Notes under the pieces: model-generated | The model's input: the letters and a program-made list of their open reading frames with translations, nothing else | Told to the model about the DNA's origin: nothing | Databases searched by the model: none | From: an uncultured Afifella sp. | GTDB lineage: Bacteria > Pseudomonadota > Alphaproteobacteria > Rhizobiales > Afifellaceae | Assembly: GCA_945787495.1 (NCBI GenBank) | Contig: CALZIL010000006.1 | Coordinates: 1-36,667 of the forward strand | DNA length: 36,667 nucleotides | Direction of reading: 5' to 3' | In this document: piece after piece, positions 1 through 36,667 of the stretch | How the letters are laid out: every line of letters begins with the position of its first letter | Position numbering within the stretch: the first letter of the stretch is position 1 | Position numbers and translations under genes: made by a program

Positions 1-1
1 G

Positions 2-901
2 CCTTATATCCGCAAAACGCCGGTCATGGGGATCGCCGGAAGCGAAGTCTGCCACGACACACCGGTTTCGCTGAAACTGGAACTTTTCCAGCACACCGGC
101 TCTTTCAAGCCGCGCGGCGCCTTCAACAATCTGTTGTCCAAGCCGGTACCGGCGGCCGGCGTGGCTGCGGCGTCCGGCGGCAATCACGGCGCGGCGGTGG
201 CCTATGCCGCCGGCAGGCTCGGACATGCCGCCGACATCTTCGTGCCGGAGATTTCCAGCCCCGTGAAGATCAGCCGGATCGAGGCGGCCGGCGCGAGCGT
301 TCATGTCGGCGGCGCCCGCTACGCCGATGCCCTGGCCCATTGTGAAAGCCACCAAGCCGCAACCGGCGCCATCGGCATCCACGCTTATGACGATCCGGCA
401 ACGATTTCCGGCCAGGGCACTGTGGCGCTGGAATGGCAGGATCAGGTTCCTGACCTGGATACGGTGCTCATCTCCGTCGGCGGCGCCGGGCTGATCTCCG
501 GCATCGCCGCCTGGCATGGCGGCGCGATCAAGGTCGTCGGCGTGGAACCGGAGGGTGCGCCGACCTTGCACGCCGCGCTCGCTGCCGGCGGTCCGGTCGA
601 TGTCGAGATCGATTCGCTCGCCGCCGATTCGCTTGGCGCGCGCTCAGTCGGCGAGATCAACCACGCTCTGTGCGCCCGCCCTGTCGACCACGTCGCGCTG
701 GTCGGTGATGAGGCGATTCGAGGCGCCATGGCCTTTCTGTGGACCCGCCTGCAGATCGCCGCCGAACCCGGCGGTGCCGCGGCGTTGGCGGCGCTGTTGA
801 CCGGCGCCTACAGGCCGCAACCGGGCGAACGCATCGGCGTGCTTGTTTGCGGTGGCAATATTGACCCGGCTATGATTTCAGATTTGGCGAGGCACGCATG
901 A
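2..901 (+). CDS. threonine/serine dehydratase, PLP-dependent (5' partial)
   Basis: Fold-type II PLP enzyme of the threonine/serine dehydratase family, which deaminates hydroxy-amino acids to 2-oxo acids. The reading frame is open to the left window edge: codons before the first in-window ATG (26) read PYIRKTPV, the usual N-terminal stretch of this family, so the true start is outside the window and the ATG at 26 is internal. Counting from that Met, the Schiff-base lysine is K28 in GSFKPRGA, and the substrate/phosphate loop SGGNHG is at 50-55. A glycine-rich PLP-phosphate loop (SVGGAGLISG) follows in the middle. The protein ends after CGGNIDP, as catabolic-type enzymes do, with no room for a C-terminal ACT regulatory domain. 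Its stop overlaps the next start (ATGA), so it is probably translationally coupled to the carbonic anhydrase. Substrate (Thr, Ser, hydroxyaspartate) cannot be read from sequence. Confidence 0.88.
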   Translation, partial: PYIRKTPVMGIAGSEVCHDTPVSLKLELFQHTGSFKPRGAFNNLLSKPVPAAGVAAASGGNHGAAVAYAAGRLGHAADIFVPEISSPVKISRIEAAGASVHVGGARYADALAHCESHQAATGAIGIHAYDDPATISGQGTVALEWQDQVPDLDTVLISVGGAGLISGIAAWHGGAIKVVGVEPEGAPTLHAALAAGGPVDVEIDSLAADSLGARSVGEINHALCARPVDHVALVGDEAIRGAMAFLWTRLQIAAEPGGAAALAALLTGAYRPQPGERIGVLVCGGNIDPAMISDLARHA

Positions 902-1572
902 CGGATTTCCCGGCAGACCTGCTTGACGGCTATGAACGGTTTCGCGGCGGTAGGCTCGACGCCGAGCAGGCACGCCTGCGCAGGCTGGCCGACAATGGCC
1001 AGAAGCCGGCAACAATGTTGATCGGCTGCTGCGATTCCCGCGCAGCGCCGGAAATCGTCTTCGATGCCGGCCCCGGCCAGCTTTTCGTTGTGCGCAATGT
1101 CGCCAATCTCGTCCCGCCCTATGAGCCCGACGGCGGCCACCATGCCACCAGTGCCGCGCTGGAATTCGCCGTCCAGGTTTTGCGGGTAAGCCATGTCGTC
1201 ATAATGGGTCACGGCCGGTGCGGTGGCATCGCCGCGGCGCTGAACCCCGCCGACGAACCGCTGTCGCCCGGTGATTTCATCGGCAAGTGGATGGCGCTGT
1301 TGAAGCCGTCAGCGGAAAAAATCGCCGGCAACGACATCATGACTCCGGGTGAGCGGCAAATGGCACTGGAACGGATTTCGGTCCGCCACTCCGTTGCCAA
1401 TTTGCGCACCTTTCCCTGCGTCGCCGAACTGGAAAGGCGCGGCAAGCTCGCACTCCACGGCGCCTGGTTCGATATTTCGACCGGCGAGTTGTGGACCATG
1501 CAACCCAAGACCGGTGAATTTGCGCGTATCAGGCAGGAAGCGAGCAACGAAGAAGACGGCCCGCCAGTCTAG
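898..1572 (+). CDS. beta-class carbonic anhydrase
   Basis: Cytosolic zinc enzyme interconverting CO2 and bicarbonate. All metal and active-site motifs of the beta class are present: C44 with D46 and R48 in CCDSR, then H105 and C108 in the segment GHGRCGG. The 224-residue length is normal for the plant-type/CynT branch. The ATG overlaps the dehydratase stop by four bases, and no separate promoter is visible, so the two are likely one transcript. The C-terminal part ends in a short polar tail. A long inverted repeat just after the stop probably ends the transcript. The functional pairing with a dehydratase is not explained by any known pathway; it may only be a conserved Rhizobiales adjacency. 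Confidence 0.93.
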   Translation: MTDFPADLLDGYERFRGGRLDAEQARLRRLADNGQKPATMLIGCCDSRAAPEIVFDAGPGQLFVVRNVANLVPPYEPDGGHHATSAALEFAVQVLRVSHVVIMGHGRCGGIAAALNPADEPLSPGDFIGKWMALLKPSAEKIAGNDIMTPGERQMALERISVRHSVANLRTFPCVAELERRGKLALHGAWFDISTGELWTMQPKTGEFARIRQEASNEEDGPPV

Positions 1573-1578
1573 CGAAAC

Positions 1579-1612
1579 AATCGGCCCCGATACTGACGCA
1601 ACGGGGCCGATT
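1579..1612. terminator. inverted repeat between convergent genes, likely bidirectional terminator
   Basis: An 11-bp perfect stem (1579-1589 with 1602-1612, AATCGGCCCCG / CGGGGCCGATT) with a 12-base loop sits between the stop of the carbonic anhydrase and the stop of the minus-strand membrane protein. The T tracts on either side are poor, so the terminator call rests on position and stem strength. Confidence 0.5.
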
Positions 1613-1632
1613 GGCAAGGATGTCGTATACAT

Positions 1633-2328
1633 TCACCGCATTGAGCGCATTTTGATGATCGCCATCACATGCGCGATGATGAAGAGCGGTACGAAGAAGT
1701 TCGGAATCAGGCTGACCGGCAGCGTGTTAAGGACCGCGTCGGACGACACAGCGGCGAAATCGAGAAAATTGCCACCGATGCTGCCGATGCCGGTGACGAA
1801 CGCCACAGCGAAATCGGCCAGGCCGGCGACGATCACGCCATTGGCGGCGCGCTGCCAACCAGGCGCCTTCAGCGCCACCGCGATGGCGGCGAACGGTGCC
1901 ACCAGCCCGACGGCAATGTCGCCAAGCCCGGCCGGCAGGGCAAAGACCGCCGGCAATTGGCCATAGGCCCACAAAACGAGAAAGATCGATCCGATTACAC
2001 GCCAGCCCTGCAAAGCGGTCAGCAGCGCCAGATCCTGCGCCTCGACATAGGCGCGCACCGCCGGAATCGTTCGCACGGCGACCAGGAAGGCGGCCACGGG
2101 AATTGCGATCGCCGCAACAATGGCGACGGGAATTCCGCCGATCTCGATCTGGAAGATTTCGGTCTGCGCAAGCAGCGTGGCAAGGCTTGCCCACACCGCA
2201 AGCCCGATCACGATTGGTCCGGTGATGAGCCGGCCCAATCTGCCTTGCTCGCTGGCCCGGGATTCGCCGGCCGGCATTTTGGTCGTTGGATGTATCGTCA
2301 GGGACTGCGCTGTCATTCGGTTGGCCAT
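1633..2328 (-). CDS. multipass membrane protein, function unknown
   Basis: About 231 residues, mostly hydrophobic. After a polar N-terminal stretch of about 35 residues there are five to six probable membrane segments, the first around residues 35-55 and the last near the C terminus, ending in a basic tail (KMRSMR). I recognise no catalytic motif. I start it at the ATG at 2328 rather than the one at 2340: the sequence GGAG lies 6 bases upstream of 2328, while the earlier ATG is part of that same Shine-Dalgarno region. The gene lies directly downstream of a MarR repressor gene, but the 46-base gap holds its own promoter-like sequence with a MarR-type palindrome similar to the one before marR. 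The simplest reading is a small efflux or stress-response module controlled by that repressor. No homolog is claimed. Confidence 0.7.
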   Translation of the reverse strand: MANRMTAQSLTIHPTTKMPAGESRASEQGRLGRLITGPIVIGLAVWASLATLLAQTEIFQIEIGGIPVAIVAAIAIPVAAFLVAVRTIPAVRAYVEAQDLALLTALQGWRVIGSIFLVLWAYGQLPAVFALPAGLGDIAVGLVAPFAAIAVALKAPGWQRAANGVIVAGLADFAVAFVTGIGSIGGNFLDFAAVSSDAVLNTLPVSLIPNFFVPLFIIAHVMAIIKMRSMR

Positions 2329-2344
2329 GTCATTCTCCATTCAA

Positions 2345-2378
2345 GTGTATATGCATGTTTCTAGCTAAAAAAACTCAA
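2345..2378 (-). promoter_or_regulatory. promoter with MarR-type operator before the membrane protein gene
   Basis: Reading the minus strand, TTGAGT (2373-2378) could be a -35 and the TGCATATA block starting 17 bases later a -10. The sequence GTGTATATGCAT (2345-2356, plus strand) covers the -10 and matches 10 of 12 bases of the perfect palindrome in front of the marR gene. The -35 overlaps the marR stop codon. Confidence 0.5.
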
Positions 2379-2818
2379 CCGGCTGTGCTGCTGATCCGGT
2401 CGAGTTCGGTAAGCAGCGTATCGGCGGGCTTGTGTCCGAAAGTGCCAGCAACCTTCAATTGGACGGCGCGCCACAAGGGCTCGGCATCTCTCAGCCGCGT
2501 CCGGCCTGCCGCCGTCAGGGTGAGAAGCCGCACGCGCCGGTCGTCGCCTTCAGCCGATACCACCAGCCCGTCACGCTGCAGCGGTTTCAGATTGCGCGTC
2601 AGCGTCGTCCGGTCCATGCCGAGCGCACCGGCCAAGTCCGACAGTGGAACCGGCCCCTGCCTCTTCACCGCTGTCAAAAGCGTGAATTGCGGCGCGGTGA
2701 CGCCAACCGGCTTCAGCGCCGCGTCATAGGTCTGAGTCAGCGCCCGCGTCGCCTTGCGCAGATTGAAGCACAGGCAATTGGCCGGATCGGAAAGGTTGAT
2801 CTTTGGTGTGGTCATCAT
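2375..2818 (-). CDS. MarR family transcriptional regulator
   Basis: Winged-helix repressor of about 147 residues. The N-terminal dimerisation helix contains CLCFNLRKATRAL. It is followed by the recognition helix region (LAGALGMDRTTLTRNLKPL) and the beta-wing with the family hallmark DDRRVRLLTLT. Two cysteines sit at the N terminus (CLC), where some MarR proteins sense oxidants or electrophiles; sensing is an inference. The frame extends upstream through the operator to a GTG at 2833, but that part would translate the palindrome itself, so I prefer the ATG at 2818 (or the adjacent one at 2815). No Shine-Dalgarno precedes it. The -10 box lies so close that the mRNA may begin at the ATG (leaderless). 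The palindrome over its own -10 suggests autorepression, and a near copy controls the downstream membrane protein. Confidence 0.9.
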   Translation of the reverse strand: MMTTPKINLSDPANCLCFNLRKATRALTQTYDAALKPVGVTAPQFTLLTAVKRQGPVPLSDLAGALGMDRTTLTRNLKPLQRDGLVVSAEGDDRRVRLLTLTAAGRTRLRDAEPLWRAVQLKVAGTFGHKPADTLLTELDRISSTAG

Positions 2819-2821
2819 AAG

Positions 2822-2853
2822 GTGTATATACACTTTTTCTCAAAGATTGCAAG
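2822..2853 (-). promoter_or_regulatory. marR promoter with a perfect 12-bp palindromic operator
   Basis: On the minus strand, CTTGCA (2848-2853) and TATATA (2825-2830) are 17 bases apart, a good alphaproteobacterial sigma-70 spacing. The -10 is the centre of the perfect palindrome GTGTATATACAC (2822-2833). Seven bases past the -10 is the A of the ATG at 2818. Confidence 0.6.
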
Positions 2854-2886
2854 CGAAAAAAGAACGCCTCGCTGCCGCGGTCCCTA

Positions 2887-3510
2887 TCAACGAAGTTCGG
2901 CGGAGGTGGCGGCCGCGGTGACAGCGCGCAAAATCACGATCGCACCGGCAAGCAGATCAGATTCTTTCATGGCGGCCTTGCTTTGGTCCGAACGCTCCGA
3001 ATGCGGCACATGGACAAACCCGCACCAGGCGCCGGGCCGGGTCGCGGCGCATCCCAGCGACCGGTAATAGACCGCATTGCACACATAGGCGCCGGCATCG
3101 TCGGACTGTTCGACATCGAAGCCGCCATCGCGCAGCGCCTTGCCGACGGAGGTAGGCCAGACGCTGTCCAGCGCCCGCCGGCCGTCACGATCGATCTGCC
3201 GATCTTGCGGAATGACGCCGACAGCATCAGGCCGCTCGCAGCCGATCATATTGCCGGCTTGGCTTTCCAGCCGGAATCCTCTCGCGTCCCTATGCAGCCC
3301 GAAATGCACGGCAATATCCGGCGCCAAGGTGCGGTGCCGTTCATCGGCAATCGCCAGGGCGCGGGAAAATTCGGTCGGCAGAACCTCGCAGCAAAGCTCC
3401 GAAGCGCCGATCGCCTCGGGCGCAAGCTCGTCAAGCTGTTCAACAAGCCATTGCGTCGGATTGACCGGCGCCCCCGGAAACGGCCCGAAACCGGTCACCC
3501 AGAGGCGCAT
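2887..3510 (-). CDS. pcp: pyroglutamyl-peptidase I (peptidase family C15)
   Basis: Cysteine peptidase that removes N-terminal pyroglutamate from peptides in the cytosol. The N terminus has the family signature TGFGPFPGAPVNPT. The catalytic triad is visible: E82 (in RLESQA), C144 (in GAYVCNAVYY) and H167 (in GFVHVPH). The length of 207 residues is typical. The ATG at 3510 is the only reasonable start, as it opens directly into the first beta strand. The gene is 18 bases downstream of the slipin gene on the same strand, so it is likely cotranscribed with it. The C terminus is Ala/Thr-rich and unremarkable. Confidence 0.92.
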   Translation of the reverse strand: MRLWVTGFGPFPGAPVNPTQWLVEQLDELAPEAIGASELCCEVLPTEFSRALAIADERHRTLAPDIAVHFGLHRDARGFRLESQAGNMIGCERPDAVGVIPQDRQIDRDGRRALDSVWPTSVGKALRDGGFDVEQSDDAGAYVCNAVYYRSLGCAATRPGAWCGFVHVPHSERSDQSKAAMKESDLLAGAIVILRAVTAAATSAELR

Positions 3511-3528
3511 TATCCCGCCATGATCCGG

Positions 3529-4353
3529 CTAGTCGTCCGCCGGCTTGCTCTCGCCGGCCGGCGCGATAAGGTCGGCGGCGCTGACGACAATGGCCGCGCC
3601 GCTTGCGCCGGCCTTTTCAAGACCGGTCAGAAAGCGCAGCCGGCCGACCTCCGGATTGTCCTTGATGATCCGCGCCGCATTGGCAAGCGCCCTGAGCGCC
3701 GCCTGCTCGCCGCGCGCCCGTTCCACTGCCGCCAGCCCGTCCAGCCGCGCCTGTTCAACCTCGGCATAGGCGCGCTTGATCGGCCCGGTCAGCATGATGT
3801 CGACGACCGACGCTTTGAGCAATTCAACGCCGGTGCTTGCCGTATCGGGATCAATCAGGGCAAAAAGCTCCGAGTCCAGTTCGGTACGCTGGGAAAGCAG
3901 CTCTTCCAGGCTGCGGGACGCGACGAGCGAGCGGATGGCGAGCCTGACAGCCTGATGAAGATGGTTTTCGATGGCGGCCATGAACCGCCACCGGTCCCCG
4001 ACCGCACCCTTGTCGTCGAGGTTGACAAACACCTGCCGGAGGTCAGCAATCCGGTAGGTCGCCAGCACGCTGATCTTGATCGACAGGCGGTCGGCGGTCA
4101 GCACTTCTTGACCGCGCACGTCCAGAAACTGTTCGGCGGAAGAGGCGCGGACAACGGCCGATTGCGGGCCGACCCACAGCGCGCCCGGCGGCAAGTCGCG
4201 CTGGAAAACGCCGTTCTCCAGAAGAATGCCGGTCTCACCGTCAAAAATGGTAAACCGCTGGAACAGCCGCGTCACGCCGGCGTGCCGGAGCGCCCACAGG
4301 CCCGCCGCGACAACGGCGATGACGATAATCAGAAAAGCCAGAAATCCGCCCAT
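3529..4353 (-). CDS. SPFH/Band 7 (slipin-like) membrane-anchored protein
   Basis: About 274 residues. One N-terminal membrane anchor (about residues 3-22) is followed by an SPFH domain (roughly 35-200; VRGQEVLTADRLSIKISVLA and a YRIAD strand are typical). Then comes a helical, Ala/Glu/Arg-rich segment (YAEVEQARLDGLAAVERARGE pattern, about 205-245) of the sort that oligomerises in stomatin relatives. Such proteins scaffold membrane microdomains and often pair with NfeD proteases; no NfeD partner is visible here. I choose the ATG at 4353 because it immediately precedes the hydrophobic anchor. The upstream continuation to 4527 runs through an inverted-repeat element and is not membrane-like. It is followed by pcp on the same strand. 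Confidence 0.85.
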   Translation of the reverse strand: MGGFLAFLIIVIAVVAAGLWALRHAGVTRLFQRFTIFDGETGILLENGVFQRDLPPGALWVGPQSAVVRASSAEQFLDVRGQEVLTADRLSIKISVLATYRIADLRQVFVNLDDKGAVGDRWRFMAAIENHLHQAVRLAIRSLVASRSLEELLSQRTELDSELFALIDPDTASTGVELLKASVVDIMLTGPIKRAYAEVEQARLDGLAAVERARGEQAALRALANAARIIKDNPEVGRLRFLTGLEKAGASGAAIVVSAADLIAPAGESKPADD

Positions 4354-4388
4354 GCCCCAATCCGCCCTTGATATTGACCCTGATATCA

Positions 4389-4473
4389 CCCCTTCCGCAC
4401 CGCGACCGGACTGCGGGGATCCGAAATCCGCAAGGCGGCCCGATGGCTTGCCCGAAGGCCAGTGCGGAAGGGG
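4389..4473. other. 85-base inverted-repeat element with internal hairpins (candidate structured RNA or palindromic repeat)
   Basis: A perfect 12-bp outer stem, CCCCTTCCGCAC (4389-4400) with GTGCGGAAGGGG (4462-4473), encloses two smaller hairpins (4412-4432 with two bulged G; 4444-4461 with loop GCCCG). On the plus strand the outer stem is followed by CTTTGTTGTT and a small hairpin TTGTT/AACAA (4479-4492). I recognise no known RNA family. It lies between slipin and asd, upstream of slipin, so it could be a small plus-strand RNA, a leader element of the slipin mRNA, or an intergenic palindromic repeat. Confidence 0.4.
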
Positions 4474-4609
4474 CTTTGTTGTTACCCAACAATGACGAGG
4501 AATCGAACCTCTAGCGGCACCGGACACCCTGCAGCCGCCGGAGCCGATGCCCCGGCCGCAGCCACCGCTGACGCACCGGCCATTATGACGGCGGCGCGCT
4601 GCGGGTCAA

Positions 4610-5641
4610 TCAGGCCGCGGCCTGCTTCTTCAAAAGCCCCCGATTGACCAGCAATTCGGCGATTTGCACCGTGTTCAGCGCCGCGCCCTTCCTGAGATTG
4701 TCGGAGACGACCCATAAAGACAGGCCGTTTTCCACGGTTCCGTCCTCGCGGATGCGCGAGATATAGGTGGCGTCCTCGCCGGCGCATTCGTACGGCGTCA
4801 CATAGCCGCCGTCCTCGTGCTTGTCGACGACCAGGCAGCCCGGCGCCTCGCGTAAAATATCGCGCGCCTCCTCGGCGCTGATCTCGTCTTCAAACTCAAG
4901 ATTGACCGCCTCGGCATGGCCGATAAACACCGGCACGCGCACGCAGGTCGCCGTCAGCTTGATTTTCGGATCGAGCATCTTCTTGGTTTCCGCCACCATC
5001 TTCCATTCTTCCTTGGTGGTTCCGTCCTCCATGAAGACGTCGATATGCGGAATGACGTTGAAGGCGATCCGCTTGGGGAATTTCTCCGCCTCGATCGGAT
5101 CGGCGACGAAGACCGACCGCGTCTGGTTGAAAAGCTCGTCCATCGCCGCCTTGCCGGCGCCGGATACCGACTGGTAGGTGGCAACGACGACCCGCTTGAT
5201 CCGCGCCTTGTCGTGCAGGGGTTTGAGCGCCACGACAAGTTGCGCCGTGGAGCAGTTCGGATTGGCGATGATGTTCTTTCTGGAGAATCCCTCGATCGCG
5301 TCGGCGTTCACTTCCGGCACGATCAGCGGCACGTCGGCGTCGTAGCGCCAGGCCGAGGAATTGTCGATGACGACGCAGCCGGTGGCGGCGATCTTCGGCG
5401 ACCATTCCTTCGACACCGCGCCCCCGGCCGACATCAGCGCGATATCGACGCCGGAAAAGTCGAAATCCTCCAGCGCCTGCACTTTCAGCGTTTTCTCGCC
5501 GAAAGAGACATCCGTGCCCTGGCTGCGGCGCGAGGCAAGGGCGATCACCTCATCGGCCGGAAACCCCCTTTCGGCGAGGATATCCAGCATTTCGTGGCCG
5601 ACATTGCCGGTCGCCCCGACGATTGCGATTGTGTAACCCAT
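4610..5641 (-). CDS. asd: aspartate-semialdehyde dehydrogenase
   Basis: NADPH-dependent reduction of aspartyl phosphate to aspartate semialdehyde, the branch point to lysine/diaminopimelate, threonine and methionine. The protein has 343 residues. The nucleotide-binding loop GATGNVG is at 9-15, the acyl-enzyme cysteine C130 is in NPNCST, and the catalytic base is H242 in IGHAEAVN. The start is set to the ATG at 5641 (MGYTIAIVGATG) because it opens into the first Rossmann strand; TTGAGGA lies about 9 bases upstream. The ATG-proximal extension to 5656 adds only five unrelated residues. It sits between leuB (upstream, same strand) and slipin, with gaps of over 250 bases on both sides, so it is probably its own transcript. 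Confidence 0.96.
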   Translation of the reverse strand: MGYTIAIVGATGNVGHEMLDILAERGFPADEVIALASRRSQGTDVSFGEKTLKVQALEDFDFSGVDIALMSAGGAVSKEWSPKIAATGCVVIDNSSAWRYDADVPLIVPEVNADAIEGFSRKNIIANPNCSTAQLVVALKPLHDKARIKRVVVATYQSVSGAGKAAMDELFNQTRSVFVADPIEAEKFPKRIAFNVIPHIDVFMEDGTTKEEWKMVAETKKMLDPKIKLTATCVRVPVFIGHAEAVNLEFEDEISAEEARDILREAPGCLVVDKHEDGGYVTPYECAGEDATYISRIREDGTVENGLSLWVVSDNLRKGAALNTVQIAELLVNRGLLKKQAAA

Positions 5642-5968
5642 GGATCCGGTCCTCAACTCCCTTCCGCGTCAACCCGCTTCAGATCATTGTCCTGCGGGCT
5701 TGTCTCCCCTTCCGGTCCCCGGGGAGAGAGGCGGGACGGAAGAGCGGATCAGGCGGTGGTCGGTTTGGTCGTAAGGTGCGTCGTGGACACCGCGCGCACC
5801 GAACCGGCCGCCAACATTGCGGCCTCCGGCATAACAAGGTTCGAAACGAAAACAGCCATCGTTCCCAAGCTCCACGAACGTCGCCGCGTTCTATCGGGTT
5901 TGCCGGTGAAGTCAATGATGGCGGCGGCGCCCCGCGCGCCGCTCGCTCGCCAAGGTGCCTTGGCCGTC
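5642..5968. other. intergenic region asd-leuB, no gene supported
   Basis: This 327-base gap has no open frame with coding character. It holds two short palindromes: a CTCCCC...GGGGAG-type inverted repeat near 5705-5730, as seen in dispersed repeats, and CCAAGG-TG-CCTTGG at 5950-5963, just downstream of the leuB stop, which may help end that transcript. The asd promoter must lie in the part near 5642-5700, but I could not pick convincing boxes. Confidence 0.4.
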
Positions 5969-7093
5969 TCATTCCTGGCCTTCGCCGAGCAGGATTTCGA
6001 ACTCCGCCAGAACCGCCGTGCCCATGCCGTTGGTGCCGACCTCGGTCATGCCCTCCGACATGATGTCCGATGTACGGATACCCTGGTCCAGCGTCTTGGA
6101 TATCGCCTGCTCCAAAAGGCCGGCCTCGGCGACCATGCCGAAGGAATAGCGCAGGCACATTGCCAGAGAAGCGATCATCGCCAGCGGATTGGCGATGCCC
6201 TGGCCGGCGATGTCGGGCGCCGAACCGTGCACCGGCTCATACATCGCCTTGCGTTTGCCGGTTTGCGCGTCCGGCGCGCCCAGCGAGGCCGATGGCAGCA
6301 TGCCGAGCGAGCCGGTCAGCATCGCCGCAACATCCGACAGCATGTCGCCGAACAGATTGTCGGTGACGATGACGTCGAACTGCTTGGGCCAGCGCACCAG
6401 CTGCATGCCGCCGGCATCGGCCAGCATGTGATCGAGTTCCACCTCCGGATATTCCTCGGCGCCGACCTTCGTCACCACCTCGTTCCAGAAGACGCCGGAT
6501 TTCATCACATTGCGCTTTTCCATCGAGGTGACGTGGTTCTTGCGCGTTTTGGCCAGATCGAAGGCGACACGAGCGATGCGCTCGATCTCATAGGTGTCGT
6601 AAACTTGCGTGTCGATGGCGCGCTTCTGGCCATTGCCCAGATCGATGATCTCCTTGGGCTCGCCGAAATAGACGCCGCCGGTGAGTTCGCGCACGATCAG
6701 GATGTCGAGGCCCTCCACGACCTCAGGCTTCAGCGACGATGACGCCGCCAGCGCCGGATAACAGATGGCCGGCCGAAGATTGGCGAAGAGCTGCAGGTCC
6801 TTGCGCAATCGCAGCAATCCGGCTTCCGGCCGCACCTCATAGGGCACGCTGTCCCATTTCGGCCCGCCGACCGCGCCGAACAGCACCGCATCGGCAGCCT
6901 CCGCCTTGGCCATGTCATCATCGGAAATACCGACGCCATGGGCGTCATAGGCGGCGCCGCCGGCAAGCCCTTCGTCGATCTCGAAGGCGGCAAGGCCCTC
7001 ACTGTTCATGAAGGCGATGATTTCCTTCACCTCATGCATGGTCTCCGGGCCGATGCCGTCGCCGGGAAGAAGGAACAGTTTGTGGGTGGTCAT
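5969..7093 (-). CDS. leuB: 3-isopropylmalate dehydrogenase
   Basis: Third step of leucine synthesis: NAD-dependent oxidative decarboxylation of 3-isopropylmalate in the cytosol. The 374 residues match the family. The N terminus is [14 protein letters not shown]. The metal/substrate signature is [20 protein letters not shown], and the adenine-binding region [15 protein letters not shown] distinguishes it as NAD-dependent. The ATG at 7093 opens directly into the first strand. The partner enzyme LeuCD is encoded nearby, but leuC and leuD are separated from leuB and from each other by several genes, an arrangement seen in Rhizobiales. I see no leader peptide or T-box in the 134 bases upstream. 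Confidence 0.97.
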
Positions 7094-7227
7094 GGAACGC
7101 CTGCCTTGTGAAGAAAATGTCTGCCGCAGAAGGCTCTAAAGGCCGCGCGGTGAACCTTCAAGCGCTCCGCAGCGTCCAATTGTCATAGGCAGCGCAAAAC
7201 CCGCCTGCCGGACCAGCGGAGAACGCC

Positions 7228-7380
7228 ATGACCTACATTATCGTGACACGCAAACAGACGGTCATCGGCCAGCCCTTCGCCTCATTTGCCTCCGCCTATG
7301 GCGAAGCGTCACGGATTTTCGGCGACGACCCGGTCGCATGGATCGACGGCAATGTGCGCATCGAGGAAAACCGGCCTTAA
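7228..7380 (+). CDS. 50-residue protein, function unknown
   Basis: A short open frame starting at an ATG with GCGGAGAA 7-8 bases upstream, a good Shine-Dalgarno. The product begins MTYIIVTRKQ, contains a central small-residue stretch and ends RIEENRP. It has one Trp and no membrane segment or signal peptide. Codon use (GCC, GGC, ATC, GAC) looks like the neighbouring genes, which supports real coding. It stands alone on the plus strand between the divergent leuB and the convergent ridA. I recognise no family. Confidence 0.55.
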   Translation: MTYIIVTRKQTVIGQPFASFASAYGEASRIFGDDPVAWIDGNVRIEENRP

Positions 7381-7396
7381 AGTCTGTAAGCACCGC

Positions 7397-7783
7397 TCAC
7401 GTCGGCCGGTAGGCTGTCGCTTCGATCTCGATTTTCATTTCCGGCTCAATCAGCCCGGCAATGACCATGGTCGCGGCGGGCCGGATATCGCCGAAAACCT
7501 CGCCGAGCACCGCAAAAACCCGATCGACAAATTCCCAGTCGCTGACGATATAGCGCACACGCACCACATCGCTCATGGCCAAGCCCGCCTCAGTCAACGT
7601 TCTCTCAATCGTCGCCAGCGCGTTGCGCGTCTGGTCTTCGACGCCCTCAGGCATGGTCATCAGGGCATAATCGTAACCGGTCGTGCCGGAGACGAAACAC
7701 CATTCGCCGACAACGACCGCGCGGCTGTAACCGGCGGTTTTTTCAAACGGCGAACCGGTGGAAATCAGCCGCCGTTCAGCCAT
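7397..7783 (-). CDS. ridA: RidA family (YjgF/YER057c/UK114) protein
   Basis: Small trimeric cytosolic protein of about 128 residues. Canonical RidA hydrolyses reactive 2-aminoacrylate/enamine intermediates released by PLP enzymes such as threonine dehydratase. The key substrate residues are present: R101 (GDIRPAATMV) and E119 (MKIEIEATA), with a slightly longer loop between them than in E. coli RidA. Because of that it may belong to a Rid subfamily with another substrate. The ATG at 7783 overlaps the end of the upstream small membrane protein gene, indicating translational coupling at the end of the argC-leuD operon. The longer frame to 7837 would add residues lying inside that gene and is rejected. 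Confidence 0.87.
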   Translation of the reverse strand: MAERRLISTGSPFEKTAGYSRAVVVGEWCFVSGTTGYDYALMTMPEGVEDQTRNALATIERTLTEAGLAMSDVVRVRYIVSDWEFVDRVFAVLGEVFGDIRPAATMVIAGLIEPEMKIEIEATAYRPT

Positions 7784-8051
7784 CAAGGTTATCGCTCGGC
7801 GGTCCGCCGGGGCCGGAATAATCGGATTTCCAGGCATCGTCGCGCCGCGATATCCAGTGCGCCGCGATCACGGCGATCAGCACCGTGACGAGGCTGACGA
7901 CGAACAATTGCCAGGTCTGGGAGAAAAACAACCGCCAGAAGATCGTCACGACGACACCAAGCAACGCGGCCCGGATGGCTGAACCAAGCGGCGAGCGGCC
8001 AACGAGGATGAATTCAAGCAATGCGTTTCGCCCCCCTGTTTCTCCCGTCAT
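7776..8051 (-). CDS. small membrane protein, function unknown
   Basis: About 91 residues with two probable membrane segments (around 25-42 and 48-66, rich in V, L, I, F and W). A polar C-terminal tail ends in DNLDG. The start is uncertain: the ATG at 8051 gives MTGETGGRN, while the frame stays open to 8069. It follows another small membrane protein gene on the same strand by 35 bases and overlaps ridA by 8 bases. No family is recognised; it may act with its membrane-protein neighbour. Confidence 0.6.
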   Translation of the reverse strand: MTGETGGRNALLEFILVGRSPLGSAIRAALLGVVVTIFWRLFFSQTWQLFVVSLVTVLIAVIAAHWISRRDDAWKSDYSGPGGPPSDNLDG

Positions 8052-8086
8052 CAAGCCAGGCAGCGGCAACCGAGCTGGCCGCGCGG

Positions 8087-8359
8087 CTATTCAGCGCGCT
8101 CGCTCTTGCCCGGGTCAAATCCGCGAAGGACATAACCGATTATGCCGCCAAGAAGCGTCGCAATGACCTCACGCGAGATATAGTCGAGCGAGGCCAAGGC
8201 GACAATCACAGGCAACACCAAAGCGAGCCCAAGTGCCTGGATATTCCTGGGCCCCCATCCGGTCTTTTGTTTCCGCCAGACAATCGCAATTCCGGTTACC
8301 AGCAAAATCACCGCGAAAAGCATGCCGAGATTGGTATTGCTAATCCAAGTCTCAATCAT
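8087..8359 (-). CDS. small membrane protein, function unknown
   Basis: 90 residues with two probable membrane segments, around 10-28 and 44-60, and a polar charged tail ending GKSERAE. The start at 8359 lies 4 bases past the leuD stop and has GGGAA just upstream, so it is part of the argC-leuD operon. It has no motif I can assign. In the operon it is followed by a second small membrane protein and ridA. Confidence 0.65.
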   Translation of the reverse strand: MIETWISNTNLGMLFAVILLVTGIAIVWRKQKTGWGPRNIQALGLALVLPVIVALASLDYISREVIATLLGGIIGYVLRGFDPGKSERAE

Positions 8360-8363
8360 TTCC

Positions 8364-8969
8364 CTACACCCACGGTCGTTCCTCGTTCATGACCGCTTCG
8401 AATGTATCGACCTTTTCCGCCTTTTCCATGGTCAGGCCGATATCGTCCAGGCCGTTGAGCAGGCAGTGCTTCTTGAAGGCTTCGATTTCAAACGTCACGA
8501 CGCCGCCATCCGGCCCGCGGATTTCCTGGGCTTCCAGATCAACGCTCAGCGTCGCATTGGCGCCGCGTTCGGCGTCATCCATGAGCTTTTCCAGATCTTC
8601 CGGCGATACGATCGCCGGCAAAACGCCGTTCTTGAAGCAGTTGTTGTAGAAAATATCGGCGAACGAGGTGGAGATCACGCAGGTGATGCCGAAATCCTTC
8701 AGCGCCCAAGGCGCGTGTTCGCGGCTCGAGCCGCAGCCGAAATTATCATCCGCGACAATGATCTTGGCGTTACGATAGGCCGGTTTGTTGAGGACAAAAT
8801 CCGGGTTCTCCGAGCCGTCATCCTTGTAGCGCATCTCCGAAAACAGCGCGCTGCCCAGGCCCGTGCGCTTGATGGTTTTGAGGTACTGCTTGGGAATGAT
8901 CATGTCGGTGTCGACATTGACGATCGGCATCGGCGCGGCGACTGCCGTCAGCGTGGTGAACTTGTCCAT
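8364..8969 (-). CDS. leuD: 3-isopropylmalate dehydratase small subunit
   Basis: Small subunit of the LeuCD isomerase, which converts 2- to 3-isopropylmalate; it carries the swivelling substrate-recognition domain. The 201-residue length is standard. Diagnostic segments: [16 protein letters not shown] near the N terminus, then [14 protein letters not shown] and [15 protein letters not shown]. The ATG at 8969 opens at [10 protein letters not shown], as in other proteobacterial LeuD. It lies 21 bases downstream of argC on the same strand and 4 bases upstream of a small membrane protein gene. The large subunit gene leuC is 2.2 kb away in its own transcription unit. Confidence 0.96.
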
Positions 8970-8990
8970 GACTGTGCTTCTTTCCGTTTG

Positions 8991-9944
8991 TTACGCCGCG
9001 ATCGGCAGTTCGAGGCCGGCCGTCTGGTCGGCGCCGATCATGATGTTGAGGTTCTGCACCGCTGCGCCCGAAGCGCCCTTGCCGAGATTGTCATAGACCG
9101 CCACCAGCAGCGCTTGGCCGCGCTCGTCATTGGCGAAAACATGCAGCCGCATGCCGTTGCTGCCGTTGAGTGCCTGCGGGTCAAGTTCGGCGGCGCGCTC
9201 AGTTGGTTCATAAGGCGCCACACTGACGAAGCCATCGTCGCCGAAATGCTCCGCCAGGCAGGCGGCGAGATCGCTGCCGGTGGCCGGTTTGGCCAGGTCA
9301 CCGAGGAAGACCGGCACGGTCCCGAGCATGCCTTGCGCATAATTGCCGACCGCCGGGGCGAACAGCGGCTCGCGGCCAAGGCCTGAATAATACAGCATTT
9401 CCGGCAGGTGCTTGTGGGCGAAGGTCAGGCCATAGGGCATGAACGGATTGGCGTCCGCGCCGGCCGCCTCATAGGCTTCGATCATCTGCCGCCCGCCGCC
9501 GGAATAGCCCGAAACGGCGCTATAGACGACCGGATGGTCGGCCGGCAGGATGCCCGCCGTGACCAGCGGCCGCACCAGCGCGATCAACCCTTGCGGATAG
9601 CAGCCGGGATTGGCGACGAAGCGCGCCCCGGCAATCCGCGCGGCCTGGTCCGGCGTCATTTCGGCAAAGCCATAGACCCAGTCCGGCGCCGTCCGGTGCG
9701 CGCTGGAGGCATCGATCACCCGCGTTGAGGCATCCTCGATCATCGCCACCGCCGCGCGCGCCGCCTTATCCGGCAGGCACAGGATTGCAATGTCGGCGCT
9801 GTTCAGCAGTTCGCGCCGCGTGTCGTCGTCCTTGCGCTTCTCGGCATCGATGGCGATCAGCGACACGTCGGAGCGCGCCGCCAACCGCTCGCGGATCTGC
9901 AGGCCGGTCGTGCCGGCTTCGCCATCGATAAAGACCGTGGTCAT
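8991..9944 (-). CDS. argC: N-acetyl-gamma-glutamyl-phosphate reductase, type 2
   Basis: NADPH-dependent third step of arginine synthesis. The 317-residue length and sequence ([16 protein letters not shown] at the N terminus) place it in the shorter type 2 branch of ArgC. The catalytic cysteine is C115 in [10 protein letters not shown], and [12 protein letters not shown] is the conserved substrate loop. The start is set at the ATG at 9944; the preceding in-frame GTG (9947) is less likely. The leader contains a run of eight T (coding strand) right before the start, with AGGGA before the run, so the Shine-Dalgarno is at a long spacing. It is the first gene of the argC-leuD-ridA operon. Confidence 0.94.
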
Positions 9945-10041
9945 CACAAAAAAAATCCCTTGGCCGCGATCGTTGGTAATACCAGGCGGCCGGATCGGCG
10001 CTGTCTATCATTTGCGTGGGACCTTTGTCACGGCCCCCGAA

Positions 10042-10473
10042 CTATCCGGCTTTCGCCTCCAACGCCTCCATATCGGCGTCCGACAGACCGAAATGATGGC
10101 CGATCTCATGCACCAGCACATGCGTCACGATAGCGCTCAACGTCTCCTCGTGCTCGGCCCAGTAATCGAGGATCGGCCGGCGGTAGAGCCAGACCCGGTT
10201 GGCCATTGCCCCGGAGGGCGGCACCGCATCGGCATGGGCGAGGCCGACGCCCTCAAACAGGCCGAGCAGGTCGAACGGCGTTTCCGCCTTCAGGTCAGCG
10301 AGCACGTCGTCGTCGGGGAAATCGGCAACGGCGAAGGTAACGACGCCGGCCAGCGCCCTGAAGTCGTCCGGCAGCGCTGCAAAGGCAGCTTCCGCCAGCG
10401 CCGAAAATTCGTCAAGCGTGGGGGCCTGGCGGCCGCTCCAGTCCCGGGAGTCCAAAATCGGATCGGAAATCAT
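10042..10473 (-). CDS. metallopeptidase-like protein with HEXXH motif (zincin-type, DUF1025/PF06262-like)
   Basis: A 143-residue cytosolic protein of the small zincin-like family. The zinc motif is H122-E123-x-x-H126 within VHEIGHHFGLSDADM, where the third ligand is expected just after the FGLSD segment. The upstream part has the conserved IFLYRRPI-like stretch (here VWLYRRPILDYW), typical of this family. The biological substrate of these proteins is not established. The start at 10473 follows the upstream gene's stop by 3 bases, so both are in one minus-strand transcript. A hydrolytic role is inferred only from the motif. Confidence 0.82.
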   Translation of the reverse strand: MISDPILDSRDWSGRQAPTLDEFSALAEAAFAALPDDFRALAGVVTFAVADFPDDDVLADLKAETPFDLLGLFEGVGLAHADAVPPSGAMANRVWLYRRPILDYWAEHEETLSAIVTHVLVHEIGHHFGLSDADMEALEAKAG

Positions 10474-10476
10474 GGC

Positions 10477-10725
10477 TCAAAAATAGGTCCTGGCCAGATA
10501 CCAGATCAGGACGATGACGAAGATCACCGCCAGCCCGCGGCCGACCCGCCGGCCCCAGATCTCGGCGGCATCGTCCTCAGGCGCATCGGCCCCGGCGAAA
10601 TGGTCGCGGGCGCGGTTGGCCGTGCGCACAAAAGACGAGGTGCCGATCACCTCGCTCTGATCGCCGATCCGCTCCAGATCCTTTCGCGCCTCAGCGGCGG
10701 TTTTGTCGTGGTCGGGCTTTGCCAT
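10477..10725 (-). CDS. small tail-anchored membrane protein, function unknown
   Basis: 82 residues. The N-terminal 60 residues are polar and charged (KPDHDKTAAEARKDLERIGD). The last 20 are a single hydrophobic segment (LAVIFVIVLIWYLA) ending RTYF, so the protein is probably tail-anchored with its N terminus in the cytoplasm. The ATG at 10725 is preferred over 10761 because the earlier part is out of character. It lies just upstream of the zincin gene (3-base gap). No family is recognised, though such tail-anchored genes beside this metallopeptidase look like a conserved pair in Rhizobiales (an impression, not a checked result). Confidence 0.68.
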   Translation of the reverse strand: MAKPDHDKTAAEARKDLERIGDQSEVIGTSSFVRTANRARDHFAGADAPEDDAAEIWGRRVGRGLAVIFVIVLIWYLARTYF

Positions 10726-10795
10726 GGCGCCAGTCTGCCACGGGCAATCGGCCCATCGCAAAAAATATTTCAGCAGCTTTGAACCAAACCGGCAT

Positions 10796-10871
10796 TCACC
10801 GCGTCGAAGAGAGTGAAGACGCTTTCCTCCTCCCGTCCAACTGCCCCGCGCCCCGGCGCGGGGGTTTTTTT
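10796..10871 (+). ncRNA. small RNA copy 1 with anti-Shine-Dalgarno loop (cuckoo/alpha-r14-like)
   Basis: The 3' half is a strong rho-independent terminator (10844-10871). Directly before it, GACG (10818-10821) and CGTC (10834-10837) can pair to expose the 12-base loop CTTTCCTCCTCC, which carries two overlapping CCUCC anti-Shine-Dalgarno motifs. Rhizobiales have a known group of multicopy two-hairpin RNAs with this loop (alpha-r14, 'cuckoo RNAs'), thought to bind ribosome-binding sites. Assignment rests on this architecture and on a second copy 266 bases away. An alternative stem GCGTC/GACGC (10801-10805 with 10818-10822) would compete. The 5' end is not defined, since I found no clear promoter. 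Confidence 0.62.
10844..10871 (+). terminator. rho-independent terminator of small RNA copy 1
   Basis: CCCCGCG (10844-10850) pairs with CGCGGGG (10857-10863), loop CCCCGG, followed after one G by seven T (10865-10871). Orientation is unambiguous (plus strand), and no protein gene on the plus strand ends upstream, which is why a small RNA is proposed. Confidence 0.85.
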
Positions 10872-11061
10872 ATCGCCACTGGCAGAAATCAGCGAATTGG
10901 CCGGCGAGACCCACCTCGGGAAATCGCGCGACAGGTCAACGGGTTACGCCACAATCGGTTTTAGCGCCAATGGGGATATCGGATGAGATATTCGATACGA
11001 ATGTGCGGAATCTCACATTCAACATTGGTTGGCTTGTCCATGGTTGGAACGAATCCGGAGG

Positions 11062-11138
11062 TTGTCCGGCGAATATCGGCGAAGACGCTTTCCCCCTCCC
11101 GTCCAACTGCCCCGCGCTCCGCCGCGGGGTCTTTTTTT
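11062..11138 (+). ncRNA. small RNA copy 2 with anti-Shine-Dalgarno loop (cuckoo/alpha-r14-like)
   Basis: Same architecture as the copy upstream: GACG/CGTC stem with loop CTTTCCCCCTCC, then a terminator hairpin. The loop keeps one CCUCC but one T is C, so pairing to a GGAGG target would differ from copy 1. The terminator T run overlaps the stop codon of the opposing leuC gene, so the RNA is transcribed convergently into leuC. GGAAC at 11046-11050 resembles the -35 element of EcfG-type general stress sigma factors, but I find no matching -10, so the promoter is open. Confidence 0.6.
11110..11138 (+). terminator. rho-independent terminator of small RNA copy 2
   Basis: CCCCGCG (11110-11116) pairs with CGCGGGG (11123-11129), loop CTCCGC, followed by TC and seven T (11132-11138). 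The last two T of the run are antisense to the leuC stop codon (11137-11139). Confidence 0.85.
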
Positions 11139-12543
11139 ATTGCCACTCGCGGATATCGACGAAATGGCCGGCGATCGCCGCCGCCGCCGCCATGGCCGGC
11201 GAGACGAGATGCGAGCGCCCCTTGAAGCCCTGACGGCCTTCAAAGTTGCGGTTCGATGTCGAGGCGCAGCGTTCTTCAGGCTCCAGCTTATCAGCATTCA
11301 TGGCAAGGCACATGGAGCAGCCCGGCTCACGCCAGTCAAAACCGGCTGCCCTGAAGATCGCGTCCAGGCCCTCCGCTTCCGCCTGTGCCTTGACCAGACC
11401 GGAACCGGGCACGACCATGGCACCGACGTTTTCATTGACGTGCCGGCCCTCGACCACCGCCGCGGCGGCGCGCAGATCCTCGATCCTGCCATTGGTGCAC
11501 GACCCGATGAACACCCGGTCGAGCCGGATGTCGGTCATTTTCGTGCCCGGCGCCAGGCCCATATATTGCAGCGCCCGCCACTTTGAATTGCGCCGGTTTT
11601 CGTCAGTGATCTCATCGGGATCGGGCACGGTGCCGGTGATGGCGACGACGTCTTCAGGCGAAGAGCCCCAGGTGACGATCGGCGGCAGATTGGCTGCGTC
11701 GAGCCGCACTTCGGCGTCGAAATGCGCGCCTTCATCGCTCGGCAGGTTTTGCCAGTAGGCCAGCGCCTTGTCCCAGTCCGCGCCCCTGGGCGCCCGTGGC
11801 CGGTCCTTTATATAGGCGAAGGTCTTTTCGTCCGGCGCAATCATGCCGGCCCGCGCGCCGCCCTCGATCGTCATGTTGCAGACCGTCATCCGGCCTTCCA
11901 TGGACAGTGCCCGGATCGCCTCGCCGGCAAATTCGATGACATGGCCGGTGCCGCCGGCGGTGCCGATCTCGCCGATGATCGCCAGGATGATGTCTTTCGC
12001 CGTAACGCCCACCGGCAATGCGCCGTCGACGGTGACGCGCATGTTCTTGGCCTTGTTCTGGATCAGCGTCTGCGTCGCCAGCACATGTTCCACCTCCGAG
12101 GTGCCGATGCCGTGCGCCAGCGCCCCGAAGGCGCCATGGGTGGAGGTGTGACTGTCGCCGCACACGATGGTCATGCCCGGCAGAGTGAAGCCCTGTTCGG
12201 GACCGACAATGTGGACAATGCCCTGGCGTTCGTCGGTCTCGTTGAAATATTCGACGCCGAAATCGGCGGCGTTCTTGGCCATCGCCTCGACCTGGATCGC
12301 CGATTCCGGGTCGTCAATGCCGTGGCTGCGGTCGGTCGTCGGCACATTGTGATCGACGACGGCCAGCGTCTTGTCCGGCGCCCGAACAGTGCGGCCGGTC
12401 AGGCGCAGGCCTTCAAACGCCTGCGGGCTGGTCACTTCATGGACCAGATGCCGGTCGATATAGATCAGGCAGGTGCCGTCCTCGGCCTCATCGACCAGAT
12501 GGTCGGCCCAGATTTTGTCGTAAAGGGTTTTCGGCGCGCTCAT
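11137..12543 (-). CDS. leuC: 3-isopropylmalate dehydratase large subunit
   Basis: [4Fe-4S] aconitase-family subunit of isopropylmalate isomerase, acting with LeuD. 468 residues, normal length. The cluster ligands are C349 (FIGSCTNGR), C409 and C412 (GCSMCLAMN), aligned with the E. coli positions 347/407/410. [15 protein letters not shown] at about 128-141 is the conserved substrate loop. The ATG at 12543 opens [10 protein letters not shown]. It has its own probable promoter and is separated from leuD by argC and others. The stop codon lies within the terminator T run of an opposing small RNA, and I see no separate leuC terminator on the minus strand. Confidence 0.97.
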
Positions 12544-12584
12544 CGGGCGGCTCTTTCATCTTGCAAGTGGGAACGTTGCGCCTG

Positions 12585-12614
12585 ATATGCATGAGGTGCG
12601 TGGCGCCGGTCAAG
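12585..12614 (-). promoter_or_regulatory. probable leuC promoter
   Basis: On the minus strand, CTTGAC (12609-12614) and GCATAT (12585-12590) are 18 bases apart, close to the alphaproteobacterial sigma-70 consensus. The leader to the leuC ATG is about 35 bases, and I see no attenuator peptide in it. Confidence 0.5.
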
Positions 12615-12645
12615 CGGCGTGCGCTGACGTATCGAGGTCGACCGC

Positions 12646-13413
12646 ATGCTCATTCGCAGCACCCTAATTGCGCTCACCATCCTGACTTGCCTGAGGGCAT
12701 TCGCGCCCGAGCCTGCAAGCGCCGCCGAGCCGGAGCGGAATTGCCGGAAAATCACGCACCAATCCGCTTCCTATGTCGCCTGCGCCTTCGACCTTCGCCA
12801 GCACGATTTGCGGCTTTTTCTCAATGACGCAGACGGCGCGCCCTATGGCTCGTTCCGTGCCCTGAAGGGTGATCTTTCAAGGCAGGGCATGGCGCTGCCC
12901 TTTGCCATGAATGGCGGCATGTATCACCGCGACCGCTCGCCGGTCGGCTATTATGTCGAAGGCCGCCGCAAGTTGAAGGAGGCGATCACCGGCCCCGGCC
13001 CGGGCAATTTCCACATGCGGCCGAACGGCATTTTCTTCATTGAAGGCGATACCGCCAGCGTGATGGAAACGCGGGCCTTTTTGAAACGCAACCGGCGGCC
13101 CGACTATGCCACCCAGTCCGGCCCGATGCTGGTGATCGACGGCAAGCTGCATCCGCGTTTCATCGCCGGATCGGACTTCAAGAAACGCCGCAACGGCGTC
13201 GGCATCATCAACCGCCACGAAGTCGTCTTTGCGATCTCGAACTCAGCCGTCAGCTTCCATGACTTCGCGACGCTTTTCCGCGACAAGCTGGCCTGCCGCA
13301 ACGCGCTGTTTCTGGACGGCACCATATCCAGCCTGCACGCGCCGGAGATCGGCCGTGCCGATTTCCTCTTCCCCGTCGGTCCGATCATCGGCGTGGTTGA
13401 AAGGGCGGAATAG
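12646..13413 (+). CDS. exported phosphodiester glycosidase-like (NAGPA/DUF2233) protein
   Basis: 255 residues with an N-terminal signal peptide (basic start, hydrophobic core LIALTILTCL, cleavage probably after ASA near residue 26), so it acts in the periplasm. The body shows the NAGPA/DUF2233 pattern: FAMNGGMYHRDRSPVGYYVE near residue 86, RPNGIFFIE near 126, a QSGPMLVIDGK strand, and the C-terminal FLDGTISSLHAP. In eukaryotes the domain uncovers mannose-6-phosphate; in bacteria it is linked to exopolysaccharide and cell-wall sugar linkages, with substrates mostly unknown. GAGGT lies 8 bases before the ATG. It is divergent from leuC and stands alone. Confidence 0.82.
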   Translation: MLIRSTLIALTILTCLRAFAPEPASAAEPERNCRKITHQSASYVACAFDLRQHDLRLFLNDADGAPYGSFRALKGDLSRQGMALPFAMNGGMYHRDRSPVGYYVEGRRKLKEAITGPGPGNFHMRPNGIFFIEGDTASVMETRAFLKRNRRPDYATQSGPMLVIDGKLHPRFIAGSDFKKRRNGVGIINRHEVVFAISNSAVSFHDFATLFRDKLACRNALFLDGTISSLHAPEIGRADFLFPVGPIIGVVERAE

Positions 13414-13588
13414 GGCCGCCGCACACAAAAGCATTCTCATCTGCAATACATCCCACGACCGCTTGGGAGAATAATTGGACAGGCTGGCAATATCCGCTCA
13501 GGTCCGCTTGGCGCCGATTGTGTTGGTGAACTATTCCCTCTGCCACAAAAAGACGTTCAGGCGTCGCCGTGATGCAGCCTTGTGGAAC

Positions 13589-14035
13589 TTATGATCTGTG
13601 CGACTCCAGATAACGTCTGACTTTTTCCAGGATTGGCAAGGCCATTTCCAACTCCTTGTCTGACAGTTCTGCGGAGACATCAGCAACGAGCGGACCGACG
13701 CATTGCACACACCGCGCCCGCATTTTTCGGCCGGCTTCGGTGATACTGACGAGCTTGCCCCGTCCATCCCGTGGATCTGCGACAATCCTCACAAGATCGC
13801 GTTTTTCAAGGCGCTGCAACGTATTGGTCATGGCCCCTTTGGTCACCTGGAAGGCATTGGCAAGTTGCAACGGGCTCCACTCATCACCCAGGCGCACCAG
13901 GTGATTCAGCACACCGAACTGTGACACTTTCAGGCCATCGGGCAAGCCGCGTTCCAGTCGGTTACGGGCCAATTGCTCGATTATTCCTATTTCGGTGAAC
14001 AATCGAAATGCAGGCGGGTCTTCAACCGGATTCAC
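13589..14035 (-). CDS. MarR family transcriptional regulator (nitroreductase operon)
   Basis: 148 residues with a winged-helix fold: SPLQLANAFQVTKGAMTNTLQRLEKRDLV is the recognition region and DPRDGRGKLVSIT is the wing hallmark. The start is GTG at 14035, 3 bases after the nitroreductase stop, so the regulator is the second gene of the operon it probably controls. The only Shine-Dalgarno-like sequence is weak (GCGAG), consistent with coupled translation. Two cysteines lie in the dimerisation helix (RCVQC), again a possible thiol sensor, which is inference. The best candidate binding sites are the paired TAGTT...AAC sequences in the promoter region at 15215-15254. Confidence 0.88.
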   Translation of the reverse strand: MNPVEDPPAFRLFTEIGIIEQLARNRLERGLPDGLKVSQFGVLNHLVRLGDEWSPLQLANAFQVTKGAMTNTLQRLEKRDLVRIVADPRDGRGKLVSITEAGRKMRARCVQCVGPLVADVSAELSDKELEMALPILEKVRRYLESHRS

Positions 14036-14038
14036 GCG

Positions 14039-15187
14039 TCAACTCGCTTTAAGTCTCGTTTTCAGCGGCCAGCGCGGGGCCGGGCCGACGGTCTTAGCAT
14101 AACCAAGCCGGGCCAGCATTTGCACGCGTTCGTCGGGCTGGTCGGTCAACCAGTCATGAGCCTTTTCATAGTAAGGCGCCATCGCTGGATATTCCTGCAA
14201 GGCTTGGCTCATCGGCTGCACGGCAAGACCATCGGTGGTCGCCCGGAGGGCGACCCGCATATAGGCCCGACCGGCCTCGATCTGCGCAGTCCGGTCATTG
14301 CCAAGGGTGTTGATCCAGACAAAGCCCATCGATATCATCGCCCCCTTTTCGATCATGTCGAGACCCATCTGAAATGAACGCGAGGCCGGATCGGACAGGC
14401 CTTCGCGGGTCAGCATGCCGGTCAGTTTCAGGGCTTCCAGGAGTGGCCCGCCCAAGCTGATGCCATCGGGATTGGCCTCGATCTCCGCGCGCCCAATCCG
14501 CATAAGTTGGATGCTCTCCCAGTGGGCCTCGGGCGTTTTCATTTCGCCGAACATGGCATCTCTCGTTAGCATCCTCAGATCATTCAGGCGCGCGGCTTGC
14601 CCGGTTGTTCCAACCCGGACGTTGGCCGAAGCCGCCTCGTGCAAATGCTGCAAGATGTCATCGCCGATGGCCCGGCCTTCATCGTAAGGGTTCCGGTTGG
14701 TGTGACGGTTTAGAACCTGAGCAAAAAGCGGGTCTGGCATCAGCTCACCCGCTTTCGCCAGCGAAAGGTGAGCAATCGGGCGATCGTCCAAGGCGTCAGT
14801 CGATCCACCTTCGGGGAAGACCCGGATTACGGCGTGGTAGCCTTGATCCCGAGCAGCAAGCGAGAACAGTTCCAGGAAGCAGCCAAGTCCGATCACGATC
14901 TGCCGGCTAAACGGGTCGGTTGCCGGAAGCAGCCTGTCGAGGTCGCACGTCAGCACCGCCTCGGTGTCGCTTTTCAGTTCGACGAGCCAGGGCTGGCGGT
15001 TGTGGGGGTTCGGCGCCAGGATGGCGTACGAAAGGGACCGCCGCATGGGGTCGGAATAAAGCGACCCGGCTTTCAGCCAGGGCTTTAAAGCATCGGTTGG
15101 CGTCCGCGTAGCGACAAAGCCTACACCGCCCGCAGCGACGATGACACTCGCAGACCCGGCGATTTTGAGAAATGTACGCCTGTTCAT
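14039..15187 (-). CDS. Tat-exported nitroreductase-family protein
   Basis: About 382 residues. The N terminus MNRRTFLKIAGSASVIVAAG is a twin-arginine signal peptide (RRTFLK), so the folded, cofactor-loaded protein is probably exported to the periplasm. The body resembles the large nitroreductase-like FMN proteins (SYAILAPNPHNRQPWLVEL is the FMN-binding start; RHTNRNPYDEG follows). The usual redox partner for an exported nitroreductase is not known, so the reaction is uncertain. Three starts are possible; I choose the ATG at 15187 because GGAG lies 8 bases upstream and it begins at the Tat motif. The 15259 start would translate across the operator. It precedes a marR gene by 3 bases. Confidence 0.82.
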   Translation of the reverse strand: MNRRTFLKIAGSASVIVAAGGVGFVATRTPTDALKPWLKAGSLYSDPMRRSLSYAILAPNPHNRQPWLVELKSDTEAVLTCDLDRLLPATDPFSRQIVIGLGCFLELFSLAARDQGYHAVIRVFPEGGSTDALDDRPIAHLSLAKAGELMPDPLFAQVLNRHTNRNPYDEGRAIGDDILQHLHEAASANVRVGTTGQAARLNDLRMLTRDAMFGEMKTPEAHWESIQLMRIGRAEIEANPDGISLGGPLLEALKLTGMLTREGLSDPASRSFQMGLDMIEKGAMISMGFVWINTLGNDRTAQIEAGRAYMRVALRATTDGLAVQPMSQALQEYPAMAPYYEKAHDWLTDQPDERVQMLARLGYAKTVGPAPRWPLKTRLKAS

Positions 15188-15214
15188 ATCCATCTCTCCA
15201 CATTGGCCTCTATT

Positions 15215-15259
15215 TAGTTCACCGTTAAACCTTATATAGTTTAATGTTGAACTAATCAA
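15215..15259 (-). promoter_or_regulatory. nitroreductase-marR promoter with two operator half-repeats
   Basis: On the minus strand, TTGATT (15254-15259) and TATAAG (15231-15236) are separated by 17 bases. The spacer is filled by the palindrome TAGTTTAATGTTGAACTA (15237-15254, plus strand). A second related copy, TAGTTCACCGTTAAAC (15215-15230), lies just past the -10. The copies start 22 bases apart, two helical turns. This geometry fits direct repression by the MarR protein of the operon. Confidence 0.6.
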
Positions 15260-15265
15260 GGAGAA

Positions 15266-15337
15266 ATGTCGGCGGCCACGATTTGCATCCGTTTAGGCGC
15301 AAACCTCGACACGAGGCGTCGGGTCAGAGAGTTATAG
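15266..15337 (+). CDS. possible 23-residue peptide divergent from the nitroreductase gene
   Basis: ATG at 15266 with AAGGAG two bases before it, which is closer than usual; the product would read MSAATICIRL and end RRVREL. No sequence after the stop continues the frame. It could be a small peptide, or the surviving start of a divergent gene that once shared the operator region. Evidence is limited to the Shine-Dalgarno and position. Confidence 0.25.
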   Translation: MSAATICIRLGANLDTRRRVREL

Positions 15338-15428
15338 TGACGGCGTCCGTTTATTCCCGTCCATTGTATGTCCATATTGCGCGCCTCAGATCGAAACCCA
15401 AAAGCCGCATGTGGCAATTAAAACAGAC

Positions 15429-16307
15429 CTAGCGGCCGAAAAACTCCGCCAGCGCAGCCGCCGTTTCTTCCGGCTTTTCCTCCGCGACATAATGGCCGCA
15501 ATCGAGTGCCTCACCGGCAACATCGCCGGCCCAGTCGCGCCAGATGGCCAAAACGTCGTAATTCTGGCCGACAAAGCCCTTGCCGCCCCACAGCGCCAGC
15601 AGCGGACAGGCGATGCGGTTGACACCGTGATCGGCCGCGTCGAGGGCGAAGTCGATGCTCGCCGCCGCCCGGTAGTCCTCGCATGTCGCATGGATCGTCC
15701 CCGGGTCGCGGTAGCAGGCAAGATAATCGGCCAGCGCGCTTTCCGAAAAGTAGGCCGGCCGCTCGCCGCCATAGCGGAACAGGAACCAATGATCGGGATC
15801 GGAGCCGATCGCCCGTTCCGGCCGGTCGAAGGGCTGTGCCAGAAAGAACCAGTGCCAGTAATTCAGCCCGAAGGCCATGTCGGCGCGGGCAAAGGCTTCA
15901 TAGGTCGGAATGATGTCGAGAACGGCGAGCTTGCTGACCGCGCCCGGATGGTCGAGCGCCAGCCGGTAGCCGACCCGCCCGCCGCGGTCGTGGCCGCAAA
16001 CGGCAAAGCGTTCAAAACCGAAATGCGCCATCAGCGCGATCTGGTCCTCAGCCATCACCCGCTTGGAATAGGGCATGTGATCGGCGTCCGACGCCGGCTT
16101 GGAGCTTTTGCCATAGCCGCGCAGATCGGGCGCGACGACGAAGAAATCCTGCGCCAGCGCCGGCGCCACCTTCTCCCACATCATCAGCGTCTGCGGGTGG
16201 CCGTGCAGCAGCAGGAGCGGTTTGCCGCGGCCGCCACTTCGCACACGCACGCTCACCGCGCCGAGATCGACAATATCAAGATCGAATTCTTCAAATGATA
16301 TGGACAT
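15429..16307 (-). CDS. alpha/beta hydrolase, probable haloacetate (fluoroacetate) dehalogenase
   Basis: Cytosolic alpha/beta hydrolase of 292 residues. Compared from memory with fluoroacetate dehalogenase, the full active-site set is present: nucleophile D107 followed by R108 and R111 (GHDRGGRVGYR), D131 (VLDIIPTYE), halide-binding H152 and W153 (YWHWFFLAQP), Y212 (CEDYRA) and base H272 (GHYVAEEKPEE). The oxyanion segment is HGHPQT at 35-40. This is more specific than the generic epoxide hydrolase/haloalkane dehalogenase label. The natural substrate may still differ from fluoroacetate. ATG at 16307 begins MSISFEEFDL. It is monocistronic, between the rplS terminator and the nitroreductase region. 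Confidence 0.8.
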   Translation of the reverse strand: MSISFEEFDLDIVDLGAVSVRVRSGGRGKPLLLLHGHPQTLMMWEKVAPALAQDFFVVAPDLRGYGKSSKPASDADHMPYSKRVMAEDQIALMAHFGFERFAVCGHDRGGRVGYRLALDHPGAVSKLAVLDIIPTYEAFARADMAFGLNYWHWFFLAQPFDRPERAIGSDPDHWFLFRYGGERPAYFSESALADYLACYRDPGTIHATCEDYRAAASIDFALDAADHGVNRIACPLLALWGGKGFVGQNYDVLAIWRDWAGDVAGEALDCGHYVAEEKPEETAAALAEFFGR

Positions 16308-16354
16308 GCGCTGTTATGGGCGTGGCCTTGCCGCCGGATCAAGCGCCTGAACGC

Positions 16355-16384
16355 AAACAAAAACGGCGCCGCAAGGGGCGCCGT
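16355..16384 (-). terminator. rho-independent terminator of rplS
   Basis: On the minus strand, ACGGCGCC (16377-16384) pairs with GGCGCCGT (16363-16370), loop CCTTGC, followed by a TTTTTGTTT tract ending at 16355. It lies 25 bases past the rplS stop and ends the ffh-rpsP-rimM-trmD-rplS unit. Confidence 0.88.
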
Positions 16385-16409
16385 GTTCAAAACGTGACAA
16401 ACGCGATGC

Positions 16410-16949
16410 CTATTCGGCGGGCGCCTCGGCGACTTCAGCCTCCTGTGCCGCGGCCTCGGCGGCCTCGGCCTCAGCCTTGGCGGCCTTGGCCTCTTCGGCG
16501 GCCTGCCTGGCGGCGGTCTTGTCCGCTTCCGCACTCGCCTTGGCGGAGGCGGCGCTCTGGCGATCGGCATCGTTCAGCCGCTTGGCCCTGATATTGGTGG
16601 ATTCGGCGATCCGCGCCGACTTGCCGCGCCGGCCGCGCAGATAATAGAGCTTGGCCCGCCGCACCGAACCGCGCCGCACCATCTCAATCTGCTCGATCAT
16701 CGGCGAATAGACCTGAAAGACGCGCTCCACGCCCTCGCCGTAGGAGATCTTGCGGACCGTGAAGCTCTCATTGAGCCCACCACCCTTGCGCGCAATGCAA
16801 ACGCCCTCATAGGCCTGCACGCGGGTGCGGGTGCCCTCGGTGACGCGCACATGCACGCGGATCGTGTCGCCGGGCTCGAATTCCGGGACGCCCCGCTTGG
16901 CCGTGACGGAGGCCATTTCGGCCTTCTCTAATTCCTCGATCACGTTCAT
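16410..16949 (-). CDS. rplS: 50S ribosomal protein L19 with long C-terminal extension
   Basis: L19 of the large subunit sits at the 30S-50S interface. Residues 1 to about 115 are the normal protein ([11 protein letters not shown] start, [51 protein letters not shown]). After RLNDADRQS there are about 60 residues of Ala/Glu/Lys repeats ([20 protein letters not shown] and onward), probably a single helix or disordered. E. coli L19 lacks this tail; it is common in Rhizobiales. ATG at 16949 is used, not the GTG before it, with AGGA about 9 bases upstream. A clear terminator follows. Confidence 0.96.
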
Positions 16950-17094
16950 CACTCAATCCTCATAAAGCGGGCGCCTGCGCGAGCTTGCACAATACGGGTC
17001 AGCCGGGGCGCGGCCTGATATGAAATTCCATCTTCTGGAAGTTGGCGCGCCTATACACGCTTTGCGAACGCCTGTCGACGCCCCGGGGTAAAAT

Positions 17095-17817
17095 TCACGG
17101 CTTCTCCGACGCATCGCTGCCGCGGCTTTTTTGCAAGGCCGCCCACAGGTCCGGCCGCCGCGCCCTTGTCAGCCGTTCGGCCTCGGCGCGCCGCCAGTCG
17201 GCTATCTGTTTGTGGTGGCCTGAGGTCAGGACATCGGGGATCGCCCGGCCTTCCCATTCCTGCGGGCGGGTGTAATGCGGATATTCAAGCAGGCCGGTCT
17301 CAAAGCTTTCCTCGGTGCCGGAGTCCTCCGCTCCCATGACGCCGGGCAAAAGCCGCACGCAGGCGTCGATCAGCACCATGGCGGCGATCTCGCCACCGGA
17401 CAGCACATAATCGCCGATCGAGATTTCCTTGAGGCCGCGGCCCTCGATCACCCGTTCGTCGACGCCCTCAAAGCGGCCGCAGACGATCAGCGCGCCCGGC
17501 CCGGCCGCCAGATCCCGGACCATATCGTGCGTCAGCGGCGTGCCGCGCGGGCTCATCAACAGCCGCGGTCTTGGGTCGTTTTCCTCCAGAACCGCACCAA
17601 GTGCATTACCCAGGACGTCGGCGCGCATCACCATGCCCGGCCCGCCGCCAGCCGGCGTATCATCAACGGCCCGGTGGGCGCCGACGCCATGGTCGCGGAT
17701 ATTGCACGTGTCCAGCGACCAGGTGCCGGCATCCAGCGCCTTGCCGGCCAGCGAGACGCCGAGCGGCCCTGGAAACATTTCCGGATAAAGCGTCAGGATG
17801 GTGGCGCGAAAGGTCAT
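17095..17817 (-). CDS. trmD: tRNA (guanine-N1)-methyltransferase
   Basis: SAM-dependent knotted (SPOUT) methyltransferase that makes m1G37 in tRNAs to prevent frameshifting. 240 residues. Diagnostic parts: [12 protein letters not shown] at the N terminus, [14 protein letters not shown], the trefoil-knot segments [15 protein letters not shown] and [13 protein letters not shown], and the C-terminal [12 protein letters not shown]. The catalytic Asp corresponds to the one in [10 protein letters not shown]. The longer frame to 18003 would run into the upstream gene; the ATG at 17817 opens [15 protein letters not shown]. It lies 4 bases after the ABM monooxygenase and about 145 bases upstream of rplS. 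Confidence 0.96.
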
Positions 17818-17821
17818 CGTG

Positions 17822-18121
17822 TCAGACGGCCTCGCCGCCTTCGCTCTCATAGGCCTTGATGGAGCGTGAATGGGCACCAATGGCCTCAAGCGCCGCCCGC
17901 CAGTCGGCCATATGCGGCACCTTGAAATGGGCTTCCAGATGGGTCCGTGAGTCCCATTCCTCGTAGATTCGCACAAGCCCGGCATCCTCGACATCGAAGG
18001 CATAGGAATAGACCAGGCAGCCGGCCTCTTTTCGCGTTGCCGTCAGCATCTTTTGGGCATGCGGCAGAAACGCTTGCCTCTTGTCCGGATCGATCCGGAT
18101 GGTTCCGGCAACAATGATCAT
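17822..18121 (-). CDS. antibiotic biosynthesis monooxygenase (ABM) domain protein
   Basis: 99 residues forming a single dimeric alpha+beta barrel domain of the ABM/YgiN type ([17 protein letters not shown] start; [35 protein letters not shown]). Members oxidise quinols or polyketides without cofactor, or act only as stress-linked proteins. The reaction here is not known. Its ATG overlaps the rimM stop (ATGA), and trmD starts 4 bases after its stop, so it is embedded in the ribosome-maturation operon and is translated from the same mRNA. The function in that context is unexplained. Confidence 0.87.
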
Positions 18122-18675
18122 TGTTCATCCCCTTGCGGCGTTTCGGTTTCGCCCCGTACTTCGACTTCCGGTGGCGGAACGACGACAAGCCGGCCACCGG
18201 CAAGATCGATCTCTGGCACGGCGGCCCTTGTGAACGGCAAAAGCAGCGTCTTGCCGCGCGCTTGTTCGATTTCGTGTTCGATCTCCAACATATCGCCGGC
18301 GCCGAAATCATGCACAGCAATGACAGTGCCGAGCCTCTTACTATCGGGCGTGAGTGCGGCAAGCCCGATCAGGTCGGCGTGATAAAACTCGTCGGCGTCA
18401 TCGCTTGCCGGCAGCGCCGAGCGCGCGACATAAAGCTCGGTGCCGTTCAGCGCCTGCGCCGCATCGCGGTCATCGACACCGGCAAAGCTGACGATCACCA
18501 CGGTCTTATCCGGCCGCAAATGGCTGATGGCAAAGACCCGCCCGTCTTTTGAGACAAGCGGGCCGTATTCGCCGATCGCCACCGGATCGCCGGTAAAGGC
18601 CTTGACCCGCACCGCCCCTTTCACGCCATGCGGCGCGCCAATCCGGGCGATAAGGATCAGGTCGTCGGCAACCAT
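18118..18675 (-). CDS. rimM: ribosome maturation factor RimM
   Basis: Binds S19 and helps assemble the 30S head. 185 residues with the two domains: an N-terminal RimM barrel (ILIARIGAPHGVKGAVRVKAFTG, about residues 7-90) and a C-terminal PRC-barrel (FYHADLIGLAA to LLPFTRAAVPEIDLAGGRLVV). The last 15 residues are polar and variable. The ATG at 18675 lies 29 bases downstream of rpsP. The stop overlaps the following ABM gene by four bases. Order rpsP-rimM-trmD-rplS is the classic bacterial operon, here with one inserted gene. Confidence 0.95.
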   Translation of the reverse strand: MVADDLILIARIGAPHGVKGAVRVKAFTGDPVAIGEYGPLVSKDGRVFAISHLRPDKTVVIVSFAGVDDRDAAQALNGTELYVARSALPASDDADEFYHADLIGLAALTPDSKRLGTVIAVHDFGAGDMLEIEHEIEQARGKTLLLPFTRAAVPEIDLAGGRLVVVPPPEVEVRGETETPQGDEQ

Positions 18676-18704
18676 TTCTGCCCCCTTGCGGGGAGGAATA
18701 TCCG

Positions 18705-19262
18705 CTACTCCGCCGGTTTGTCGTTCTCGCCGGCCTCTTCGGCAGGAGCTTCTTCAGTAGCAGTATCTTCGGCCACAGTTTCTTCCGCCGGCGCATCCTC
18801 GGCGACAACCTCTTCAGCCGGCGCCTCTTCAGCAGCAGCTTCCTCGGCAACGGCTTCCTCGGCCGGGGCTTCGTCGGCCGGGGCCTCTTCAACGACTGCT
18901 TCTTCAGCCGGGGCCGCCTTGGCCTCTTCCTCGGCTTTCTTCTTGCCTTCGATCCGCTCCAGTGTCTTGGCGCTGGGCTTGGCCTTGTTCGGATTGTTGC
19001 GCGCCGGGCGCGTCAGGATACCGGCGGCATCGAGAAAACGGTGCACCCGGTCGGTCGGCTTGGCGCCGTGCGAGAGCCAATGCTCGATGCGTTCGGCGTT
19101 CATGACGACCCGCTCGCCGCTGTCTTTCGGCAACAGCGGATTGTAGGTGCCCAGCCGTTCAATATAGCGCCCGTCGCGCGGCGCCCGTTCGTCCGCCGCC
19201 ACGATCCGGTAGAACGGCCGCTTCTTGGAGCCGCCGCGCGCCAGTCTGATTTTCACTGCCAT
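18705..19262 (-). CDS. rpsP: 30S ribosomal protein S16 with long acidic C-terminal tail
   Basis: Residues 1 to about 85 are S16 ([48 protein letters not shown]). After an [15 protein letters not shown] linker, residues from about 108 to 185 are an Ala/Glu/Asp low-complexity tail of repeated EEAPAEEA-like units ending DKPAE. E. coli S16 has only 82 residues; tails are known in alphaproteobacteria, but this one nearly doubles the protein's length. The DNA of the tail is a run of similar short repeats, so its length probably varies by slippage. The ATG at 19262 lies 34 bases downstream of ffh. Confidence 0.96.
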
Positions 19263-19296
19263 TGATCTTGCCTTTCAGGTTCAACTTTGCGTTCGG

Positions 19297-20799
19297 TTAT
19301 TTCTTGAATTTCGGTTTGCCGATGCCTGCGCCAGGCAGGCCGCCACCCGGCAGGCCGGGCAGGCCTTTTGGCAATCCGCCCATGCCGCCTGGAAGGCCAC
19401 CGGGAAGACTGCCTATTCCGCCCTTCTGGATATCTTCCAGCATTTGCGGATCGGGTTCGGCCGGCATATTTCCGCCGAACAGGCCAGCAAGCCCGCCCTT
19501 CTTGCGGCCGAGCTTCTTCATCATGTCCGACATCTGCCGGTGCATTTTCAAAAGCCTGTTGACATCCTGGACCTTGTTGCCGGACCCGGCCGCTACGCGC
19601 TTCTTGCGCGAAGCGTTCATCAGCGCCGGCTTTTGCTTTTCCCGTTTGGTCATCGAAGAAATGATCGCCAATTGCCGCTTGACGATGGAATCGTCGAGCC
19701 CGGCGGCGGCCATCTGGGTTTTCATTTTGCCCATGCCGGGCATCATCCCCATAATGCCGCCCATGCCGCCCATTTTCTGCATCTGTTTGAGCTGATCGGC
19801 GAGATCGGAAAGGTCAAATTCACCCTTTTGCAGCTTGCGCGCGGCGGCCTTGGCCTTTTCCTGATCGATCGTCTCGGCGGCCTTTTCGACCAGCGAGACG
19901 ATATCGCCCATGCCCAGAATGCGGTCGGCGATGCGGCCGGGGTGGAAATCCTCCAGCGCGTCCATCTTTTCGCCGGTGCCGATCAGCTTGATCGGCTTGC
20001 CGGTGACGGCCCGCATCGACAGCGCCGCGCCGCCTCGCCCGTCGCCGTCGACCCGCGTCAGCACGATGCCGGTGATGCCGACTTTCTCGTCAAACGAGCG
20101 CGCCACATTGACCGCGTCCTGACCGGTCAGCGCATCGGCGACGAGCAGGATTTCGTGCGGATCCGCCGCCGCCTTGATCGCCTGCATTTCCGCCATCAGC
20201 GGTTCGTCGATGTGGGTACGCCCGGCGGTATCGAGCATGACCACGTCATAGCCGCCCAGTTCCGCCGCATTGGCCGCGCGCCTGGCAATCTCCACCGGCG
20301 TCTGGCCGGCAACCACCGGCAGCGTTGCCACGCCAACCTGCTCGCCGAGCACCTTCAGCTGCTCTTGCGCCGCCGGCCGGCGCGTATCGAGCGAGGCCAT
20401 CAGCACCTTTTTCCTGTCCCGCTCCTGCAGCCGTCTGGCGACTTTCGCAGTCGTCGTCGTCTTGCCCGAACCCTGCAGGCCGACCATCATCATCGCCACA
20501 GGCGGCGGCGCAGCAAGATCGACCGGCACCGCCTCGGCGCCGAGCATCTCGACAAGCTGGTCGTGGACGATCTTGACGACCATCTGGCCCGGCTTGACCG
20601 CCTTGACCACCTCTGCGCCGACGGCCCGCTCGCGCACCTTGTCGGTGAAGCTTTTGACCACGTCGAGCGCGACATCGGCCTCCAGCAGCGCCCGGCGCAC
20701 CTCGCGCAAAGCCTCGCCGACATCTTTTTCCGACAGCGCACCGCGGCCGGTGATGGTGTCGAAGATGCCGGACAGGCGATCGGACAGAGTCTCGAACAT
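19297..20799 (-). CDS. ffh: signal recognition particle protein Ffh (SRP54)
   Basis: SRP GTPase that binds signal sequences of nascent membrane proteins and docks with FtsY. 500 residues: N domain (MFETLSDRLSGIFDTITG), G domain with P-loop GLQGSGKTTTTAK near residue 105, DTRRPAA, DTAGR and TRVDGDGRGG, and a methionine-rich M domain (MQKMGGMGGIMGMMPGM). The C-terminal tail is Gly/Pro/Leu-rich (GGLPGGMGGLPKG). ATG at 20799. It heads the ffh-rpsP-rimM-trmD-rplS unit. Its partner ftsY is in the window at 25.4 kb. The 4.5S RNA gene was not seen. Confidence 0.97.
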   Translation of the reverse strand: MFETLSDRLSGIFDTITGRGALSEKDVGEALREVRRALLEADVALDVVKSFTDKVRERAVGAEVVKAVKPGQMVVKIVHDQLVEMLGAEAVPVDLAAPPPVAMMMVGLQGSGKTTTTAKVARRLQERDRKKVLMASLDTRRPAAQEQLKVLGEQVGVATLPVVAGQTPVEIARRAANAAELGGYDVVMLDTAGRTHIDEPLMAEMQAIKAAADPHEILLVADALTGQDAVNVARSFDEKVGITGIVLTRVDGDGRGGAALSMRAVTGKPIKLIGTGEKMDALEDFHPGRIADRILGMGDIVSLVEKAAETIDQEKAKAAARKLQKGEFDLSDLADQLKQMQKMGGMGGIMGMMPGMGKMKTQMAAAGLDDSIVKRQLAIISSMTKREKQKPALMNASRKKRVAAGSGNKVQDVNRLLKMHRQMSDMMKKLGRKKGGLAGLFGGNMPAEPDPQMLEDIQKGGIGSLPGGLPGGMGGLPKGLPGLPGGGLPGAGIGKPKFKK

Positions 20800-20985
20800 G
20801 GCGCTCCAAAGTGTTTACGCACCTGCGGGCGCATCGCGCTGACAGGTGGTGACCTCCGGGCTCTCTTTAGACCTTTGCGGGGCCCGGTCGGCGGATGACA
20901 AATGGCTCTATCAAAGAGTGCGCGTCACCTAGGCGGCGGGCGGGGCGAAGTCAAGGCTAATCCCCGGCGTGTGGAGCAGCGTGAT

Positions 20986-21002
20986 CCCGGATTGCATCCG
21001 GG
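20986..21002. repeat. perfect short palindrome abutting the helicase pseudogene stop
   Basis: CCCGGAT-TGC-ATCCGGG is a 7-bp stem with a 3-base loop ending one base before the stop codon of the minus-strand helicase gene. It could act as a weak terminator without a T tract, or mark the edge of the inserted segment; related palindromes are common between Rhizobiales genes. Confidence 0.5.
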
Positions 21003-22967
21003 CTATGCTTGCTCGTCCTCAGAAAGAAGTTCTTCAAACTTCTTCCAACTTCCGAAGACTAGAGAATAGAGTCCACTGTTGAGCAGCGCATATCGATCAA
21101 CGTCCTTTTTGGATGGCCGCCGATCGAGCGCTCTTTGTAGCTTTTCGTATTGATAGATAAGAATTCGGCCTATGTTGTGACGTGTCGCCCTTCGAGGATC
21201 AAGCGTCTGTCTTGCGAACAAATCAATTACTTTTTCGTCGAAATGCACTTCGCAGCCCAAGGGCAAATTGAAAATTTCCCTCGTTGTTACGGCATTCGAC
21301 AATAAAGATGCGGGGCGATCCTCTAAATCCGGATTGAGTCCCTGATAATCCACTATCCTATAAGCATTCTGAAAATTGCCAATAAAATCAACTACGATGC
21401 AGTGAGATTTCCCAACGTATTTCCTCAAACCTCTCCCGAGTTGCTGAAAGAACACCCTTTTGGAATCTGTTGGGCGTAGGAAAAGCAAACATTCGACGAA
21501 TGGGAAATCCGCACCTTCATTCAAAACATCGACAGTGCAAAGAATTTTTATCTCCCCATCTTGTAATTTGCGAGTTAATTTATCGCGCTTCATTCTAGCA
21601 GTTGTTGACAAATATACTTCTGTCGGAATTCAAAGTTCCGAAAGATTTATGCGCATTCTCTCTGCATGCTTGTGAGAACAGCAGAATGCCAAGGTAGGTT
21701 TGTCCTCGGCAAGCTTGCGCCACTGCTTTGCGATGGCTTCATCTCTCTCAGGAACAATGAGTGCCTTCTCAAGATCCCTGATATTGTATGAGGTTCCATT
21801 ATGACTAAATTTCGAATAGTCTACGTCATCAAAACAGCCGAAATAGTGATAGGGTGAGAGGATTCCACTTTCGATCCCAGTCCGAAGTTCGAACTCTATA
21901 AGTATGTTACCCCCGCACAATTCCACGATATTCTGTCGATCACCGCGGAATGGCGTGGCTGTTAAACCTAATAGGAAATCTGGCCTTAATTGACGCAATA
22001 GTCGACGGTAGGTACTTGCTGCGGCATGGTGAAATTCGTCGATAATAATGTAGTCGAACGCATCACTTCTTAATCTCGTGAGATTGGTGCTCAATAATTG
22101 AATTGTTGCTAGCGTCACCTTTGACGAGTTCAGCAGGTTACTGGCATTTGAGGTGCGAAACACCGCCGACTTCCTGAACACCGCATCAAATTCAGACTCG
22201 GCGCCATCGAGGATTTCGTCGGTATGAGCCACATATAGGACGCTTTTCGCTTTGAAGGCTTTGGCGTCCTGTGCGGCTATGCGTGTCTTGCCTGATCCGG
22301 GAGGCAAGACCACCAGACCTGCGCTGTGTTCAAGAGAATGTGCATCCTTCAGTTCCCTCAGCGCTTCTTGTTGTAATATGTTGAGTATTCGGTAACTGGG
22401 TGAGTATCCACAGCGGCAGCGTCCGGCAATAATTCTTCGAGCGTCTCGAGGACAAAGGAACCCATATGCGACGAACAACCGTGCCAGGTCCATTGCATCA
22501 AAGATCGAGTATTTTGCCCCCAGTCGTTCCGCTGTGGCGACAAACTGTTCTTTTGCAGCATCCAAGACGGTTCCACTGGCGGCTAATGCCGCATATCGAA
22601 GCCCTGCGATCTTTTCGAGTCGATAAATCTGGTGAGCAACGTGCTTTGGGCGAACAGTCTTGGACGACTTACCTTTAAGGATAAATGCTGCCAAGCCGGA
22701 TTGACCTTTAACAATCAATTTGTGCGTGAGTATGTCGGCGATCTCAGCAGGGCCATGGGGCGTATCAGATGAATCACTGAGAATTGCTCTGATAAACGGC
22801 TCAAATTCTTCTCGCTCGTCCAGACTTCTGACAGCGTCTATAAGAGCATCCGATATTTCAGCAGATTGGACATGCTTGCTTTCCCGGAAGGCATCAATCT
22901 CGTCGAATGGAACAAGGAGCGAGGCCATTGCATAGTCGGACATCTGCGATCTGAGTCTTTTCGCCAC
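21003..22967 (-). pseudogene. nuclease-helicase (SF2, DEAD/DEAH-like) interrupted by an in-frame TGA
   Basis: Two open pieces in the same frame, 21630-22967 and 21003-21629, form one 655-codon gene split by a single TGA at 21630-21632. Residues 50-180 look like an endonuclease-like domain (AAFILKGKSSKTVRPKHVAHQIYRL). A CRCGYSP segment (a possible short zinc motif) leads into the helicase: motif I PPGSGKT (222-228), motif II DEFHH (310-314), motif III TATPF (336-340). After the stop follow TVDVLNEGADFPF and motif VI QQLGRGLRKY. Flanking residues (NLSEL-stop-IPTEVYL) suggest the codon was GGA (Gly), changed by one base. The start is GTG at 22967, with ATG alternatives at 22943 and 22928. The gene is clearly AT-richer than its neighbours (by eye about 45% G+C), pointing to transfer. 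A role in phage or plasmid defence is plausible but not shown. Confidence 0.78.
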
Positions 22968-22979
22968 TCAAGTAACGAC

Positions 22980-23215
22980 TCAGGAGCTTACAGCAAGCCC
23001 GGAGGGCGGAATAGAGAAGCGCATACCGCCGCTGGCAATCAAAGCATCTAAAAAGACGCGATACGCTTCGCTATCGTATCCTACGATCTGCAATCCAAGT
23101 GGTGCGCGTGGTGCGGATAATGGCGCCACTGTCGAGAGCCACCGCAGTCACCCACACTGGCAAAACCGCGTTGCTTCCGCCATATAGCGGGGTCAGGAGT
23201 TCAAACGGCGCGCCA
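22980..23215 (-). other. unassigned coding-like fragments upstream of the helicase
   Basis: Two overlapping minus-strand frames look partly coding. One (stop at 23071-23073) reads APFELLTPLYGGSNAVLPVW. The other (stop 22980-22982) has the stretch PLGLQIVGYDSEAYRVFLDA. Joining them needs a frameshift near 23110-23120. The GLQIVG string resembles the C-terminal end of amidase-signature enzymes, so this may be a decayed amidase 3' end; that is a weak resemblance. The fragment runs up to the damaged start of dapF on the other strand. Confidence 0.25.
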
Positions 23216-23248
23216 TGACCGGATCGATGATCCCCTTTGCCAAGATGA

Positions 23249-24100
23249 ATGGGCTGGCTCGGCAACGACTTTGTCGTCGTCGACGCGCGGGCGGGGAAGG
23301 TGCGCCCGAAGCCGGAGATCATCGCCAGCCTTGCCGACCGGACGAGCGGCATCGGCTTCGACCAGTTCATCACCATTGAGGCCGCGTCATCGGGCGCCGA
23401 CGCCTTCATGCGCATCGACAATGCCGATGGCGGCGAGGTGGCGGCCTGCGGCAATGCCACGCGCTGCGTCGCCACAGTGCTCATGGACGAGACCGGCAAG
23501 GACAAGGTGAGCATAGAGACCCGCGCCGGCCGGCTGCTGGCCTCTGCCGGATCAGAACCCGACACTATCACCGTCGATATGGGCGTGCCGAAGTTCGGCT
23601 GGCAGGACATCCCGACATCGGAAGAATTCGCCGATACGCGCTATGTCGAATTGCAGGTCGGCCCGATCGACAATCCGGTGCTGCATTTGCCCTCGCTGGT
23701 CAATGTCGGCAATCCTCATGCCGTCTTCTGGGTCGACGACGTGGACGCTCATGACCTGCATCTATTCGGCTCGCTTCTGGAGAACCATCCGGTCTTTCCC
23801 GAACGCGCCAACATCTCGCTCGCCCAGGTCACCGCGCCGAACGCCATTAAGGTGCGCACCTGGGAACGCGGCGTCGGCCTGACGCGCGCCTGCGGTACGG
23901 CGGCCTGCGCGGCGCTGGTCTGCGCCGCCCGCACCAACCGGGCCGGTCGCGCCGCCACGGTCAGCCTGCCCGGCGGCGATCTCATGATCCGCTGGGACAA
24001 CAACGACCATATCTGGATGACCGGCCCGGCCGAGACCGATTTCACCGGCGCATTCGATCCTGAGACCGGTCAGTTTTCGATCAATGACGCAGCCGCCTGA
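23249..24100 (+). CDS. dapF: diaminopimelate epimerase with frameshifted 5' end
   Basis: Converts LL- to meso-diaminopimelate for lysine and peptidoglycan; PLP-independent, two-base mechanism. The catalytic cysteines are C67 (AACGNATRC) and C215 ([11 protein letters not shown]), both intact. The family N terminus ([12 protein letters not shown]) is broken: PFAKMNGL is encoded in another frame from an ATG at 23227, and [10 protein letters not shown] continues in this frame. The cause is a 4-base duplication (GGCTGGCT, 23252-23259). In the window the frame can only start at the shifted ATG at 23249, giving MGWLGNDF, which keeps the substrate-binding Asn but lacks the first strand. The normal upstream region is replaced by AT-richer material. 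Either the genome has a compromised dapF, a second copy exists, or this is a sequencing error. Confidence 0.85.
23252..23259 (+). repeat. dapF: 4-base tandem duplication GGCT within the dapF start region
   Basis: GGCT occurs twice in a row. Removing one copy restores MNGLGNDF in a single frame with an upstream start at 23227 or 23215, which is exactly the family consensus. This is the smallest change that explains the frame break. Confidence 0.7.
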
Positions 24101-24120
24101 AGCGAAGTTTGAGACGACCC

Positions 24121-25401
24121 ATGAGCATCAACGTCCTGACATTCGGCTGCCGCCTCAACACCCTTGAATCGGAAGTCATGCGCGCCCGCGCCGCCGAGGC
24201 CGGGCTGGAGGACGCCGTGCTGGTCAATTCCTGTGCGGTGACGGGCGAGGCCGTGCGCCAGGCCCGGCAGGCGATCCGCCGCACGCGCCGCGAAAATCCG
24301 GCCAAGCGCATCATCGTCACCGGCTGTGCGGCGCAGACCGAACCGGATACCTTCGCCGCCATGGCCGAGGTCGATGCCGTCCTCGGCAATGCCGAAAAGC
24401 TGACCGCCGATGCCTATCGCGCTCTGCCCGATTTCGGTGTCGGCGCTGAGGAAAAACTGCGCGTCAATGACATTATGAGCGTGACGCAGACCGCGCCGCA
24501 TATGGTCGATGGCCTGGAAGGAAGAACCCGCGCTTTCGTCCAGGTGCAGAATGGCTGCGACCATCGCTGCACCTTCTGCATCATCCCCTATGGCCGCGGC
24601 AATTCCCGCTCCGTGCCGATGGGCGCGGTCGTCGACCAGGTCCACCGGCTTGCCGAAAACGGCTATCGCGAGGCCGTGCTGACCGGCGTCGACATCACCT
24701 CCTGGGGCGCCGACCTGCCCGGTGCGCCAAGGCTGGGTGCGCTGGTGCGCGCCATTTTGCGTCACGTGCCCGGTCTTGCCCGGCTGCGTCTGTCATCGAT
24801 CGATTCCATCGAGGCCGACGATGACCTGTTGCGGGCGCTGGCCGAGGAGGAACGGCTGATGCCGCATCTGCATCTCTCGCTGCAGGCCGGCGACGACATG
24901 ATCTTGAAGCGCATGAAGCGCCGCCATCTGCGGGCCGATGCGGTCGAATTCTGCAGTGAAGCGCGCCGCCTGCGCCCGGACATCGTGTTTGGCGCCGACA
25001 TCATCGCCGGTTTCCCGACCGAGACCGAGGCGATGTTCGACAATTCGCTGCAACTCATCGCCGATTGCGGCCTGACCTTCCTGCATGTCTTTCCGTTCTC
25101 GCCGCGCAAGGGGACGCCGGCGGCCTTGATGCCGCAGCTTGACCGTGCCCTCATCAAGCACCGCGCCGCGCGTCTGCGCACTGGCGGCGCGGCCGCGCTC
25201 AAGGCAACGCTGGCCAGTGAGATCGGCAAGACCCGCGCCGTGCTCATTGAAAAGCCCGGCTTTGGCCGCACCGAACATTTTATTCCGGTGGAAATCGCCG
25301 CCGGAGTGCCCGGCGGCATCGTGATGGCGCGCATTGTGGCAAGCGACGGCAAGACCCTGACCGCCACACCATTGGCGCCGCACCTCGGCGCGGCGGCCTG
25401 A
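24121..25401 (+). CDS. mtaB: tRNA t6A37 methylthiotransferase
   Basis: Radical-SAM enzyme adding a methylthio group to t6A at position 37 of tRNAs reading ANN codons. 426 residues. The UPF0004 domain carries three cluster cysteines, C10 (FGCRLN), C38 (NSCAVTG) and C69 (TGCAAQ). The radical-SAM CX3CX2C motif is C146-C150-C153 (NGCDHRCTFC). A C-terminal TRAM-like segment follows. I use the ATG at 24121; the TTG at 24109 only adds RRP-type residues. The start follows the dapF stop by 20 bases, the usual dapF-mtaB-ftsY order. Confidence 0.94.
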   Translation: MSINVLTFGCRLNTLESEVMRARAAEAGLEDAVLVNSCAVTGEAVRQARQAIRRTRRENPAKRIIVTGCAAQTEPDTFAAMAEVDAVLGNAEKLTADAYRALPDFGVGAEEKLRVNDIMSVTQTAPHMVDGLEGRTRAFVQVQNGCDHRCTFCIIPYGRGNSRSVPMGAVVDQVHRLAENGYREAVLTGVDITSWGADLPGAPRLGALVRAILRHVPGLARLRLSSIDSIEADDDLLRALAEEERLMPHLHLSLQAGDDMILKRMKRRHLRADAVEFCSEARRLRPDIVFGADIIAGFPTETEAMFDNSLQLIADCGLTFLHVFPFSPRKGTPAALMPQLDRALIKHRAARLRTGGAAALKATLASEIGKTRAVLIEKPGFGRTEHFIPVEIAAGVPGGIVMARIVASDGKTLTATPLAPHLGAAA

Positions 25402-25404
25402 CCT

Positions 25405-26469
25405 ATGGCCGAAATGGACAACGAGACCGGCGAAAAAGCCGAGAGAAAGAAGGGCTTTTTCGGCCGGCTGCTGGGCGAGGCGGAGGCTGGCGGCGAGGCG
25501 GCGCCCGCCCCGGAGCCTGAACAGGCCCAGGCGGCAAAGACCACATGGCTGCAGCGCCTCACCGGCGGCCTGTCGAAATCCTCCAATGCGCTGACCTCGG
25601 GCATCACCGACGTTTTCACCAAACGCCGGCTCGACGCGGAGACTCTGCAGGACCTGGAAGACCTGCTGATCCAGGCCGATCTTGGCGTTACGACCGCCGC
25701 CGCCATCACCGAAAGCCTGGCTCGAGACCGTTATGACAAGACGATCACCGACGAGGAGGTCCGCGCAGTTCTCGCCGCCGAAGTGGAAAAGGTGCTGGCG
25801 CCGGTCGCCCGGCCACTGACGATCGATACCGCTTACAAGCCCTTCGTCATATTGGTGGTCGGCGTCAATGGCACCGGCAAGACGACGACCATCGGCAAGC
25901 TCGCCGCCAAATTCCGCACCGAAGGCCGCTCGGTCATGCTGGCCGCCGGCGACACCTTTCGCGCTGCGGCAATCGAACAATTGAAGATCTGGGGCGAGCG
26001 TACCGGCAGCCCGGTCATCGCCGGCGATCAGGGCGCCGATGCGGCCGGCCTTGCCTTCGACGCCATGGCGCAGGCGAAGAGCGCCGGCTCCGACATTCTC
26101 ATCATCGACACTGCAGGCCGGCTGCAGAACCGGTCCGAACTGATGGCCGAACTGGAAAAGGTCATCCGCGTCATCGGCAAGCACGACGAGCGCGCGCCGC
26201 ATGCGGTGCTTTTGACGCTCGACGCCACGACCGGCCAGAACGCCTTGTCGCAGGTCGATGTCTTCCGCGAAAAAGCCGGCGTCACCGGCCTTGTCATGAC
26301 CAAGCTCGACGGCACCGCGCGTGGTGGCATTCTGGTGGCGATCGCCGAACGGACGGGCCTGCCGGTGCATTACATCGGCATCGGCGAGGGCATTGACGAT
26401 CTGCAGCCATTCGCCGCGCAAGACTTCGCCGCCGCGATTGCCGGAACTGCGCCCGGAACTGGACAATGA
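25405..26469 (+). CDS. ftsY: signal recognition particle receptor FtsY
   Basis: Membrane-associated GTPase that receives SRP-ribosome complexes. 354 residues: a short acidic A domain (residues 1-45, Glu/Ala-rich), an N domain (about 50-145) and a G domain with P-loop GVNGTGKT (153-160), [22 protein letters not shown], and [10 protein letters not shown]. The A domain is much shorter than in E. coli, as usual for alphaproteobacteria. The start is 3 bases after the mtaB stop, and the stop overlaps the yciB start (ATGA), so the three are one operon. Confidence 0.97.
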
Positions 26470-27059
26470 CCGTCTTTGAACGCCCGCCCAACGCGCCGGA
26501 CCGCAAGGAGGTCAACCCAATCCTCAAGCTCGCTTTGGAGCTTGGACCGCTCGGCGTCTTCTTCTTCGCCAACGCCAAATTCGGGATTTTTGCCGCTACC
26601 GGCGCCTTCATGCTGGCCATCACCGTCGCGCTCGCCGCCTCCTGGATTTTGACCCGGCGGCTGGCGATCATGCCGCTGGTCACCGGTATTGTCGTCCTCG
26701 TCTTCGGCGGCCTGACGCTGGCCCTGCAGGACGAGATCTTCATCAAGATGAAGCCGACGATCGTCAACACTCTGTTCGGCGGCGTGCTGATCGGCGGCCT
26801 TTTCTTCGGCAAGGCGCTACTTGGCTATGTCTTTGATTCCGTCTTCCATCTGACCGACGAAGGCTGGCGCAAACTGACCCTGCGCTGGAGCCTGTTCTTT
26901 TTCGCCCTGGCGATCCTCAACGAAGTGATCTGGCGCAATTTCTCCACCGATTTCTGGGTGTCGTTCAAGGTCTTCGGCATGATGCCGCTAACGATCATCT
27001 TCACGCTGACCCAGATGCCGCTCATCCAGCGCCATTCGCTGGACGACAAAGAACCCTGA
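26466..27059 (+). CDS. yciB: inner-membrane septation protein A (YciB/IspZ family)
   Basis: About 197 residues with five predicted membrane segments ([20 protein letters not shown] start, a conserved family pattern). The C terminus has the family motif around [21 protein letters not shown], followed by a final hydrophobic segment. The family influences cell division and envelope synthesis; the exact mechanism is unsettled. The ATG overlaps the ftsY stop by four bases, indicating coupling. It is the last gene of the dapF-mtaB-ftsY-yciB run. Confidence 0.92.
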
Positions 27060-27089
27060 AAAAGTGGCCGGCTGTTTCGCAGCCGGCCA
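27059..27089 (-). terminator. rho-independent terminator between convergent genes
   Basis: A 10-bp perfect stem, TGGCCGGCTG (27065-27074) with CAGCCGGCCA (27080-27089), loop TTTCG. On the minus strand it is followed by C and five T (27059-27063), so it ends the minus-strand transcript of the membrane protein. It may also stop yciB from the other side, though without a T tract in that direction. Confidence 0.75.
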
Positions 27090-27132
27090 GATGGCTTGTC
27101 GTCGTCAATGAGACGGAAACGGGGTGAAGATC

Positions 27133-27741
27133 CTAAAGCCCGTTGGCGCGAACGATGTCAGGCCGGACATTGCGCAATGCGTCGAGGAACTGGTGAACGC
27201 CGCCCTCGATCAGGAAGGCCGGTATGCTGACGCGCATCGGCTCCCACACCGAACTCTGACCCGGCCGGCCAATGCCACGGCGCGGACGCTCGACGATCAC
27301 ATAGCCCGGCCGCCGGCGGATGCGCTCCACATCTTCCCAACGGAAACCGGTCTGGCCGTCACGGGTCAGCACGATGCCGCCAGTATAGTCGATAATCGCC
27401 ACCGGCTCGTCATTGGAAAACAGCGACATCAGCCCGGCGATGAAATCGACGAGCACGATCATTGTCACCAGCATGACGCCGCCAATAACCGCCGGGTGCA
27501 GGCCGGCAAGCATCCCTTCGCCGGCGCGCGGCAGAAGCCACAGGCCCTGCTCGCCATCATTGATCAGCAGCGCCAGCGCATCAAGTCCCAGAAGAACGAT
27601 GAACCCCGCGATCAGTCCGATCGTCATACTGAAACGAAACGGCGAAAAGGACAGCGTTGCCTGGTTGCGGCGGACCCGCGCCCAGGCTTCATCGCGTCGG
27701 GCTTTGCCGAAGGATGGAATGGCATTGATGTCGATCGTCAT
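27133..27741 (-). CDS. membrane protein with two transmembrane segments, function unknown
   Basis: About 202 residues. The N-terminal 35 residues are polar and basic. Two hydrophobic segments lie around 38-58 and 83-105. A C-terminal cytosolic domain (about 110-202) has beta-strand character: EPVAIIDYTGGIVLTRDG, FRWEDVERI, YVIVERPRR. The layout recalls PH-like bacterial membrane proteins, but I cannot assign it. The start at 27741 is preferred over 27756 because GAGG lies about 8 bases upstream. It is convergent with yciB and shares a terminator region with it. Confidence 0.72.
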   Translation of the reverse strand: MTIDINAIPSFGKARRDEAWARVRRNQATLSFSPFRFSMTIGLIAGFIVLLGLDALALLINDGEQGLWLLPRAGEGMLAGLHPAVIGGVMLVTMIVLVDFIAGLMSLFSNDEPVAIIDYTGGIVLTRDGQTGFRWEDVERIRRRPGYVIVERPRRGIGRPGQSSVWEPMRVSIPAFLIEGGVHQFLDALRNVRPDIVRANGL

Positions 27742-27919
27742 GGTGTCGCCTCGCAAATTCGTGCCGCCATGATGAAGAATTCGTTCAGAACAGCAACAAA
27801 CTCATCCGATCGTCGTAAACCGGTAAGCTTTATGCTTTTTGCACGTGACAATCGACATTTGAGACAGTTTTTATGCACTGGCCGTTACGCGGCGATATTT
27901 CCCGGAAAAACAGCGGATT

Positions 27920-28513
27920 TCAGAATTCCGGGCCGGTTGGGTCCAGAAAACGTTGCATGTCGCCGTCTTCGCCTACCGGATTGAAAAATGGCATGGCGGC
28001 ATCACCTGCTTCCACCGCCAGATCGTGATTGAGCGCCCACACGACGGAGGGAAACGCCAGCTCCGGCCAGGGAATATCCTCCCAGGCGAACAGAGCGACT
28101 TCCAGGCTTTCCGCCCCGGCCGATATCACCGGATCGGCCAGTTGCGCCCGGTGCATGATCTGTACCTGTCCGAGCCGCCGGATCGTATAGATCGCCAGAA
28201 TGCCAGAAATGGTGAGGGCGGCATTGGCCTCTTCGCGCGCCTCCCGCGCCGCCCCTTCGGCCGGTGTCTCACCGGTTTCCAGAAAGCCCGCCGGCAGGGT
28301 CCAAAAGCCTTTTCGCGGGTTGATCGCGCGCCGGCACAGCAGGATCCGGCCCTCATGCCGCACCACTGAGCCAACGACGATGCGCGGATTATCGTAATCG
28401 ACGAAGCCGCAATGGCCGCAAATGCGCCGCTGGCGATCGTCGCCGTCGGGAATGGTGACCCTGAAGTTCGGGTCCAATGCAGCGGAAGGCCGGGGTGTCT
28501 TGGGCGACGCCAT
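27920..28513 (-). CDS. NUDIX hydrolase with N-terminal zinc-ribbon-like segment
   Basis: 197 residues. The N-terminal RICGHCGFVDYDNPRIVVGSV segment (C32, C35) is the ribbon part found in the NudC-like/ADP-ribose branch, but only one CxxC pair is visible. The Nudix box runs from G76 through E82 to REAREEA (90-96): GX5EX7REXXEE is intact, while the usual Gly after it is N97. The catalytic and metal-binding Glu residues (E91, E94, E95) are all present. Substrate is unknown (ADP-ribose, NADH or another nucleoside diphosphate derivative). ATG at 28513; it lies between the membrane protein and ccmG on the same strand. Confidence 0.9.
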   Translation of the reverse strand: MASPKTPRPSAALDPNFRVTIPDGDDRQRRICGHCGFVDYDNPRIVVGSVVRHEGRILLCRRAINPRKGFWTLPAGFLETGETPAEGAAREAREEANAALTISGILAIYTIRRLGQVQIMHRAQLADPVISAGAESLEVALFAWEDIPWPELAFPSVVWALNHDLAVEAGDAAMPFFNPVGEDGDMQRFLDPTGPEF

Positions 28514-28581
28514 GCAGATGATGTAGCGCGCGGCGGGCGCGCTGTCAGGTCGCGCTGCTCAAATCGCGATCGAAGCCGGGT

Positions 28582-29166
28582 CTATTGGAGCGCTTTTTCC
28601 AACGCCGGGCTGAAATTCTCTTTCATCGCCGCCGCCGAGAGCGGCCCGACGAATTTGTGGACGATCGTGCCGTTCTTGACGATGAAGGTCTCCGGCACGC
28701 CGTAAACACCCCAATCGATTGCCGTGCGGCCCTTGCGGTCAACGCCGATCGCCGCATAGGGATCGCCCAGCGCGCCGAGAAACCGGCGGGCGTTTTCCGC
28801 AGCGTCCTTGTAGTTGAGGCCGGCAAGCGTGAACCGCTCATCCTCAGCCAATGTCATCAAGAACGGATGCTCCTCCCGGCATGGCCCGCACCACGACGCC
28901 CAGACATTGACGACATGGACACCCTTCGCGAGCTTTTCGTCGCTTAGTCCGTCGCCGGGAATACCATCCAGCTGCGGCAGCTCAAAATCGGGCACCGGCT
29001 TGTTGATCAGTACCGATGGCAGCTTTGACGGATCGCGGACGCCCAGCTGCGATAAAAACAGCAGCGCCAGACCCAGAAAAATCGCCAGCGGCAGGAACAG
29101 CACAAGCCGCTTGCGCGACCACGGACCGGGCGGCGGCGCTTCGATCTTCGCGTCCGTCTCGGTCAT
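28582..29166 (-). CDS. ccmG: thiol:disulfide interchange protein CcmG (DsbE)
   Basis: Periplasmic thioredoxin-like protein, anchored by one N-terminal membrane segment (about 20-38), that reduces apocytochrome c cysteines before heme attachment. 194 residues. The redox motif is C93-G-P-C96 within VWASWCGPCREEHPF, and the family signature YGVPETFIV follows near the C terminus with the cis-Pro. The ATG at 29166 overlaps the ccmD stop by 3 bases. It is the last gene of ccmABCDG. ccmE, ccmF and ccmH are not in the window. Confidence 0.96.
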   Translation of the reverse strand: MTETDAKIEAPPPGPWSRKRLVLFLPLAIFLGLALLFLSQLGVRDPSKLPSVLINKPVPDFELPQLDGIPGDGLSDEKLAKGVHVVNVWASWCGPCREEHPFLMTLAEDERFTLAGLNYKDAAENARRFLGALGDPYAAIGVDRKGRTAIDWGVYGVPETFIVKNGTIVHKFVGPLSAAAMKENFSPALEKALQ

Positions 29167-29324
29167 CGTTTTACCTGAGCGGACCGACGCACCGCACCGT
29201 CCGCCTCCAGCTGTCTGAGTTTGCGTTTCTGTTCGCGCGTGTCACGGACCACCCAGATGATCAGGGCGGTAAAAACCGCGGCCGTGGCGCCATAGGCGGC
29301 GAGTATGAAGCCGAGATGGGTCAT
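29163..29324 (-). CDS. ccmD: heme exporter protein CcmD
   Basis: 53 residues, found by reading the gap between ccmC and ccmG. The sequence begins MTHLGFILAAYGATAA and has one membrane helix (about 4-26), followed by the basic RDTREQKRKL stretch that defines CcmD. CcmD joins CcmA, CcmB and CcmC in releasing holo-CcmE. Its ATG is at 29324, 9 bases downstream of ccmC. Its stop (29163-29165) overlaps the ccmG start, giving translational coupling. Confidence 0.9.
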   Translation of the reverse strand: MTHLGFILAAYGATAAVFTALIIWVVRDTREQKRKLRQLEADGAVRRSAQVKR

Positions 29325-29333
29325 GGCAAGTCC

Positions 29334-30182
29334 CTATCGTGGCCCGCTCACAGCGGACTCCGCAACAGGCGTCACGGCAGAAGCAGACGCCGCTGCGGGC
29401 GCACGTTGCTGGGCGATCATGATCTGCGCGGTGCGCACCCTTCGGCGGAAAATCTCAGCCCGCATGGCACCGAAATGCAGCGCCATGAAGCTGAGCGTGA
29501 AGCCCACCGCCATGATCAGCAGCGGCCACAGCATGGTCGGATGGATCGTCGGGCCATCGAGCCTGACGACACTCGCCGGCTGATGCAGCGTGTTCCACCA
29601 GTCGACCGAAAACTTGATGATCGGAATATTGATAAAGCCGACCAGCGTCAGGATCGCCGCCACGCGCCCGGCGCGCCCGGGATCGTCAAAAGAGCGCCAC
29701 AGCGCGATCAGGCCGAGATACATGATGAACAGCACCAGGACGGAGGTCAGCCGGGCATCCCACACCCACCAGGTGCCCCACATCGGCTTGCCCCAGACCG
29801 AACCGGTGAACAGCGCCAAAAGCGTGAACGCCGCGCCCAGCGGCGCCGCCGCCTTGGCCGCGACATCAGCGAGCGGATGCCGCCACACAAGCGTGCCGAG
29901 CGCTGCGACAGCCATCAACGAATAGCAGAACATGGCAAGCCAGGCGGCCGGCACATGGATGAACATGATGCGCACGCTGTCGCCCTGCTGATAATCCGCC
30001 GGCGCGACGAAAAACGCCAGATAGACGCCAACGGCAAGACACGCAGCCGCAAGGCTGATGAGCCACGGCAGCACCGCCTCGGTCAGGCTGAGAAAGCGGG
30101 TCGGATTGGCCAATTGGCCGATGATTGTCGGCTTGGCCGCCGATTCGCCGGCAGTACCGGCAGTGGCTTTGGTTGTCGGCAT
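29334..30182 (-). CDS. ccmC: heme exporter protein CcmC
   Basis: Inner-membrane protein of the CcmC family that loads heme onto CcmE. 282 residues with six membrane segments; the WWD heme-handling motif is visible as WGTWWVWDARLTSVL around residue 138. The flanking conserved histidines are HVPAAW and the later TLHQPAS. The N terminus is extended with a polar Ala/Thr stretch, and the C-terminal tail is Ala/Pro-rich. ATG at 30182 with AGAG a few bases upstream. There is a gap of 94 bases to ccmB. Confidence 0.96.
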   Translation of the reverse strand: MPTTKATAGTAGESAAKPTIIGQLANPTRFLSLTEAVLPWLISLAAACLAVGVYLAFFVAPADYQQGDSVRIMFIHVPAAWLAMFCYSLMAVAALGTLVWRHPLADVAAKAAAPLGAAFTLLALFTGSVWGKPMWGTWWVWDARLTSVLVLFIMYLGLIALWRSFDDPGRAGRVAAILTLVGFINIPIIKFSVDWWNTLHQPASVVRLDGPTIHPTMLWPLLIMAVGFTLSFMALHFGAMRAEIFRRRVRTAQIMIAQQRAPAAASASAVTPVAESAVSGPR

Positions 30183-30276
30183 GGCTCTCTTTTACGTCCG
30201 GCATGCATCGTCTGCAATGCAAGCAATTGTTACAGCATCGTCAACTGGTGTGGGCTTTGATCTCAGTCAAGTGCCG

Positions 30277-30945
30277 TCAGTCAAGTGCAAGGCGCAGCGC
30301 CGCCGCGCCGGCGACCGGGCCAAGCACGCCGGCACCAAGGGTGAATGCGCACAGGATCAGGAACGGCGCGGTGAAGGGATCGGGATCGGCGATCGCCCCA
30401 TTGACCGCCGAGACGCCGAAGATCAACACCGGAACGGTCAGCGGCAGGACCAGCACGGCGATCATTACGCCGCCGCGCGCCAGGCCGGCCGTCAGGGCGG
30501 CGCCGACGGTGCCGATGAGCGTCAGCGCCGGCGATCCGGCAAGCAGCGTCAGCGTCACCGCGGCCAACCCCAGAGGTTCGACATTGAGCAGCAGGCCGAG
30601 CAGCGGCGCGGCGATGACGATTGGCAGGCCGGTCGCCAGCCAGTGGCCGATCGCCCGCGCCAGGACGACAAGCGCTAGTGGCTGGCCGGAAACGATGAGC
30701 AGATCAAGCGCGCCATCCTCGCGGTCGCCGCCGAACAGCCGGTCCAGGCCGAGCAACGAGGCGAGCAGCGCGCCGATCCACAAGACCGCCGGGCCGATCC
30801 GCGCCAAAAGGTTTTGGTCCGGACCAACACCAAAGGGGATCACCGTGACGACGGCGAGGAAAAAAATCAGTCCAATCAGTGCGCCGCCGCCGGCCCTGAG
30901 GCCGAGCCGCGCCGTCTGCGCAATGAGGGCTACAAAGCCACTCAT
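30277..30945 (-). CDS. ccmB: heme exporter protein CcmB
   Basis: Membrane subunit of the CcmAB transporter that drives release of holo-CcmE. 222 residues with six hydrophobic segments. The conserved internal motif LFGGDREDGALDLLIVSG (about residues 70-87) is the site of contact with the ATPase. The start (30945) overlaps the ccmA stop by four bases (ATGA), so CcmA and CcmB are made in step. The length is normal. Confidence 0.95.
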   Translation of the reverse strand: MSGFVALIAQTARLGLRAGGGALIGLIFFLAVVTVIPFGVGPDQNLLARIGPAVLWIGALLASLLGLDRLFGGDREDGALDLLIVSGQPLALVVLARAIGHWLATGLPIVIAAPLLGLLLNVEPLGLAAVTLTLLAGSPALTLIGTVGAALTAGLARGGVMIAVLVLPLTVPVLIFGVSAVNGAIADPDPFTAPFLILCAFTLGAGVLGPVAGAAALRLALD

Positions 30946-31697
30946 GCCGCCGCCCCCATATCGAACGTCCTATCAAACGCCAATTCGAGGGTCTGGGTCG
31001 GCGCCACCGGCAGCGCCAGATGGGTTGCCGCGACAATAATCCCGCCTTTGGCAAGATGCGCCTCCATCAATCCGCCGAGCATGGCCTCGCCGTCGCTGTC
31101 CAGCGCCGCCGTCGGCTCGTCGAGCAGCCATACCGGGCGCGGCGCGGTGAGCAGCCGGGCCAGCCCGGCCCGCCGCCTCTGGCCGGCGGAAAATATGCTG
31201 ACCGGCAGGTCTCTCATATGGCCAAGGCCGACCTGAGCGACCGCTTCGCCGATGGAGATAGCACCATCAGCCTCGCCGGTGCCGTAAAGCGCGCGCCAGA
31301 ACGCCAGGTTCTCCTGCAGCGTAAAGACCGATTTGAGCCCGTCGAGATGACCGAAATAGTGGATCAGGTCTTGGGTTTGCCCATCGACTTGCCTGGCGGC
31401 CTCCGCCGCGGCCGCTTCGCCATCGCCGACGCTCCGCGTACCTGATGACAGGCTGATCGCCCCGCCGGCTGGGTCCAGAAGTCCGGCCAGAACCCTGAGC
31501 AGGCTCGATTTTCCCGAGCCGTTCGGGCCGGTCAGGGCCAGCAGCCCGCCCGAGGCGAGGGAAAATTCAACGCCGGAAAAGACCGGCCGGCCGCCACGTA
31601 TGCAGGCCAGATCGGCGGCGGCGAGCGTCAGCGGCGCAAAACGCGAAGTGGATTTTTCCAAGGGTGAAGGCCTTGCGGAAAGTGAATGTCTGGCCAC
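30942..31697 (-). CDS. ccmA: heme exporter ATP-binding protein CcmA
   Basis: ABC ATPase subunit of the CcmABCD complex. Walker A GPNGSGKSS is near residue 56, the signature is FSAGQRRRAGLARLL, and Walker B is VWLLDEPTAALD. The 251-residue frame starts at a GTG (31697). The family normally begins about 16 residues later, so the true start may be the TTG at 31661 (LEKSTSRFAPLTL), and no ATG exists before Walker A. The C terminus ends DMGAAA, overlapping ccmB. Confidence 0.93.
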   Translation of the reverse strand: MARHSLSARPSPLEKSTSRFAPLTLAAADLACIRGGRPVFSGVEFSLASGGLLALTGPNGSGKSSLLRVLAGLLDPAGGAISLSSGTRSVGDGEAAAAEAARQVDGQTQDLIHYFGHLDGLKSVFTLQENLAFWRALYGTGEADGAISIGEAVAQVGLGHMRDLPVSIFSAGQRRRAGLARLLTAPRPVWLLDEPTAALDSDGEAMLGGLMEAHLAKGGIIVAATHLALPVAPTQTLELAFDRTFDMGAAA

Positions 31698-31858
31698 CCG
31701 TTACAGGATGCGCTATGTCGCGGGCAACCCGGCGGCGGCAGGCGCTCCTCCACGTCGGTCAACTGTAATCGGCCGATGACGCACCAAATTGGCGACGCTG
31801 CCACGTGAAAATCGTGGCGCCGCGCGCGTTACCGGCCCGAAAGACCCAGGAGCCGACC

Positions 31859-34615
31859 ATGAGCCAATCCCTCAATAGCTTCAATGCCCGCAAGACCCTT
31901 GAGGCCGGCGGCAAGACATTCACCTATTTCTCGCTTCGCGAAGCGGAGAAAAACGGCCTTGACGGGATCGCCCGGCTGCCGTTTTCGCTAAAAGTTCTGC
32001 TGGAGAATTTGCTGCGCCATGAAGACGGCCGTACGGTGACAGCCGACGATATCCGCGCCGTCGCCGAGTGGCTGAAGGAGCGACGTTCCGACCGCGAAAT
32101 CGCCTATCGCCCGGCCCGCGTCCTGATGCAGGATTTCACCGGCGTGCCAGCTGTCGTCGACCTGGCCGCCATGCGCGACGCCAGCAATGCGCTGGGCGGC
32201 GATCCGCGCCGGATCAATCCGCAGGTGCCGGTCGATCTGGTCATCGATCATTCCGTCATGGTCGATTATTTCGGCGGCCCCAACGCCTTCAAGAAGAATG
32301 TCGAAATGGAATATGCCCGCAATGGCGAGCGTTACGTCTTCCTGCGCTGGGGTCAGGAAGCCTTCGATAATTTCCGCGTCGTGCCGCCCGGCACCGGCAT
32401 CTGCCACCAGGTCAATCTGGAATATCTCTCACAGACCGTTTGGACGCGCGAGGAGCGCGAGGACGGCGCGAGCATAACCTACGCCTACCCCGACACGCTA
32501 GTCGGCACCGATTCGCACACCACCATGGTCAACGGCCTGTCGGTTCTGGGCTGGGGCGTTGGCGGTATCGAGGCCGAAGCGGCCATGCTCGGCCAGCCGA
32601 TCTCCATGCTGATTCCCGAAGTAGTCGGCTTCAGGCTGACCGGCAAATTAAAGGAAGGCATGACCGCCACCGACCTGGTGCTTTATGTCGTGCAAATGCT
32701 GCGCAAGAAGGGCGTCGTCGGCAAATTCGTCGAATTCTTTGGCCCCGGTCTCTCCAATCTGTCGCTGGAGGATCAGGCGACGATCGCCAACATGGCGCCC
32801 GAATACGGCGCAACCTGCGGCTTCTTCCCGATCGACGGCGATACGCTCGCCTATCTGAAAGCGACCGGCCGCGAGCCCGACCAGATCGCGCTGGTCAAGG
32901 CCTATGCCGAGGCGCAGGGCATGTTCCGCACCGACGAGACGCCCGATCCGGTCTTCACCAGCACGCTGGAGCTTGATATTGGCGATGTCGAGACCTCGCT
33001 GGCTGGCCCCAAACGGCCGCAGGACCGGGTGCCGCTGACCGATGCCGCGCCGGCCTTTGAACGGGCGCTGAGCGAAATCCGCGGCGTCAATGCCAGCAAT
33101 GCGGCCTCTGACATGGACGAAGAAGGCGGCGGCTCCGTGCCGGCGCTCGACAAGGTCGCCGTGGTCAAGGGCGAGGACTTCACGCTCGCCGACGGTCATG
33201 TCGTCATCGCCGCGATTACGTCGTGCACCAACACCTCCAATCCGAGCGTACTGATCGGCGCCGGGTTGCTCGCCCGCAACGCCCGCCAGAAGGGCCTCAC
33301 CGTCAAACCGTGGGTCAAGACATCTTTGGCGCCGGGCTCGCAGGTGGTCACCGATTACCTTGAAAAATCAGGACTGCAGACCGATCTCGACGCACTCGGT
33401 TTCGACCTTGTCGGTTATGGCTGCACCACCTGCATCGGCAATTCCGGGCCGTTGCCGGAGGCAATTTCCGACGCCATCAACGATAACGATCTTGTCGCCT
33501 GTTCGGTGCTGTCCGGCAACCGCAACTTCGAGGGCCGGGTCAATCCGGACGTGCGGGCGAACTATCTCGCCTCGCCGCCTCTGGTCGTCGCCTATGCCCT
33601 GGCCGGGTCGCTGAAGGTGGACATCGCCAAGGAACCGCTCGGCACCGATGGCGACGGCAACCCGGTCTGTCTGAAGGACATCTGGCCGTCCTCGGCCGAG
33701 ATCGCCGAAATCGTCCGCAATGTCGTCACCGAGGAGATGTTCCGGACCCGCTATGGCGACGTCTTCAAGGGCGATGAAAAGTGGCGCGGGATCGAGGTCT
33801 CCGCCGAACTGACCTATGGCTGGTCCGATAGATCGACCTATGTTCAGAACCCGCCCTATTTTGAGGGCATGACAATGGAGCCGGCGCCGGTTGAGGATAT
33901 TGAGAACGCCCGCGTTTTGGGCCTGTTCCTTGATTCCATCACCACCGACCACATTTCCCCGGCCGGTGCCATCAAGCGCGACGGGCCGTCTGGCGATTAT
34001 CTGGTTTCCCATCAGGTTCGGCCGGTCGACTTCAACTCCTATGGCGCGCGGCGCGGCAACCACCAGGTCATGATGCGCGGCTCCTTTGCCAATATCCGCA
34101 TCAAGAACCAGATGGTGCCGGGCATCGAGGGCGGCGTGACCATCCACCATCCCTCCGGCGAACAGATGCCGATCTATGACGCGGCGATGAAATATGCCGA
34201 TGAGGGCGTGCCCCTGGTCGTCATTGCCGGCAAGGAATACGGCACCGGGTCATCGCGCGACTGGGCCGCCAAGGGCACCCTTCTGCTCGGCGCCCGCGCC
34301 GTCATCGCGCAAAGCTTTGAACGCATCCACCGTTCCAACCTGATCGGCATGGGCGTCGTGCCGCTGGTCTTTGAGGAGGGCACGAGCTGGCAGTCACTGG
34401 GCATGCGCGGCGACGAAACAGTCTCAATTTCCGGCCTGAACGATTTAAGGCCGCGCCAGACCATCGAGGCAACGATCACCTATGCCGACGGCACGGTGAA
34501 GACCGTGCCGCTGACAGTGCGCATCGATACTGAGGACGAGATGGAATATTACCGCCACGGCGGCATCCTGCATTATGTCCTGCGCAATCTGGTCGGTGAA
34601 AAAGCGGCAGCCTGA
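31859..34615 (+). CDS. acnA: aconitate hydratase A
   Basis: [4Fe-4S] enzyme of the TCA cycle, citrate to isocitrate, in the cytosol. 918 residues, normal for AcnA (IRP-like). Cluster ligands are in [11 protein letters not shown] and [12 protein letters not shown]. Substrate motifs include [19 protein letters not shown] near residue 220, and the swivelling domain has [15 protein letters not shown] start at the ATG at 31859 because AGGAG lies 6 bases upstream; the upstream frame to 31805 is not part of the family. A terminator hairpin follows. Confidence 0.97.
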
Positions 34616-34633
34616 TGATCGATAATGCCGTCG

Positions 34634-34663
34634 CGCCCGGTCTGGCCGGGCGTGGCGATTTTT
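34634..34663 (+). terminator. probable acnA terminator
   Basis: CGCCCGG (34634-34640) pairs with CCGGGCG (34646-34652), loop TCTGG, followed six bases later by five T (34659-34663). It begins 18 bases after the acnA stop. Confidence 0.65.
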
Positions 34664-34745
34664 CGCAAATCCCGCATTTCACAAACGAGTGAGTGCACGG
34701 GCTTGTGACTCGCATGTTAACTGGCCTGTGCATACGGTCCGCGCC

Positions 34746-35477
34746 ATGAAAACGTCACGATTCCTCTTCGCCGGACTGGCACTGCTTGCCGGTTTTGGCT
34801 TCGCCGGCCCGGCTCAGTCCGGGCCGAAAGCTGTCGTCGAGTTGTTCACCAGCCAGGGCTGTTCGTCCTGTCCGCCTGCCGACGAATTCCTCGGCGATCT
34901 GAAAAACCGCGATGATCTCATCGTCCTGTCGCTGCCGGTCGACTATTGGGATTATCTCGGCTGGAAGGACACCTTTGGCAAGCCGGAGCACTCGGAGCGC
35001 CAATATGCCTATTCGCGCGCCCGCGGCGACCGCCGGGTCTATACGCCGCAAATCATCGTCAATGGCGGCGATCACTATGTCGGCAGCCATCGCTCTGCGG
35101 TTAAAAAAGCCATCGGCGAAACCGAGCTTCCGCTCGATGTGTTGATCAAGTCGGAAGACGGGTCCATCAACATCACCATCAGCGGTGCCGATCTTCAAAC
35201 CGGCCACACCACGGTCCGCCTCGTCACTTATACATCTGCAGCTAAGGTCGCTATCGGCCGCGGCGAAAACCATGGCCGTTCCATCACCTACAACAACATC
35301 GTCCGCTCGATGCGCCCCATTGGCATGTGGAAGGGCAAGGCGATGACCGTCTCGCTGCCGCGCGACGAAATTCTGGGTGAGGATATCGACGGCTGCGCGG
35401 TGATCGTCCAAGAGGATGCCGAAGGCGGTCCCGGCCGGATCCTCGGCGCCGCTTCCTGGATGCGGCCTACTTCCTGA
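34746..35477 (+). CDS. exported thioredoxin-like protein, DUF1223 family
   Basis: 243 residues with a cleavable signal peptide (MKTSRFLFAGLALLAGFG). The mature start carries the family signature VVELFTSQGCSSCPPAD with a redox pair C39/C42. The rest holds VYTPQIIVNG and the C-terminal strands of DUF1223. The family is widespread in Alphaproteobacteria and is presumed periplasmic; its reaction is not known. The ATG at 34746 is used because it directly opens the signal peptide; the frame from 34689 has a non-signal leader. It follows acnA on the same strand after a terminator. Confidence 0.86.
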   Translation: MKTSRFLFAGLALLAGFGFAGPAQSGPKAVVELFTSQGCSSCPPADEFLGDLKNRDDLIVLSLPVDYWDYLGWKDTFGKPEHSERQYAYSRARGDRRVYTPQIIVNGGDHYVGSHRSAVKKAIGETELPLDVLIKSEDGSINITISGADLQTGHTTVRLVTYTSAAKVAIGRGENHGRSITYNNIVRSMRPIGMWKGKAMTVSLPRDEILGEDIDGCAVIVQEDAEGGPGRILGAASWMRPTS

Positions 35478-35520
35478 TATCCTCAATCACGAAACGACGC
35501 CCGGCGACGGTTTGGCTGGT

Positions 35521-36180
35521 TCAATCCGCCTTGCCGCTGGCCGGCTTGCCGGTCTGCGCAATCAACGCCTCGACTGATGGCAGGATTTTTTCCACGATCC
35601 TTGCGACTCCGTCGGCGCTCGGATGGATGCCGTCAGCCAGGTTGAGCGCCGGATCGGCGGCAACGCCGTCCAGAAAGAACGGATAAATCAGCACCTCTTC
35701 GACCGTCGCCAGTTCGCGATAAATGCCATCAAATTGCGCCGCATACTCATCGCCGAGATTGGGCGGCGCCTTCATGCCGGCGACAAGCACCGCCTGGCCG
35801 CGCGCCTTCAGCCGTTTGACGATGTCGCTCAGCGCCTTGCGCGTAATCGACGGATCGAGGCCGCGCAGCGCGTCATTGGCGCCCAGTTCGACGATCACCG
35901 CATCGGCGTCTTCCGGGACTGACCAGTCGAGCCGGGCGAGGCCGCCGGTCGACGTATCGCCGGAAACACCGGCATTGATGACGTCGACATCATGGCCGCG
36001 CGCCCTCAGCGCATCTTGCAATTGCTCTGCAAAGCCCTTGCCCGGCGGCAGGCCATAACCGGCCATCAGGCTGTCGCCGAGCGCCACGATCGTCGAACCG
36101 GCGGTGGCGCTCATGGTCACGAACTGGCAAGCAATGATGCTCAAAATGCCCAAAAGCACCGCTCTGGCTTTGACAGTCAT
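35521..36180 (-). CDS. tesA: arylesterase / lysophospholipase, GDSL (SGNH) family
   Basis: 219 residues with an N-terminal signal peptide (LLGILSIIACQFV; probable cleavage near residue 27), so it acts in the periplasm. The four SGNH blocks are present: nucleophile S37 in ALGDSLMAGYG, G73 in NAGVSGDTS, N102 in GANDALRG, and D183-x-x-H186 in NLADGIHPS. The enzyme hydrolyses thioesters, arylesters and lysophospholipids in E. coli. The divergent ABC ATPase on its other side (75-base gap) repeats the tesA-ybbA arrangement of many proteobacteria. Confidence 0.93.
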   Translation of the reverse strand: MTVKARAVLLGILSIIACQFVTMSATAGSTIVALGDSLMAGYGLPPGKGFAEQLQDALRARGHDVDVINAGVSGDTSTGGLARLDWSVPEDADAVIVELGANDALRGLDPSITRKALSDIVKRLKARGQAVLVAGMKAPPNLGDEYAAQFDGIYRELATVEEVLIYPFFLDGVAADPALNLADGIHPSADGVARIVEKILPSVEALIAQTGKPASGKAD

Positions 36181-36254
36181 GCCACAAGTCCCATATCGGG
36201 CCGCAGGGGTGCAGCCGCTACAAACGCCATAACCGCTATATAGGGCGCGATCTC

Positions 36255-36667
36255 GTGAGTGAACCGGCCGTAAAGCTTGAAAATGTCGATCTGACGCTGG
36301 GATCAGGCGCCGCGCGCGTGCACGTGCTTCGCAACGTCGATCTCACCGTCGACGCCGGCGAGACCGTCGGCCTTGTCGGCCCGTCCGGATCGGGAAAGAC
36401 TACGCTTCTGATGATCGTCGCCGGGCTGGAACGCATCGATTCCGGCAAGATCGCCATTGCCGGCACCGATTATGACGGTCTTGGCGAGGATGAACTGGCG
36501 ACATTTCGCGGTGCCAATATCGGCTTCGTCTTCCAGTCCTTTCATCTCATGCAGACCATGACGGCGCTGGAAAACGTCGCCGTGCCGCTGGAACTGGCCG
36601 GCGTCGATACCGCCTTCGACCGCGCCCGCGACATGCTTGGCCGCGTCGGCCTTGGCGAGCGGCTGTC
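36255..36667 (+). CDS. ABC transporter ATP-binding protein, YbbA/LolD-like (3' partial)
   Basis: Runs off the right edge. The start is GTG at 36255 (reading VSEPAVKLENVDLTLG). Walker A is GLVGPSGSGKTTLL near residue 45, and the Q-loop is GFVFQSFHLMQTMTALENV, both typical of the LolD/MacB/YbbA subfamily. The signature and Walker B lie outside the window. In other proteobacteria the next gene is an FtsX-type permease (YbbP). The divergent tesA supports the YbbA reading. Confidence 0.88.
   Translation, partial: MSEPAVKLENVDLTLGSGAARVHVLRNVDLTVDAGETVGLVGPSGSGKTTLLMIVAGLERIDSGKIAIAGTDYDGLGEDELATFRGANIGFVFQSFHLMQTMTALENVAVPLELAGVDTAFDRARDMLGRVGLGERL

Follow-up and report, generated by a model that had tools for sequence, protein, structure and literature searches.

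We conclude that marR and the adjacent membrane-protein gene mem form a local two-site circuit, which is controlled by a MarR repressor of MosR-like and probably thiol-sensing type and in which the marR mRNA would start at or near its AUG; we put the probability of this reading at roughly 0.7. The two genes lie in a stretch of 36,667 nucleotides, analysed as a whole and called the window here, and their features are listed in Table 1. In the proposed mechanism, a reduced repressor dimer would occupy the putative operators O1, over the marR -10, and O2, before mem, and would repress both genes, until oxidation of Cys15 or its attack by an electrophile (with Cys17 as the likely partner in the window protein) releases the dimer and induces both. 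The marR transcript would have its 5' end on the AUG or a few bases from it, -10, operator and start codon would be packed in about 20 bp, and the repressor would be made by leaderless initiation, while mem would be translated from a normal Shine-Dalgarno sequence. DNA binding, autorepression, the signal, the transcription start and a role of mem in redox or electrophile stress are what we infer from sequence comparison. An earlier note on this DNA had proposed autorepression and control of mem through matched operators, and at the sequence level this proposal is strongly supported by the conservation of the sites, their low background and their covariation with the recognition helix.

Table 1. 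Features of the marR-mem locus (positions in the window)
Feature	Position	Strand	Description
marR	2375-2818	-	147-aa MarR-family repressor
marR ATG	2816-2818	-	3 nt past O1; no Shine-Dalgarno; proposed leaderless start
Cys15 codon	2774-2776		in marR
Cys17 codon	2768-2770		in marR
MarR recognition helix	residues 66-82		LGMDRTTLTRNLKPLQR
Arg70 codon	2609-2611		marR specificity residue
Arg75 codon	2594-2596		marR specificity residue
O1 (putative operator)	2822-2833; extended A-N-12-N-T form 2820-2835	no strand	GTGTATATACAC
Proposed marR -10	TATACA 2823-2828 or TATATA 2825-2830	-	inside O1
-35-like TTGCAA	2847-2852	-	marR promoter; 13 nt ahead of O1
O2 (putative operator)	2345-2356; extended 2343-2358	no strand	between marR and mem; GTGTATATGCAT, on the minus strand ATGCATATACAC; 10/12 match to GTGTATATACAC
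7-T run	2367-2373	-	between marR stop and O2
Shine-Dalgarno GGAG of mem	2335-2338	-	from sequence
mem	1633-2328	-	231-aa predicted membrane protein; proposed repressor target

The gene mem begins 46 nt beyond marR on the same strand, and the other flank of marR is taken by a pyroglutamyl-peptidase-like gene. A terminator scan of positions 2200-3000 found none; runs of at least six T between the marR stop and the second site occur in 8 of 23 gene pairs of this kind (see below). Elsewhere in the window, an ffh sRNA (Rfam RF01793, 52.1 bits; 20812-20863, minus strand) lies just upstream of the SRP54 (ffh) gene (19297-20799; Pfam SRP54), and 15-base imperfect repeats (18703-18942, minus strand) lie in the 3' portion of the S16 ribosomal protein gene (18705-19262), in whose 185-residue product Pfam Ribosomal_S16 spans residues 9-70 and is followed by a long repetitive tail.

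Both palindromes described in the earlier note were confirmed: an exact copy of GTGTATATACAC is present near the marR ATG, and the copy ahead of mem agrees at 10 of 12 positions. They are the only sites with at most two mismatches in the window, where shuffled sequences contained 0.10 such sites on average and two in only 1 of 100 cases. Exact GTGTATATACAC occurs a single time in the assembly of 3,870,614 bases (3.87 Mb), and sites with at most two mismatches are found at 12 places (37 for a reversed control pattern). A lone site of this quality is not rare, given these 12 places; the unusual feature is the presence of two such sites 477 bp apart ahead of adjacent genes. Eight of the ten other genomic sites were inspected (two had no locus), and all eight fall within stop-to-stop frames of at least 100 codons. 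None is a convincing operator, and a larger regulon is not supported. A literature search for GTGTATATACAC found no report, and one for TGTATATACA together with MarR gave irrelevant matches only, in a coverage that leaves out most subscription journals.

Relatives of the locus were collected by searching with the mem protein, or with a profile of 12 relatives, in overlapping samples of 61 genomes from relatives, 397 from the order, 385 from the class and 398 from the phylum. These contained matches in 5, 27, 17 and 7 genomes, respectively, with the genome of the window counted each time, and all matches in the phylum sample fall within its class. Five loci came from one search of named genome contigs in which the MarR protein was the query. 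Among the 58 matches to the mem-family profile, seven are second copies judged by coordinates or identical scores (L062, L067-L071 and L073). A MarR gene lies directly upstream of mem on the same strand at 23 distinct loci including the window. At a 24th (L049, extended as L076) an EamA transporter gene stands between the two, and at L053/L077 the MarR gene is downstream of mem and there is no full site. Around the remaining mem matches, the retrieved sequence (about 1.5 kb per side) contains no MarR relative. Most relatives of mem are found without an adjoining MarR gene, which counts against the proposed circuit.

The check proposed in the earlier note, a search for the same palindrome before homologous marR genes, was carried out on this set, and a RTGYANNTRCAY site intact at all ten defined positions precedes marR in 20 of the 23 adjacent pairs and lies between marR and mem in 19 (a further pair, L014, has 9/10 there). 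Outside the marR-upstream and intergenic regions of the same loci the pattern was found once in 81,017 positions (0.001 expected per 90 bp). L050 carries TTG..CAA versions at both places and L057, read by eye, has GTTGATATAAAC and GTTGATATCAAC at the two places; L033 has neither an upstream nor an intergenic site. In the split pair L076 (436-1912) there are three full sites, one each before marR, the EamA transporter gene and mem. Including flanking bases, usually an A two positions before and a T two positions after, the sites span about 16 bp. Over the 23 pairs the distance between the two sites ranges from 445 to 541 bp, with L033 and L057 represented by their best non-matching stretches, and by eye no constant helical phase is apparent. 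A separate observation concerns L041, a relative of mem with no MarR neighbour: GTGTAGATACAC is found about 75 bp upstream of it (L075, 2254-2265), and no regulator was recognised for it among the open reading frames listed in this 5 kb stretch.

The best evidence that the MarR protein may read both sites is that the sites vary together with its recognition helix. Arg, Gly or Lys at residue 70 pairs with the outer triplet GTG, ATG or TTG, and Arg or Ala at residue 75 with GTGTA or GTTGA. Gly70 is found in exactly the three members that have ATG..CAT at both sites (L013, L028, L030), Lys70 in L050 with its TTG..CAA at both, Ala75 in the five members read with GTTGATATCAAC-type sites (L019, L057, L081, L082, L083), and Arg75 in the 23 members whose marR is preceded by a full RTGYA site (20 pairs, L076, L018 and L085). 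Four relatives to which no clear site was assigned (L079, L080, L084, L087) are left out of this count. The outer base is not strictly fixed by Arg70, as four members with this residue (L047, L048, L018, L040) and O2 of the window itself have A or T at one or more outer positions. In addition, no GTTGATATCAAC was seen in the 170 bp read for L080, an Arthrobacter relative with Ala75, which counts against a code based on residues 70 and 75, and the number of independent covariation events is small because the three Gly70 members form one clade. With these exceptions in view, the comparison makes it very likely that the repressor reads both O1 and O2. The MosR-like repressors L019, L081, L082 and L083, all with Ala75 and GTTGATATCAAC upstream, represent a second operator class in the same family; where annotated, the neighbours of L081 and L082 are VOC, DUF899 and similar genes.

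How O2 acts on mem is less clear-cut. The earlier note had placed the downstream copy over a -10 of mem, and while the copy itself is where it was said to be, an own mem -10 beneath it is doubtful: TATA forms the centre of 20 of 22 marR sites and of only 13 of 23 second sites (it is missing in 2 and 10, respectively; GC, CC, AT, AC, GA and TC occur in the middle of second sites), and none of the 23 second sites agrees with TTGACA at 4/6 or more at the distance seen before marR. Both features would fit a different role for O2: mem would lack its own promoter and depend on read-through of transcription initiated at the marR promoter, and O2 would act as a roadblock to elongating polymerase or assist repression at O1. 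The arrangement of the genes is compatible with this too, as the matched part of mem follows marR in the same direction at 23-156 nt in 22 of the 23 pairs (310 nt in L059). Against such read-through, TTT followed by G or A is common at 10-13 nt before the second sites, 13 of 23 have a best-scoring -35/-10 pair whose -10 falls at operator position 12-14, which suggests a weak, shifted promoter, and L076 has one operator per gene. The promoter scores at the second sites are 6-9/12 (7/12 in the window), a range in which 6 is the commonest value at random positions and 41% of these reach 7. We regard a roadblock function as possible, with the odds against it. The mem start tested has a Shine-Dalgarno match of at least 4 bases in 19 of 23 pairs, where the scan used another ATG in the window than that of mem at 1633-2328.

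The marR product belongs to the MarR family by two Pfam models (PF01047, 38.4 bits, cut-off 24.6; PF12802, 38.1 bits, cut-off 27). Its closest solved relatives are 4fx0/4fx4 (4fx0: E=3.8e-26, phmmer), listed as 'probable transcriptional repressor protein', which we take to be MosR (Rv1049) of Mycobacterium tuberculosis. Cys15-x-Cys17 of the window protein aligns with the C-x-C of 4fx0 at the start of helix 1, and this MosR-like cysteine pair, missing from the earlier note, suggests what the signal may be. Thiol sensing is proposed because the Cys-x-Cys is common to the closest solved relative and Cys15 is found in 24 of 24 paired members. Cys17 is retained in 16 of them and replaced in 8, which excludes a Cys-Cys disulphide mechanism shared by all; a third of the family must use another partner for Cys15. 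The MosR repressor is described as leaving DNA once a Cys10-Cys12 disulphide forms on oxidation (PMC5823404). An OhrR-type sensor is not indicated, as the one OhrR model listed (NF052638) scores 45.9 bits, below its cut-off of 200, and the OhrR tyrosine pair is incomplete, with Tyr31 present and Ala42 where 5hli has Tyr. The oxidoreductase gene that adjoins MosR is absent as well; the next gene here encodes the membrane protein, for which no Pfam or NCBIfam family was found and whose single-sequence structure model is poor (mean pLDDT 49).

The same two operators could also serve a repressor that answers to a small-molecule ligand, in which case the cysteines would be structural and the mem protein would export a compound or confer tolerance to it. 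Most MarR proteins are indeed said to be ligand-responsive (PMC5823404), related repressors adjoin transporters (MFS in L018 and L085, EamA in L076), and Cys17 is lost in a third of the paired members. However, Cys15 is invariant although 15 aligned relatives share only 34-57% identity with the window protein, and thiol sensing has been described for the closest solved relative (PMC5823404). A further argument against a ligand comes from the neighbours of mem itself, since a divergent HxlR-family regulator with an N-terminal cysteine is found beside five unpaired mem relatives (L016, L029, L032, L034, L044). These five candidates were chosen by eye among the 19 loci that lack a MarR gene (the upstream open reading frame was available for 18, and the L016 regulator was identified separately), and only they were tested against Pfam, five of five being positive. 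The HxlR (DUF24) members HypR, YodB and CatR are reported to sense thiol stress through an N-terminal cysteine (PMC6943732, PMC7835342). They differ from the window's regulator in family and in their divergent gene order, and no such gene lies beside the window's mem. We infer that the mem protein may help against thiol-reactive or oxidative stress. A ligand as the signal seems unlikely to us on this evidence, and we consider a thiol switch with Cys15 at its centre the likeliest signal. At another locus, L015, where the fetched stretch contains no MarR relative, the mem relative adjoins a semialdehyde-dehydrogenase (asd-like) gene; an asd-like gene is also located near the window's pair (4610-5656).

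With respect to the start of marR, the earlier note had observed that the palindrome covers the -10 and that a Shine-Dalgarno sequence is missing. Both observations hold: O1 overlaps the proposed TATACA or TATATA, in keeping with the central TATA of the marR sites, and no match of at least 4 bases was found for the marR ATG, for the ATG at the next codon (the only in-frame ATG alternative before Cys15) or for an in-frame GTG inside the palindrome. TTGCAA lies 16 nt ahead of TATATA and 18 nt ahead of TATACA, with -35 and -10 each matching at 4/6 in the window, and at the position starting 19 bases before the operator at least 4/6 agreement with TTGACA is found in 14 of 22 marR sites. The proposed -10 lies within the operator, and therefore transcription would begin at the AUG or a few nucleotides from it; from the promoter spacing, the start is predicted on the A of the ATG. 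A generic promoter scan favours TTGAGA-18-TATGAT (10/12), which overlaps the marR ATG. We rejected it as the main promoter because its start would fall inside the gene and because, across the family, a TTGACA-like element precedes the operator by 13 nt.

The close spacing recurs among the relatives. Of the 21 pairs with a site, the split pair L076 included, 16 have the marR ATG 3-7 nt past the operator: 3 nt in the window and L056; 4 in L013 and L028; 5 in L012, L026, L030, L047, L048 and L076; 6 in L024, L025, L051 and L059; and 7 in L038 and L040. Some of these assignments are less certain than others, as the start of L012 is ambiguous because its sister L023 uses a later ATG, and L013 has an additional in-frame ATG at the operator edge. 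Outside the pairs, the ATG of Ensifer canadensis L085 is 5 nt past GTGTATATACAC and the annotated start of Deinococcus aetherius L078 is 5 nt past a 9/10 site, with a second 9/10 site ahead of the adjacent SDR oxidoreductase gene. The claim of a leaderless start made in the earlier note gains from this recurrence, although it does not extend to the remaining 5 of 21 pairs, in which the ATG is 17-50 nt away (L027, 17; L017, 18, with Shine-Dalgarno; L023, 28; L022, 30; L014, 50, with Shine-Dalgarno). These five, among them the nearest relatives L022 and L023, which start downstream, could be taken to mean that the marR mRNA generally carries an ordinary leader, derived from a transcript that starts upstream or is processed, and that the palindrome acts on DNA only or as an RNA hairpin. 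Yet a Shine-Dalgarno at the usual spacing is absent in the 15 short-spaced members scanned and, by eye, in L076 (L026, L048 and L056 have GGTG or AGGTG at the operator edge, 12-14 nt from the ATG), the -35 keeps a fixed distance from the site, and in L027 TTGACA and ATG are both displaced downstream. An ordinary leader for marR is in our view quite improbable, and the window's marR mRNA is probably leaderless or nearly so, in a layout that is supported as recurrent but not universal. In a tree of 27 MarR proteins with only 5 well supported branches, the leaderless and leader arrangements do not form separate clades and require 4 changes, at least 2 of them forced. Leaderless mRNAs have been described in the alphaproteobacteria, the class of the window, with 171 leaderless start sites given for Sinorhizobium meliloti (PMC3616915). 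That the palindromes are nothing but chance A+T-rich promoter sequence, for which one might point to the 12 genome-wide places with at most two mismatches, is hardly credible given the conservation of both places and their covariation with the protein.

Several known systems resemble the proposed circuit in part. MosR (Rv1049) is described as an oxidation-sensing repressor (PMC5823404) and combines this with the closest solved sequence and the aligned N-terminal Cys-x-Cys. In contrast to the window's family, in which 8 of 24 relatives lack the second cysteine and the target is a membrane protein of no known family, its target is a secreted oxidoreductase. EstR of Agrobacterium tumefaciens, an OhrR-type MarR protein and alphaproteobacterial thiol sensor, is likewise described as having two operators, one of them over the -10, and as repressing itself and its neighbour; but both of its sites lie in the one estR-estC intergenic region, its palindrome is GTTATCGCGATAAC, its target is another, and its sensing residues Tyr30 and Tyr41 are not both present in the window protein (PMC5201249). 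For CrtR of Corynebacterium glutamicum, a MarR-type autorepressor, a leaderless transcript has been reported, but its signal is isoprenoid pyrophosphates, its target is the carotenoid operon, and its binding requires a TTAA motif located 25-28 bases ahead of the crtE start site (PMC5401885). A leaderless repressor mRNA is therefore already known, and what is added here is its recurrence together with the operator. We place the window's circuit among the redox repressors of the MosR/OhrR kind, as a variant whose target is an uncharacterised membrane protein.

A more far-reaching proposal, which we offer tentatively and with the balance somewhat against it, is that the locus belongs to a widespread and undescribed stress module. 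It would consist of a MosR-like thiol repressor with operator, -10 and start codon fused in about 20 bp, a leaderless mRNA, one operator per controlled gene, and a new membrane family adopted separately by MarR and HxlR cysteine sensors, with residues 70 and 75 as a specificity code. If this is true, leaderless translation would let synthesis of the repressor persist or change under stress differently from that of its target. The recurrent, probably leaderless repressor mRNA is itself a useful case for asking why regulators are made in this way. Since sites and helix have changed together in the relatives, rules of DNA recognition by MarR proteins could be probed through exchanges at residue 70 or 75, and one protein, two short sites and a series of covarying relatives make an experimentally easy set. 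For the uncharacterised membrane-protein family, its ties to regulators of the thiol-sensing kind may provide a first functional handle.
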